64,000 nt of DNA. Origin: Kondoa malvinella (lineage: Eukaryota; Basidiomycota; Agaricostilbomycetes; Agaricostilbales; Kondoaceae). The notes beneath the pieces are model-generated. The model had not been told where the DNA came from and did no database searches. It worked only from the letters and a program-made list of their open reading frames with translations. The translations under genes were made by a program, and so were the position numbers. Shown here piece by piece: positions 1-64,000 of the stretch (the stretch's first letter is position 1; each line of letters begins with the position of its first letter). The stretch lies in NCBI GenBank assembly GCA_039545315.1, contig BCIM01000014.1:372001-436000 (forward strand). Reading direction: 5' to 3'.

Positions 1-1914
1 GACTGGGCTAAACTTGAAGCCCGCTGCAGTGTTGACGTCCGGATGTCGATGCAAGCCTGAAAAGCCATTAGCTAGAGCAACACAGAGGCACACGCTTCGC
101 ACCTAGATCAAGCGCCATGCGACTAGCGATACCTATGGCCCAATATCGAGATGAGCTATCAGCGCCGAATTTGCGAAGATTGACATACCGCTATACTGCC
201 AACCCTGCGCACTTCTACCCGTTCCCATCTCTCTCAAGGTCATGAAAATCAACCCTTGCAGCACCGGAATAGAACTCTCGTTATTACTCTGAACGAGATG
301 AAACCTCGCTCGATTGTGATAAAGCGTGCCCAAACTTCTACCAGAATACCTTACTGGATCTTCGCCTGGCGTATCTTCCGGTAAACCTTCTAATGTTCTA
401 GCAGCTATCGCACATGCCGCGTTGAACAAAACAGGTTCGGAAGATAAAGCTTCTGAAGTCCTCTCTCGACCATAAACGACTGGCCAGAGTGAATGCGCAA
501 AAGTGAAAAAGATGGAAATGAGTCTTTCGACGACGGCTTGTGGGACTTCTTCGTCGAAGGGTAGTTCACCTGGGTCGGGTGCGGAATTGTTTGATCCTGT
601 TCCTGTTGGACTGACGTCTTTTAAAGCATGCGAGAGGAAAGAGCGATCCACTGAGCGTTCATAGTCGTGCAGGATTGCGCTCCTGTTATCCCAATCCTTT
701 ACATCAGCAGATTATTGTGTTAAGACAAGATTGGACCTACAGACTAGTCTTGGGCGGTGGATTGAGATTCAGCGTAGATGAAGCAGCCGCATGCCTTCTC
801 GCCAGCGCAACCCTCATGGCATCAGGTACGTTCCCTCTCGTGCTATCAATCGCCGGCAACCCACTCGTACTCCCACGATAACCCGCATCGATCCTACTCA
901 TAGCTACATCACTCGATTCCCAACTTTGGTTCGTCAATTGATTCGAGAGACTTGGTAAGCGGGTAGTTTGAGGTGTATTGTCTATTGCGCCATGCAGAGG
1001 ATAAGCGGATAAAGAACTTGAAGCAGGTGAGCGAAGGTCTGATTTGAGAGCTAGTAGCGATTGTGATGCTGCTGCGTCCATGTCGCCCGCATAGGTCGTC
1101 TGAGGTCTTGTATTCGGATGAGGGTAGTTTGACATTGTTGATAAAGCGGGCCAAGGATTCGAGTCGACTGGGGAAGCCGGCATGACCATATGAGGAGTTG
1201 TCGAAAAGTTGCTTATGCTCGCTCCTGGGTACTTTTGGGAAAGCGGTTGCAAGCCTGGTAGAGACATTGAGAAGTTGGGTGTTTGCGTGTATTGAGAAGG
1301 AGGTTGCAAGTACGGGTCTGGGATATGAGGTACTAGACCTGAACTGCTACTACTCGCTTGTGGAGCGACAGAGTACTGCGAAGTAGGTAGAGAAGTGTAG
1401 GCTGCAGGATCTCGAGAAGGCATGTCGTCGAGTGGATCTGGCTTTGAAGTTGATGTTGGAGGCATAGAGTACGCAGGTACAGAAGCTACTTCTTCACCTG
1501 CTGATTGAGCAGATACGGAATCCTTCTTGGTACGTGTATATCCTTTTGGCGGTCCTCTCTTTTTGGCAACGCGGTATTCTGCTCACATACGCTCAGCCAA
1601 GCCGCACCGTGCAAATGCAATGGACGAGGACTGACCACAAGTATCTGCAATCTTTGCATTGATGCAGCTTTTGCAAGGTTGCTGACCATCGCACTATCGG
1701 CAAACAGTCAGCCTGTCTCTCTTCTCCTCTGCTCTGTACATGTGCAGGTCACCTTTTGCTTTCTTGTACCACAAGTCTTGCAAGCCTGCGCTATCCTGCT
1801 TTTCTTCTTTGGCCTGCTTTCATCTTGACTATCGTCTCTCTCATTGTCGGAATTCGTTTGTTTGCCGTTGCTGTTGCGCCTGCCCGACATGTTCTCGCTA
1901 TTGTGAGCCTTCAA
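1..1914 (-). CDS. Zn2Cys6 (fungal binuclear cluster) transcription factor, 3' end cut by the window
   Basis: Nuclear DNA-binding regulator, incomplete at its C-terminus. Joining exons 1753-1914, 1636-1693, 741-1578, 189-682, 103-132 and 1-56 (five introns of about 46-59 nt) gives an N-terminal C6 cluster: CKTCGTRKQK is joined across intron 1 to CDGQQPCKSC, then INAKIADTCEYRVAKKRGPPKGY. The cluster is followed by a long Ser/Pro/Gln-rich linker. Next comes the start of the fungal-specific TF middle homology region, with GWQYSGIASRMALDLGLHRHP rebuilt over two introns and matching the family's usual W..GMA.RMA.DLGLHR block. All six cluster cysteines are visible. The KKRGPPKGY tail next to the cluster is common in sugar or polysaccharide-utilisation regulators, but the target pathway cannot be read from the sequence. 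The start at 1914 is the first in-frame ATG before the cluster. Confidence 0.9.
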
Positions 1915-2703
1915 TTAGCTGTTGAAGGCATTCGCTGAGGCACTTGCTGGTGCTGGCAGAACACGGTATTCGGACAAGAGGGATTGTTTTCCCCACACTG
2001 AACGATATCAGGGCTGATCGACTCGATCTGTGCCGCTCATAGACCAAAAGTAATAGCAATGCATGTATACAGTACACTACAGCCTATGTACAAATTCCCA
2101 AACGGGGCTTCCGGCGCAGAAAGCAATCTGTTGGTGTCGAAGCGAAGGTGGAGGTCCAAGCTCTACTAGCAGCTGACGAAAGCGAATGTTAAGACTCGGA
2201 GAGAGCTGTGACTGTGAGCAAGGAGATTGGCAGATGATAGCGACACAGCCACACTTCAAGGCGTGGGCTATTGGTAAATATCGACCCGCTTGATCACGAC
2301 AGGATTGGTAAGCTAGAGACAAGATGTGGAAAGCTTGCAAGGAGCGTCTGGTCGCGATAGCTTACATACGAGGTATCTGGTAGGAGAGAGGCTGGCACGA
2401 ATAAGAGCAAAGGATTATACTCGTTGGGGAAACAAAATCAGGCAACAGCGGAAGAAGCAGACTGCCAGCTTCTAGAGCGAATGGAAAGCCCATCGCAGGC
2501 GAGTAGCTAAAGAGAGCAAGATATAGCCTAAGTCAAAGAGACTGAACAGATAAAGAGACCGCTTCTATGTCTAGTGGCCAGCAAAAACTCGATACAACCT
2601 TCATCTAGCGAAGATATGCTATAATACCTGTGAGCACCTCTCTGAAATAAGCAACAGCTTATTGCATATCAAAAGAGAGCTCACACTGATCCACCTCTAT
2701 CAA
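1915..2703. other. Intergenic region between the Zn2Cys6 gene and the uS14m gene
   Basis: I see no coding exon here. The short ORFs show no recognisable domain or exon-like joining. The stretch must hold the promoter of the Zn2Cys6 gene, which reads leftward, and the 3' end of the uS14m gene. No clear repeat or RNA gene was seen. Confidence 0.5.
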
Positions 2704-3120
2704 TCAGAAAGAAGCCTTCTGCCACCCATTCAACTCGCCCGCTCTCGCTTTAAGCTTGAATTGGAACTGCACATTACACTGTTAGCGTACACACGAGTGA
2801 CATTCAAGCAGAGACTTTACCCTCGCCAGGCCAACTTTAGGTAAAACACCTCTGCCTCGATTTGTGAGCGTGCATCGTTCTTTGACTGCTGTTGGTCGAG
2901 TGGCAGCAGGGAAGACTGTGGTTGAAGAAAGTGCCAGTTGAGCTTGATAGCGTGTCTGTCTCACTGCCATTAGTTGACGCAGACGACATTTCTGAGAGAA
3001 GATGGTCACTTTTGTGGGTAAAGTGGTATTGCGAGCGACGTAGAGATAGGCCCGGCGCTGTAATTCAGCAGCTTCTACTGCTTTCCTTCTTGTGACATCT
3101 CGGATAAGCCTGGCAGACAT
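2704..3120 (-). CDS. MRP2: Mitochondrial small-subunit ribosomal protein uS14m
   Basis: Component of the mitochondrial 30S-like subunit. Exons 3010-3120, 2821-2955 and 2704-2766 give a 309-nt CDS (102 aa). It starts SARLIRDVTRRKAV, passes through YVARNTTLPTK and RYQAQLALSS, then RCTLTNRGRGVL, and ends KARAGELNGWQKASF. The NTTLP and RGRG blocks and the G.L.G..KAS ending are diagnostic of S14. Both introns are 54 nt. The first (2956-3009) is a multiple of three without stops, so simple ORF calling reads through it and inserts 18 false residues. The start faces the neighbouring gene, with about 59 bp between the two ATGs, so the promoter is probably shared. Confidence 0.93.
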
Positions 3121-3179
3121 GGTTCGACGAGTCCAACTCTCGCTTGTACTCGCACGTCGATGTCACAAATCTTGGAGAT

Positions 3180-5391
3180 ATGCTAAACGCAGCAGCTTTA
3201 CAAGCTCATGCAGCTGCCAACCCACCTAACCCTTATCAAACGGTCAAACGCTACCTAGCTGCTCTTGAACCTCCTTCGCCCGGTGATGTGCCTGTGTTCT
3301 CCTCGCCTGGCCCTTCTACAAGCTCGAAACATAGTCGCATCATGCAGATGAAGAGCAAGAATGGTAGTCTGCCTTCTGATTCTGTGAAACATGTCAAAGA
3401 CTCTCGGAACGTTGAACAACCGGCTTCTCCTTTGCTTGTCTCGAGAGTACAGAAACAAGCTGCTTCCTTGTCTGTGTCGCCTGAGGGGAAATTGAATAGC
3501 AAGAAGACTGCGAAAGATGAGCCTGGCAGGAAGCGCAAGCACAAGAGTATTGGTCAAGATGAAGCTAAAGGTGTTCAATGTGCGTCCTTTTTCTCAAAGC
3601 TCTGTTGGAGCTGTTTGGAAGTCGAAACCGCACAGGTGTACAGCCCGAAGATCCGAATCGCAATCGTGAAAGAAAGAGCGAAGAAGGTTCAGAAATTGAA
3701 AGACGTACGTTCACACTATTTAGCTTCCTCCCAACTGTTGCAGACAGTTCCGCGCAGCCTCGAATGCGAGCCGAAAGAGAAAGAAGCAGTCCGATAAGGA
3801 TAGTGAGGGAGATTCTGAGCATGCTCAGCGTGCGTCCATTCTCGATGAGTCCTGTTTGGGCTGTTGACGAGCTCTACGCGCACAGGTCAAAGAACGAGTC
3901 GAAAGCTAAAGGAGAAGTCGAACAGAGACAACGAAGAGAATCCTGATCATGCTCAACGTGCTTCAATTCCCCTGAGCTCTTTTCAAGGTTTGCTGAATTG
4001 ATGATTTCCAGGTCTGGAAGCTCGCAAGCTCCGCAGGCGTGCACGAGCAGCTATCAAGCAACCTGAGAAGAAAGCTGTCGAGAACGAGGAAAAGCCAAAG
4101 AAGAAGCGCAAGCCTTCCGCGGCTGAGCAAGTCGTCGCTCGAGCTACTGGTGGACCTTCTCGCAAGACGCTCAACGTGTCAAAGGATAGGATCACGGTTC
4201 GTTGCTCTTCAAATTTCTCCCTTGGGAGATCAGTTGAAGGGACAAGAACAGATCAAGGACCAACCCAAACTTGGTCTTTTCAATAAAGGCGCTTCGTCAG
4301 CTCAAATGACAAAACAAAGCATTGGCGTACCAGATCTAGCATTCAGGGAATACTCTTTCCTCTCTCGCAAACCCTCAAATCGAGCAGCCGTGTTTGCGCC
4401 GGTAGCCGAAAGTGATCTAAAATCGAAATACCGCCGCCAGGAATCTGACGAAGATGATGCGCATTCGGCTGCCTCGCTTGCTCAGAGAAGGAGGCAAGAA
4501 GTCAAGGAGCATGCTCCGAAAGCTATTGCGTCCAAACCTGTTATAAGGAAGAGACAAAGATCTGCAGAAGTTTCGTCTGATGCATCATCCCGGTTCGAGC
4601 AAGAGAAGAGGCGGTCTGTTTCACCTCATCATGATGATACTGCTCAGATGGATGATGTCCGACCAAAAAGAGCCGTACCTCGAGCTCCTCGATCGGCAGA
4701 CGTATGCTTGAATGTGCCGGATGCTCGTGACGTCGTTGCAGCTAGGTCTCGCTCGGCGAGTCTTGTCCAAGCAAACAATGTCTTGTCTCAGCCTCAGATC
4801 GCTCCTCCACCGAGAGAAGAGACCTTCGAGATGGCTGCAGAACCAGATCATCGAGCTGCTTTGCCTGAGTCTTGTCGACCTCAATCTGCCCCAACCCCGG
4901 CTCAACCAGTAGTTTCTCGACCTCCTTCCTTTATCCAGTCAGCTCGACCTCATTCAGCAGACCACCAACGCATTTCGTCAAACGAAAGCATCCCTTTGGA
5001 TCAAATCAACATGACCGGTTGGTCCCGTCTTCATTCATCAGATGAAGTACCGATGGACTGGTTGTACGCTCCCGATTCGCATGAAGGAGAAGTATTATTC
5101 AATCAACCCGTGCATTATGCGGAAGAATGGTTGGCGGAAGTCGAGAGTCCTTTACCTGATGAATATTATATGAATCAAGATGAGCAGATGGAAGAGGAGC
5201 AGTATGATGAGCATGAGCAGTATCCGCGCGGGCAGGAAGAGCACGAGGAGGAGATGTTTGCGAATGTTCAGCAGTATACGATACAGGAAGAAGCGGGGTA
5301 TCAAGAGATGGATATGCTGGCAACACAGGAAGATGAAGAAGAACAGGACGAGATGCAGCGCTTTTGGTGGAAGCCTCGAAGAAGAGAGTGA
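3180..5391 (+). CDS. Unrecognised basic, probably nuclear protein with a tandemly triplicated exon
   Basis: No family recognised. Exons 3180-3579, 3636-3704, 3758-3829, 3886-3957, 4012-4196 and 4234-5391 join to a 1956-nt frame (651 aa). The N-terminal part is Ser/Lys rich. Exons 2-4 (69, 72 and 72 nt) encode related charged 23-24 residue units; exons 3 and 4 both follow SRK.K..S..D.E....HAQ. A Lys/Arg stretch follows (KPKKKRKPSAAEQ, like a nuclear localisation signal), then the block LGLFNKGASSAQ...GVPDLAFRE, which looks like a conserved core. A long low-complexity region with many Arg, Ser, Pro and later Glu/Gln follows, and the protein ends QRFWWKPRRRE. The last intron (4197-4233) is only 37 nt. 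The ATG at 3180 is the first usable one in frame. A chromatin or RNA-associated role is a guess from composition. Confidence 0.75.
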
Positions 5392-5689
5392 GCGAGAAGC
5401 GGGTTGCCGAGCTGAGGAGTGCCAACTTGAAGACGTTCGCTTGCTGTGTTGTGCGCGTGAGGGAACCTATAATGCAATCACCTGGCTCTCTTCCTGCTTT
5501 TGCAAGCGCTACGAGCTCTTTTGCACGTTCCCTTCCCCGCATTTGTCGCGCATGCCCAAACAACAGAAGACGGAAGGAGCGCTGCTCGTTGTCCCAAACC
5601 GCCAGCGGACATCTTAGTGCTGCTTCATATACCTCGCGGTCTCCATCCCAATACCCAGTAGCGCTCTTAAAGCCAAGTAAAAGCTTATC

Positions 5690-7993
5690 ATGCGCGATAA
5701 AACGCCGCCGCTGCATTTGCCTGGCGAGATCATCGAGTGAGCAGCTTACACAGCTTACAAGCTTTCCGTGCTGATACTGTGCCAGCTCAATCTTTCATGC
5801 ATTGGCTTTACATTTTGCAGAGAAACCCTCTGTCGATCCATGTACGTCCAAGCGTCCTTTGGCTCTGCGTAAGAGCTTATGGTCATGTTGGACTACAGAC
5901 CTACACTTGGCTACTCCCCCCAAGTTCTCCTTCATATCATCATCCAGCGCTCCTGTTTTCAGCCCAAGTCTGCTGGACTCTGCTCTGGATAATTTCTATA
6001 ACTGCTCTTTGGTTTGCCGAGATTGGAATGCTGCTGCAAGACCATACCTCTTCAAAGTCATGCGTATAGGCTTGCCGCGATCTTTCGAAACTCTGTTGGA
6101 GTGAGTCGCGATTGAAGTGTCATTCGACGAGTGCTGACTGTCTCTCAGCAACATTGCAGACACCGAAGAGGACGAGCGTGAAGGGAGATTCATCAACTAC
6201 CCAGGCCTACCTACGCCGCCCGATTCTCGCGATGCCAGTCCCGAGAGAGGTCTACCAGAAGGTCTTCGACGCTTATCGCTTGCACAAACAGCAGAGAAGA
6301 TGTTCTCCTTTGGCGCAGCTCTTCAGGCCACTGTATCTAACAGTACTGGAATGGAACGCTACCGTCGAGACGCGGCCAATCCTGGTTTGCTTATCTCGCT
6401 TCTCACCTTTTCTTCTTTTCGCACTACCTCAATGCGTCGAACCGGGCGCGAAGGGTCTCAACAGCGCTTCGTCACACCCAATCGTCTACTCAGGCTACTC
6501 CGAGGAACAAGAGCGCATGGCGATTTGCGGTCTGGAATGATTGATCCTAGACACCAAGTGGTCATTCCGGAAGATGGTGAAGAAGAGCAATTGAGAGGTC
6601 GGTTGAGGGCTCTTGGACTGTCTGAATATATGGACAGCGCCCTAAACCTTTCGATGTTGGAAGAGCTGCTCTTGCGAGGCGGTATTGACGCTGTCTATGA
6701 ACAAGCCGACGGCACCTTCACGAGCAAGAGAGAAGGCTCCACAGTAGCAAAAGACTGTACACCTCTCGAAGCACTCGACTTTTGCGGCTGCGTTAGCCGA
6801 ATCTTCATTGAAGGACTACATCAACTCATCGCAACCTATCGATTGGGCAAGGGACATTATGCCGATCCTAATTCTGGTTGGATCAGAAGCTACTTCCCTC
6901 ATCTCAAGCGGCTGGGAATGTACGATGCTGGTGTTCGAGCCGACATCCTTCTACCCTTCGTCACTTCTTTCCCCAGCCTGACCCATCTCGATCTAGGCAA
7001 GACTCGCGCCAATCCAGCCTTACTATACGCTTTAGCTGAAACCACTACTTTACAACTAGAAGCACTCAGTCTACATCGCTGCAAAGGGATAGACGGCGAT
7101 TCCCTCATGCGCCTACTTTGCCCACCTTCCGATATGCACTGCGTTACAGCCAAACTCCGTCATCTATCTATCAACGGCGACGAGAATCTTACACCATTAT
7201 CTGAAGATCAGCTTCGCGAGCTCTTCCAAACCGCGCCATGCCTCAACTCGGGCTTACTTGTCACGCTGGATTTGTCTTCTTGCCGACTTACAGACGAGAT
7301 TCTCAACCTCTTCCCTGCGTCCAATTGGCCAGATGGAAAGCTCATGGTGCTCGGTCTAGCTCGGTGCAGAGGCATCACTATGCCTGGCGTAGTCAATCTC
7401 CTGGAGAACCGAGCAAGCAGTGTGGAAGTGTTGGATCTGTGCAAGAGTTGTGTTGATCCGAATATGCGTGTCAGGCCGGGTCAATTGCCGCACGTCAATA
7501 TCATGGCTTTGCATACTGGTTTGATTACAAAGCTGGCGCACGGGACTCTGGGCCAGGATAGGACTAGAAAGACGAATCTGAGAGTCATGTGAGTTACCTT
7601 TTTTCCCTTAAGGGTGATGTGGCTGACTGAGAGATAGTGAGCTGGAGGAAGCGGGTCTTGATGCGATCAAAGGTGGTGCTCATGACTGGAGAGTCATCTT
7701 CGGCAAAGGACGAAGGTAGCTTGTTCTCGGCTGCCTTTATCACCTAAAACTAATCCCCGCGCAGAGGTTGGTATGTCGATCTTTCGACTACAGGCCGCTT
7801 CGACCAAGGCCAACGAGTGATACAAGACCTACCCAGCGAATCTGATGAACGGAGAGCGCTGCTCAAGCTGCATCGCACTGGAGCAGAGGATGGTCGCGTT
7901 GGGTGGAATCCGCTCAAGATGGAAGTGCTGCAAGGGTTTGGCTCACTGGGAAACGAGCAAGGGCTGTATGGGTTTCACAGCTATCAATACTGA
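5690..7993 (+). CDS. F-box/leucine-rich-repeat protein
   Basis: Probable substrate receptor of an SCF ubiquitin ligase. Exon 1 (5690-5736) ends in LHLPGEIIE, the first half of an F-box. After one or more small exons the F-box resumes as LLDSALDNFYNCSLVCRDWNAAARPYLF (about 5965-6050). Exon 6149-7588 carries a long region with several LRR-like segments, such as LTHLDLGKTRANP and LVTLDLSSCRLTDEIL, and SVEVLDLCKS. Two further exons add an ending that reads GWYVDLSTTGRFDQGQR...GLYGFHSYQY, stop at 7991-7993. The splicing between 5737 and about 5950 is uncertain: a 21-nt microexon at the GCAG near 5818, with a strong GTACGT donor after it, is the best fit. The substrate is unknown. Confidence 0.82.
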
Positions 7994-8439
7994 TCGAGTC
8001 AAGGTCATGAACAAGAATTCGAAGATACTCAAACCCTTCAAGGCTTTTCATGGGTATCTGTAGCTAATGGCTTCTAGCTATCATCATGAGTGTATTAGCG
8101 GCTTGTATGTGTCACAATATTGTGCGCCTCTCAACTAGGAAGGGATAAATCTATGCTTGCGTTTGGACCACGATTCTCTTGCAGCGAACAGGGACGTGTT
8201 GCTTGATACCCCGAAGTAGTATACCTGGCCTGATATACCGCACGGCTCCATACCCTCGAGCCGCTCTGTGAGCTCGATATCGCATATCTCGCAAACACTT
8301 TGAAGGCGCGAAGCGAAGCACCCCTGCAACTTGCACCTTCCCTGTACTAGCGAGTGTACAAGGCTCTGACTTCTAATGCAATACACAACACCACACCGCC
8401 AATTTCAACCGCACTCACAATACCACTCCGACAAGGCCA
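7994..8439. other. Intergenic region between the F-box and MYND genes
   Basis: No coding exon or RNA gene is apparent. The reverse-strand ORFs here lack similarity or composition typical of real exons. It contains the 3' UTR of the F-box gene and the promoter of the MYND gene, which starts at 8440. Confidence 0.5.
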
Positions 8440-9627
8440 ATGGCGACTTCTTCTTCTTCGCCCAAGCAACTTTCCCGGGAATACCTGCCCGACAATGTCA
8501 AAGCAGCGATCCCGCAGCTAGTTCCGCACCATATCAAAGCGCTAGAGATCCTGGACTGTCAGCTATTCAGCGGAGATGATATCTTCTGGCCCTTTACGAA
8601 GGTCAGAGTGACCACCAACGACGGCGACCAACATACACTGCAAAGAATCGTATATTGCCGTCTTGCGTCCGAATCACCTCGCCTGTGCTTTTCCTTCCAC
8701 CAAAAAATGAACAAAAGAATGACAGACGACCCGCACGATCTAGTCTGGGCCTCCTTCATATGTGCCTGGCTGGCTTTCACCTGTCGCTTCTTCTCGACTA
8801 GCAACTTTCTTCGCTGTTTTCCTGGCGCCGAAGCTGTGATGATGCTATCCTCGACACTCAGGCAATGCCTGTACCTATTCACTTGTATTGCCGACAACAG
8901 AATCAGGTATGAGGGGAAGGATCCTAGCCCAATCATGAGGTCGGGGACAGGAGTGTGCACACAGATTATAATAATACTTGACAAGCGGCCAGAGCTGTGT
9001 GCTCTCGTTGCTGCCGACAGGGTCAAGATGGGGTTGTCAGCTTCAATTTTTGCGCGAATACTCCAATGGACACCTAGTGCAGCTCAGCAAGCCTTGTTCC
9101 CAGAAACATCTGCTGCGATCATGATCGTGGCCGCTTTGCGTATTTTACTTGCGGTTCTTGTGGAGCTCGACTACACACAAATCAATTCATTCATCTCGAC
9201 AAGCCATATCAGCGATCAAGTTTTAGCAGCGTTGCCCAACGTTGAAGCGCGCTTTGACAAATTGTCAGAAATGAACCATACGTTCATGGGAATGATGAGA
9301 AAAGAGCTCCGGCACGACGGAGTCGCTGCTTGTTTGCAATGTTCCGCACATCTCCCGTATTCGACTGTATATACTGGACAAAGCATGAAGGCATTCAAGC
9401 TCTGCTCCAGGTATGTCTTGGCTCTGTACCGGTGTTCTGCATCATGACTGAAGACTTCATTTCAGCTGCAAGACCGCAGTTTACTGCTCCGTCGCCTGTC
9501 AGGTTAGGCTACATTGTGTCTTTCCGGGGACCTCGAGACGCTCATGCCAGGGCTGTAGACTCTCGACTGGAAAGCAGGGCACAAGAAAAGATGTGCAGGA
9601 CGGCAGAAGGAGACCACAGCAGCTTGA
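8440..9627 (+). CDS. MYND-type zinc-finger protein
   Basis: Exons 8440-9410, 9466-9502 and 9559-9627 join to 1077 nt (358 aa). The first about 310 residues form a helical domain I do not recognise. The C-terminus is a MYND finger assembled across two introns: CLQCSAH near residue 300, then LCSSCKTAVYCSVACQ, then TLDWKAGHKKRCAG. The spacing of the Cys pairs and the closing His/Cys fit the family. MYND fingers bind proline-rich peptides. Basidiomycetes carry many such proteins of unknown role, so the function stays open. Joining the third exon in the correct frame needs the TAG acceptor at 9556-9558; the other frames destroy the DWK.GHK..C motif. Confidence 0.87.
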
Positions 9628-9914
9628 ATGGGAAGGGTTGACTTCATTGGTAACAGTTACCACGGCTGCCAAGCTGACAAAGCTGACAAATTCAACGTAG
9701 GAGCATTTTTGGCGTCGAGTCAAGCTGAAGACTCGAGCAACATCACTTACAAGCAGCGCATATGACTTCCATTCGCCGTGCTGTTCATCATAGTGACAAT
9801 CGAGACATACAGTGGAAGAAAGGGAGGTTGAGCCGTCAAAGTAAAGTATGATCCATATGCTCAACCTTGTACATTGCATGCCCGCAATCCTATGCAAAAC
9901 AACGCGACCATCCT

Positions 9915-10343
9915 CTACTTTGATCTGCAGAGCACTGTGAGCATCGCAGCATTGCCACAAGAGATGGGACAACGCACAACTGCCACGCCGCAGCGATCTG
10001 TTTTGGATATATCAGACTCCGAGCTGAATCTTTTAAGAGATATAGACGTACGAAAGGAATAGAGAAGCCACCGATGAACAACCCAGCGACTTTGATAGCC
10101 ATACCAGTCTTGTTGCGGTAGCTGTACAATTCTCGTCAATTTGTGCCAAAGAGTTGCTGTGGCCGAATCAAAACGAACTCGAAAGGCATGCTGCAGTATA
10201 CTTGTCAGGCTTTGAGTATAGGAGAGAGACGAAGAGGCTCACTTGTTGTAAACGGTGTTTTCGATATGAACGAACCTCGCCGCTTGAGGACGTACGATCC
10301 TAGCCTGCGTGTTGGCGCTTCGTGCAAGTTGTCTAGCGAGCAT
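9915..10343 (-). CDS. COX8: Cytochrome c oxidase subunit VIII (mammalian COX7C type)
   Basis: Small inner-membrane subunit of respiratory complex IV. Five exons (10243-10343, 10179-10190, 10052-10121, 9978-9997 and 9915-9924) sum to 213 nt (70 aa). An Arg-rich mitochondrial presequence (MLARQLARSANTQARIVRPQ) is followed by HIENTVYNNMPFDYRNKTG. One transmembrane helix, IKVAGLFIGGFSIPFIAAAW, then ends QLSK. The ENT..NNMPF motif and the GFSIPF..AAWQL helix are typical of the family. The gene is unusually fragmented: three of the five exons are 12, 20 and 10 nt. Each junction is supported by a family residue block running across it. Confidence 0.92.
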
Positions 10344-10507
10344 CTCTATCGTCTATTCTCAACTAAATGTGGTATAAATGTTGATGAGCGGACGAACCGG
10401 GAAATGGTTTGAGAGCAACAAAGCGAGATTGAGTTGGACCGATGAAATGTCAAAGTGGTGAATGCTAAGAATGCGAGTGCTATATACAATAGTATTATAC
10501 AAAACCC

Positions 10508-11642
10508 TTACGGCGTCGGTAAAGTCCCTGTCGGTTCAACCACATTTGTCGCTTCGATCCTTTCCCACATGAAATATCAGCCTAGAGAAACAGACAGACA
10601 GACGTAGAGAGAAAGAAAAAACGCACAATTCCAATCCCAAATCGAAAGGATGGCCTTCATCCGTTGCTTCCAATCCTTTCGTTTGAACCTCAATTTCGTT
10701 CCCTTGTAATTTTTGCGCAGCGGGTGGGAGGTTGAAAGGCAGCATGACGGAAATTCCTACCGTCCTCACTTTTTCTCTCATCATTGGCAGTTGTTTCTCG
10801 CTGAGCTCGCCAGAATTAGTTAAAGTGAAATCGGTGAATGGGATCTGTTTGAGCGAAATCAAATGAATGCAAAGGTGAAGATAAGAGGGGAAACGAACGA
10901 GAACGTCCTCCCATTCGCCTGGCAAAGAAGGCCATAGTCGATGTTGGTATAAATCAGTTTGTACTGCACAGACGTCAAATCAGTCCAATGCTCTGATGAA
11001 GCGCAATGGAAAAAAATCTACTTGGTCCATCCGTTTGAATATTGACGAAATAGCGCAAGGTAGAAGCTTTGGTCCCAACAGGAGGTGATCTTAGTCTGAC
11101 ACGCAAGAAAGAATACTGTGCCGTGTCCCATGTTTGTAAACCAAAAAGAGTAGATTTCGCCTGGATGACAAAGCCAGGGTCAGGCGAAAAGACGGACGAA
11201 AGAAAGGGGGAATCACCTTTGTCCTCATGCCTGCGTAACCACTTCTATCTACGTTGATGCCGCTGAGCTTCATGCCGGGCGCGACGAATGGATTGAGTAC
11301 ACCATGAAACTTGCCTGTTGTTGGTGGATGAGATAGATCCAGGTAATCAAAGTATAGACAGACCTTTACCCTTCTTATCCAACTCTAAGCCAGCTCTAGA
11401 TTTGCCTCCCATGTCTGCGTCAGAACCTACGATCACTTGCTCCAAGTCTGCTTTCGTCGTTAATCGGAGCATCGGTAGGGCTTCATTGCTTTCGCCGAGA
11501 GGAGCAGCGCGTAAGACTGGAGACACGATATGAAGAAGATCAGACAGGGTAGCGAGAGAGAGAGAGAGGGGAACAGCAGACTCTTTGCGGATTCGTTACG
11601 TAGTTGCTCCAATGAGCGGTTGACGAATTGTTTCCAGGCCAT
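10508..11642 (-). CDS. CIA30/NDUFAF1-like complex I intermediate-associated protein
   Basis: Assembly factor for mitochondrial NADH:ubiquinone oxidoreductase in the CIA30 family. Reading leftward the pieces are MAWKQFVNRSLEQL (start 11642); LTTKADLEQVIVGSDADMGGKS, the family's D.D.GG.S block; GKFHGVLNP; SGYAGMRTK; TKSTLFGLQTWDT; LRYFVNIQTDG; GEWEDVLVRF; and IPFTDFTLTNSGE followed by MREKVRTVGISVM. The end is probably FDLGLELIEATNVVEPTGTLPTP with stop at 10508-10510. That needs an AAG 3' splice site, which is unusual but recurs in this window. Exon borders around 11100-11600 are approximate. The protein appears somewhat longer at the N-terminus than the core domain. Confidence 0.87.
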
Positions 11643-11775
11643 GATGGGTACGAATAGGCAGAGAAGAGAAGACTATAGAGATCGCTGTTACCTGCATAAA
11701 AGCTGACATGACTGAATTTCCAGAGCAATACAGCTCTCGATAGTATACAACGAGCAGTTCAACAGGCGACCCAAG

Positions 11776-13239
11776 ATGAGATGTAACGTGTTCATCCAGG
11801 CTGTGATTACCTTAGACTGATCCGCTGTTCTCAGACGCTGTCCTTGTCAGTCCCAAAACCCGAAAACTTCTATCACACCTGATGCTGAACCCCGTATTGT
11901 AGGTGTGTGGTCCAGCAGGCTCAGGCAAATCAACTTTTTGCTCTTCCCTTATCGCGCATGGTCAATCGCTCGGTCGAACTATGCATTTGTTCAACCTGGA
12001 TCCTGCAGCAGAGAAGTTTGAATATTCGCCTAGTGTGAGTCCTGCTCTCCCTCGTACAGCAGTCAGTAGAGAGGTTGAAGGCTATGTCAGGTCGATATCA
12101 GGGATTTGATAGGGTTGGATGAAGTCATGGAAGATTTGGATTTCGGTCCTAATGGAGGTCTAATCTATTGCTTCGAGTGCGCGGGCTGTGCTTCCATCGG
12201 AATGATCTGATGAACACCCTGCACGTGTACAGGTATTTACTGGAGAATCTTGATTGGCTATACGAAAGTCTAGGCGACTATGATGATGACTACCTTATCA
12301 TCGACTGTCCAGGTGCATTTGGTTGCTCTGATTCAGTTTCTGGCTGATGCTGCTCAATCTCTACGCACAGGCCAAATAGAACTCTACACCCATTTCCCAA
12401 TAATGACGAAACTAGTCGAGCTCCTCACTCGCCAATTGGATATTCGGCTTTGTGCTACTTATTTGCTCGAAAGTCAATTCATGGAAGATCGAACAAAATT
12501 CTTTAGCGGTGTCATGAGTGCCATGTCGTGCATGATTAATTTGGAATGCCCGCATATCAATATTCTGAGCAAGATGGATTTGGTTAAAGGTGGAAAGTCA
12601 AAGAGGGAATTGAGCAGGTTCTTCCTTCTGACTTCACCGCTTTCGAGTGGTCGTGATGCAGATGAGCTGAACAGATTCGTCGACCCGGATCCGACCCTAT
12701 TATCAGACGAAGTAAACGCTCGCACCAACCCCAAGTTTCACGCTTTGAACGAAGCTATCGTCCGCTTAGTCAGTTCTCGTTCCCCTTTCTGCTCTACGCT
12801 TCTCCCAAACCATGACAACATTATCTGATAGAGTTCTGATTGCAGATAGAAGACTACAACATGGTTCAATTCATCCCGCTTGACCTATCAGATCCGGAAT
12901 CAATCAACTTTGTCTTGTCGCATATAGATAATGCTATACAGTATGGTGAATCAGAGGTGCGTTGCTTGCTCATTTTTGCCTCTTTGGAATGCTTACGGGT
13001 TTGCATTCGGCACAGGAACCAAAGGTGCGATTCGGTGTTGTACTGCTCGGTTTACAAGCTGAGTGTACATGGACCTACAGGAACCTAAGGTGCGCTGGGA
13101 CATTCTTTTGCTTGTAATTGAGCTGAGAGATTTTCGGTCGCACAGGATCTGGATCAGGTAGGTTGACCTGCTATAATACTGCTCGTCGGTATGAGTTAGC
13201 TCTTCAACACTACAGGGCGACTTTGTGGAGGAAGATTGA
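11776..13239 (+). CDS. GPN3: GPN-loop GTPase 3
   Basis: Cytoplasmic GTPase needed for assembly and nuclear import of RNA polymerase II. Twelve exons (11776-11782, 11835-11845, 11903-12034, 12091-12176, 12233-12312, 12371-12617, 12675-12768, 12846-12956, 13016-13024, 13081-13089, 13146-13157 and 13216-13239) sum to 822 nt (273 aa). The start [19 protein letters not shown] holds the Walker A P-loop and is rebuilt from exons of 7, 11 and 132 nt. The GPN motif is in [13 protein letters not shown], the G3 region is [16 protein letters not shown], and NILSKMDLV is the G4-like guanine motif. The end is [20 protein letters not shown]; the two EPK microexons look like a tandem duplicate. Intron 12618-12674 is in frame and stop-free. 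Confidence 0.95.
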
Positions 13240-13513
13240 TCCATACACTGTACTTTACGAACCAAACGCACAACGACAGTCTCTGGCAAGGTGCGCTTGC
13301 TGGCTTTCTCGTTGGTTGGATGTGGCAGGCTAAAGAAAGCACAGATCTTCAGCACGAGAGAGGTAGGAAGTACTCTCTTTAGCAGTTGATCTCGCTGAGT
13401 AACTATCATGGCTTATAGGCGCACGCGTGATTCCGACTGAAGATGGCTATATCAACATTCTGTTTTAACCGTATACCAGTACCGCAACTCCATCACTCGA
13501 TCACCATACTGCG

Positions 13514-13606
13514 TACTGGCTTACTGGTGGACACCTGCTTACCGGATACTGGTGGACACTGGCTTACCGGATACTGGCTTACTGGATACTGGCTTACCGG
13601 ATACTG
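13514..13606. repeat. Minisatellite of a 15-bp unit
   Basis: About six tandem copies of a 15-bp unit close to ACTGGCTTACCGGAT, with variants reading TACTGG in place of TACCGG and two 10-bp partial copies (ACTGGTGGAC). It lies in the 3' region between the ends of the GPN3 gene (13239) and the O-methyltransferase gene (13729), which converge. It is not in any coding exon I can support. The rest of 13240-13728 holds nothing else recognisable. Confidence 0.85.
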
Positions 13607-13728
13607 ATCAATGGCAGACTGCACATCGAACGTGATAGGGTTTCATGTACGCATTGGAGCAATTGCATCAACAGGAAGCATGTATTTCTATTTTGACACC
13701 ATAGCCATCTATTAATTTTTTGGACCAT

Positions 13729-15035
13729 CTATTGTCTACCCATGACGGCTCCTTTCCTCTTGATGAGACTGACACCGTCTCTCACGGAGAGCACAACGAC
13801 ATCTACTCTTTCGTCATCCCTATAAGGTGCGTCAGCATATAGACAGTAGAAGGAAGTAGAAGGAAGATGGTGAGATGACAAGCGACAGAAAAGATAGAGG
13901 ATCAAGAGAGAAAGACTCACTTGACCATTTGGTTGAATTTATGAATATCCTTGGCCCATCCTTGTACTTTCGGGTCCGTCAAGACCAGCGAATCAGGAGC
14001 GAACGAGGCAGCTTTGTAGAGCGTGTTGTCTGCTACGATGAGCGCGTTGGGCGTGAGGAGGTCATTACTGAACAAGGCGTTGTAGTAGTCTACGTAGCCA
14101 TCTGTACTCGTCCACCTTACATCAGCTGATTTCAAGCTGATAGGAAAGGAAAGGAAAAGCACCTTTGTTAGCATCGATCTAGACCCACATCAGACAACGG
14201 AGCCAGAGAATAACGGGGAAGAAACTCACGAAAACGAAGTCAAACTTTTCCCCCTTGTCGCCCAAATTCTTGAGCGTGGATAAACCATCGCCAATCCTGC
14301 AATCAATCTTATCCGCAACTCCAGCTTTTTGCCAAAAGGGCGTGTTGAATTCTTTTAGGTATGGTTCAATATCGAGCGTGACTACTTTTTCTACGCCTGG
14401 AACTAGTGCCATTGTTACTGCTGTTGTGCCTGTGAGAGATAGCGAGCATCAGCAAGGGGAAGAAGAAAGAGATGGAGACGAATTACCAGTGAACATGCCG
14501 ATTTCGAGACAGCGGGTGCCCTAGTTTACATCAGAACAGGAAAGGAAGGCAATAGGAAAGGACACACGCCGCATACGGATAACAGCATCTCCAATAAGGC
14601 AGGCTCGTACATGCCGCTGCACATTTCCGCATGAACAGGATACCTAACGTAACAAGCTCAGCAACCTTGAAGCAAGCAACGAGAAGAAGAAGAAGACAGA
14701 CTGGGTCTTTCCATCCGCCAATAATTTCTGCCAATCCGCATCCAAGGTAGCTTGTATCATGGGTTTAATGATATCCGGTCCTTCAGATGACATGTCTTCC
14801 AAGTACTTGTCATGGGTGTCGACTACTTGTTTCGCCTCTTTTAAATACCCTAAAGCTTCCTCTGAAGCGTTGGAACCTTCTAGAGATGAAGAAAGCTTGT
14901 CCAAGAGCATTTCAAGTCGAAGCGTTAATCCACTATTACAAGACATGAGTTCCCTGTATATGTATGCTGCCAAAGGGAAACTGACTCGTCGTTAACGCTG
15001 CCTTTGCGCATTGTGAATTTCCTTGTGCCAGACAT
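13729..15035 (-). CDS. SAM-dependent O-methyltransferase (caffeoyl-CoA OMT type)
   Basis: Class I methyltransferase with a Rossmann fold. The start at 15035 gives MSGTRKFTMRKGSVNDE, spliced to ELMSCNSGLTLRLEMLL. Later exons carry the SAM-binding motif GTRCLEIGMFTG followed by TTAVTMALVPGVEKVVTLDIEP, then IDCRIGDGLSTLKNL, KFDFVF joined to DANKGGYVDYYNALF, and NDLLTPNALIVADNTLY. The last part is DERVDVVVLSVRDGVSLIKRK, stop at 13729. These are the standard blocks of PF01596-type enzymes (E.G...G, D.E, FDF.F.DA.K..Y..Y, LL..GG.i..DN). Small phenolic or catechol substrates are typical of the family; the substrate here is unknown. About six short introns split the gene; some borders are approximate. 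Confidence 0.88.
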
Positions 15036-15567
15036 TGTGGTGAAGGCCGTTGCTGGAAGAGGAGGATCGACGGAAATTGCAATTCGATGAGAATGATGCA
15101 TGATTATGTTGTCTTGAACGGTGACTTATTAGATACCCGCGTTATTGGAACAAGGAGATGACCATTGGACTGTGATACCCTCTGCTGTGTACCGTGTTGC
15201 TGCCCGTGGCCGTAAAGGGATTGAAGAGATATCTGACGCGAAGCTGGACGACGTACGAGCCAGCAAAGCAAGTCTTCAAGCGTTCTAGTCTCTCACGAAT
15301 CTTCTACAAGCGACTAGATTGTACTCGTAAAACTATCGCATCGTTTTGCAGACTGCTCGAGGGTAGACCGTGCAATTCTTGAAGATTTATTGGAAGTCGA
15401 GACAGATCTGCAAACACAATCTCGAGCACCCAGCAAGGATATTAGACAGTCATAACTTGCTAAGAGCCAGACTGTCGTCGAACGATAGCACCGACACACC
15501 AAAACTGAAATCTGCCTGCTTTCACAAATCATAATCGTACAGCCAATAACCCTATTGTTCCTTCAGC
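15036..15567. other. Intergenic region between divergent O-methyltransferase and RAD3 genes
   Basis: About 530 bp separating two divergent starts (15035 leftward and 15568 rightward). No ORF with exon-like features, RNA gene or repeat is recognised. It should contain both promoters. Confidence 0.5.
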
Positions 15568-18500
15568 ATGAAGTTTTATATCGATCAGGTCCGTAAAGCC
15601 CATCACCTAGTAGCTCGCTCAGCGGTTTACATCGATTCACCAGCTTCCTGTCTACTTTCCTTATGAGCGCGTCTATCCGGAACAGTATGCGTGAGTGGAG
15701 AAGCTATGTGTCACTTTCTGGTGATTGATAGCTTTTTGTCCTCACAGGTACATGTGCGATTTGAAGAGGACACTGGATGTCGGCGTAAGCTTTCCCGACC
15801 AAAGGTGTTCGACAGTCAGACTGATGCGAACACAGGGACACTGTGTGCTTGAAATGCCTTCAGGGACAGGCAAGACTGTCTCTCTACTCTCACTTATCGT
15901 ATCCTATCAACAAGTACGCTTCTCCGTCCACCTCTTTCCCTATGTCTATCTGACGCTTGACTTAGTTCTTCCCTGAACGACGGAAACTCATCTACTGCTC
16001 TCGAACTGTTCCAGAAATTGAAAAAGCTCTAGCGGAATTGAAGCGCTTGATGCAATACCGCAAAGAGCAGCATGGACTGAATGAAGAGTTTTTGGGATTG
16101 GGTTTGACAAGTCGAAAGAATCTATGTGTGCATCCTTCGGTGGGTTGGATCTCTTTCAATTTGTTTGCCGAACTCAAGAGAGATCACATGCACAGGTCTC
16201 GAGAGAAAAGAAGGGCAAGATCGTTGATGCTCGATGTCGGGATTTGACTTCTGCTTGGGTGACGAACAAATCAAAAGAAGAACCTGGGAGTGTTGAGCTG
16301 TGCGATTGGCATGAAGTATGTCTTCTACACTGCTCAGTGGTCTACAGCTGATCTGTCGAAATAGAAACTAGGCGAACTTGAACCTGGCGCGCTCCTCGGC
16401 AAACAAGTCTACACTTTGGACGATGTGAAAGGCTATGGTGTGCGACATGGGATATGTCCCTATTTTGCCGTTCGAAGAATGGTCAGTCCGTCGCTACTTG
16501 CTGATTATATCAGCTCACAGTACCCTCCTGTTGACAGCTACCCTATGCGGATGTCATCATCTACTCTTTCCACTACCTGCTCGATCCGAAAGTCGCAGAC
16601 CAAGTCTCGAAAGAAATGTCGAAAGATGCGATTGTCGTGTTTGACGAAGCGCACAACATCGGTCAGTCATCTTACGGCTTGCGCATACGTGTGCTAAGAC
16701 CACCTGATGATCTGACAGACAACGTCTGCATTGAATCTCTTTCTATTGACCTGAATCGACCCATGCTGGATTCCGCTGCGAGGAGTGTGAACAGTCTGAC
16801 GGAGAAAATCGCAGAGTCAGTCTGAATCGAGCAGCAGGCTTTGAACAAGCTTACGCGTTGCTTCCCGACTGACAGGATCAAGCGCACCGATTCGGACAAG
16901 TTGCAGAATGAATACGCTCGTCTTGTAGAAGGCTTGCAAGATGCGGACGCGGCGAGAGATGAAGACAGCTTCATGTCTAATCCTAGTCAGTCCCGTGTAT
17001 GTCTGCGTGTTGCAGCGCTAATAGGTACCCGGACCGACAGTTCTGCCAGACGATATCCTCAAAGAAGCTGTACCGGGCAACATCAGAAGAGCGGAACACT
17101 TTACTGCCTTCCTGGCAAGGTTTGTGGAGTACTTGAAGGTTCGCCGAAGGTCTATATTGCTGTACATCAGCTGATAGCTCGCTTGGAGAACAGACACGAA
17201 TGCGAGTGCTGCATGTAGTCGCCGAAACGCCAGCTTCCTTCTTGCAACATCTCAAAGATCTGACATTCATCGAGAAGAAGCCGTTGAAGTATGTCCTTCA
17301 TACAGAGAGCGATGTATGACTCATGAAAGGGCAGATTCTGCTCGGAACGTCTTACATCGCTCGTCCGCACGCTGGAACTGCAAAGGCTGGACGAATTCTC
17401 CGCATTGCAGAAAGTAGCTGCTTTTGCAACTCTAGTGGCTACTTATGACAAAGGTGCGACTTCGCGTTGATCTTCGGCTCATGCTGATAGTCCAGCGTTG
17501 TAATCGTACAGGTTTCCGATTAATTCTTGAACCTTTCGAAACCGAAAACGCTAGTGTACCTAATCCAGTCTTCCATCTTACCTGCCTCGACGCTTCATTA
17601 GCTATGGCGCCAGTCTTTCAGCGCTTCAAATCTGTCGTCATCACATCGGGAACCATTTCACCTCTGGACATGTATCCGAAAATGCTTGGGTTTCAAGCTA
17701 CAGTGCAAGAGTCCTATGCTATGACACTGACAAGAGACTGTTTCATGCCGCTGGTCATTACAAGAGGAAGCGATCAAGTAGCTATTTCGTCAAGATTCGA
17801 AGTCCGAAACGATCCGGCTGTCGTGCGCAATTTCGGCACAATCCTCATTGAATACTGCAAAGCTGTTCCAGATGGGATTGTCGTCTTCTTCCCTTCTTAT
17901 CTGTACATGGAGTCGATTGTCGCTGCTTGGAATGACATGGTGCGTCTACTTTCGCTGTTGGCCTAGAGCTTTTCATAATAGCATCTTGCACAGGGCATTC
18001 TGAATGAAGCTTGGAAGCACAAGCTGATCTTTGTCGAAACACCCGATGCCAACGAGACCAGCATAGCGCTGGATAATTATCGAAGGGTGACGGCAAACTC
18101 CTTGTGCCTCGACGCATGCTCAGGGATAATGTTCTTTCACAGGCTTGCGACAATGGTAGAGGCGCAGTCCTACTTTCCGTCGCTCGAGGGAAAGTGTCGG
18201 AAGGAATCGATTTCGATCACAATTACGGACGAGCTGTGATAAGTAAGTATCTCCGCAAGAAAGCTCTCTGGCTCGAGCTTACTTGGATTTGGTGTTCGCA
18301 GTGATGGGTGTACCATATCAGTACACAGAATCGAGAATCCTGAAGGTGGGCTCGATAGCTCTTCGGTCGCCTGACCGTATGCAGACTTTTCGATGTCCAC
18401 AGGCTCGCTTGGAATTCCTTCGAGATACTTTCCGGATACGAGAAAACGACTATCTGACTTTCGATGCTATGCGACATGCTGCACAATGCGTTGGGCGTGT

Positions 18501-19009
18501 ACTTCGAGGTAAATCCGACTATGGGTTGATGGTCTTTGCCGACAAGGTAGGTCATAGTACTAAAAGTTTTATCGCGTTGCTGATACTGTCACAGCGCTTT
18601 GCTCGAGCGGATAAGGTACATATAATCAGTGGGCATTGCAATGAGGTACTGATTCCTTGTTGTAGCGAGCAAAGTTGCCCAAGTGGATCAATCAGTACAT
18701 CAATGAAGCGGCAACTAAGTAAGCATTCTATTGATCATATAGATCAAGGCTGATTTGAGCAACAGCTTATCGACGGACGTCGCTCTGGTCATGTCGAAAC
18801 GCTTTTTGCGAAGTATGGCCCAACCTTTCGACCAAAATCAGACTGGCATCAGTCTTTGGAGTCTCGAAGACATTGAGAACAAGCAAGCGCAGGTCGCAGC
18901 ACAGTTCAGCAAGGAGACGGACGCTGCTCCTGCGGGTGACGAAGCATTTTACGAAGGCCTCGAAGATGCTGCGCTTGTCGAGGGAATGATGGACATGGAT
19001 GGAGTGTAG
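15568..19009 (+). CDS. RAD3: TFIIH 5'-3' DNA helicase Rad3/XPD
   Basis: Helicase subunit of TFIIH, acting in nucleotide excision repair and transcription initiation. The start [38 protein letters not shown] is spliced from three small exons. It is followed by Walker [17 protein letters not shown], the motif Ia region [13 protein letters not shown], and an Fe-S-cluster region starting RKNLCVHP. The DEAH box is VVFDEAHNI, with the preceding [11 protein letters not shown]. Later blocks include [52 protein letters not shown] and [24 protein letters not shown], the motif VI arginine-finger region. It ends EGMMDMDGV, stop at 19007-19009. More than ten introns interrupt it. Order and spacing match the full-length family, so it is probably intact. 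Confidence 0.95.
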
Positions 19010-19125
19010 ATATACAATGTACAACAGAAAGCTCTAAAGCCCACCCGGCTATTGAACCCGGCAGTATAATGATCCTATGCTTGAGTTCCGCTTGGAAGTT
19101 GATTCCAGACCATAAGCAGCCCAAC

Positions 19126-20715
19126 ATGTCGGAAATCAACACAGACGTGAGTTATATAGCCCAGCCTTCAATGTATGAGCTGACAGTGTCGGGCAGCTTG
19201 TTACTTTGACAACGTGAGCCTCGTTCCCGCTTTCACCCACCGTCGAGCGGATCACTCATATCAACTCGGAGAACAGCAACACGCTCAATGAGTCAGCTCC
19301 CTATACTGATTTGCATGACCATACGCTGATCAGCTGTGCGGCCGCAGTCAGGCAAAGTTGGGAGCGCAAGCTTCCGGTGACATGACCATTCTGTTGACCG
19401 CCATTCAAACGACGTGCAAATTCTTGTCCACCAATGTGCGAAAGGCAAAGCTCCTCAACCTGTGAGCACCAACTCGGCAATTGCTTGAAGAAGCTTAGAG
19501 TTCAATGATGTCCACAGAGTCGGCGTTGCGGGTACCGCTAATGTACAAGGAGAAGACCAGAAAAAGCTAGATATCCGTATGCCAGACATCATTATACTAT
19601 GATTGGGCTAATGCGCTGGACAGTGAGTAACGATATCATGGTAAACACCTTGAAAGCATCCGGCAAGACCGCAGTCCTCGTCTCCGAAGTCTGTCTGCTT
19701 AGTACAAGCTATCATACGTAGCTGATAGAAGAACAGGAAATTGACGATGCGATCATTGTTGAAGGCTCCAAGAAAGGTCGCTACTGTGTGGTCTTTGACC
19801 CGCTTGACGGAAGCAGTAACATTGACGCCGGTATCAACATGTACGTCCATACACTGTTGCCCGCTACGAGTTAATGCTTACATCAATAAACAGCGGAACT
19901 ATCTTCGGCATTTACCGCTGTGTGCGTCGCTCAGATCGCTTAAACATGGGTCTGACTGATTCGGATATGTTTTCAGCAAGAAGGCTCTGAAGGCACAGTA
20001 GAGGACGTTCTTCGACCAGGAAGAGAGATGGTTGCAGCAGGCTACTGCATGTACGGGTCATCCTGCAATTTGGTCATCTCGACCGGCAACGGCGTGGATG
20101 GCTACACCCTTGATAGCGTGAGTGCAGGCATTAGGTTCATCTGCGGATGTTTTTTTAACGGTGTCACAGGGCATGGGCGAATTCATCCTCACTCACCCGA
20201 ACATCCGCATCCCATCTCGAGGCAAGATCTACTCTTTCAACGAAGGCAACGCGATGCACTTCCACGAGCCTACTCTGAAATATCTCGAGAGCATCAAATG
20301 TAAGCTCAAAGCCATGACATCAGTCTGTGTTCTGATTCCATCCATGCTGCTACAGACCCAGCCAATGGTAAACCTTACAGCGCACGATACATTGGATCCA
20401 TGGTAGCTGACGTCCACCGTACTCTGCTCTATGGCGGTATCTTTGGTTACCCCGACGACAAAAAGACCAAGACTGGAAAACTGCGTCTGTTGTACGAAGG
20501 CAACGTCATGGCTTATTTGATGGAACAAGCTGGTGGAATGGCTACTACTGGTAAAGGTAGAATTTTGGACATTGAACCTAAAGCGATTCATGAGCGTTGC
20601 CCGGTGTATATGGGATCCAAAGAGGATGTTGAAGATTTGGTCAGTTCGGTTCATCTGTCTGCTTGCTGCGAGCTGAAAAGAGGCTTGTTGTTGACAGCTC
20701 AAATTCTACAAGTGA
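19126..20715 (+). CDS. FBP1: Fructose-1,6-bisphosphatase
   Basis: Gluconeogenic enzyme that hydrolyses fructose 1,6-bisphosphate to fructose 6-phosphate in the cytosol. The exons give MSEINTDLVTLTT, then [63 protein letters not shown], and [33 protein letters not shown] is the metal-binding signature. Then come [57 protein letters not shown] and the end KEDVEDLLKFYK. The last intron begins right after GAAGATTTG, and its removal restores the usual C-terminus (stop 20713-20715). At least eight introns. All catalytic blocks are present. Confidence 0.95.
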
Positions 20716-20804
20716 TTTGACACCATGTCGGGATCAAGTGAATAAGGCAGAAAGTGTAACTTGCAAAAAAACTCATTTACATTTGCTGTTTCTTTTACAA
20801 TCCC

Positions 20805-21616
20805 TTAGTATGAAGCCTTGCGCTCATCGAACGAGCCTTGTTCCTTCATTTCTTCCTTCTTGCCTGGCCAGTCTGGACCTCGTTGAGCAACATGCTCATT
20901 AAAATCGGCTGTTGAAAGACGTAAGTACGGAATGATAGATGAGAGAGAAGCTGAAAGGCCTACGTGGCATTTTGCCTGGCATGGCTGATAAGGAAGTCAA
21001 CGGATGAACGAGCGACGAGAAGAGATGGACAGACCTCCTTCTAGAGGCATATCGGATGCTTCGCGAGCTTTCACGTCTTCGGCAACTTTATCATCTGTCA
21101 GTTCGAGATCGATTGCCTGCTTGTAAGAGGGCATACGAGCACGATGCGAAGGAGCGGTAGAAGTACTACTAGGGCTCCATTGCGTGTTTGGTGCGTCCTT
21201 CCTGTCCACCGGGCATTGTCTGTTAGCCTTGTCAAGGCAAACGACAAGCCAAAGACGAACGAGACGCTTTCATAGCCTTCCCTGTAGCTTGAAGGCTCCG
21301 GATTTCCTTTTACATACTCTTGCGTGGCTTTAGGACTGCTTTGGCTCGCAGTGACGTTGGACATTGCCGGATCTTGATCGAAAGGTGCTTGTTGCGCTTT
21401 CTGGTCTACTTTCTTGAATGCTGGCGATTTTGAAGCTGAGGTTGTCCGTTAGCGGGATGCTCCACCAGCGCAAGAGAGGTTACCTTTATCATTTTGATCT
21501 GCTGCGGTTCTGATGCACTGGGTCAGTTCAGAAGCCAGGCCTCAGGTGTTCCTATGTGCGCACCTCAGAGCTGGCCGAGTGCTGAAGGTCCTTATGAAGC
21601 GGAAAGAGCGCTGCAT
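20805..21616 (-). CDS. Small mitochondrial protein of unknown function
   Basis: Not recognised by name. Exon 1 (start 21616) reads MQRSFRFIRTFSTRPAL, a strong mitochondrial presequence rich in Arg and Ser without acids. It joins to RTAADQNDKASKSPAFKKVDQKAQQAP and then to MSNVTASQSSPKATQEYVKG...SYREGYES. A further exon gives DAPNTQWSPSSTSTAPSHRARMPSYKQA...EASDMPLEG. The last exon is ADFNEHVAQRGPDWPGKKEE ... SFDERKASY, stop at 20805-20807. The charged ending around DWPGKK looks conserved. The protein is about 190 aa with no membrane segment. Its end lies 90 bp from that of FBP1, which converges on it. Splice borders near 21190-21270 are uncertain. Confidence 0.65.
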
Positions 21617-21923
21617 CGTTGCTTGGGAACGAACGATGACCCGCAATGCGAATCTACTGGCAGCTAATCTTTGATGTTCCCTTCTGCTCTGCTATGGCTG
21701 TTCGCCGCTTGGTTCGTCGCCTATAGACCTGATCGTCTCGCAGTGTACCGAGTCGCGCTTCTGTCGAAGCTTTACATTATCTTCTCATCTTTCGTGTGCT
21801 GAACCCCGATTCACTGTCAGCTTGAATTTTGATGCACGTGATGTGTGCTACGCCTTTCCCTCTCTACAGCTTATCTTCTTTCCTTTACTTCGAAACTGGA
21901 AAGCTTCAGGCAAAGCTCAAACA

Positions 21924-22987
21924 TGCCCAATATCACTCGAGAAGATTCTGATACCGACTTCTTCAGCTATAACGGAGCATGGACAGAACTGCGAGACCCG
22001 CGGTATCATGACGGCCGCGCTCGTGAGTGGTAACTTCATCCCAGATCCATCGTGCCCAGGTCGAGCGTGTTTAGGAACGAATGTCTTCAGTCCCTACGAA
22101 GAAAGTTCCATTACGTTCAGTCAAATCACATTTGGGTTCACTGTTTATGGCGACTTTGTCAGTATTGAGCTACTTTCTGTCTTTGCCAGCCCTCATCCGT
22201 ATTCTCTGATAGTACGCCGATCATGGAAGCTTTGCGATTACGAGTTTGTCGTTCCCTGCTGCTTTGCGCGCCCGTGCTTAACAATAGCTTACAGTCGATG
22301 GACAATACACATCCCGGCAAAGCTCCTGGAGTCCTCAGTATTTCGACCCAACGGTTGCTACAGAATCGGTGCCAGTGTATTCCAGTCCAAAGCTGACACC
22401 TGGCCTGCATTCGATGTCAATCGTCAATCTAGGTCAGATAGATGCACGCGAGTGAGCCATCTTGTAAGCTTAGGCCATCGAATGATTTCTCCTCCTAATC
22501 ATCGAGCAGTGCTCTGGATTACATTGAATTCGAAGTACCTGAAGAACTCGTATCTACTACTTCTTCCTCCTCTTCTGTAGCGACTAGCACGACTTCTACT
22601 GCAGTCGATTCAGCAAGAGGTTCATCGCTCAATATAGGTGGAATTGTTGGTGGTGTATTGGGCGGTCTCCTGATCCTCGTCATTGGCATTTTCATCATCT
22701 ACTGGAGACGCAAACGCCCCTCTCCTCGGCACACGATCGAAACAGCAGAGACGGAAGAGGACAATTCTTATACGACAGACTTGCCCTTAGCCGAAGCTAT
22801 CGTTCCTTGGCATATGAACCAGTACTCGCCTGTCCAGTCTCGACCTATGAGTCAAGCAGAAGGCTATTATCCTGCCAATCACCCTAATCTGATTGTTGCT
22901 AATCAATCGGATCAAGATAAGCAAAGTGAGGAAGCCTCTCCGCCGGCTTATGTAGTTCCGGGAAGAGTTCATAAGGGAGTGATTTAG
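21924..22987 (+). CDS. Single-pass membrane protein with glycan-like ectodomain and PPAY tail
   Basis: Resembles the widespread basidiomycete proteins with a beta-rich ectodomain, one TM helix and a disordered cytoplasmic tail. Exon 1 reads MPNITREDSDTDFFSYNGAW. Later exons give SITFSQITFGFTVYGD, then YSLI joined to VDGQYTSRQSSWSPQYFDP, then LTPGLHSMSIVNLG. A Ser/Thr linker leads into the helix IGGIVGGVLGGLLILVIGIFIIYW and the stop-transfer RRKR. The tail of about 90 residues ends SPPAYVVPGRVHKGVI and holds a PPAY motif, a typical WW-domain ligand. No obvious signal peptide precedes the ectodomain in this model, so an upstream exon may be missing. Function unknown; a cell-surface role is likely. 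Confidence 0.75.
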
Positions 22988-23276
22988 AAGTGTAGGGCGA
23001 CTGGATTTAGTCGTGTCATGTCAACAGCAGTGTAAGCGACTTGACACTGGCAAAGAGCGGTAGACAGTCTCTGCTTATGTGACGTTTGTTTTGATCAAAT
23101 CATCTCCGAGTACCTCTCTTCCACAAAGCTCTTCTAGTTCTGCAGCTATGTAGCTTTGCATTCTCCTGCTTGTACTATAGAGTGCTTTGCTCGAACGACG
23201 TCACTGAATGATTCGAAGACTTTGTTCATACCAAGCGCTCTTCTCTTCTTTTACTTCCTCACCAACCAAGCACAGC

Positions 23277-24298
23277 ATGGCAGAACGAGTCAAAGGAGCA
23301 TTCTCGAGCATTCATGCGACAGGTGAAAGTGAGCTATAGCGGGCAGATCCGTCAGCAAACTACTCGCTAACAATGGACGCTCAGTTGCGCGTGGACTCTT
23401 CAACAACACTATGGACTCGATAGGCGTGAGTCGAAGCTTCGAGTACACTGTAGTGCTTCCATGTAGTTCTGAACCCACAGGACGGGATCGCAAACCGAGA
23501 ACCTGGCGAAGTCGATTCAAGAAGGAGATCAAGCGCGACTGTGCTAGCCGATGGTCAGCAAGAACTAAACAAGGGTATGAGCCAGCTGCGAGGCTCTGCG
23601 CAAGATTCAGTCGTCGCGAGGCACGAGGTCTCATCAAGCGGTTCAACCGATTCTGTCCTCGGAGCAGAGGCTGCAGGTCAGTCTTTGCGTGCATATTGCC
23701 AGCTACGGCACTAATTTACTAATTTACATTCCTGATAGTTGCAGAGCACCGCCGACGCCTGAATGAAGCTACTGATGATCTCGAAGCCAAACTCGCAGCG
23801 CAACGACAGGCATCTACCACGGCTTCAGCTACTTCGACCGGTCGCGGCCATCCTATCGAAGGCACCTCAGATCACTTAGCAGCTCCCTCTGCTTCTGCTT
23901 CACATTCCCAACAGCACAACGTCCCACCTCTTCCACCTCGACACCCAGACACGCAAGGGAGAACACACGAAAGCACACAAACGCGGCCTTCAACAAATTT
24001 GAAGCTCAACACCGGGCTCGTGCAAGAGGGCGTTCCTGCTCAGACGGTCAGCTCGGTCGACTCTCTGGAACACGACTTACCGCCTCAAGCCACTGATGCG
24101 CCTCGACCTCTCGTTCGCGGAAATAGAATTCTGACGGATGAGCATGGTCGCCAGATCCAGACCAACAGCGGGATTGTCCGCAATGTCGGATTACCAGCTC
24201 AATCTCAACATCCAGAAGTCCCGCATTATGCCAACACTTCTTCCGTTCCGACAGCTGGTGCGACGGAGGAACAGCCGATTAGAAGCGCAGTGGTATGA
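23277..24298 (+). CDS. Conserved basidiomycete hypothetical protein, hydrophilic and disordered
   Basis: The start at 23277 reads MAERVKGAFSSIHATGE. After an intron it continues ARGLFNNTMDSIG, then DGIANREPGEVDSRRRSSATVLADGQQELNKG, then AEHRRRLNEATDDLEAKLAAQRQ (helical), followed by a long Ser/Thr/Pro/Gln-rich region to the stop at 24298. The opening ERVKGAF..IH.TGE..RG..N...D motif is one I associate with small stress-type hypothetical proteins of basidiomycetes. No catalytic motif is visible. The VPPLPPR stretch could be an SH3 ligand. There are at least three introns. Confidence 0.7.
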
Positions 24299-24452
24299 TA
24301 TGGGTCTCAAGCACAAGGACAATGCATGTAATAGTCTATTGGGTATAAAGCATTCGGGGTCGCTTTCCGCTGATTGACCTCACGCGATACATCTGTACTC
24401 AATTGGACAGTCCCCAGCATCGAAGGTGCAGATTTGTCCGAATAGCGCCGCT

Positions 24453-26119
24453 TCATACGGCTGTGAAGCAGAAAAAACTGAGGTATACTAGAAATGGGGT
24501 ATTTGAAACGCGAGTCTTTGGGAGACAAGGGAGCGACAGATGAGACGTGGATGGTCCTGCGTTTGAATATGGGATATGGCAAATGCACAAGCGAGATGAA
24601 GGGTATTGATACCGAAACCGAAGAAAAAGCGTTAACACAGACCTGTCATGGATATTAAAGTTGACTTTGTCGCAGTGAACATTTTGCTTACGATTACCAA
24701 CACCCGAAAAAGCTTTGAAGCCAGAAGTAGAAGCTGTCGGAACAGCATCCCCATCTATGAAGAGTTTTAGCCAAGTTAGGATGCTTAGAAACTGCGAACC
24801 TGTCCCATCTTGATCATCCTCGCTTGGATCATCACCCAGAGCATGTGGAAGCGCAGCGGCTAAACCTGGCACGGCCCCAGCACCAGGGAAGCCAAAGGGT
24901 TGGTGTTGCTGACCGACAAAATGCTCACATTCGACGACGTAACGCGGTAAGACTAGAGCTGCATCTCGCACGACCTAAAATAAAGGTCAGTAAAAGCAGA
25001 GCAGTCAGGAGAAGTCGACAGCGAACCATAAACATGCCCATTCCGAAAGCATCATTTCCTGATTCGGATTTGTAGGCGTCATACTTGTTTTGGCCCGCTT
25101 TGTTCGGCTTGTGAGGCATCGCTGAATACGAACGATGGGCTAGATACACGTGAACAGACGACAGACGCACGTATGTTTGTGGTTTTGCCAGGCACAACAA
25201 CGCAGCAGATTATTCGTTTCGGGCCCGCACAATGACCATTGCCTAAAGTAGGCTCAGAAGCAACATAGACGCCCATGCCTTGACCTCTGATACTGCTTGA
25301 GCTGTGTAAATGGCGGGCGCAGCATGGCTACTTACGCGCCATTGACCTGAGCGGTATCTACTCCCCCAATGCGGAAGCCGGTCTTGATGATTGAGTCGAC
25401 ATCAGGAGCGGCGGTCCCGTGGAACATGCTATCAGGGCTTAGAACGAGAAGTACATATCGGCCTGTGATCCACCGACTCACTGGATCTCCGCCATCTCAT
25501 CTGCAGTACGCCCAGCTTTTACAAGAGCCTGTTTAGCTTCTGCAAAGCCAACTTCCAAGAAGTGATTACAGAAATAAGTGACAGTCTTGATTCGCATCTA
25601 GTGAACGACACTTCGCGTCAAAGAAAGAACAGCCGGCACTTGACCATACTGACAGACTTCTTGGACATCTCAGTATCGAATTGCTGCTTGACTAGAGCCA
25701 GGTGTCTAGCGTTATCGTGATCTTTGTCGCCATTGATGGTATTACCCTGCAGATACCACATGAGCCGCGTCAAGAGGGGTGCATAGACTAATGCGCATTG
25801 CAATCCATTGTGACTTGAAATACGACACCCTGCCAGGTATTCTTGTTGCGCATTCTTGCAGCTCGAGCTTTCCCGTCCTCCTTTTCGGTTTGCTCGTGTA
25901 GCTCTTTGGCAAGTCTAGCATCTTCCTCGAGAGCAGCTCGGCGAGCATCCTCGTCTTCGCCTCCCATTGTCTTTGCAAGGTACGAGCAAGAGCTTCGTTC
26001 TCTTCGTCTGCAGTCTTGCGACGCTTTGACGAATGGACAGCGGGTGAAGCAGCTCGTTTCAATGTCTTCTGGCGGGACAGAGCAGAATCTTCGGGCTCGC
26101 TTTCAGTCTCAGAGAGCAT
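24453..26119 (-). CDS. PARP-like ADP-ribosyltransferase
   Basis: Starts at 26119 with an acidic/basic N-terminus (MLSETESEPEDS ... SSKRRKTADEENEALARTLQRQWE). A helical acidic segment follows, DARRAALEEDARLAKELHEQ, which looks like a ubiquitin-interacting motif. The catalytic domain is split over several exons: MFHGTAAPDVDSIIKTGFR (the donor-site His), NGAAYGMGVYVASEP (the Tyr motif), then KRIICCVVVPGK and VRDAALVLPRYVVECEHFVG. His and Tyr of the H-Y-E triad are plain. The third position reads PRYVVE and needs structural alignment, so activity may be mono-ADP-ribosylation or absent. The 3' end is uncertain: either 24453, or a splice to another frame near 24580 ending about 24307. It converges on the neighbour ending at 24298. 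Confidence 0.78.
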
Positions 26120-26808
26120 GGCAAACTATGTACAGCTGTCGAGTAGCAAATAGAGCTCGATAGAGCCGAGAATCGATAGTCGGTTTGAACGCGCGAAGGA
26201 AGCGAGAGAACGCAATAGACTGCTGTATGCGAGATGGGGTATAAGCCAGAAGAGCCTTGTGACGCGATACGGCTGGCAGAAAGGTCACAAGACAGTCATC
26301 GTCTCGCTCAAAGAAAGTGATCCATGACAATTGCTCAACATGCCTCGATCACAGGCAATCGAGCTATTTACTTCCTTCCTCTCGCCCAAACGCTTCTTTC
26401 GCACCTCAGATCAATCAAGAGGTCCCAAAGACGCAAAGCAAGGGATGTGTGATTTTGGAACGAGCCCTTGCCGTGTAAAAGAGTATCCCTTCTTCCCGTC
26501 CTTCCATCTCTGTTCTGCAAGCAGACAAAGAGGTGAGGAAGAATAGACCAGCACGGCACGGTCAGATAAAAATCCAATTGTGCTGTAAGCCCGTCAAGCT
26601 GGTTTTCTAGCGGTATGAAGACACGCTAGAGATGCTTGATCTACCCTTTAGGATTTGCACGAGGCATAAAGGTAGACGTGCATCGCTGAGGCAAGATGTA
26701 GTGAGGGAATCAGAGCGGGAAAGGACGGTGAACGGATTTGATTGCAGTTCAATTACAAGTCACCTGAAACGAGAATGTCAGCCTCGAAATCAGACGGAGA
26801 TGATGTTC
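26120..26808. other. Intergenic region between the PARP-like and Rai1/DXO genes
   Basis: No convincing exon. A plus-strand ORF from about 26340 (MPRSQAIELFTSFLSPK) has no continuation or similarity. The region must contain the PARP-like gene's promoter on its left side and the Rai1 3' UTR on its right. Confidence 0.45.
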
Positions 26809-28287
26809 TCACCTTTGCCCTCTCCTCATACGCTCGATGACGATCTCAAACCACTTTGCAGTGACTACGCCTAAAGTCCCAGGCCGATCCATTCGTTCTT
26901 CTTCTGGGACTAAGCGGATAGTCAGTTGTGCTTGTTCGCCCTTGGCCGCAGGCTGAAAGCAAATGCGGAAGAGAGGCAAAGCCGCCCATTGACTAGGTAG
27001 AAAGTCTTCGTTAGATGCAGCGAATTGCGCAAGTCGCTGTTCCGCTTGCTGGCTGGCTTGCGATGCTGCTATAGTATTGATCGCGTGAACCATGATTGTG
27101 TAGCCATATTGTAGCGCTTGCGATGGATGCCAAGCATGAGACTTCTCTTTGACGCTGCCACAGAATAAGCCAGACTCGGTACAGCCAAGAAGAATGCGTA
27201 CAAATTTGGTATTTCTAAAGTGTCAAAGGATTGCACGCTGTTGAGCATACCTTCACGAGTTCGGAAGCCAACGATGATTCGTGGAACTCCGAGCAAGACT
27301 ACGGAAACTCGTGAGCTCGTCGAGACAAGGCATTCTGCAAGCGAGACATACAGCTCTGCATGTAGAACTTCAAGAGCTTGTATCTGCGGAAGATTGATGA
27401 GCTGACTCGACCTAGATTTGGATGAAGCCCACCTCTCAAAGCGCATGATATCCCGATCATCATTTACGACCATATTAGTCTTGAGTTCGATGAAAGATGC
27501 AGTAGAAGGATTCTGAAGATCTGCATCTGGCGCAATGCAATCCACTTCTCCACCAATAATCAGGCGAACATCTCCCAGCCGAGCTTTGACAATAGAACAC
27601 CATTGCTCATTGGTATTCGGAGTGCCTGCCCAGTCCCTTGCAGCAGCGTCTGGTCGTTCTTTCGTGCAATAAGACTCGAAAGAGTATCTTCTCCACACAT
27701 CAGCAGGATTCAAGGGCGATTGAGCAGAGTGCTGACCCAAAGTAAGACTGCAGCCGGTGATCAGGCTTCATGTCGGCCTTTGCAGCCAACGAAGCAGCTG
27801 TTGCATGATCTTCAAGATAGAGCGTCCCGTTAACCAACTGCGCATCGAGCTCCCAGCCTTCCTTCTCTTCGTATGCGCAAGTACACAATCTTGTCATCAT
27901 GCCTCGCCAGGTAATAACGTTTGTAGTGTTTAGCATTTGATCCGTAGCTTCATTGACAGGCAATTCCATAAGGCTGAGACAGAGAGGCCCTGTTCAATTT
28001 CCAGATTTGACAGAGCGAGAGAACGAGGCGTGCCATTCAAGAAGCGAGTCAAGGCCTTCCACTATTGCTTCATCTCGCCAAACACAGTCGTTGTACCCTC
28101 TCCGTAGGTCTGCCTGCCTTGGTGGCTCTTTGTAAAAACGCAGGCTTTCATCTTGTCTACCGCTGGAAGGTAACAGCAGTTTGCGCTTATCGGAGTAACT
28201 GAACGTCGTCAAGTGAGCAGGCGCGGTGTATTCAGGCGATTCTGTTAGCTCTTCGGCTCTAGGTAGGGACACTGTCGATTCTTCCAT
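26809..28287 (-). CDS. RAI1: Decapping nuclease Rai1/DXO
   Basis: Nuclear pyrophosphohydrolase/decapping exonuclease acting in 5'-end quality control; in yeast it partners Rat1. The start at 28287 reads MEESTVSLPRAEELTESPEY, then LTTFSYSDKRKLLLP and FYKEPPRQADLRRGYNDCVWRDE. Active-site blocks follow: GGEVDCIAPDAD (the E.D metal ligands), SFIELKTN (E.K), and KLLKFYMQS spliced to FLLGVPRIIVGFRTREG. The last exon reads VKEKSHAWHPSQALQYG and ends GTLGVVTAKWFEIVIERM, stop at 26809. All four signature motifs are present in order. The start lies 65 bp from that of the divergent homocysteine methyltransferase gene. Confidence 0.93.
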
Positions 28288-28352
28288 CTCGACATGACCG
28301 TTCCTCGCTCATCTCGGTGAACACAATAACCCTTGTCAACCACTGTATTAAC

Positions 28353-29312
28353 ATGGCTGACAGTCTCCCAATCATCCTCGATGGCGGCATGTCTCGCGAG
28401 CTAATACGCTTGGGCGCTCCCTTTGCGCAACCCGAATGGTCCGCTCTCGCTCTGATCGAAGCACCTCATTACGTCCGTCAAGTCCACGATGAATTCATTG
28501 CAGCCGGCGCAGATGTCATTACTACCAATTCTTATGCTCTCGTACCTTTCCATATCGGCGAAGAGCGATTCTGGTCTCGAGGAGCAGAGTTGGCGAGGCT
28601 TAGCGGGAAATTGGCACGAGAAGCTGCAGATGCAGAGTTTGAGCGTAGTGGACGGCGTATTCGAGTGGCAGGGAGTCTACCGCCCATCTTTGGGAGCTAC
28701 GAGCCTGGGAAATTTGTTGAGGCAAGTGTGGGAAAGTACTTGGATCTGTTGGTTGGAGCTCTGGAAGGCTATGTGGATTTCTGGCTGGGAGAGACGTACT
28801 CAGTGATTGCAGAGGCAAAGGCGACAATAGAGGCTGTACGTAAAGGAGGGAAGGGGAAGAAGGTGTGGATTGCGTTCTGCCCGAACGATGGAGAAAGTGG
28901 AAAGCTCGATGCGCCAGCTCTTCGGTCAGGCGAGAAGATTGAAGAAGTAACACAGTGGGCATTGAACGAAACAAAGGAGTCGAGGATGGAGGCATTGCTG
29001 TTCAACTGCTGTCGTCCGGATTTCATGGACGCCGCGCTTGACACAGCAGTGCAGGCTATCGCAGCAGCGAAAAACGAAGAGCAAATACAGACGCCAATGT
29101 TGGGTGTATACGCGAACCTATTCCTACCACGACCGGACGACTATGCCGCAAACGAGCATATTGGTGGAACCGACGCTCGTTTTACGCCGGAATTGTACAG
29201 CAAGATGGCATCAAACTGGAGAGGGAAGGGAGCAGACATTGTGGGCGGCTGTTGTGGGATCGGGCACGCGCACATCCGTGCTGTTTCCGAGCGATTGAAA
29301 CAAAATGCATGA
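28353..29312 (+). CDS. Homocysteine S-methyltransferase
   Basis: Zinc enzyme that transfers a methyl group, usually from S-methylmethionine or SAM, to homocysteine to make methionine. Single exon of 319 codons. N-terminus PIILDGGMSRELIRLGAPF, then GADVITTNSYALVPFHIG, with zinc ligands in LFNCCRPDFMDAAL and at the end VGGCCGIGHAHIRAVSERL. These three Cys and the barrel blocks are the PF02574 signature; length matches Mht1/Sam4-type enzymes. The start is the ATG at 28353; an in-frame GTG farther upstream is not a eukaryotic start. This is the only long gene in the window without any intron. It is divergent from RAI1 across 65 bp. Confidence 0.93.
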   Translation: MADSLPIILDGGMSRELIRLGAPFAQPEWSALALIEAPHYVRQVHDEFIAAGADVITTNSYALVPFHIGEERFWSRGAELARLSGKLAREAADAEFERSGRRIRVAGSLPPIFGSYEPGKFVEASVGKYLDLLVGALEGYVDFWLGETYSVIAEAKATIEAVRKGGKGKKVWIAFCPNDGESGKLDAPALRSGEKIEEVTQWALNETKESRMEALLFNCCRPDFMDAALDTAVQAIAAAKNEEQIQTPMLGVYANLFLPRPDDYAANEHIGGTDARFTPELYSKMASNWRGKGADIVGGCCGIGHAHIRAVSERLKQNA

Positions 29313-30057
29313 ACGCGAGGTTTGGTTTACCAACAAGAGACTTGATGCGGTGTGGTAAGAAAGGGATTGCATCGATTCACTAGAATCCAGATGACACATA
29401 GCAAGAGATAGAACTTGAGTGCAGTCAAAGATCATCCGTCGGCGAATAGCAGTTGCGCGATCTGCGACACAGCAATAAGCATACAGGAAGTATTGAAATC
29501 CACCAGGGCGTTGGCATGCTTTGTAGCAACAGAATGACTGATAGGGTTGTCTGGGTGTAACGAGTCCTCTGTTGCTGTTCTCTCGCTTCAAGCGCTGCAG
29601 GCCTATGGTTCAAAATAAGCACAGAGATGGAAGACAGTGCGCAGACGTGCTGCTCAACAAGACAGTAGATGGCATTCGACTGTTTAGACGCTGCTCAACA
29701 GGCACGGATACAGTGTGTGTCTTCCCGCGCAAAGGCGCAACCGATACGAGACCATATAGATGTAGCTCGACCTGGACACGCATAGCTACAGAGATCGAGG
29801 CCAATTGGGTCAAGGGATACTTCCTGCTTCTTGTCTTGGGAACCATCCATCTTCTCTGTCTCTTTGTTTCCCTTTAAAGGCTGTCTGTAGCGTCTTTCGC
29901 TGCTACTCTAGCGCATCCAGCAGACTCAGCTTCTCATCTGGCGTTGCGGCGTTGAAATTTGCGCTGCTCGAGATCCCCTTGAGGTTGAAGGCTTCTGCGC
30001 TTCGTGAAGCTAGTACGGCATCCAAGCACACCTCTCACTTTTATCTGGCAATCGCTC
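29313..30057. other. Region without a supported gene, possible 5' exons of the next gene
   Basis: Mostly unassigned. A plus-strand open stretch near 29890-30050 (SVFRCYSSASSRLSFSSG) has the look of a mitochondrial presequence and might be a 5' exon of the gene called from 30058, but I could not join it with confidence. The remainder shows nothing recognisable. Confidence 0.35.
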
Positions 30058-31329
30058 ATGGAAGCGGCCGCCTACCCATCTGTCCACCTCTATGTCGAGC
30101 GGTCTCTGAACTTCAGCCAACCTATGGAATTTGTCAAGCTTACGGCTGACCATCTGCGCCTCTTCGCGAAAGCACTTCCTGATGAAGTACTTGATGTTCA
30201 ATTTCTGCACGACATTATCACCCACATCACAGGAAGGCCAGGCGAGCTGTTTATGCACAACAACGTCTAATATCCATCCCTATCCTCGCGGACTCGTCGG
30301 AGGGATTTGTCATCTGGACCACATATGTTCATGTTCAGGCTACACGACCCTACAAGTGATCTTCGTCAATACATGGTCCCCTCTACCGAATTGAGCAGAA
30401 ACGCCTTCACAACTTCTCGTAGCTCCGAATCTTCCCATAGCTCAAGCCAGCGATCCTCTTTTCTCACAATGGAATTGACACCTGCGCTTGTCCGGCGAAT
30501 CGGCCTTAATCTTGGCAAAGACATGGTGTACGAAGGACAAGAGGTGGATTTAAAACGGCGTCAGGCTGAAATGGGAGAGGCTTTGGTGTCGAGAGACCAA
30601 GAGTGTCGTGTCTCCAAGCACATATGGAGACCAAATGTGCCAACGCACATCTGGTTAGAAAGTTCATGCCTCGAGCTGTAAGTAATCATCGTCTCACGCT
30701 CCGTATACTAGCCAAGGGTACTTGATTTACTTCTAGGGATTTAGCCATCTACTTAACGAGAGGCAAGATCTGTTTGGTGACAATCTGGTCCATGAGTTTG
30801 GTGAATTAGATGTGAGTGTTCAGGCCTTCTTCATGACCATTACTGATCGACAGCTTTTCATAGGTGTACAATGCGAAAGCCGGTGTGCTTTTGTATGGTG
30901 CGATGCATCAAGATTTCGACGTCAACACGCTGTGCTTCTATCCTGTCAGTCTTTCCACGGCCATTGTTGAACATTACTAAAGTCTTGCACGATAGCGGAT
31001 CAACGATAGGAATGGTCGCACAAGCGTATATCCCCTCTCTCTCGACGAAGATGTCCTTGGCGAAATCAAGAGCTACTTCATTGTTGGTCAAGAGCCTCCG
31101 ACCCGCATCTTGAATCAACCTTTCGACGCGAGACCAGACGCACCAGATCAGCCTCCAGCCCACCTCTGGCTCTGGCAATTCGCTTCTCGTATTTTCGCTG
31201 CTTTTGGTACGCCGGAAAGCAAAGTTTTGGCAGAGCAGTCGCCTTTGGTACAAGCTGTTGAAGAATGGCGTAAGCAAGTCGCTTCGTCTCGAAGAAGCAA
31301 TAGGCTGCAGAGAGAGGGACGGTGCAGAT
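30058..31329 (+). CDS. Hypothetical multi-exon protein
   Basis: Not recognised. The open segments chain on one strand. MEAAAYPSVHLYVERSLNFSQPMEFVKLT starts at 30058. The next is LHDPTSDLRQYMVPSTELSRNAF followed by IGLNLGKDMVYEGQEVDLKRRQAEMGEALVS, then HLLNERQDLFGDNLVHEFGELD, VYNAKAGVLLYGAMHQDFDVNTLCFYP and INDRNGRTSVYPLSLDEDVLGEIKSYFIVG. The last exon ends LAEQSPLVQAVEEWRKQVASSRR...GRCR at 31329. Introns of about 50-90 nt lie between, with usable GT-AG ends. The first one needs an in-frame solution (donor near 30249, acceptor CAG at 30338) because the frame otherwise stops at 30270. Exon borders near 30680-30850 are not settled. The N-terminal limit is uncertain. Confidence 0.5.
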
Positions 31330-31775
31330 AGGACTGGCTCTGCATCCTGCCGATACCACCATTACTGGTGTGTTACCGTACATGATTTGAACAGACGGTC
31401 TATAGAAGAGTCTGCAGATATTACATAGACACACCAGCAGCTGTGGCCGAGCTGGACTAATGCAAGTACTCTCACCGCAGTATACACTTTAGTCCTACAC
31501 GAGTTGCGCTTTATCCTTGCTCGTACCAGGGTTCGCCAAAGCCTTCCTGTTCGGTCAGACGACTAAACGAAGCTATGCTTGAAGTAGATGAGAGATGGAG
31601 CAATAATAATTTGCGTTTGGAGAGCTAGTGTCATGATTCACTCTGAATTCTAGGTCAGATGGTACGGCATAGAAGCGAACGTGAGGGCTGACCTGAAGCG
31701 ACTCTAGTGCGAATACCGCGCAACTCGCTCAGAGCCGTTTGCGAGCCATCTCGAGCAGGAATCAAAGAGAAGAAG
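31330..31775. other. Intergenic region, convergent 3' ends
   Basis: Nothing recognisable. It lies between the end of the hypothetical gene at 31329 and the end of the leftward acidic-repeat gene at 31776. Confidence 0.45.
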
Positions 31776-32829
31776 CTAGTCGCAAAGACTGTCAGATAAA
31801 GACCAAAAGTGTAGTTGATCAGTAAGGCATACCTCTCGAAGCGAGAGAAACAGTCAGTGCACAAGATTTGCCATGTCAAGTCCGATGCCTCAAGTGGCGT
31901 GCTGCATCCCTTACAGCGTGCATGCTGTTTTGGCTGAATCATCACTCCGTCCACTTGATCTGGCTCCAAAGGCGAACTCTTGTAAAGGGCTACACTAGGC
32001 GACTGAAGGTCATTTGGGTTGATAAAGCCGCGACAGGTAGCTGCGTAGATAGGTGAGGACCTTTAAGTAGGAGAGATCGGCCGTACTCACCAAAGTTCGG
32101 CAATTTTACATCATCTGGGTTAGGTGAGACATCATCAAAATCGTCCAATAAGGCAGGCTCGAAGGCATCAGGTCCTTCAAAAGTGTCGAGCGCTTCCCCA
32201 TCCGTAGCTGACCCTTCTCCGCCATCAACACTTCCGAATGAATCGATCTCGATCCCTTCAGCCTCGGTGAAACCCTCAGGTTGGACAAGTGCCAGAGCTT
32301 CTGCCACATCAAGATCGCCGAATGTGTCCAGCTCTTCGACTTGATCAAAGGCCGTCGCCTCCGCAAAATCGAGATAATGAAAAGTATCAAGCTCCATGGG
32401 CCAATCGCAAGCTACTGCTTCCGCCGCATCAAGGTCTTGAAACGAGTCGAGCTCAATCATAGCAAGATCGTCAGTATCTGTTAGCGAGACGTCGACCTCT
32501 TCTGGACAGCCCAACAGATCAAAGATGTCTTCAGTGTACGTCTGATTATGGTCGAGGTGGGTATCATCGAGCAGAAGCTCATCTTCGGAAGTGTATGTAG
32601 ATTGCGTGTATGCTTGACATTCGACGCGGATAAATGGAGAAGAAACATTGATCAGGTTGACCGAAGCGTTGGCAGTGTCCCTTGCTTGTAATGATGCAGC
32701 AGCCTCAGCAAGAAGTATCAAACCGTCCCATGGCTGGCAAATATTGGCCTTCTTCGCGGTACTAGGCATGAGGTGCAGGACCAGTGAGGCGCTTCGTCGG
32801 TGCAGCTGAAACTTGATGAGATGCTGCAC
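31776..32829 (-). CDS. Acidic repeat protein with a C-terminal four-cysteine zinc motif
   Basis: No named family. The central part (about 32130-32480) holds four to five degenerate copies of an about 22-residue acidic unit. Examples are ELDSFQDLDAAEAVA, ELDTFHYLDFAEATA, ELDTFGDLDVAEALA, and more divergent ones ending LDTFEGPDAFEPALLDDFDD. After an intron with donor at PNFG, the last exon gives LYKSSPLEPDQVDGVMIQPKQ. It then holds CKGCSTPLEASDLTWQILCTDC, a CX2C...CX2C pattern like a small treble-clef or GATA-like zinc site. A final splice ends the protein shortly after CFSRFE (stop 31776). The start may be 32829 or an internal ATG near 32769 (MPSTAKKANICQPW). An acidic repeat plus a zinc site would suit a transcription-related role, but that is a guess. 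Confidence 0.6.
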
Positions 32830-32981
32830 AAGAGTTGAAACGAGGGCCCGCTCTGCAGCTGGTCTTCGTTGTATCTTCTACAAGAGGACTTCCGACTTTT
32901 TGAGCGCATGGCTGATGGTGAGCAAGCGCGAAAGGCACAAAACACGGGAATGCGACAAACGATCAAGTAGAAGCTCCCAGG

Positions 32982-34156
32982 ATGTCAAGCAGAGGAGGGA
33001 AACGCGTCAACAAAGCCCAGTACTACAAGAATGTGAGCTTGTTCACAAGAGAGGAGAGGGGTTAAGAGCTGATGACTTCATTTGCGATGTCGAAAAGTTG
33101 GCCAAAGCAAGCAGAGAGAACGAGCAAGCGTGAGTGAGCTTCCCTGAATATCCAGATCACACGCTGAGAGCTGTCACAAGTATCAAGGGACCTGGTATAT
33201 TTGTTACTACGCGTGAGTGACGGTTCGATGCATGTCTCGATAAAATGTCGCTCATCGTAATGTCATTCAGCTCGCCGGAAAGAGCACAAAGCAGTCTTTG
33301 AATCCTACGATCTTCTCAACTCTGTACTTTCCCTTTCCCTTTGCAGTCTCTATCGTTCTCATGCCGTTGGTAGCTGGCAGATCGGCTCTACCCATCAGTC
33401 GCTACCGAAACGCTGGATGATGATGAAGAACAAGACATTGAAGCTATGATCGCTAGAGAAGTCTCTGAAGTGAAGAAGACAAGAGCAGAAGGCGGTCAAC
33501 GGTTTCAAAGTCGGAAAACGCACACAGATTGTCTTGTTTTCATCTCTTGCGCTGCGCCTTTGGATCCGATACGGCTAGTGGAAGGTGCTGTAAGCGATCT
33601 GATACAGACTAAAAGACCTACAACCCAGTCAGTAACTCATACCAACTATGGTCCGAGCTGATGTAAAGTCAGTAAAGACAAGTGAACCGACTAACACCAG
33701 TCTCTGCTACAACATCAGCAGCGAACCTAGAAAGCGTCGAAGCCCTCTTTCTTAAACAGCTCACACCAATATTTGGTCCACACGAGAACGAGCCAACACC
33801 TAGACCTTTGACCGTGCGCGTGTCGCTCAAAGTCAATCATATTGGCTGACTCTTTGGTGCACTGCGTACAGTACAAGATCGAAATCATTTCCCGATCACA
33901 TACAGTGCTCAAGCGGGATAACCTCATCCAATCTATAGGCACCATGATCAACTCTCTAGCAGCAGCTTGCAATCGACCAGTCAAAGCAGACCTCACTAAG
34001 CCAGACGTGGTGGTCATCGTCTCGTTGTTCAAGAGCACGTGCGGTCTAGCTGTCGTAGAGGGCAAGTTGTATGAAGAAAGCAAGCATTACAGTCTTGCTG
34101 GTGTAGGCGAACAAGTGATTCAGCAGTCTCAAGTAAAGGATGTAGAAATGTCCTAA
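32982..34156 (+). CDS. TAN1: THUMP-domain tRNA acetylation adaptor Tan1/THUMPD1
   Basis: Adaptor that brings the acetyltransferase Kre33/NAT10 to tRNA for N4-acetylcytidine formation. Small 5' exons give MSSRGGKRVNKAQYYKN, then EKLAKASRENEQA and SIKGPGIFVTTARRKEHKAVFESYDLLN. The middle exon reads DIEAMIAREVSEVKKTR...HTDCLVFISCAAPLDPIRLVEGAVSDL. The C-terminal THUMP domain has YKIEIISRSHTVLKRDNLIQSIG, then PVKADLTKPDVVVIVSLFKSTCGLAVVEG, with the V.L..PD...V...K..CG..V signature, and ends QVKDVEMS at 34156. Some splice borders near 33280-33420 and 33640-33720 are approximate. Confidence 0.88.
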
Positions 34157-34280
34157 GCATCATCATAGACACTTGCAAAAGGGATATCTAGTAACCAATT
34201 CCACAATGCAAAAGCGCCTTAATTAAGTTTCTCATCCATATAAGCCCTTCATCAGAATAAGAGTCCATCAAGGGTTAATG

Positions 34281-35876
34281 TCACCGATCCTTCTTCTCCT
34301 CTTCTTTCGCATTCATGTCCTTCATCAACCTTTCCGCATTCTGTCCTTCCGCCTTCGACAAAGCAGCCAATTGTTCAGCTTCTTGTCGTTTCGCATCTTC
34401 CAGCCGTTGCGCTTGGTTCTTGTCCGATTTAGCTATTTGGTCAAACTCATCAGCGCCATGCTTTTCACCGAAAGGAGGAAAAGCATACCAATGACGGCTA
34501 ATAAAGGATCGTCCCCTTTGGCTGGCTGACGATACGAGTCCCAGTACTTGTCTGCCCAAGTGAAATACTGGCCATAGTTGCAGGTGAAATAAAGGTGATG
34601 CAAAGTGTGATGCGCTGGACCATTGATGACATTCTCTAATGGGTGGTCAACGATCATGTCCGAATCGTGGATCTGTTAGCAATTCCGGAATCTCAGTTTC
34701 AAGATTGAAATGATGGACCGGAATCAACTTACGAGGATAGTCCACAAGTTGACGAAAAGGAAAAGGCCAAGATAAACCATCTTATGTAGCGGGAAGAGGA
34801 AGATGAAGATATGGTATGGTAGCGACTGGGCGTAACCATCTAGCGGGTGGAAAGCGTGCGAAGCCCATGGTGTCGGTACTATAGACACCACCCGTCAATA
34901 AACTCTTCCCATCGAAACAAGACAGAATTGCAACTTACTGACCCACCGATGATGCGGCTTGTGTATCCTCTTGTACACTGAAGGATGATGTTCCCAACGA
35001 TGAACAAAGTATATCGCAAGATCCGTAAACCAAAGAAAGAAGGCAGCGCTAAAGATAGAATTCAGCCCATTTGCTCCCGCCACGTGCTTTTTGATAAGAT
35101 AAAAAAGACTCACCTTGCTAACAGGTAGGCGTATCCCCATGCTCCTCCTCCCCATGGTCCGTCTGCTATATTCTCATAACACATGCTCCATCCTCGCACT
35201 TCCATAATGAACCACGGTACCGTTAGAGCGGTTAGTGTTGCTGTGCATTTGCACCCCGGTAAGCTCATCATCGAGCACAGCCAGGTCACAACGCACGGAA
35301 AGCTATCAGAGACATTTTGATTTCCATTCTTACTTGACCTTTGATGAATCTCGGATGCTGCATCATTCTATGGTCGACTGCCAATGAAAACACTTTGAGC
35401 CAAAATCTTGTTTCCCGGCCAATAGAAACGCACATAGCCACTTGTACGAAGCACCAGCTATCAAAAAGTACATGATATGAATGCCAACGAGGGTAAAGAT
35501 TGTCAACTATAATAAAAGTCGCATGATTGAGCATTCGCATATCTTTTGCGTGAAAAGAAAGGCTGACAGAGACGGTCTGCCTTCGCCAATCATCTCTAGG
35601 CCAAGCAGAAACCGTAGTCCATTGTTCTGATTGGCTGTTCTGACTTAGTTGAGGGTCGGGCAACAAAGTGCCGAGGGCGGCCAGAGATGACGAGGCTGTT
35701 GTAGGTAGAGCGGATTGCAAGAATTTCAAAGTCGCAGCAGAGGCTGAAGGTAACAGTTTGTGGCCGCCTGCAGCTGCTGCTCTTTGTGCGTCTGAGAGTG
35801 GAATTCGAAGGGGCAACATCCAGGCCCAAAGTGAATCAAAGCCATGATGATCTAGGCTCTCTAATACGATGTCCAT
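34281..35876 (-). CDS. ERG3: Sterol C-5 desaturase
   Basis: ER membrane di-iron enzyme introducing the C5-6 double bond in ergosterol synthesis. Starts at 35876 ([23 protein letters not shown]), followed by a Ser/Ala-rich stretch. The histidine boxes are [14 protein letters not shown] (HX3HH), IHKPHHRWV, and [13 protein letters not shown] within [20 protein letters not shown]. Then come [18 protein letters not shown] and a hydrophobic core including [13 protein letters not shown]. The C-terminus extends about 55 residues beyond the usual end as a charged helix rich in Lys, Glu, Ala and Gln ([19 protein letters not shown] to AKEEEKKDR), stop at 34281. Several short introns. All ligand His are present. 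Confidence 0.94.
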
Positions 35877-36866
35877 GCTCTTGTACTGTATTCGTGTTCA
35901 AAGGACAGATGTGCACCAGGCCAAGCGTTTGTTTGTCAAGTCGAGGGTGGAGTTGAAAACGGGCTTTTTTCCTTTAAGTCTTTTTTCCTCTCTTGTGGCT
36001 TGACTGATAATATGTGCTGAAGAGCTGTGAGGGATGGTATATAGGTTATAGCACAGGCAGGTCGAGTCAGCAACTTGTTGTTGGTGGTGTGATTGGAGAA
36101 ACGCTTTTCCAGATTTATGGTGCGCTGACTGTCTTAGGCGGCCGAGACAACCTTGACTTCCGCGGTCAAATTGCCGAACAGCCAATTAAAGGGCGAGGTC
36201 CTTAGTAGAGCTGTGCTGAGATGTAGTGCACTGCGAAGCCCGGCCAATGCCCAGCGTTCAGTGGCGATTCGGTAAGGCGCTTCTATTTACCTGTTGTCTT
36301 CAGCTGCCTTTGCGGAACAGCACCTCAGTCTTCAAATGGCTAGAGTAGACAGACGCCTGGCTCAATGATGTACTATAATGCAAACTTAAATGACTTCTGC
36401 AAAATTCTTGGCTCGAGTTATCCGCTCTGACGAGCTTCCCGCTCCTCTATAGTGCTGATCTATCGCGACTGTGTCCTACTTCCCTGCGCTACGACTGCTG
36501 CACACGTCGAGAAAAGAGGCAGAAACGCGTCACAAAGTTGTTTTGAAATTTACACGTTGAATTGGACGCGTTTTCTGTTGAAGGCTGTTGTTGTCTTCAC
36601 AACAGAGCAGCGTGTGCTTGGCCATCAACCATCACACCCTGCTATATACATTTTTTTTGGCTACTTTGCATTCGTCCAACTCGAAAGCACTGTTCAGCGC
36701 ATTGACCTCTAATTCTGTCGAACTTACGCTCTTTTCTCGCTTCGACCACCTCTTCAAATAACAAAAGACCCATACAACAACAAGACAAGACAACACTCAC
36801 GCTCATTTACAATACTTTGATTTTCAAGGCAGGCCCTTGTACACTTTTAACCGAAAAGAAAGAAAG
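35877..36866. other. Long divergent intergenic region between ERG3 and the SH3 gene
   Basis: About 990 bp, the longest promoter-type spacer here together with 55271-56360. It contains polypyrimidine and polypurine tracts near 36720-36850, just before the start at 36867, and T-rich runs near 36650. No exon or RNA gene was recognised. The length suggests complex regulation of one or both genes. Confidence 0.5.
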
Positions 36867-38842
36867 ATGGCGCAGCACCATCACATGACGGAAATCCGAA
36901 GAAGGGCAACTTTGCACAAGCGACAACGTCCTGCAGTCACTGAAGAGGACCCAACAACTACCGTCCCTCGTGTAGGCAGACCTTTTGCAACCACAGCCGG
37001 GCCAGACGAGGTTGAAACAGCAGAAGTCGAAGAGGAAACCGAAGCGCCCCGTAGACCTTCTCGTACGTCTTGCCCTTCTTTCATTGTATTCGAAGGCTCA
37101 ATACTGTTTTGGATAGGTCCAAGGCCTACTGAAGTCGAAGAGACATCAGAAGCAATCGCTGTTGGAGCACCTACACCGGCTCAAGCTACCCAAATCACAA
37201 CTACAGACGTGGAAGAACCTCTGGTCACTGCGGCCGTGCCTACTACTGCGCCAGTTGCACCTGTAGTCACTACGAGCGAATCTTTGACCCCAGTCGCTCC
37301 CGTCGTGCCTACAACTCGCAGCAGCATACCCACAACATCGTCTATACGTACTTCCTCGACTCCTTCTTCTTCTCTTCTTCCTTCTTCTTCGCCTACATCG
37401 TCTCGTCTGCCAGTAGCATCAGCAGCAGATCGAAATGCCGCAGCAAAACAATCTGAAGATGGCGATTTCCCGACTGGAACTGTAGTTGGCGTCATTGTCG
37501 CTGTAGTAGCCGTCATTGCGCTCTTGGTCGGTTTCCTTATTTGGAGAAAGAAGCGTCGTTCGCGCAATGATGAAGGGTTAGATGCAGCCATGGGTGGATA
37601 CACGAGGGAGAAATCAACCGACAATGATTTCGGCGTCATTGGCGAGAAACCGCAAGATTACAGCATGCAAGCTATTCCTCCCAATGTTCGAAACAGTTTG
37701 CAACAAGCTGGCGCTCCATTACCTTCACCTATCGCTATGCCAGTTCAACAACGAACGTCTTGGCAACCTGCTCAACCTGGTTTCAACGCTCCTCAGCATC
37801 AACCTGGTTTCCACATGCCTCAATCTACTTCCATGCCAAACGGTTTCGCTCCTCCCAAAGCAGCAATGATGGGTTCTCCTTCTATCCGATCATCCGTCGC
37901 ATCACCTTATGGACTCGTTGCCGCTGCTGGACTTTCATCACCACCACCACAACAGCATCTAGAAGAAAACAGTCCGTTTGAAGATCCACAATGGGCAAAC
38001 AAATTGTTTACTGTTAATCGGACTTTTGAACCTTCTATGCCGGATGAATTGGTCATTTACCCCGGTGACACTGTCAGGATTTTGATGGCTTAGTGAGCAT
38101 CTCCTTATGTTGAAATCACAAGAAGCTGATTGTTTGGGTTAGCGATGACGGCTGGGTGTTGGGAGAGAATTTGAGCGCTGTTCAGGATGGTGTACCTGTT
38201 CGAGGTGTTTTCCCTAGAGACTGGTGAGTATCCGTGTCTCTAATGATCAATTGCAATATTGACTAATGCGGAACTTGCAGCGTCGAAGACTCGGTCGAAG
38301 CTCAGCCTCAACAACAGATGCAAATGGATGAAAACGTGCCTCTTCAGCAAGAGTCTACCCTCACTCGCGCGCCTACTCTACCTCCTCTCAATCTAGGCCG
38401 CGAATCTCAATCGTTCCAAACTTCCATGGCACCCAACCGCCAATCCATCGCTTCCGTCGCTCCTTCGACCGTTGACCGCCAATCCATGATTGACAACCGG
38501 CAATCAACGAGCACCGTACCTACACCAAACAACCGTTCTTCCATTGTCAGCATGCACCAACAACATTTGCAACGTCAATCACGTCAATCCCTCGCTCCTG
38601 TTATTGCGATAGAAGAAGAACCCCATACTTCAGAAGGACACCTAAGCACTTCATCAAGCCTCAATGGCGCTATTGATCGATTCCCCAACACGCCTTCGAG
38701 GCAATTAACGCCTGTAGTAGAAAATGACGGCGCTTCGACCAGGAGTTTAAAGAGGACTAGCTCGTTGATGGCTAGCAAAGATCAGGATTTGTTTGCGCAA
38801 CTAGGTCAAGTCATGCAGGGTGATTTGGACGAAACCAAGTGA
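36867..38842 (+). CDS. Single-pass membrane protein with a cytoplasmic SH3 domain (Fus1-like architecture)
   Basis: Extracellular Thr/Val/Pro-rich segment of about 180 residues, probably O-glycosylated. One TM helix, TGTVVGVIVAVVAVIALLVGFLIW, is followed by RKKRRSR. A long Gln/Pro/Ser-rich linker leads to an SH3 domain: KLFTVNRTFEPSMPDELVIYPGDTVRILMAY, then DDGWVLGENL and GVPVRGVFPRDCVE, rebuilt over two introns. The ALYDY-like, DE..I..GD and DGW..G motifs are clear. A Ser-rich tail of about 180 residues ends at 38842. Domain order resembles yeast Fus1 (one TM helix, C-terminal SH3) rather than four-TM Sho1. No cleavable signal peptide is seen at the N-terminus. A role in polarity or cell fusion is inference. 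Confidence 0.82.
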
Positions 38843-39082
38843 TGAACGGGCTTGATTTGAGTGTAGATCTTCTTTTCTTTTGCTTTCTCTGTTTTCTTGT
38901 GATAGTCAATTGCATTATATGTGTCGTTCTTTCATGCTCTACTACTCATGGTTGATCATAGAATCGTGGAGATGGCGGGTGACGCGCATTGTCTCTGACG
39001 ATCTGGCCGAAATTGGATGCATTAAAGCTTGGCTCTCTCTTGCTCCACAACCGCTCTTTCTACTACTCGTTCAACCGAGTCA

Positions 39083-40427
39083 ATGGCCGCCTTCTTACAG
39101 AATGCCAGCAAGACGCACAGGCTCACCGGTCTCGCTGTCATCGTATTCGTATTTCTAGTCTTTGGTTACCTAGGCCAAGCAACAGTCAGCCCTGTCTCCT
39201 CTTCTGGCTCATCAAGTTCATCAGTATGGAACGCCTTGCAACGATCAGGCGTTCGAGGAGGGAAATTCTCGACGCCTTCAACAGCTTGGAAGGTCGAACA
39301 AGCAGAGCGGATATATCAAAAGACGGTAGACGATCGTCGTGGTCTCATCACCAAGCTTGGACCTGTCAAAGACATCCATCCCTTCCCTGGTGTCAGAGTG
39401 GATCCTTTACATCGTCTATATAGTCAGTTCAATATGTTAGATCCCGCCTTCTGTTGATTGCTCACCGTGAATGATCCAGTGTTGTGGGATTGGTTCCCTG
39501 CTTCTTGGCCTTGTCCTCATGAGCTTGAGAGAGTCGGTGTGATCGGAGACGGCGGGAAATGGGTCTGTGGGGCGGAAAGACTGGTTCAAGTGCCAAACTG
39601 CGTCATCTACTCTTTCGGCGTCGAGCAGCAATCTTCCTTCGAAGCTGCTTTCCTACGTCGGTCTGATAACTGCAAGATATGGGCATATGACTTCTCCGTC
39701 ACGCAAATTGGCCCTGAAATTCGCAATGATGCTGAATTGGCACCTCGAGTCAAATTCACTCCCTACCGCTTTGACAATGTGAACGTAGAGAAGACCAAAG
39801 ACAACCCAGAGACGCACACTCTATCGTACATCATGCGGGAAAATGGTCATGACTTTATCGATTTGCTCAAGGTCCGTCGACATCCATTTTCTTGAGGCGA
39901 CATGCTCACGAGCGCATAACAGGTGGACGTGGAAGGATCCGAGTTTGCCGTGCTTAAGCAGGTGATAGAAGAAGCCCGTGGACGACCTTTACCATTCGCA
40001 CAGCTTCAACTTGAAATTCAGTAAGTTTTCCCGTCTTCGCAGCAATACCAATGCCCCGCTAACGCCCATGCAATAGTGCTTGGTACGCGGAAAGCGATCT
40101 GTCCTTCAAAGACTACCTGGAGTGGTTTGAGCTGCTAGAATCAGCTGGTCTCCGGCCTTTCCGTAGCGAATTGAAGTGCGTTCCTTCTTGCTGCAGTACC
40201 TTCAGGTTGCTTATGGCTCTATTAGCTTCCAATCTGCGATGACTAGGTATGCTCTGCTGTAAGATGACATGCAATAAATGCTGATGTATTGTTCATAACA
40301 GGAAAGTTCCAGATGTTATCGAGATGAGCTTTGTCAACATCCGAGCTCCCTCGTATATCACCGCCGACAAAGTGAGCTGCTTGTCTGTCTACCATTCATG
40401 CAATGCTGATCACACCTCAAGGTGTAA
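39083..40427 (+). CDS. Type II membrane FkbM/methyltransferase-like protein
   Basis: Likely Golgi or ER lumenal enzyme of unknown substrate. After MAAFLQNASKTHRL comes a signal-anchor helix, TGLAVIVFVFLVFGYLG, and a Ser-rich stem. The globular part reads DWFPASWPCPHELERVGVIGDGGKWVCG, then CVIYSFGVEQQSSFE, CKIWAYDFSV, and IMRENGHDFIDLLK joined to VDVEGSEFAVLKQVI. The glycine-rich GDGGKWVCG, the YSFGVE strand and the D-DVEG-E block are typical of fungal methyltransferase-fold proteins of this kind. Later exons read FAQLQLEIH, AWYAESDLSFKDYLEWFELLESAGL and DVIEMSFVNIRAPSYITADK. The end is 40427 if the last GT-AG intron (after GCCGACAAA) is removed; reading through gives a stop about 23 bp later. 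Confidence 0.78.
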
Positions 40428-40642
40428 CGTTAAAATGCTCAAACGATGAAGACAAGAAAATTGATCGTCTTGCACTCGCATATACCTGACAGACACTCAT
40501 AGCAGACATGTACATCACGAGAAGGAGTTCATTCAGGGAAGCACACATATTGTACACTAGTCAGGATTGTTATCAAAGCATCGGTCGATATGTTTAGGCT
40601 ACATTCTCGAGACATGCCAGCATCGCTTTACATTGACTAGAT

Positions 40643-43600
40643 CTACCCTTCATTCCGTGCGAAAAAGTATGTCAGCAGCGCAACTTGCTGGTTCGACAGT
40701 CCATCCAGCATCGTAAATAAGCGAGTGTCGTCTTTCAGCATCGTGTGCGCTGCACAGATGGCTGAAACAGTTGCATGTCTCACTTCAGTATTCGAGGAGG
40801 ACATTCCCTGACATATCGGTCAGCCAAATTCAGCTATTCGTCGAGCTGGACGCACCTTGAGCAGAAGATCTCTTGTCTGAGGTACTTCCTCCTCCAATAC
40901 TTCAGCTGGTAGGCGAAGGAAGAGATGGCCAGTAGCTTTCATCGCAGCTGCAAAAGAAGCAGAAGTGCTATTGCTTGATCCGTGCTGAGTGATGTATTCA
41001 AGGAGGCTGCCACGCAGACATATGAGAGAGTATAGCGGGTCTATACGCTCCAGATAGAGGGCTAAGATTGTCCGCATACCGGCGAGCGCCTGTGAGGAAG
41101 GTTACGCGTGATCAGCAGTCATGCCGAGTTTGCATTGTCCTCCTCACCTCCCGGAAGGGATGCTCCATAGGTAAGTTGAATAGAAGAGAGAAGATGACCA
41201 TCTCTTGGCCCGAAAGCAGAGCTGTTTGATGAATGACCATGTCCTTGAGCAGCGCCAATGTTGCTACTGTCTCCGGTATAGGTGTCTGGGAAGATCTTAA
41301 GCAACACCAACTGTAGTAGATACTGCAGCTCACCTGCTGCCTCAGCGCCTCTGTTGTCGACTGAAATAATGTACTGAATAGCTTGTCTTTCTTCCAGAAG
41401 GCTTGGCTATCTTCCGAGTCTGCTGCCACTGGGTGATCCACACAAAGCCGCCGTAGCCTGTGTATTGTCAGAGACGGCAATTCGCCATTCGACAGCAATC
41501 GAAGTATTTCTTGGAGGTTCCTGATGTCTTCATCCGTTTCAATTGATATCTCCTCCGGTTGATCTTTAACTGCACAAACCTCAGACCGACTCTAATAGCA
41601 AGAAAGTCACGCACACTCTGTACTAGCCAACCACCAAGAATGCACACCAAGTTCATCGTCCACCTTTGTCGCCTTCTCTTCAGCCACAGCAGGGCTATCC
41701 TCTAGCTCTCCACCTTGTAGCTGTACATTGGCAAATCGAGATGCAAGACTCTTCATAGGTGTTTTAGGGTCTTCTTCTACTAATTCTAGTAACCGTGCAG
41801 CTGCTTGTTCAGCTTGCTCTGCTTGATCCTGCATAGCTGTAATCGCAGAAATTTCTAATCAGCATGATACTGAGATGATATTTCCTCGACCTACCCGCTT
41901 CCACCATCTGCCCATCAAAACTGGCATCCAATTCCTGTTCGGAAGAAGTAGAAGGTAACGAGCCTGACCCCAGATGAGAAGTAGCTTTCTTCGCTGTAGG
42001 TGTAGTAGGTTCCGTTTTCCTGCTCTGCAGATGCGAACGCAACTTGCTGTTTGTTACAGGTGGTGATTTCTTTATGGACGAAGCGGCTGTTGGAGGTGAT
42101 TTCCTAGAAGATGCCGAAGAACTTGATTCTGCTCTGGAACGGGAAGGAGTCTTGTTAGGTGTATCAGATGACGTGTTTGTTCGTGAGCGGGTGAAAATAG
42201 ATTGCCTAGGTGAGGGGGAACCGTTTGCAGTTTTGACGGTCGAAGCTGATGACATTCGACTATGAGGTGTTCGGGAAGGCGGAGAAGCTGCTTTTGGTGT
42301 AGGTAGAGGATCAGGTTTCGGTTCACTCTTCTTTGCTGCGATCAGAGCTCTGACGGAGGGTTTTGAAGTAGCTGCTGGTCTAGAAGTACTAGCACTGAGA
42401 CCATTGGCGCTCTTTTGCAATTGCGCTCGAGCAGAAGGATCTAGCCCATCGAGAAGCTGTTGAGCTTCTTTTGGGAATTGAGGCGCGAATATCCAATATG
42501 CTGCTCGAGAAGCTTCCCTCACGCCCGGTGTCGAATCCGCAATACCCTTTTGTAAAATCTTGACAAACAGCGCCAGACCACCGGAGGATTCGATACTGGA
42601 TTTCGCTTTCGAACCATGAGTGATTAACATGGTCTTTGTATGGACAGCAGAAGCAATTCGTGTCGATACGGTTTTCGCTTGTATGCCTTCCCAGAGTAGA
42701 TTCAGTCCTTTGTATGAATAGGAACAATGTGCAATCAGAGCACCCATAGCTACTTCTGAAGCTTGAACGACGAGCTTCTTTGTTTGTGCTGCGATTTTGA
42801 GGAGGGCGTTCAGGATGGATTCGTAGAATGGGTCGAGATGAGTTTGGAGGTGTTCAGCTAGTTCGCCTATTAGATTGCAGGTTGCTGTTGCCAGTGTTGT
42901 GCGGAGCGTCATCATCTATTGTTAAGATTAGTCGCTGATGACGTCCATTGAGAGAGGACTGACAATCTTGAGTACATTTTCCATGACTAGCTTCAATCCA
43001 GCAAGGAATGTCTCGCGATATGTAGTATGTGCATCGCTCTTCAGCATGCCTAAGAGACTAGATGAGCTATGATCCAGCTGATCCCAGATAATCTACCTCT
43101 GATGCGGTTGATATACTTGTCTCTAGCTTGCCAATTATGTTCGGTTTCTTTCCCAGAGAGAGGCTCGACCATAGCAGCAAACTCATTCTCCATATCTTTT
43201 GAGGAGCCGATCTATACACATGAAACACAGGCGTGAGCTCGATCAAGCTGAACCCACTCCCAGGCGCACGTATACAGTCTGAACAGAATCCAAAGGTGTG
43301 GCTCCGACCGAAGCGACCGAAGCAACACTCGTGGCACTCGTCGTCCTGTTCGCTTGCTGCCTTCCTTCCGGCACGCCTAAACCAACTTCTTCCTTCTGAT
43401 GAGCCAATCTCGCAATCAATTCCTCCGCTCCTCTGATATTATTCTTTTGCAGCTCTTTCCTCAAATCAGCTCTTGCAGCCTCTGGGACTTGCCGATCCGT
43501 ATAAAGCTGCACAGTAACTTCCCTTGCCGATTCTCGAACGGATGCATCTGAATCTTCCAGACAAGCAAGAAGGAAAGGCAACCATTGTCTAAGTGGTAGT

Positions 43601-44203
43601 GAAGAGTCGACTTTGCGGATATCGCGGATATAGAAAAGACATGATTCGCGCGTTCTCGCTTGTTTGGATGAGAAACCTTCTTTGACTAATGCTTCCAATT
43701 GTGTGAGCGCTGAGTCTTCAGTGATTGTGAAATTAAGGCATGTTTGAGCGGCTTGGAGCAAAGCTTGGCCTGCGAGCGTTCGTGTGCGCTTGTTTGCATC
43801 ACCGAGTTTATCAATATTGAGTTGGATTAAAGTATTGATAGCTTTGAGCAAGGACGCGTTGGTTGAGAGCAATGGCCAGAAAGGTAGAAGAGCTTCCAAG
43901 GCAGCTGTTGCAGTATGCGCGTTTGAAGAGGACAGGCCATCGCGTAAAGTGACGAGCGCTGATGCGAAAGTGTCGCTTTCTAATGGCTGTGTGCGAGAGC
44001 GCAGTTCATCGCCCAAAGTATTCACAGCCTCTGCAGTCATTGGTATCGAGCAATTGGCAACTTTGGTATCATCCAAGCTTCTTAAGTCGGTCGTCTCTTG
44101 CCAACATACCATCTCCTGCTAACGTCAACAGCTTCGCTTTGAGACCCGTACTTGGAATATCCTCGGAGCATTGGAATATCCTAGGCCGCTGCTGATCATG
44201 CAT
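40643..44203 (-). CDS. CLASP-family microtubule-associated TOG protein
   Basis: Homologue of fungal Stu1/Cls1 that binds tubulin and stabilises spindle microtubules. The start ATG at 44203 gives MHDQQRPRIFQCSEDIPSTG and joins through TLAGDEAVNTLGDEL to a HEAT/TOG array (LEALLPFWPLLSTN, QLEALVKEGFSSKQARTRESCLFYI, LPFLLACLEDSDASVRESA). A second TOG follows: EHNWQARDKYINRIRG, LRTTLATATCNLIGELAEHL, ADSTPGVREASRAAYWIFAPQFPKEAQQLLDGLDPSARAQLQ, a CLASP_N hallmark. A Ser/Pro/Arg/Lys-rich linker follows with SRTPHSR and many SXXR-like sites, then a C-terminal helical domain ending LFTMLDGLSNQQVALLTYFF. Stop at 40643. About ten introns. Its start is 80 bp from the ARG8 start. Confidence 0.9.
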
Positions 44204-44283
44204 CGCTCACTTCTTTCTGCTGCCTCAAAAGCGAGTCATGCATTTTCTTGATTGCCTCTATCAGCGTCTTATATTCTGCTTGT

Positions 44284-45990
44284 ATGTCACAGAGAGCAGC
44301 TCGAAGACCAGTTCGATCGATCCGCCATGCCTCTTCTTCCCAAGTAAGCTCCCTTGCACAGCAAGAAACCTTATCATCCTCCTGACTCGAAAAGCAGCCA
44401 AACACCTCTTACACTTCCCCTTCGCATCCAGATGAACCAGCACCGGAAGACGTAGCGACTGCCTTAGCTCGACATGCGAAAGTCACTTTAAACACTTATG
44501 CTCGACCTTCACTCATCTTACAGAAAGGCAAAGGGTGTAAAGTATGGGATACGCAAGAACGAGAGTATTTGGATATGACGGCTGGAATTGCTGTTAATGC
44601 TTTAGGTCACGCAGATGAGGGCGTAGCGAAAGTTATGGCTGATCAAGTAGGTCTCTCTTCCTCATCCACCATGAGTTCAGGGATCTAAGCAGGTAGAATA
44701 GGCACTCAAATTAGTTCACTGCTCCAACCTCTTTCATAACGAGTGGTCAGGCGAACTAGCAGACCTCATAGTCCAACGCACAAAACAACACGGCGGTCTA
44801 GGTTTCCCCGATCCTTCTTGTTCTTCCTCTGCAACCACTCATTCAACGGAACATTCTTCTGGACTCAAGGTCTTCTTTGCAAATTCCGGTACAGAAGCAA
44901 ACGAAGGTGCTTTAAAGTTCATACGTAAATTTGGGAAATCAAAAGGCGTGGAAGGCAAGAATGAGATTGTCTGTTTCACCGACGGCTTTCATGGAAGGTC
45001 GATGGGTGCTTTGAGCGCTACCAGTCAAGCTAAATATCAAGAACCGTTCGCACCGCTTGTGCCGGGCTTCAAGACGGCTAGGTTGAATGATGTAGAAAGC
45101 ATCGAGGATATCATTACGGAAAAGACTTGTGGTGTTATTGTTGAACCGATACAGGTCAGCAGATCATCTCTGTATGCGCTTCGGTGCTTACAAGGAAAAT
45201 GTCTTTGCTAACAGGGAGAAGGAGGCATCATGGAAGCGAATGAGCCATTCTTGAAAGCACTGCGGAAGAGATGTACAGACGTCGGCGCTGCTTTAGTATA
45301 TGACGAGATACAAGTAACCTCTTCTTGATCGATTTCATATCCACAGCTGATCTCTAGATAGTGCGGGCTCGGTCGAACAGGCAAACTATGGGCGCATTCA
45401 CTCTTTCCGACCGACTGCCATCCAGACATTGTCACTATGGCGAAACCTCTCGCCAATGGTTTGTGCATAGGTGCAATCCTAATGCGGGATGACATAGCAG
45501 ATGTGATCAAGCTAGGTCAGTCCATCTCTACTCTCGATATTGATCTGTTCTCATGCAAGTAGGCGACCACGGAACTACATTCGGGGGACAGCCGCTACAG
45601 ACACGAACAGCACACCACGTCTTTGGTAGAATAGCAGACTTCGCCTTCCTCGACCGCGTAGCAGAAGTAGGCGATCAACTACACGCTCGCCTGTCGAAAC
45701 TACAGAATTACTTTCCAAATCTCATCGCTGGTCCTGTTCGCGGTCGAGGCATGATCCTAGGCGTGCCATTCAAGGACCATGATCACCCTGGCAAAGTCGC
45801 CAAGCTATGTCGCGAGCGAGGGCTGCTGCTGTTGACCTGCGGAAATGGAACAATGCGTTTCGTTCCGAGCCTTACGATAACGGCTGAAGAGATGAACAAG
45901 GGTTGTGACATCTTTGAAAGCGCGCTGACGGTGTTGAGCGAAGAGGGAGCTGCGAAACAGCCACCTTCAGGGCAAATGATGAGCGACTAG
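44284..45990 (+). CDS. ARG8: Acetylornithine aminotransferase, mitochondrial
   Basis: PLP enzyme of arginine synthesis: N-acetylglutamate semialdehyde plus glutamate gives N-acetylornithine and 2-oxoglutarate. The start at 44284 gives the presequence MSQRAARRPVRSIRHASSSQ, spliced after CAA to PNTSYTSPSHPDEPAPEDV. Then come PSLILQKGKGCKVWDTQEREYLDMTAGIAVNALGH, VHCSNLFHNEWSGELA, FFANSGTEANEGALKF and TDGFHGRSMGALSAT. Further blocks are VEPIQGEGGIMEANEPFLKALRKRCTDVGA, YDEIQCGLGRTGKLWAH and IVTMAKPLANGLCIGA (the PLP lysine). HGTTFGGQPLQ and FVPSLTITAEEM complete the enzyme. Five or so introns; the C-terminus SGQMMSD ends at 45990. Appears complete. Confidence 0.95.
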
Positions 45991-46054
45991 AGCAATTTAC
46001 ACCGAATTAATGCAACCAACTATTATTACACGTGTGAACCCTGATGCTGGGTAT

Positions 46055-48460
46055 CTATGGATTGGTGGGAATGTCCACGGGAGGAGCTGGAGCAGTCAAA
46101 CGAATCTTGAGGTTCCGGGTAGCTGAAGAGACCGTGTTAGCAGTAGTTCAAGCAGATGACAGCGCGCTTACGACGCGGAGGCGTAGGGTCTGGCATGAAT
46201 TCGTCTGTTGCTGGAAGTAGACCGCCGTCGTCCGACTCTATACCGTCTTCTAGCACAGCATTCTCATTACGAGTAGTTCGACGCGGGCGTTTAGCAGGTG
46301 GTTGATCAACAATCTCATCTTGTGCTGCTGCCGGCTGTGACTGTGATGGCCCTTCTGTAGTCGCAGCAGTACCATCAGGCTGGACTTCTTCGCCCGGTCT
46401 GATCTTCCTCGGCCTTCCGCGCTTCTTCGCACCTGGTTTGGGTGGGGCTTTAGGACCAATCGGTTTGGGCTTCTTCGGTGCATTCGGATCCTTTTCCTTC
46501 TTCTTGCGGGCCGGTTTCGGATTCTCTGCTTTAACCAGTTCTTCGTATCGTCGGAAGACCTGTATTTCAACCATACGTGAGTCCCATACCAGACCGGTGT
46601 ACCAAGTCACCTACAGCATTGTCAGTCCGCTTGCCGTTAAACACTTTACTGATGTCTGCCCATCGCGGCCCAAGCTCATTGAACTGCTGCATGATAATCT
46701 CGTCCTCCTGTATGCGAACGTCAGCTGCCAAGTAACACATCTTATATTGCCTTGACATACCTCCGCAGTCCAATTCTTCTTCCGTACTCTCGGATCCAGC
46801 ACGTTCGACCATCGTTCTCTGCACTGCTGATCCGTTCGACCTCTTACACGCAAGCCAACCTTCTTCCACACAGTTCCACAAGCATCCACCGCAGCCTTGA
46901 GCATGTCATCCTCTTCTTTTGACCACTTGCCTCGCTTAATACCAGGTTTGAGGGTTTTCGTCCAACGATTAATGCATTGATTCGAAGTTCGGCCAACATG
47001 TCGCGCGACTATCGGTAGATCTAGTGATAAGTACACATTGTACATCACTGGATGAAACCGACCTGATTGCCAATTCGCACCAAACATCGACATTGCTTCT
47101 CTCAATCTATTGTCCTCTTCCGGCTGCCAATCCTTCTTCTGCAAAGGTTTCTTGCGATATTGCCTAAGACAAGTAGCGACCGAGCGACCGGTACCCAAAG
47201 CATCTGCAATCGTGACCCAATCTTTTTCTTCATGGTCTGCAACGACGGAATGTAGTTTGTTCACTTCATCTTTGGTCCACGTTTTGGTGTTCAGCTTTGG
47301 ATGTTCCGAATTCAACCAGTGGATTCGGCAGTCGCTTGCAGTGTGATTGCCCAGCTGTTGATATGTCAGCGACGTGAAAATAGATCATAGGCATATGCTC
47401 ACTCCTTTGTGACCAGCAACTTGATCCCAATCCATCACAGCAGACTCTTCATGTAAAGTAAGAGTCTCACGCGCCAAGCTATAACAGAACGTCAGTTGCA
47501 AACAGCACGCACACGACTAAACTGACCCGCGGTTGAAAGTGGCTCGTTCAGCATGTTGCTCGGCATGACTTTTGAGTAGCTTCTTCTCTTCCTTTGTCCC
47601 TGTTTGCGTTTGTTTTCCAAATGAGCATACAAGGTATAGACCCAAAGCAAACCACTAACAAATGACAGGTCGGATCGCTTTTGCATAACGGGCCAACTTC
47701 TGGGTATCGTCCGTGTCAGGCAATTCCTGCTGGACACTTCAGCTTCACTACCAAGGCAGAGCGAGACGGCGCACCTTGTTGTGATAGTGCTTGAACCAAG
47801 GTAAAGTAATGTTTTGTAGGTGTGTACTAACGATTTCAAGCTGATGAGGCACGTCGATGGCTTCTACAAGGTTCTTGGACAAGATCTGATTCGCAAAGTC
47901 AGACCCTGTTGCTGCCCACCTCGAGGAGAACGACTAACGTGCAGATCATCCGCTCGTTCGTAAGCTACCACAAGCTTACTTCTCGCTGCCAACATTTGCT
48001 CCTGATACTCTGCATTGGCTTGTAAGGCAGCTTCAATCTGTCTCTCCGCATCTTCAAGTTCTTTCAACTTGGCTTGATCGTCAAGTGTCAGAGTCGAGCC
48101 AAGACCGGCAGGAGTAGGAGGAGCAGAAGGTTCGCTCGCAAAGTGATTATCGGCTGCTGTTTCCATAGCCATACGATCAAGGAAGTCGGGCTCAAAGTTG
48201 TACGAAGCACTGGCACCAGCTTCTTCGAAGAGACTTGCCAACGAAGCATCGGGCTGTTCGCTCATTCCTGATAGCACAGAAGCACCAGTCTCTGGCTGAG
48301 ATAGCCCTCCAGCTGAAGGGCCCAACAAGGATGTCGACGCGATTCCTGGCACATTGGGTAGAGATAATCCTGGCGACCGAAGCGCATTGTCATTTCCAGT
48401 TGATTGAGGCCCTTCAGCAGAGTAAGGGACTTTGCTTGTAGATGCTACTGACGATGCCAT
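46055..48460 (-). CDS. Five-repeat Myb/SANT DNA-binding protein, SNAPc large-subunit (SNAPC4) like
   Basis: The start at 48460 gives MASSVASTSKVPYSAEG, a disordered N-terminus and a coiled-coil segment (DQAKLKELEDAERQIEAALQ). Five Myb-type repeats follow: WDQVAGHKG...SDCRIHWL; WTKDEVNKLHSVV...ATCLRQYRK; WQPEEDNRLREAMSMFGANWQ joined to IVARHVGRTSNQCINRW; WSKEEDDMLKAAVDACGTVWKKV...QQCRERW; and WTAEEDEIIMQQFNELGPRWADI. Four and a half to five repeats in this order are typical of SNAPC4, which drives snRNA promoters. Myb activators such as Bas1 have fewer. The C-terminus has KKRGRPRK (an AT-hook) and other basic patches, ending after a last splice at TNP (stop 46055). About ten introns. Confidence 0.82.
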
Positions 48461-49089
48461 CTTGCACCCACGAGTTGAGATTGCCTTATTGAGGCGATTC
48501 CGAGTGATGGGTCGAGGATTATTGTCCAAGGTCCAACCCCAAGTCTTGAGGCTTGCTGCTCGTGTTCACGAAGCTTCTGGTGTGTCCTTCAGCCTCATGA
48601 AGCTTTCGCAAAGAAATCGCTTGGGCGAACCTTCAAGTCGATTTTCACCTGGGAACGGATCTCGACCGACTACCTTAACTACTTGCTATGGTCTCCAGAG
48701 AGTGTAGACACATCCACTGTACATGTAATATGCTTACCTAGTGAACCGGACCTTGCAATCTCCCTTAGTGTTCACTTTTATCGGCAGCTGATTTTTAACA
48801 CTCGTTACGGCAGTTTGCATGCCTAAGCATGACATTTCTGTCGCTCCAGATTCTATATAGTACTTCACCACCTTCTGGAACGCTCGCGCCGCAGGCAGCC
48901 CATTTCCAGACTCATCGCATCCGTTCTCAGCTTTCACTGCCGGACGTAACATTGACACAGCGTTGCGATGCCACCGTTCTGTCTCTGCTTCATCTCTCTT
49001 ACCTTCACTCACGAGCGCTGCTCTTCTCGCGCGCTATCACCCGAACTTTGGCGCTATCAGTCTCAAATACGTCGAACAGCATTACGGTG
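48461..49089. other. Divergent intergenic region between the Myb/SANT gene and the GDSL esterase gene
   Basis: About 630 bp with no supported exon. Both promoters should lie here. No repeat or RNA gene is apparent. Confidence 0.45.
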
Positions 49090-50187
49090 ATGACGTCCGC
49101 TGTAATTGCAAAGAATGCAAGCACCAGACCAGACGAAGACTACTCATATGGTCGGATTCTCATGCTTGGCGATTCCAGTATACCTGCTCTTTGCTAGCGC
49201 TGTACCCAACTTATCGCTTTCCAGTCACGCAAGCATCTTGGCAACCTAATGGAACGGCTCAAGCTCTCGCACAAGAGTATAGCAGGAAGCTGTAGGTTGG
49301 TAATTCTATCATCAGCTCAGAGCTGATAGTCAAGTTAGAGATGTACAATGCAGAGGTTTCGATGGTTAGCCAATCGCAGATCAATTGCGCGTCTGTGCTG
49401 ACAGTTAGGACAGGATACTCCAGTATGGTGTTGTCATCCTGGAGCTACGGATTCTGATAATCTTGCAGCCGAGAATGCATTACAAGTAGCACCGCTGTTC
49501 TTCGCCAACCCAACAACACTCGAGCTGGTCATCATCTGGTTCGGCGTAAGCTTCTCCTTTGCGTCGAGTCTATCATGCTCTTAACAGTATCCCCACTTTC
49601 AGGCAAACGATGCTGTTCCTTCTTTCCAAAGTTTCATCCCCCTCGACCGTTTCCGCAGCAATCTTCATGCACTAGTCAATCTTGTTCCTTCTTCTGTGCC
49701 GGTCCTCCTCATGAGCTCTCCTCCGATCGAACCAAAGATGCTACGCGAAGCAGAGTGGGTTCTTTCTAAAGCCCATCGACATGACTGACGAATTGATCAG
49801 AGCCGAATTCTCGATAGAGGTCGGCATCCCAGGAAGACTCGAAAGTGTTCGCAAGTACGCTGCTGCTGTAGGCGAGGTGGTGGAGGACGTTCAAAAGCAA
49901 GGAGGTCGCCAGATCGCCTTCGTCGATATTCACGCTGCTATTGAAGGGGCAGTAAAGGGCGACAGGGAAGCCGGGTGCCGCAAGCTAATGACCGATGGTT
50001 GTCATCTAAAAGGAGACGGATACAAGGTGAGTCGTCAGCAGAAGGCACTTGCTTGGACTAAAGTTATGCACAGGTCGTCACGGCGGAGATATTGAAGACG
50101 ATAGCAGTGTTCTTCCCTCAACTCAAGGCTGATACGCTACCATTTCATTTTCCGGCTTGGGAAAGCTTGCCAAAGTACAAAGAATAG
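49090..50187 (+). CDS. IAH1: GDSL-family esterase, isoamyl-acetate-hydrolysing (Iah1) type
   Basis: SGNH hydrolase that cleaves short-chain acetate esters in the Iah1 family. Exon joining gives RPDEDYSYGRILMLGDS spliced to ITQASWQPNGTAQALAQEYSRKL, so the block I catalytic GDSITQ forms across an intron. Then LDVQCRGFDGYSTENALQVAPLFF carries the block II RGF.GY, and IIWFG spliced to ANDAVPSFQSFIPLDRFRSNL carries the block III GAND. The block V Asp-His follows in MTDGCHLKGDGYK, and the end is FPAWESLPKYKE (stop 50185-50187). All four SGNH residues (Ser, Gly, Asn, His) are seen. Seven or so exons; intron borders were chosen because they rebuild these blocks. Confidence 0.9.
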
Positions 50188-50661
50188 ACCCGGCTGTATT
50201 GATGTTACAGCAACCAAAAGCACACTACAATTTGTATTTGCCAGGCATCTTTCTCTTGCATTCCTCAAAGCTTCTCGATTCGCTGTTGCACTTTCTTTTC
50301 TTCTCTTGTCATCGATCAGCAGGGAGCAGCGATTTACAGTATACGCTTGATCTCACAATCGCTATAGAGTGAGAAGATATTGACGGATGTACTTGTGCTT
50401 GCGATTCTCCAAGCACTAGGTACCCTGTGGATCCGCTTTCTTTTTTAGGCTACGCACAAGATCTTGGAAGCCAGATGGAGTAGCGCAGCACTATAGACTT
50501 GCCTCGTCTGGCGGCAATCACGATTGTCGAAAGAAGGAAGGCCGAAAGTCGGATGCTGGGGCTCCTGTCTAGCTTACATAAGCGAGCATCATCCGAGCAT
50601 CATGCGTCCGCCTCTCGTCTCAAAGGCTCTTGTTCCCATCCACCTCTACACATACTTTAAC
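50188..50661. other. Intergenic region before the small hypothetical gene
   Basis: No recognised exon or RNA gene. It holds the esterase 3' UTR and the promoter of the gene at 50662. Confidence 0.45.
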
Positions 50662-51156
50662 ATGGCACAATTCGCAGCAGGAGCAGGCTATGGCTACTCT
50701 CAAAGACTTCCGGCCTATCCATCACAGCACGACACTCCCCTAGGCGAGAACCCAGCTCCGCCTTATAAGAGCAAGCCTACCATGTCTACTAAGATCATGG
50801 CCAAGCTCAGTGAGTCACATCTTGCCTCTCGCAAGTTTCCCCTGCCAATCTTTGCCAGATGGCCAAAGTGCTGAAGAGCGACAAGCACAGATTGATGCCA
50901 AAGACGCTGATGTTGTGAGTGTACTTGCTATCATATCTACGTATGTGCTGATCGTCTACTTCAGGCGGCTACATTGCGCGAAGTCAGTCCATCTTTATAA
51001 GCCGTACGCTTTAAGCTAACAGCGTAACAGTATCGCGTAAAGCGCCAGCAGAAGCTGGCTGAGCAGCATCCAGACGGTGTGCCAGACCATGTGCACGACT
51101 CGAATGGTCAACGAGCTCCATCGAAAGATCAGTCAGGCTATTACATTCCAAGCTGA
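50662..51156 (+). CDS. Small hydrophilic hypothetical protein
   Basis: Not recognised. Four exons: MAQFAAGAGYGYSQRLPAYP...MSTKIMAKL; then AEERQAQIDAKDADV; a very short exon AATLRE (18 nt); and YRVKRQQKLAEQHPDGVPDH...KDQSGYYIPS, stop at 51154-51156. The protein is about 115 aa. The Pro/Tyr-rich N-terminus is followed by a charged helix (RQAQIDAKDADVAATLREYRVKR, split by two introns). The short exon is supported by the continuity of that helix and by strong donors GTGAGT and GTCAGT. Confidence 0.65.
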
Positions 51157-51280
51157 GAGTCAAAAGCCTGGCATTACTGTACTATAGTCTCGCATATCTC
51201 GTTGTATTATGATGCATTGATGTACTTGTACGTGGACATACTCCCATACTCCCATGCAGTGTCAGTATTGTCGTAAATGT

Positions 51281-53332
51281 CTATTGCTCCTTCCGCTCCA
51301 AGTCAAGCGGTTCAATTTCCGCGGAAGTATCCTGCAGCTTGATCAGCTCTTTGCTACAACTGCACGACTTGAGACTCACCAGAGCAGAAACGACCGGACT
51401 TGCGTTTGGCGTGTTGGCGATCTGAATTTGGAGCGCTTCCATCTCCCTTCGCAGCTGAACGAGCTCCTTCTCAAAACGGCGTCCAAAGACCTGTTCGTAC
51501 ACCTTGAATGTCAGCACTACAAAGTGCACATTCGAGCGAAACGAACGGTAAGATAGAACGAAGCGCCGTTCCATACTGATATTGCAAAGATCCTGTCAGA
51601 TTGGATCTCTTCAGCGGTAGAGACAGGCCAAAGAGCAAAATCACAAACAAGAGCAAATAAGCGCTCGACCAAGCACAACTCGTGTAGAACCATATCACAG
51701 ACGGTAACATCGTAATGACCGTATACCTGTATCATTTCGACGTCACTTTTGAAGGAAGAGAATACAAGAGGGACGTACACGTATTGCGCACACATGAAGC
51801 TCACTTCCCTCTTTTCCTGCGGTATGCGATTGAGCGTTTTACCGATCCAACCACGATCATGTTTCAGCAGACTGTAGAGATCCCATACTTCAATCATCGT
51901 AAATGACAAAAAGGAGAGGGCGTACTAAGTAAAGCTAGTCACGCGACCTTGTTTCTCTATCTTTTCTCTCCTCTTGACAATTACGAAATAGTAATACATG
52001 ATCTGCCATGATAAATCTGTGTTTCCACCTCCTCTTTTAGCCTCAACCAGGCAAAAGGAGAAGTAGACGCACAGATAGCTGAACTCGACCAAACAGTTTC
52101 CCAGACGTTCAATTTCGGTAAAGCTGCTACGGCTGGGTAATCTTCCATGGCGGTCGGGTGGAAGTGCCTGAGCGTGGTAAAGAGAAAGGCGGGATACATG
52201 TGTATGAAGAGACTATCGAAGTCCTTGTGCTTAGCTCGGATCGAGCGGGGCAGCTAGTTCACTGACCTCGTCACTTTGTCAAGCGAATGAAAGACTAGAG
52301 AGTTGCGCCACTATAACGATTCCGCTAGATCAGCTCAGATGGGGCATACGCCACGCGAAAGGCTTACTGTAGCCACAGCAGAAGCAAGGGGTCCGTGCGA
52401 AAGAGCATAACACGCAGAGAAGAGTATTGTTGAGCTAGGAAACACCCAGAGGTAGATGAGGGAAAGGATATTGATGACATAGCAAGAGTCGAGGAGGAAG
52501 TAGTGCTATGACCCGAACTCAGCACTAAGTCGAATATAAGAAAGGACACATACAAAGTTCTTGTTCTTGTATGTGTACACTCTGACCGGTAGAAGCCAGA
52601 GTGCTTGAATAGTGTATGCCATCGGTCTGCTACCGATTAAGCTGGATAAACGAGGTAAAGCATAGAGCTCACATCCACTGCGGTCTGAAACCGATCAACA
52701 GCGTCGAGATCGCGACGTTCTGGAACCAAGATAAGCAGCAGAAAAGCACGGTAAGAAAGCCGCACCATGACGCCAAACAAGAAGGACAGCTTATCCCTCA
52801 AGCTAACAACTTTGGAATCATTCCACTTTTCCTGAATCTTGCTCATGCGCTGCAGACTCTTTTCCCTGAACTTCTGCACTTCTCTCTCCACTCGATCCGC
52901 CGTAGCTTCCTTCCTTTTCTCCCAATCCATCTGCACAGGCAAATCTTTAAAGACCAACGTGCGCTTGTTGAGAACGCCAGTGGCTTTGGACTTCCATTCT
53001 TTGCTACGTTCTTTTACTTTATCGCTTATGATACCTCTGTAGTTGTCAATGTGCGTTTGGACAGATACCTGGAGCGTGGGATGCTATTATTGTGACATCA
53101 CATAGAAACGACGACAGGGACTCACGAGCAGGTCCAAGAGTGTGAGACCAGCAAATAAATCGTCTGCATAGTCATCCGTCGTGTCTGCTGTGTTGCTTCG
53201 ACTGATAGAAGGTCGTTTGGCGAAAGACACGCTCGCTTCTGACGCATTGCTAGAGCTGGGCGGTAAAGGCGAGTCCTGCCGGAGTTGGAGTGGACTATCA
53301 GGCTCTGCGGCAGCTGCCATTTGGTCTGCCAT
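51281..53332 (-). CDS. GPC1: Glycerophosphocholine acyltransferase 1
   Basis: Multi-pass ER enzyme that acylates glycerophosphocholine to lysophosphatidylcholine (DUF2838 family). The start ATG at 53332 gives MADQMAAAAEPDSPLQLRQ and a disordered N-terminus. It is followed by MDWEKRKEATADRVEREVQKF, then KWNDSKVVSLRDKLSFLFGVM (the family's RDK.SFLFGV). Later exons give MYPAFLFTTLRHFHPTAMEDYPA, KHDRGWIGKTLNRIPQEKREVSFMCAQY, WSSAYLLLFVILLFGLS, and AISVWNGASFY with VYEQVFGRRFEKELVQLRREMEALQ near the end. Stop at 51281. The transmembrane segments around 52200-52640 are split across short exons that I did not fully resolve. The FGR.FE.EL..L..E block is diagnostic. Divergent from the FMP32-like gene across 68 bp. 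Confidence 0.88.
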
Positions 53333-53400
53333 CTGTGGTCTGGCTGCTTGGTAGCTGTCCAAGAAGGAAAACGTGTCGGGATGTTTGGCATAGAACGACG

Positions 53401-54563
53401 ATGCGACGGACTTTGGCGCGTTTGATCAGCGTAGCAGCAAGTTCAGCAAGCGCAGAAGCTTCAACGAGCGCGGCCGCTGCTCAAACATTGCCCAACAGCA
53501 GGACATTCATCCCAGCCGCTCAACCTCGCTTGCCTTCACCTTCTGTCAAAGGCAAAGAACGAGCAACAGAAGAGCCTCAGCCCAACATTGAAGAAGAGAG
53601 ACCTAAAGATTTGCCGCCTTTGCAACGACTCATCTCTTCAGAATCTGCCAAACCCCCACCTCCATCAGCATCTGAAGCTCTGCTTTCGTTGTCTTTGCCT
53701 CCTTCAATCAATGGTTTCGCCCAGAATGACGGTAGTACTACAACACTACCGCATGCCAATCATCCCTTTCACACGTACAATTTCGTCAATCTCTTACAAA
53801 GCAACGGGTTCAATAAAGGTTCAGCAGAAGCCATCATGCGTGGCACAAAGTCTCTATTGATGATAGAAGAAAACAGAGCAGCGAATGAATTAGTCGCAAA
53901 GGGAGAAATGGACAATGAAGCGTATTTGTTCAGAGCTGCGTTGGATGAATTGCGCACAGAAGTTCAAGTGCAGGCTAGGAACGATGCTATGGCTTTAAGG
54001 AGTCAGACGGGTAGCTTGCAGAGGGATATCGACGCGTTCAATCAGAAGTTGAGGGAGGACATGCAGAGTGTCAGGCATGCGTAAGGCCATTTCTTCTATA
54101 TTGGACATTGGCTGAATAGGGAACAGAATACAAATCGACTTTAATTCGCATAAAGAAGAAGCTCTGACGGATCAGAAGAATTTGACGCTCAAGATTATTG
54201 ATCTGGACAACAAGTATACGGTTGCGCTGGCAGACGTAAGAGCGGAACTAGAAGCGCACAAATGGGAACAGACGAGGAGGATCATCTGTGAGTGCTTTCC
54301 GAATGAAGTGAACAATACTAAGATGCAACAGTGATGATTGGCACTCTGCTGTTTGCCGTTGTGGTGACAAACTCTTTAGATGCGGCGCGTGTCATTCTCA
54401 CAGGTATCAATGTAGTGCTGATACGTGAGCAACGATGTCACAGGCCAACGCACCGCCTCCGATACCACCACCTCAGCCGGCAGTTCCAACAGCAGCAGAC
54501 CTAGGCATTCAACCAGCAGCATCCTACCTAAGCGGGAAACGAGTGGGCGAGGAAGAAGAGTGA
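53401..54563 (+). CDS. Mitochondrial FMP32/MCUR1-like coiled-coil membrane protein (DUF1640)
   Basis: Inner-membrane protein of the family linked to respiratory-chain assembly and, in animals, calcium uptake regulation. The start ATG at 53401 gives an Arg-containing presequence, MRRTLARLISVAASSASAE. The family core is FHTYNFVNLLQSNGFNKGSAEAIMRGTKSLL, then ANELVAKGEMDNEAYLFRAALDELRTEVQ, with coiled coils to LREDMQSVRH. The next exon reads IQIDFNSHKEEALTDQKNLTLKIIDLDNKYTVALADVRAELEAHKWE. A C-terminal helix follows, LMIGTLLFAVVVTNSLDAARVIL. The last exon reads PPPIPPPQPAVPTAADLGIQPA...GEEEE, stop at 54561-54563. The end lies 18 bp from the stop of the convergent PYM gene. Confidence 0.87.
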
Positions 54564-54581
54564 TGTGTTACAATGCATCAT

Positions 54582-55270
54582 CTACGTATCGTGCTTCCCT
54601 TTCAGCGCTCTTTGCTCCGCTTCTACCTGTTCCAGTTCCTTCTTCAAGTCCGATATCCCTAATTTGGCAGTACTCTCTGCTAGTTCATCCGTTTGTAACC
54701 TCGTAATTTCCGCTTCCATTGTAGGTATGCTATCCACTTTCTCTTGTTGTTCAGGCAGGAGCGTTTCTCCTGCTGCTTGTTTCTCTCGTAAAGCTTCCGC
54801 CTGCTGCACTGTTAGCTTGAATCGATTCAACCAAAGATGAAATACCTGTCTCAATTTCTTATTCAAGCTCTTAACCCTTTTCTCTGGATCCACGTCCTCC
54901 TTCACTTCCACTTTAGGTTCCTCCTCAGCATCCCAGTCGTCCGGTATTTCCTCTTTAAGCACTTTCTTCTTTTTCGGTTTGACTACTACAGGACTCGGTG
55001 CAGGTTTCCCAACTACAGCTCCTTTAGGTAATGCTTTCGCTTCCCATGCTGCGACTTTTGCGTTCTTGTATTTGCCTACATCTTCGGGTGGTGTGAAGCC
55101 CGGTCGGACTTTACGTTCTTTCCTCAATCTGAGCAATGGTCAGTACTAGATAGAAGAAGAGTAGAAGGATGAGGGACATACGTCCCGTCTGCTCGTCGAG
55201 ATTCTGGAATGACGCGGTCAGCGGAGTTGAACTTGTTGATAATGCCAGAAGTGGATGCGTCCCCGCCCAT
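54582..55270 (-). CDS. PYM1: PYM (partner of Y14-Mago), exon-junction-complex disassembly factor
   Basis: Ribosome-associated protein that removes exon junction complexes from spliced mRNA. Exon 1 (ATG at 55270) reads MGGDASTSGIINKFNSADRV, then PESRRADGT. It joins to LRKERKVRPGFTPPEDVGKYKNAK, the conserved N-terminal Mago-Y14 binding block. Then come a Lys-rich linker, LNKKLRQ, AEALREKQAAGETLLPEQQEKVDSI and a C-terminal helix ending LKGKHDT, stop at 54582. The second intron is 45 nt, in frame and stop-free, so simple ORF reading inserts 15 extra residues (VFHLWLNRFKLTVQQ) inside the C-terminal helix. Its presence is consistent with an intron-rich genome that uses exon junction complexes. Confidence 0.92.
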
Positions 55271-56360
55271 GAGTTGTTTGTGGCTTGGAATCATATTTGC
55301 AAGGCGAGAAAAAGGATGTTAACGTGCTGGACAAACAGTTAGAAGATATGCTGGGCGATATTTGTCGGAGGAGATTCGACTACGAGCTGGTCTGATAAGA
55401 GCTCTGGTATGTTCCAAGTCCAAGCGAGCAGGCTATAGATGCGCTGTATAGAAGCCGAGATCAAGCAAAGTGACGGTTCCTCGTCAACAGAGGGTCCATG
55501 CCAAACGTCGAGTGTACATGTTGTGCTGGCCTTCCGTTCTCCCCGCGCTGTCTGTCCTTGCTGTGTGGTAGCCTATCGTATGCCGTCTCTTGCAACTTGT
55601 GATTCGCTGCACTCTGTCCTTGTTTTCGTCTCAAAATCTCTTGTCACGCACTTTAAGCTTTGCTCAGATTATCGCCTGCCAACGTGAAGCAAAGGCGAAT
55701 GAGCTTGTCATCTTCACTGCGCTATCAAGAACACTGTGCTTCCTCAGCGGTCATCTCATCGTTCGAATACGAAGGAAGAAATCCAATCATGCGCACTCGG
55801 TGGAGCAACTTGTGACCGCTCTGCAAGCGCGGGTAAGATTTCTGACAGCCTCAAGCTGCTTCGAAGGGCCCTCGCTGCTTCTCAGAGACTGGCACCGCTC
55901 GTATGCTATTATGTCGCCGAACATTGGGCTTTCCGCAAAATTATCGCTCGAAGCACGGAGGACTTTCAGATATACACGAAACAACCTGCATGCTGCTCTC
56001 GTATACGTGGCTCTCCGTGTGACAAGCCAGCCGATTAAAACCATGCAAATCCATCTTGTTTATCGGTCGAGCGTTCGACCAAAGTCCGCTTCAAGCCAAA
56101 TCCAATGCGCGCAAATATTACCCCTCGTTCTACATGCTCTCTACAACCTGTAGAAGGGTTCTGTTCGACTCGGAGATTTTTCTGCTTGCTTTTCATCGGT
56201 TTCGCAAACCTGCCTTGTCTCCCGCGGCCTTGTCAGAGGCCGAAGACTTCTGATTTGGCTCAGGGCTGTCCGCGTCGCTTTGAATTCTATAACATTGCTT
56301 TCGAAAACCTACAATAAATTTTCACAAGGTATATAGTTGGGCAAAACAGCCTTTTTCCTT
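55271..56360. other. Long intergenic region upstream of U6
   Basis: About 1.1 kb without a supported exon. Several ORFs longer than 60 codons occur but carry no domain and no exon-like joins. The last about 60 bases contain the U6 promoter; the remainder should hold the promoter of PYM on its left side. Confidence 0.45.
56330..56335 (+). promoter_or_regulatory. TATA box of the U6 snRNA gene
   Basis: TATATA lies about 30 bases before the start of the U6 RNA, the position expected for a TATA-dependent RNA polymerase III type 3-like U6 promoter. No proximal sequence element could be defined by eye. Confidence 0.7.
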
Positions 56361-56384
56361 CGTACTCCTCGGAGTTACACACAA

Positions 56385-56416
<32 letters not shown>

Positions 56417-56472
56417 GGCCCCTGCACAAGGATGACACGCATGATCAGAGTGGATTACCTTCGGGTAACAAT
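56361..56472 (+). ncRNA. U6 spliceosomal snRNA
   Basis: Catalytic snRNA of the spliceosome. The core from about 56386 to 56440 is almost identical to the universal U6: AAATTGGAACGATACAGAGA (the ACAGAGA box), then AGATTAGCATGGCCCCTGC and ACAAGGATGACACGCATGA (U2/U4 pairing region and internal stem-loop). A 5' hairpin is formed by TACTCC/GGAGTTA near 56363-56376. The 3' part differs from the usual: TTACC-TTCG-GGTAA (56455-56468) is a UUCG tetraloop hairpin just before the T-run. The start is set from the TATA spacing and the hairpin; it could vary by a few bases. No intron interrupts the core, although U6 introns are known in some basidiomycetous yeasts. Confidence 0.93.
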
Positions 56473-56492
56473 TTTTTTTTCCTTTTTTTTTT
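56472..56492 (+). terminator. Pol III T-run terminator of U6
   Basis: Nine T residues directly follow AACAA, then CC and a second run of about 12 Ts. This is a strong double oligo-T terminator for RNA polymerase III. Confidence 0.8.
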
Positions 56493-57037
56493 TTCGCTAG
56501 AGATGCAGACTACGAATAGTCGAATCTGCTAAAAGGGCTCAAGGCAGTCGAACCAGCGAAAAGGGACAGCAGAAGACCCTTCCTCGTAGCCGACCAACTT
56601 GCAGTCGACCAACGTCGACAACATATACCTGAGGCTCAGTTCGAGTGTGATACCCTGCTGCTTACCTGCGCCTTGCTTTATATCCTCTACCTCTGAGATA
56701 CCTCGCATGGCCGCTGTAGGTCTCTCGTAAGTTTGCGATATCATACGACTTCGCCTCAGGCCTGACAGACAATTCTTTACAGTCAGGCTACAGGCAATTA
56801 CGACCAGCTTCAGCGCAGAACAACAACAGACACGCACACAGCCAACACAGCCAACACGGACGAGAACGCAAATAAGAATAACAGGCGAGATGTTGAAAGA
56901 GACGAGAGGATGGCAAGATATTACATTGAGGACCAGTCAAATGACCTTCTACGCTGCCTTCAAGAATTGCTCGACGCGACTTCTTTTCTTCTCTATACGC
57001 ACTGCTCACTCTTCAGAGGACTTTGCTATCCTGCTCC
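56493..57037. other. Region without a supported gene
   Basis: A minus-strand ORF (56529-56837) includes a protein-like stretch ending YMLSTLVDCKLVGYEEG...WFDCLEPF. It has no recognised family and no clear upstream exon, so it is not called. Otherwise nothing was recognised. Confidence 0.35.
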
Positions 57038-57038
57038 C

Positions 57039-58260
57039 CATGGGACTGTTTCGGTGTCCCTTTTCGAGCATTGCTCTTGGTATTGCCCTGTTTGTCGGTC
57101 GGATTCGTCGTTGACATCAAAGCTTCGTTCTGCTCGACGAAGTGGCTTCTTTTTGGCTGACCCTACTCTGACTCGTGCCAGCTTGCATACGCCTGCGGCA
57201 GCTTTCTCTACTGCTCCTGAAGCGCTTCGTGAGTCCTGGCACGTTGCGTCTGCAAGAAATAGCTGATCTCGAGTCAGTGCGGACGTGTGACCTCCCAGTC
57301 CCTCCGGTTCCCTAGCTTGTATCGCTCTAGCCATCGCTATTTGCACCCAGCACTCCTACGCTCTACCTTTACTTTGTGCGGATGGACAAGCCGATGTCCT
57401 CAACGTATGTCTACACCCTCTGCGCGCCTGGATGGTCTGATCGTATGCTAGGAATCTACTCGTACCAAAGATGACATTCTGAACGCATCGGCAAGAGTTC
57501 AAGTTCGCGACCTCGCTTGTGCTACTGTCAATGCTCGGATCGCTGGCGGAGATGCTCCTCTCGCTTCAACAAGCGCTAGAGTCATCATTGGTAATGATGA
57601 TGTGAGCTATGTCCTGTACCAACCATTTACCTGTATTGACTTCTTTCTTTAGCAACAACGCGCTCAGGCCGAAACTCAAGATGCTGAGCGGACCTTCAGT
57701 ACTGCAGACAAAATCAAATTTGTCAGACCTCCTCAACAACAAGGAGGTGAGCAATCACGACTCAACAACTCTGGACCAGTCCAAGATGAGGTCTTTGATC
57801 CGGAGAGCAACAGAAAGATTGGCGTGACCAATAATTCTGGATCGCGCAAAGACAAGGTCTCCAATCCTAACAGCAATAGGAAGATTGGCGTGGCTACTCA
57901 ACCTGAGCCTGAAGATGTTGTTGACGTCAATTTGGGCGACAAGAAGGATATCTGGAATCTAGTCAAGGCGGATCCTATTGCTCGCGTTGGTGTGAGCTCT
58001 CTTCCTCTTCTTACATGTCCGCCAGCTGACCATCATTGCAGCTTCCTACCAACGATGGAAACAGCGAGTCTGCTCGAACTCAGGCCAACATTGAGAAGAT
58101 CAACAACAACGCCCAGCAGTCTTCTGATAAACCTAAACAAGATTCAGAAAAAGCTTGCCGTCCTAATGCCCACCAGGCTAAACTCGCTCTGCCTCCCAAA
58201 CAAAACAACCAGCAACAAGGGGATCCTCAATCTGCTGGTACCGCTGGTCTTTGCTTGATT
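57039..58260 (+). CDS. Probable secreted protein with internal repeats, start uncertain
   Basis: Unknown family. A hydrophobic stretch, LACIALAIAICTQHSYALPLL (57318-57380), looks like a signal peptide, but no in-frame ATG precedes it. A 5' exon is therefore needed; MGLFRCPFSSIALGIALF from 57039 is one candidate. Later exons read ESTRTKDDILNASARVQVRDLACATVNARIAGGDA, then QQRAQAETQDAERTFSTADKIKF, then a repeat region: DPESNRKIGV and NPNSNRKIGV, and VVDVNLGDKKDIWNLVKADP. A similar [19 protein letters not shown] appears in another frame just after the apparent stop at 58260. That may be spliced on through a donor inside the last exon, or may be a frameshifted remnant. The protein is Asn/Gln/Asp rich and soluble. 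Confidence 0.5.
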
Positions 58261-59174
58261 TGAATTTGGGTCAACCGAAGGATAGTGGCAATCTGTTTGA
58301 TTTACCTGGTTTGGCTGCACGCCTGCTGGCGACATTCGCTTCCGCCCGTCACTACCCACAACATGGCAGACGACAGCACTGACCCCATCCTGAATCAAAT
58401 TCGCCGTGTTCAGCTGTTCAACAGATCAAGCGATCGAGTAAAGGTCATCTTCCAGCGAATGCGATTCTTCAGAGTTTAGATTCGCAGACTTTGGACTTGT
58501 AGATTGCCTGCTAGACATGATCGTAAAATTGGACATGACCAAACAGAGTGCTCAGTCTCTGGTAGACACTGGCGACAGGCTAAGCAGGCTAGGCGCTATG
58601 AAGCACGATGTTGAGAGTACTAAAGGCCCTGTGACATGTCACATTTCACAGGCGACGAGAAATTGTGGCGTCAGTTTCCTGTCGACCGACTCAAGTATTC
58701 AATCTCACGCCTTGTCCCATCGCTACTTGTCAAACTGCGCAGCAGCTCAAGATTCAATCGGAAGGAGATATCATCATGAATTCACAATTGCCATACAATG
58801 ATGGTCAGCTCGATGAAAGGCCCAATACCGACGTGACTCTTCGAATTTGGGAAGCCTCTGCAAGGTCGCCAAGTAGTACTTTGCGATCAATGTGCGCATG
58901 ACACGCTCGCCAGCTTCTTTGAATTAATTACGGAATGGGAACGCATTCCCTTTCCCAAGTCACTTGGATGCGATGCGCCCTCCGCCCTCCACTCCCTCCG
59001 CCCTCAACTCTTGCGCTTGCAGTCTGACGGATCGGCGACAGCTCTGATACCTCTCTATGACACCTCTGTCTCCTTTCGAAGCCTGAAGCTCCCTCGTTCA
59101 AGCTTGTGTGTATCGCTCCGTCAGGCTACCTCCCTCCCTCAGCTGTTGCCTCTGATCCAGGCTCGCCTTCCGCC
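58261..59174. other. Region upstream of the USP-recombinase gene
   Basis: It contains the displaced repeat unit of the preceding gene (58255-58330) and then no supported exon. At 58932-58950 there is an inverted repeat with the core GGGAA-CGCA-TTCCC, followed by CTCCGCCCTCCACTCC-type pyrimidine-rich repeats at 58978-59010. The rest looks like promoter sequence. Confidence 0.45.
58932..58950. repeat. Short inverted repeat GGGAA-CGCA-TTCCC
   Basis: Perfect 5-bp arms around a 4-bp centre (58937-58950). Overlapping arms GGAATG and CATTCC extend the symmetry to 58932. It lies about 225-240 bp before the start of the USP-recombinase gene. It could be a transcription-factor operator. A recombination site is only a speculation. 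Confidence 0.4.
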
Positions 59175-62100
59175 ATGTATTCAGTCCTCATAGATGCGAC
59201 CAACAGTCCTAGGAGGCAAAGGCAGAAGCGCAGCGTTGATAGCACGGATGCTCAAAGCCAGGTCGGTTAGCTTACCAATTATCTTAGCCTTGTTGAGACA
59301 GTCTGTAGCCCTCCAAAAGGCAAAGACTGGCTAGAGATCACTCTCAAACACCCATCGCTCAAGCTCCATCGTCTCCGCATTCGCCCACCAGGCCTGGATC
59401 GCGACCACAGAGAGAAGCAGTCGATCTCGATTTCGCTCATAGGCCCAGAGAATGTACAAATGCCGGCAATACGTGCTATATCGCGTCACTACTGCAGATG
59501 CTTATCCAAAATCCGGTAATCCGAGCGAAAATCAAGTCTTCCGTTGTCGCTCCTGGAACTCGTGTGGAAAGAAGACTCGTCGCATCCTTGGCATCCTTTA
59601 TGGACGGCATATCTTCCTTTAGAGACACTGTGCTATGTATCAAAGGTATGACAACCAAGCAAGTTCTGATGTGCCGTTAATGAAAGTGGAAGCTAGCTTC
59701 CTCAGGAACGTTCAACAACGACAGACAGCAGGATGCCGGCGAACTCTTCTTTGAAATCTTTGCCCGGCACCTCCAATCAGTAGCAAGTGTATCAACCTTC
59801 ACCTTGGCAAGATCTAGGCAGTGCACAGCATGTGGCCTCCAGCGCGAAGGACGTGTATTTCCAGAGCAAATGCTCGACGTTCCGACCAATGGCGAAGGTG
59901 TTTTTGCCGGCATCATCGGAGCAGCGTTGGCTTCTACCGTCACAGATGACACTCCATGTTACAAGTAAGTGATTGCTTGTTGGATCGGCGACTATCTCTC
60001 ATATCAGGTTGTATAGCCGGCCGGCATGCCAGAGCATGTCATTGCGCGAAGAATGCACAATCCCGCAGTCTGGTCCTATCATTTTTCTTGACCTCAAGCG
60101 CTTCATTTACACCCTGCGAAACGGCGAGAATGTTGCCGCAAAGATCTGCGCACCCTTCCACGTAGAAGAGGAGATCATAGTCAATGAGGTAAGCTTGCTC
60201 TCTCACGAAGACCAGCCTGTATGGCTGACTGTCCGGTGAAGAAACGGTATTGTCTGTGTTCTGCTGTGATCCACTTGGGTCCAAGTATGCAAGCTGGGCA
60301 TTACGTAGCTCTTGTATGGGACTTTGGGCAGGAAGTGGTTTGGCGCTGCGATGATGCTGTCATTCTGGCTCAGAACACTTGGCAAGGAATCCAGGATGCC
60401 TATTTGCTGTGCTACATGGAAGGATCGGTATGTTTCCTCGATTGATGGAGTTCACTGTTGATTCCATTGCAACTAGGTGTTTGATCAATCAAGCAGATTG
60501 GCACGAGCGGCCACTGCACCACCTCCGACTGCCTCTACATATCCTTCTGTCCGAGACGCCGAACAAAACGTTTCACCTTCTCACACTCCCTTTCAAGTCT
60601 CAAATAAACGTCGCAATTTTCCGCTGATTCCGGATGGGATTTCGAAGAAGATAGTCACAATCTCCACGTGGCTTGCGGAAGCTCTCCAGATTGATGTCGA
60701 ACCAGTATCGTCTCTGGACGATACCCTCTCCAGCTTTATCCTACATCGCATGCGAATACCAGTAGAAGCTGACGTTGAAGAGCTTTACGCTCATTTACGC
60801 AAACAAATCGAAGTGACAAGCGTCTCTCTCAGAAGCAACGACGAGAAGATCGCATTCACCCTGTCGCTACAAGATACTGTCTTCGCAACGAAAAGAACAG
60901 ACCGTCATCGCGGCTCTCGCATACTTGGGTCTTCCGGAGTCTCTCTACCTGACGCTCAATCCGGAACACTTGTACTACTCGAGAAAAGCAGCGCTCGATC
61001 TGAAGTTCAGCTCCTTTTACCCAGTAAAGACGCGATAGCAAAATTAGCTGAATTCGCTAGAGCTACGAGCTGTCCACCGCAATACATGCGCGAGCTGTGC
61101 TTAAAAAATGTTCAAGAATTGAGCGAGAACTCTATCGAATTGGGGGGCCTGCGATGGCCTGACATAATTAGGTGTGTTGCATCGGGATTGTGAGACGGGC
61201 ATGGTTGATCTCTTTTATCAGACCACTTTTTGAATGCTCAAAAGCAAAGCTTGCACTGCCAAAGAAGGACATGCGATCCATTATAGAGCTACTCTTACAA
61301 CCAACACTCTCTCAAGCCTCAAATCTTTACATTACTCGCCTCAGAAGCCCACTTCCAGAAGACGTCACCCTATTCCTCGAACCAGATTTCCGTGCGATCG
61401 TTGTCCATCAACCAATCCTTGGCAGACATCCTCATCTCTTCTCATACCAAGAGGTCAGCAAAACAGTGTTGTCCTCACTTTGCGAAAGATTGGCCGCCGA
61501 CTATCAGCTAGAAAGTGAAGCACTCAGCCTTGGTAAATCTGCCTGCTTGCCCATCATCCGTGGAATCTTTCGCTCTGATGGACTGCTCAATCTTTCAATA
61601 CTCGATGTTCAGATCGCGCCCTTGTTGCGTGCCGCCTTCTCTACGACTCGGGCCGAAGATCAAAGCGGTCTTTTCGATTTCAGCAGCATGCCAGCATTTG
61701 ACCCATCGGCACAGAAGATTCCAGCTGTACGACTCTACGCGAGAACCTCAGATGAAGATCGTTCAACCAAGGCAGGCGAGAGCCTTGCTCGGCAGATTCT
61801 CGCTTCTGCTCTGCACCCTCCTTCCTGCATCCGTCAAGATTTCGCCAATGTCGAGAACTTAGAGACCAGTCACGAACACGCATCAAGTATGCGCCACGCT
61901 TTAACGGACCGGCTTGCTTTCACCAAAATGGTCAGAGATCTACCCGCCGGCTCTGTGATCCTTTTCTCCAATATCGACAGGCTCACAAGACGTCTTTCAG
62001 ATGTGCCCGTTGTCCAAAAAGCCATCACAGACAAGGGACTGAAACTATATAGTAGAGGATTCCTGGAAGCGGAGTTTGAAGCAATTAGGCAAGCAGAGAG

Positions 62101-63861
62101 TGAGGAGTCAGGAGAGGAAGAACCAGATTGGGGTAGATGGCTTGTTGAAGGGGAAGAAGCTGCGCCCGGGACCGAGACATGGGTCTTGATCAATACCAAT
62201 TTGGATTTGGTCAAATTACATCTCAAGAATGCACTGGTGCTTTCCGAAGAACACGCTTTCTACACCGACTCTTGCCTGATGATGGACCGAATATTGCAAC
62301 TCAAAGAAGAAGGCCAACGACGGTTCATCTGTCTTTTGGAAGCCATTCAGTCGTCTATCTTGCAATATCTTTACGCCAACAAGCTCCACAAGATTATTAT
62401 TGTAGCTAGGACATCTCAAGATAGTCAAAATTCGATCAGGCGACAGCGGTGTTTTCTTAAGCTCTGGCTACCTCCGGGCTTTGCGGCCGAAGTCATCGAA
62501 TTACCAGCTCAATCGGCAATTTCCAGCAATGTGGTACATCAAGCTTTAGACAAGGCTCGATGTGCATCCTCTTTGGTCTTGTTTACATCAGTGGACCGCC
62601 TTTGTCGAAGTACCGAATTTCTTGCTCAGCTTTTCACCACAGCCAGGAACAGACAGCAGCATCTGATGGGATTCGTTTGGCAAGCTCGAGACTTTCAAGC
62701 TTGTCGCACACACGTGCTGAATTGCGGCCCACTCCTCGAGAGAGAGCTAAAAGCCAGTGCTGCATACTTCAACACGGCTCGGAGCCTTCCTTTGATTGCC
62801 CCTATTATCATAAATCAAGAGCACGGAAGAGCTATGCAACGGCTGAGCAAAGAAAGGGCCGCTGTAGGAGGAAATTTTGCCAGTGCTTTGCAGAGCTCTA
62901 GCTTTCAAGGCAATCTGGACACGGTGATTCCTCAATTATTGCAGACCGGAAGATCATCCAGCATAGATAGGGACAAGACAGGTGAGCTCTTCGCGCCTGT
63001 CGGGGGAGCAATGTGCTGATTAACAACGCAGCGCTCCTCTGGCAAGACAACTTCAAGTCTAAATTCCCTCTTGTCAAAGACGTCAAAAGCTGTTGGTTTT
63101 GGGGCAACTCGGCCTTCGATTGCAAGTGCAGCGTCGAAACGCATGATCTAGAGGGCTGCTTTTGCCACTGCGAGATCTGCACCCTCGCCCGAGAACGAAG
63201 TTGCCCATCCCATCGCAACGAGGGAAAATGTCCAGTGCTCTGTCCTTGTCGCTGCAAGAATCACCACACGGGAGCCAACACAAACAATCAGACAGATCAG
63301 TCTCCCTCTGGGCATAGCGAGACCGTATCAAGCCAGTCAGACGAAGAGCAAGTCATTGAAAGCAAACGGAAGCAAAGGCAGACAAAGACGAAGAGGACAG
63401 CACGTAAGTCTGTATACATATTGCCTTCGTCGAGATATTGACTTTGTGGTATAGCTGCGCAAGTCAAGAAGACCGTAGCTGAACCAACAAAGGAGACTGT
63501 CACCAAGTCAGCAAAGGCGAATGTCGCTAAATCAGCAGTCGAAAAGAACGCCAAGGAAGTTGAGCTCAAAAAGTGTTCTTGCAAGAAGACCTTTACCGGC
63601 GCAGGCTCTCTGTGTGGTACCTGCTACCGCAAGAACGCTGCAAAACAGAAAACCGGAACAGACGGCAAGAAAAGATGCGAAGCACGGGCCTGCAGTAAAG
63701 TCTGCTCGAACAAGAAAGCAAAATACTGCTCAGTCCAATGCTTGACTACCGAGATGGGCAGAGCAGGCAAAGAAGTCCCGACCTGTAAGGTGACTGGCTG
63801 CGAGAAGGTTGTTATGCCTGGTTTGGGAAGGGCATGTGAGACACATGTTGTGCGCAAATAG
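59175..63861 (+). CDS. Ubiquitin-specific protease fused to two serine-recombinase-like domains and a cysteine-rich tail
   Basis: Nine exons (59175-59261, 59309-59645, 59706-59964, 60008-60188, 60242-60427, 60477-61171, 61222-62981, 63032-63403 and 63455-63861) sum to exactly 4284 nt (1427 aa). Residues about 80-340 form a complete USP: Cys box TNAGNTCYIASLLQML (Cys85), QQDAGELFFEIF, IIFLDLKRFIY, His box MQAGHYVALVWDF (His308), WRCDDA and QDAYLLCYMEG. Residues about 340-740 match nothing I know. Residues about 752-850 resemble a resolvase fold: RLYARTSDED (Arg756, Ser758), SLARQ, DRLAFTKMV (Arg812), VILFSNIDRLTRR (Asp834, Arg835, Arg838). A second copy lies at about 974-1060: IIVARTSQD (Ser980), SIRRQ, LVLFTSVDRLCR (Asp1040, Arg1041, Arg1044). 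It lacks the middle arginine. The tail from about 1180 has two Cys/His-rich clusters around a Lys-rich linker. Both enzyme parts could be active, but this is untested. Confidence 0.85.
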
Positions 63862-64000
63862 TAGTGTGGGCACCTAGTAAGGTATGTTTCTCTCCAAAGG
63901 TCAGGTTCGGGTGCTGATGCCTCTGGTCTCCTGCAAGCTGGGCAAGGGCCGTCTATTCGATTCTGATAGATGTACTCGAGTCTGATCTGGCTTCTTTCTG
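63862..64000. other. 3' flank of the USP-recombinase gene
   Basis: The 139 bases after the stop to the window edge hold no recognised feature. The 3' UTR and possibly the next gene lie here or beyond. Confidence 0.4.

Follow-up and report, generated by a model that had tools for sequence, protein, structure and literature searches.

Ginger1 DDE transposases carry OTU or Ulp1 protease domains, and in one Trichomonas protein (XP_001314237.1) a transposase_11 domain is found together with a USP-type peptidase of family C19; the sections of PMC2836005 that deal with these proteins suggest a role of the ubiquitin pathway in transposition. In oomycete Cryptons, a tyrosine recombinase occurs with a C48 (Ulp1-type) peptidase, according to the corresponding section of PMC3212892. 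RAG1 is described in part of PMC10799480 as a RING E3 ligase joined to a Transib-type transposase; the term 'resolvase' is absent from the main text of that paper, and in the pertinent portion of PMC4102429 it denotes Holliday-junction enzymes only. Serine recombinases have been reported from a fungal nuclear genome, that of Saccharomyces (Lachancea) kluyveri, where six IS607-like members were acquired from prokaryotes (excerpts of PMC2715888).

A preliminary description of the locus analyzed here had known of no described fusion of a serine recombinase with a deubiquitinase. This claim has to be qualified, since protease-transposase fusions have been published, including the C19 and transposase_11 protein of Trichomonas (in the relevant part of PMC2836005). 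It stands for the serine-recombinase version within the open PMC matches listed, none of which was on the topic of a serine recombinase/deubiquitinase fusion by its title and the start of its abstract. The matches listed include Wolbachia papers in which both terms occur. A search of a set of 5.8 billion proteins with the recombinase region and the USP region yielded nothing at the thresholds used; ordinary USPs were missed as well, so this result is no sign of absence from other fungi.

Results

A predicted gene encoding deubiquitinase and recombinase domains

The window, a stretch of 64,000 nucleotides from Kondoa malvinella, corresponds to positions 372001-436000 of contig BCIM01000014.1, in an assembly of 19.09 Mb and 20 contigs. 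Its short introns and its gene content are in keeping with a fungus. A gene is predicted on its forward strand, on which all features below are located, at positions 59175..63861. It starts with an ATG at 59175, stops at 63861, and consists of nine exons and eight introns, and its open spliced frame encodes 1,427 amino acids plus a stop codon. In the spliced protein, the open frame and Pfam searches show a USP domain, then a region without assignment, a pair of serine-recombinase domains, and a Cys-rich tail.

The ten candidate introns listed are all of the GT...AG type and 43-60 nt long. In an enumeration of 336 combinations, in which three uncertain introns were varied and five were fixed, eight combinations gave a full-length open frame, two of them with exactly 4284 nt. 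The exact closing of the frame at 4284 nt, stated in the preliminary description, is thus correct but not unique.

The USP frame is joined to the recombinase frame by a predicted intron of 50 nt (61172..61221) with the ends GTGTGT...ATCAG and a branch-point-like TTGAT. If this intron is retained, the USP frame meets a stop at 61191-61193 in the open-frame list, and the recombinase frame has its first in-frame ATG at 61271; both positions would suit two neighboring genes, one for a deubiquitinase that terminates at 61193 and one for a recombinase that begins with the ATG at 61271. Such an arrangement would squeeze a terminator and a promoter into 77 bases, and it has to contend with a 50-nt intron that has the usual sites and resembles the other introns of the gene. 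Because a spacing of only 77 bases between two genes is unlikely and the intron carries the usual signals, one gene encoding one fusion protein is favored from splice signals and frame, and we consider two separate genes highly improbable. An intron-retained form containing only the USP part is possible.

The exon that separates the recombinase part from the USP part (60477..61171) matched no Pfam family over positions 60477-61169, and its in-frame coding signal of 0.169 bits per codon was the highest of the six frames. The next exon (61222..62981) lies within a 615-aa open frame (61172-63019) and carries both recombinase domains, with PF00239 matching in two stretches (E 1.9e-11). It is separated by a predicted intron (62982..63031, GTGAGC...CGCAG) from the Cys-rich basic tail (63032..63861), which consists of two exons flanking an intron at 63404-63454. 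Only matches below the Pfam cut-off were obtained for the tail, whose Cys/His clusters are probably zinc-binding, judged by their appearance. A search of the genome with the last exon gave no second match better than E 0.245. The coding signal of exon 8, the first of the two tail exons, is not highest in its own frame, and exons 1 and 8 are without the clear codon preference found in the recombinase exon.

The N-terminal deubiquitinase domain

The N-terminal domain (59456..60415, residues 79-346, with three introns inside) matches the UCH profile PF00443 with an E value of 3.2e-15. The Cys and His boxes previously noted in the USP part are both present, as is an Asp after the His box, and Cys85, His308, and Asp325 make up a complete Cys-His-Asp triad in the predicted model. 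With this profile match and this triad, the domain belongs to the USP / C19 group, and judged by its residues it is a USP-type deubiquitinase with a complete triad. Its closest solved relatives are USP46/USP12 (best E 4.2e-6).

Profile evidence for two serine-recombinase domains

The preliminary description had recognized serine recombinases in two segments of the protein and had named the lack of any profile or structural match as the outcome that would speak against them; that comparison was made, and matches were obtained with Pfam, a local profile, and the predicted fold. Together, the two domains match PF00239 in the spliced protein with an E value of 4.7e-11. Taken alone, the catalytic domain 1 (61733..62053) reached 29.0 bits (E 1.3e-6) and domain 2 (62396..62665) reached 25.2 bits (E 2e-5), each exceeding the curated Pfam cut-off of 23.3 bits; alignments, residues, and fold match of the models agree with both assignments. 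The stretch between them (62087..62380) is acidic at its start and of low model confidence in much of its length, with pLDDT below 50 at model residues 138-189, and no Pfam family was found over 62051-62380. When domain 1 was compared with domain 2 by BLAST, the alignment extended over no more than 15 residues (E 3e-4), which does not demonstrate a recent tandem duplication.

The local profile comprises 30 rows of bacterial recombinases (29 of 79 loci plus locus L024), and the rows of the two domains, although present in the alignment, were excluded from it. On the full protein it gave 21.5 and 11.3 bits (36.0 in all), compared with 7.5 for the best domain among 2,000 shuffles; on the recombinase exon it gave 23.3 and 13.0 bits (38.7 in all), compared with at most 9.9 among 10,000 shuffles. 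It gave no sign of a further recombinase copy beyond these two. The bare motif R-x-S...D-R-[LIVM]-x-R is weaker evidence than the profiles, since it was present once in 122 of 10,000 shuffles.

Matches in phage and plasmid collections support domain 1 and, weakly, domain 2. The recombinase exon matched a DNA invertase family of the PHROGs (E 1.8e-10), domain 1 alone reaching E 2.8e-7 and domain 2 only 0.0044. With tblastn against plasmids, the top match of domain 1 was a 'recombinase family protein' (E 2e-3), and the other 19 of the best 20, out of 2,944 records, had an E value of 5; domain 2 gave nothing significant there, its best match also being a recombinase family protein (E 4). Against phages, domain 1 found seven records at E<=10, the best two being serine integrases (9e-3 and 0.7) and the remainder unannotated, hypothetical, or unrelated. 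In two scans of viral contigs, neither domain 1 nor the Ishikawaella recombinase had a confirmed relative. At E<=1, the 615-aa exon was without a match in NCBIfam and PADLOC; at E<=10, domain 1 had two NCBIfam matches far below cut-off, one of which (E 0.12) was a family of serine-type invertases, and domain 2 had none. A PDB profile search with the domain 2 alignment returned serine recombinases; 22 of its 24 rows were bacterial, so it was not counted as evidence.

A chance resemblance to recombinases would be in keeping with the recurrence of the bare motif in shuffled sequences and with phmmer searches of the PDB, in which neither the exon nor either domain alone found a recombinase at E<=10. 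It does not account for two separate stretches above the Pfam cut-off, for scores of both domains that no shuffle reached, either in the set of 2,000 or in that of 10,000, or for the PHROG and tblastn matches. We regard it as exceedingly improbable, and in practice it is refuted by the profile controls.

Active sites of the recombinase domains

Residues were numbered as in gamma-delta resolvase (R8, S10, R45, D67, R68, and R71), applied to both domains. The equivalents in domain 1 are R756, S758, R812, D834, R835, and R838, with an Arg at the position of Q14. In domain 2, R978, S980, Q984, D1040, R1041, and R1044 correspond to R8, S10, Q14, D67, R68, and R71, and Ser/Asn replaces the Arg of R45. 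The R-x-S...D-R-L-x-R pattern earlier seen in both segments was assigned correctly, and the equivalents of R8, S10, D67, R68, and R71 are invariant in all 32 alignment rows (30 bacterial and the two domains). Position 14 is Gln in most rows. R812 lies 22 residues ahead of D834, the same spacing as between R45 and D67 in the gamma-delta numbering. The alignment column taken for R45 is at least 90% Arg; domain 1 has the residue and domain 2 does not, and for this reason domain 2 is classed as a degenerate homologue by sequence, not a complete recombinase. The predicted models of both domains, built on resolvase alignments, match the resolvase fold.

By these residues the two domains are degenerate at different sites, and they are probably unequal as enzymes, because the R45 equivalent is present in domain 1 and missing from domain 2. 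Domain 1 appears the better candidate for activity, and one recombinase domain is possibly active. If instead both were catalytically dead, serving the deubiquitinase only as protein-protein or dimerization modules, the change of Q14 to Arg in domain 1 and the loss of R45 in domain 2 would be understandable. So would the Pfam results beside the domains, where no attached DNA-binding domain of the HTH, recombinase, or MerR type was recognized above cut-off; upstream of domain 1 (61223-61720), where IS607 has its DNA-binding domain, no family exceeded the cut-off. Relaxed domains, however, need not retain the serine and the equivalents of R8, D67, R68, and R71, all of which are kept in both domains, and we consider two dead domains unlikely.

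A single-copy gene with host-like features

PF00239 was found nowhere else in the 19-Mb genome at E<=10 (six frames, introns ignored), its two matches both lying in this gene, and a genome search with the recombinase exon at E<=1 recovered that exon alone; the several copies looked for as a mark of a Ginger1/Crypton-type element were thus not seen. Codon use was compared with that of seven long open frames in the window, which total 2,765 codons and are unverified as genes, and the recombinase exon scored 0.142 bits per codon in the correct frame and at most -0.01 in the others. Within 57500-64000 only short or imperfect repeats were found and no clear terminal repeats, although an element of the recombinase type may lack them, as IS607 does in the description given in part of PMC6188088. 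No DDE transposase or tyrosine recombinase was among the Pfam matches, the enzyme being of the serine-recombinase type. About 1.75 kb downstream of the gene, the start of the USP recurs as a truncated copy that passes into a dispersed repeat.

The protein could belong to a still or recently mobile element, in which the recombinase moves DNA and the USP has a protective or repair role in that process, of the sort proposed for Ginger1. Ubiquitin-family proteases do recur in eukaryotic mobile elements (in the pertinent sections of PMC2836005 and PMC3212892), and the truncated USP copy could be read in the same way. That copy is strongly diverged, with 63% identity over 38 residues and 50% over 57, and carries no PF00239 match; the recombinase exon is single-copy, the surrounding repeats are short and imperfect, the gene has eight introns, and its codon use resembles that of the long open frames of the window. 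We find a mobile element rather improbable. Because of the single copy, the introns, the host-like codon use, and the lack of clear terminal repeats, a domesticated host gene is favored over a live element. The domesticated mobile-element recombinase put forward in the preliminary description is thus preferred as an interpretation of these features.

Discussion

We lean towards a prokaryotic-type serine recombinase that was captured, domesticated, and fused to a USP deubiquitinase, and that would now act as part of a DNA-targeted deubiquitinase. The architecture of the predicted protein, its homologies, the catalytic residues, and the single copy are read from the sequence. From them we infer expression as one protein, DNA targeting, the substrates, residual cutting, and domestication. 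Placement of the protein on DNA would fall to the Cys-rich tail and to the two recombinase domains, which would take the role of a recombinase dimer in a single chain, and the USP domain would strip ubiquitin from chromatin or DNA-repair proteins at that DNA. Domain 1, which has kept the main catalytic residues, could still cut DNA via Ser758, and domain 2, without the R45 arginine, is more likely a structural partner. In a more far-reaching version, which we think quite doubtful, a nuclear enzyme would couple strand cutting by an active domain 1, with domain 2 as built-in partner, to ubiquitin removal at the site of cutting. This would be a domestication in the manner of RAG1, with a serine recombinase and a deubiquitinase as its components, and would serve DNA repair or a programmed rearrangement of DNA in this organism.

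With this protein, the serine recombinases would become a third, unrelated DNA-recombinase class tied to a ubiquitin-family protease, after DDE transposases and the tyrosine recombinases of Cryptons. The recurring pairing suggests that ubiquitin removal has repeatedly been useful to DNA-cutting enzymes in eukaryotic nuclei. The locus also provides a concrete candidate for a domesticated eukaryotic serine recombinase, with Ser758 and Cys85 as key residues.

With small serine recombinases such as Tn3/gamma-delta resolvase and the DNA invertases, both domains share the catalytic-domain profile, the order of secondary structures, and the equivalents of R8, S10, D67, R68, and R71, and domain 1 also that of R45. 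The protein differs from them in having two catalytic domains per chain, no recognized C-terminal helix-turn-helix, a deubiquitinase in front, and an intron-bearing nuclear gene. USPs of the USP46/USP12 type (C19) have in common with it the UCH profile and the Cys, His, and Asp boxes, to which recombinase domains and a Cys-rich tail are added here. The IS607-like enzymes of S. kluyveri are likewise serine recombinases encoded in the nucleus of a fungus, and the catalytic residues of some of them are altered; they differ in length (237-254 aa), in their N-terminal DNA-binding domain, and in being encoded by six genes, and the excerpts of PMC2715888 mention no protease domain.

The remaining comparisons follow the portions of the cited papers introduced above. 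Ginger1 and the Trichomonas protein also join a ubiquitin-family protease to a DNA-transposing enzyme, but their enzymes are of the DDE type, the Ginger1 protease is OTU or Ulp1, and most of the Ginger1 families listed there have several copies and terminal inverted repeats. Cryptons with C48 likewise unite a site-specific recombinase and a ubiquitin-like protease within one element; theirs is a tyrosine recombinase with an Ulp1-type protease, which in CryptonS is a separate protein. RAG1 resembles the predicted protein in combining a domesticated recombinase and a ubiquitin-pathway enzyme in a single chain, and differs from it in carrying a ligase instead of a protease and a transposase of the Transib type.

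A truncated USP-start duplicate and other features around the fusion gene

Beyond the window end, by about 1.5-1.9 kb, a second, truncated copy of the USP start that includes the Cys box was found at L020:3493-3876 (C14:437493-437876; L020 is a stretch of the same contig, C14, reaching past the window). Its alignment with the fusion gene (window 59175..63861) covers 38 residues at 63% identity, and the copy continues into repeat sequence, which gives it the appearance of a tandem duplicate that has been broken. Further downstream, the gene at L020:4897-6568 would, judging by its motifs, be a putative VIP1/PPIP5K inositol-pyrophosphate kinase. Upstream of the fusion gene, a 66-nt unit is present in two head-to-tail copies, 73% alike, within an open frame (window 57763-57894).

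Predicted protein forms and the Cys-rich tail

If the intron at 61172-61221 were retained, a stop at window 61191-61193 would give a predicted USP-only protein, so that alternative splicing of this intron could yield two protein forms. The tail (window 63032-63861) contains several regularly spaced Cys/His clusters, matched no family above the cut-off, and may be an undescribed, putative zinc-binding module.

Distribution of the dispersed repeat

The repeated stretch that the truncated copy continues into (up to about 89 bp, L020:3858-3946) occurs at nine further places among the matches listed, on contigs C2, C3, C4, C5, and C13, with 95-99% identity between genome copies, and an inverted, longer copy (97%) lies at C14:442768-443438. 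In one of the three repeat loci scanned, L108, a tRNA lies about 270 bases from the repeat. The copies share one sharp end, which, judged from sequence, resembles the end of a mobile element.
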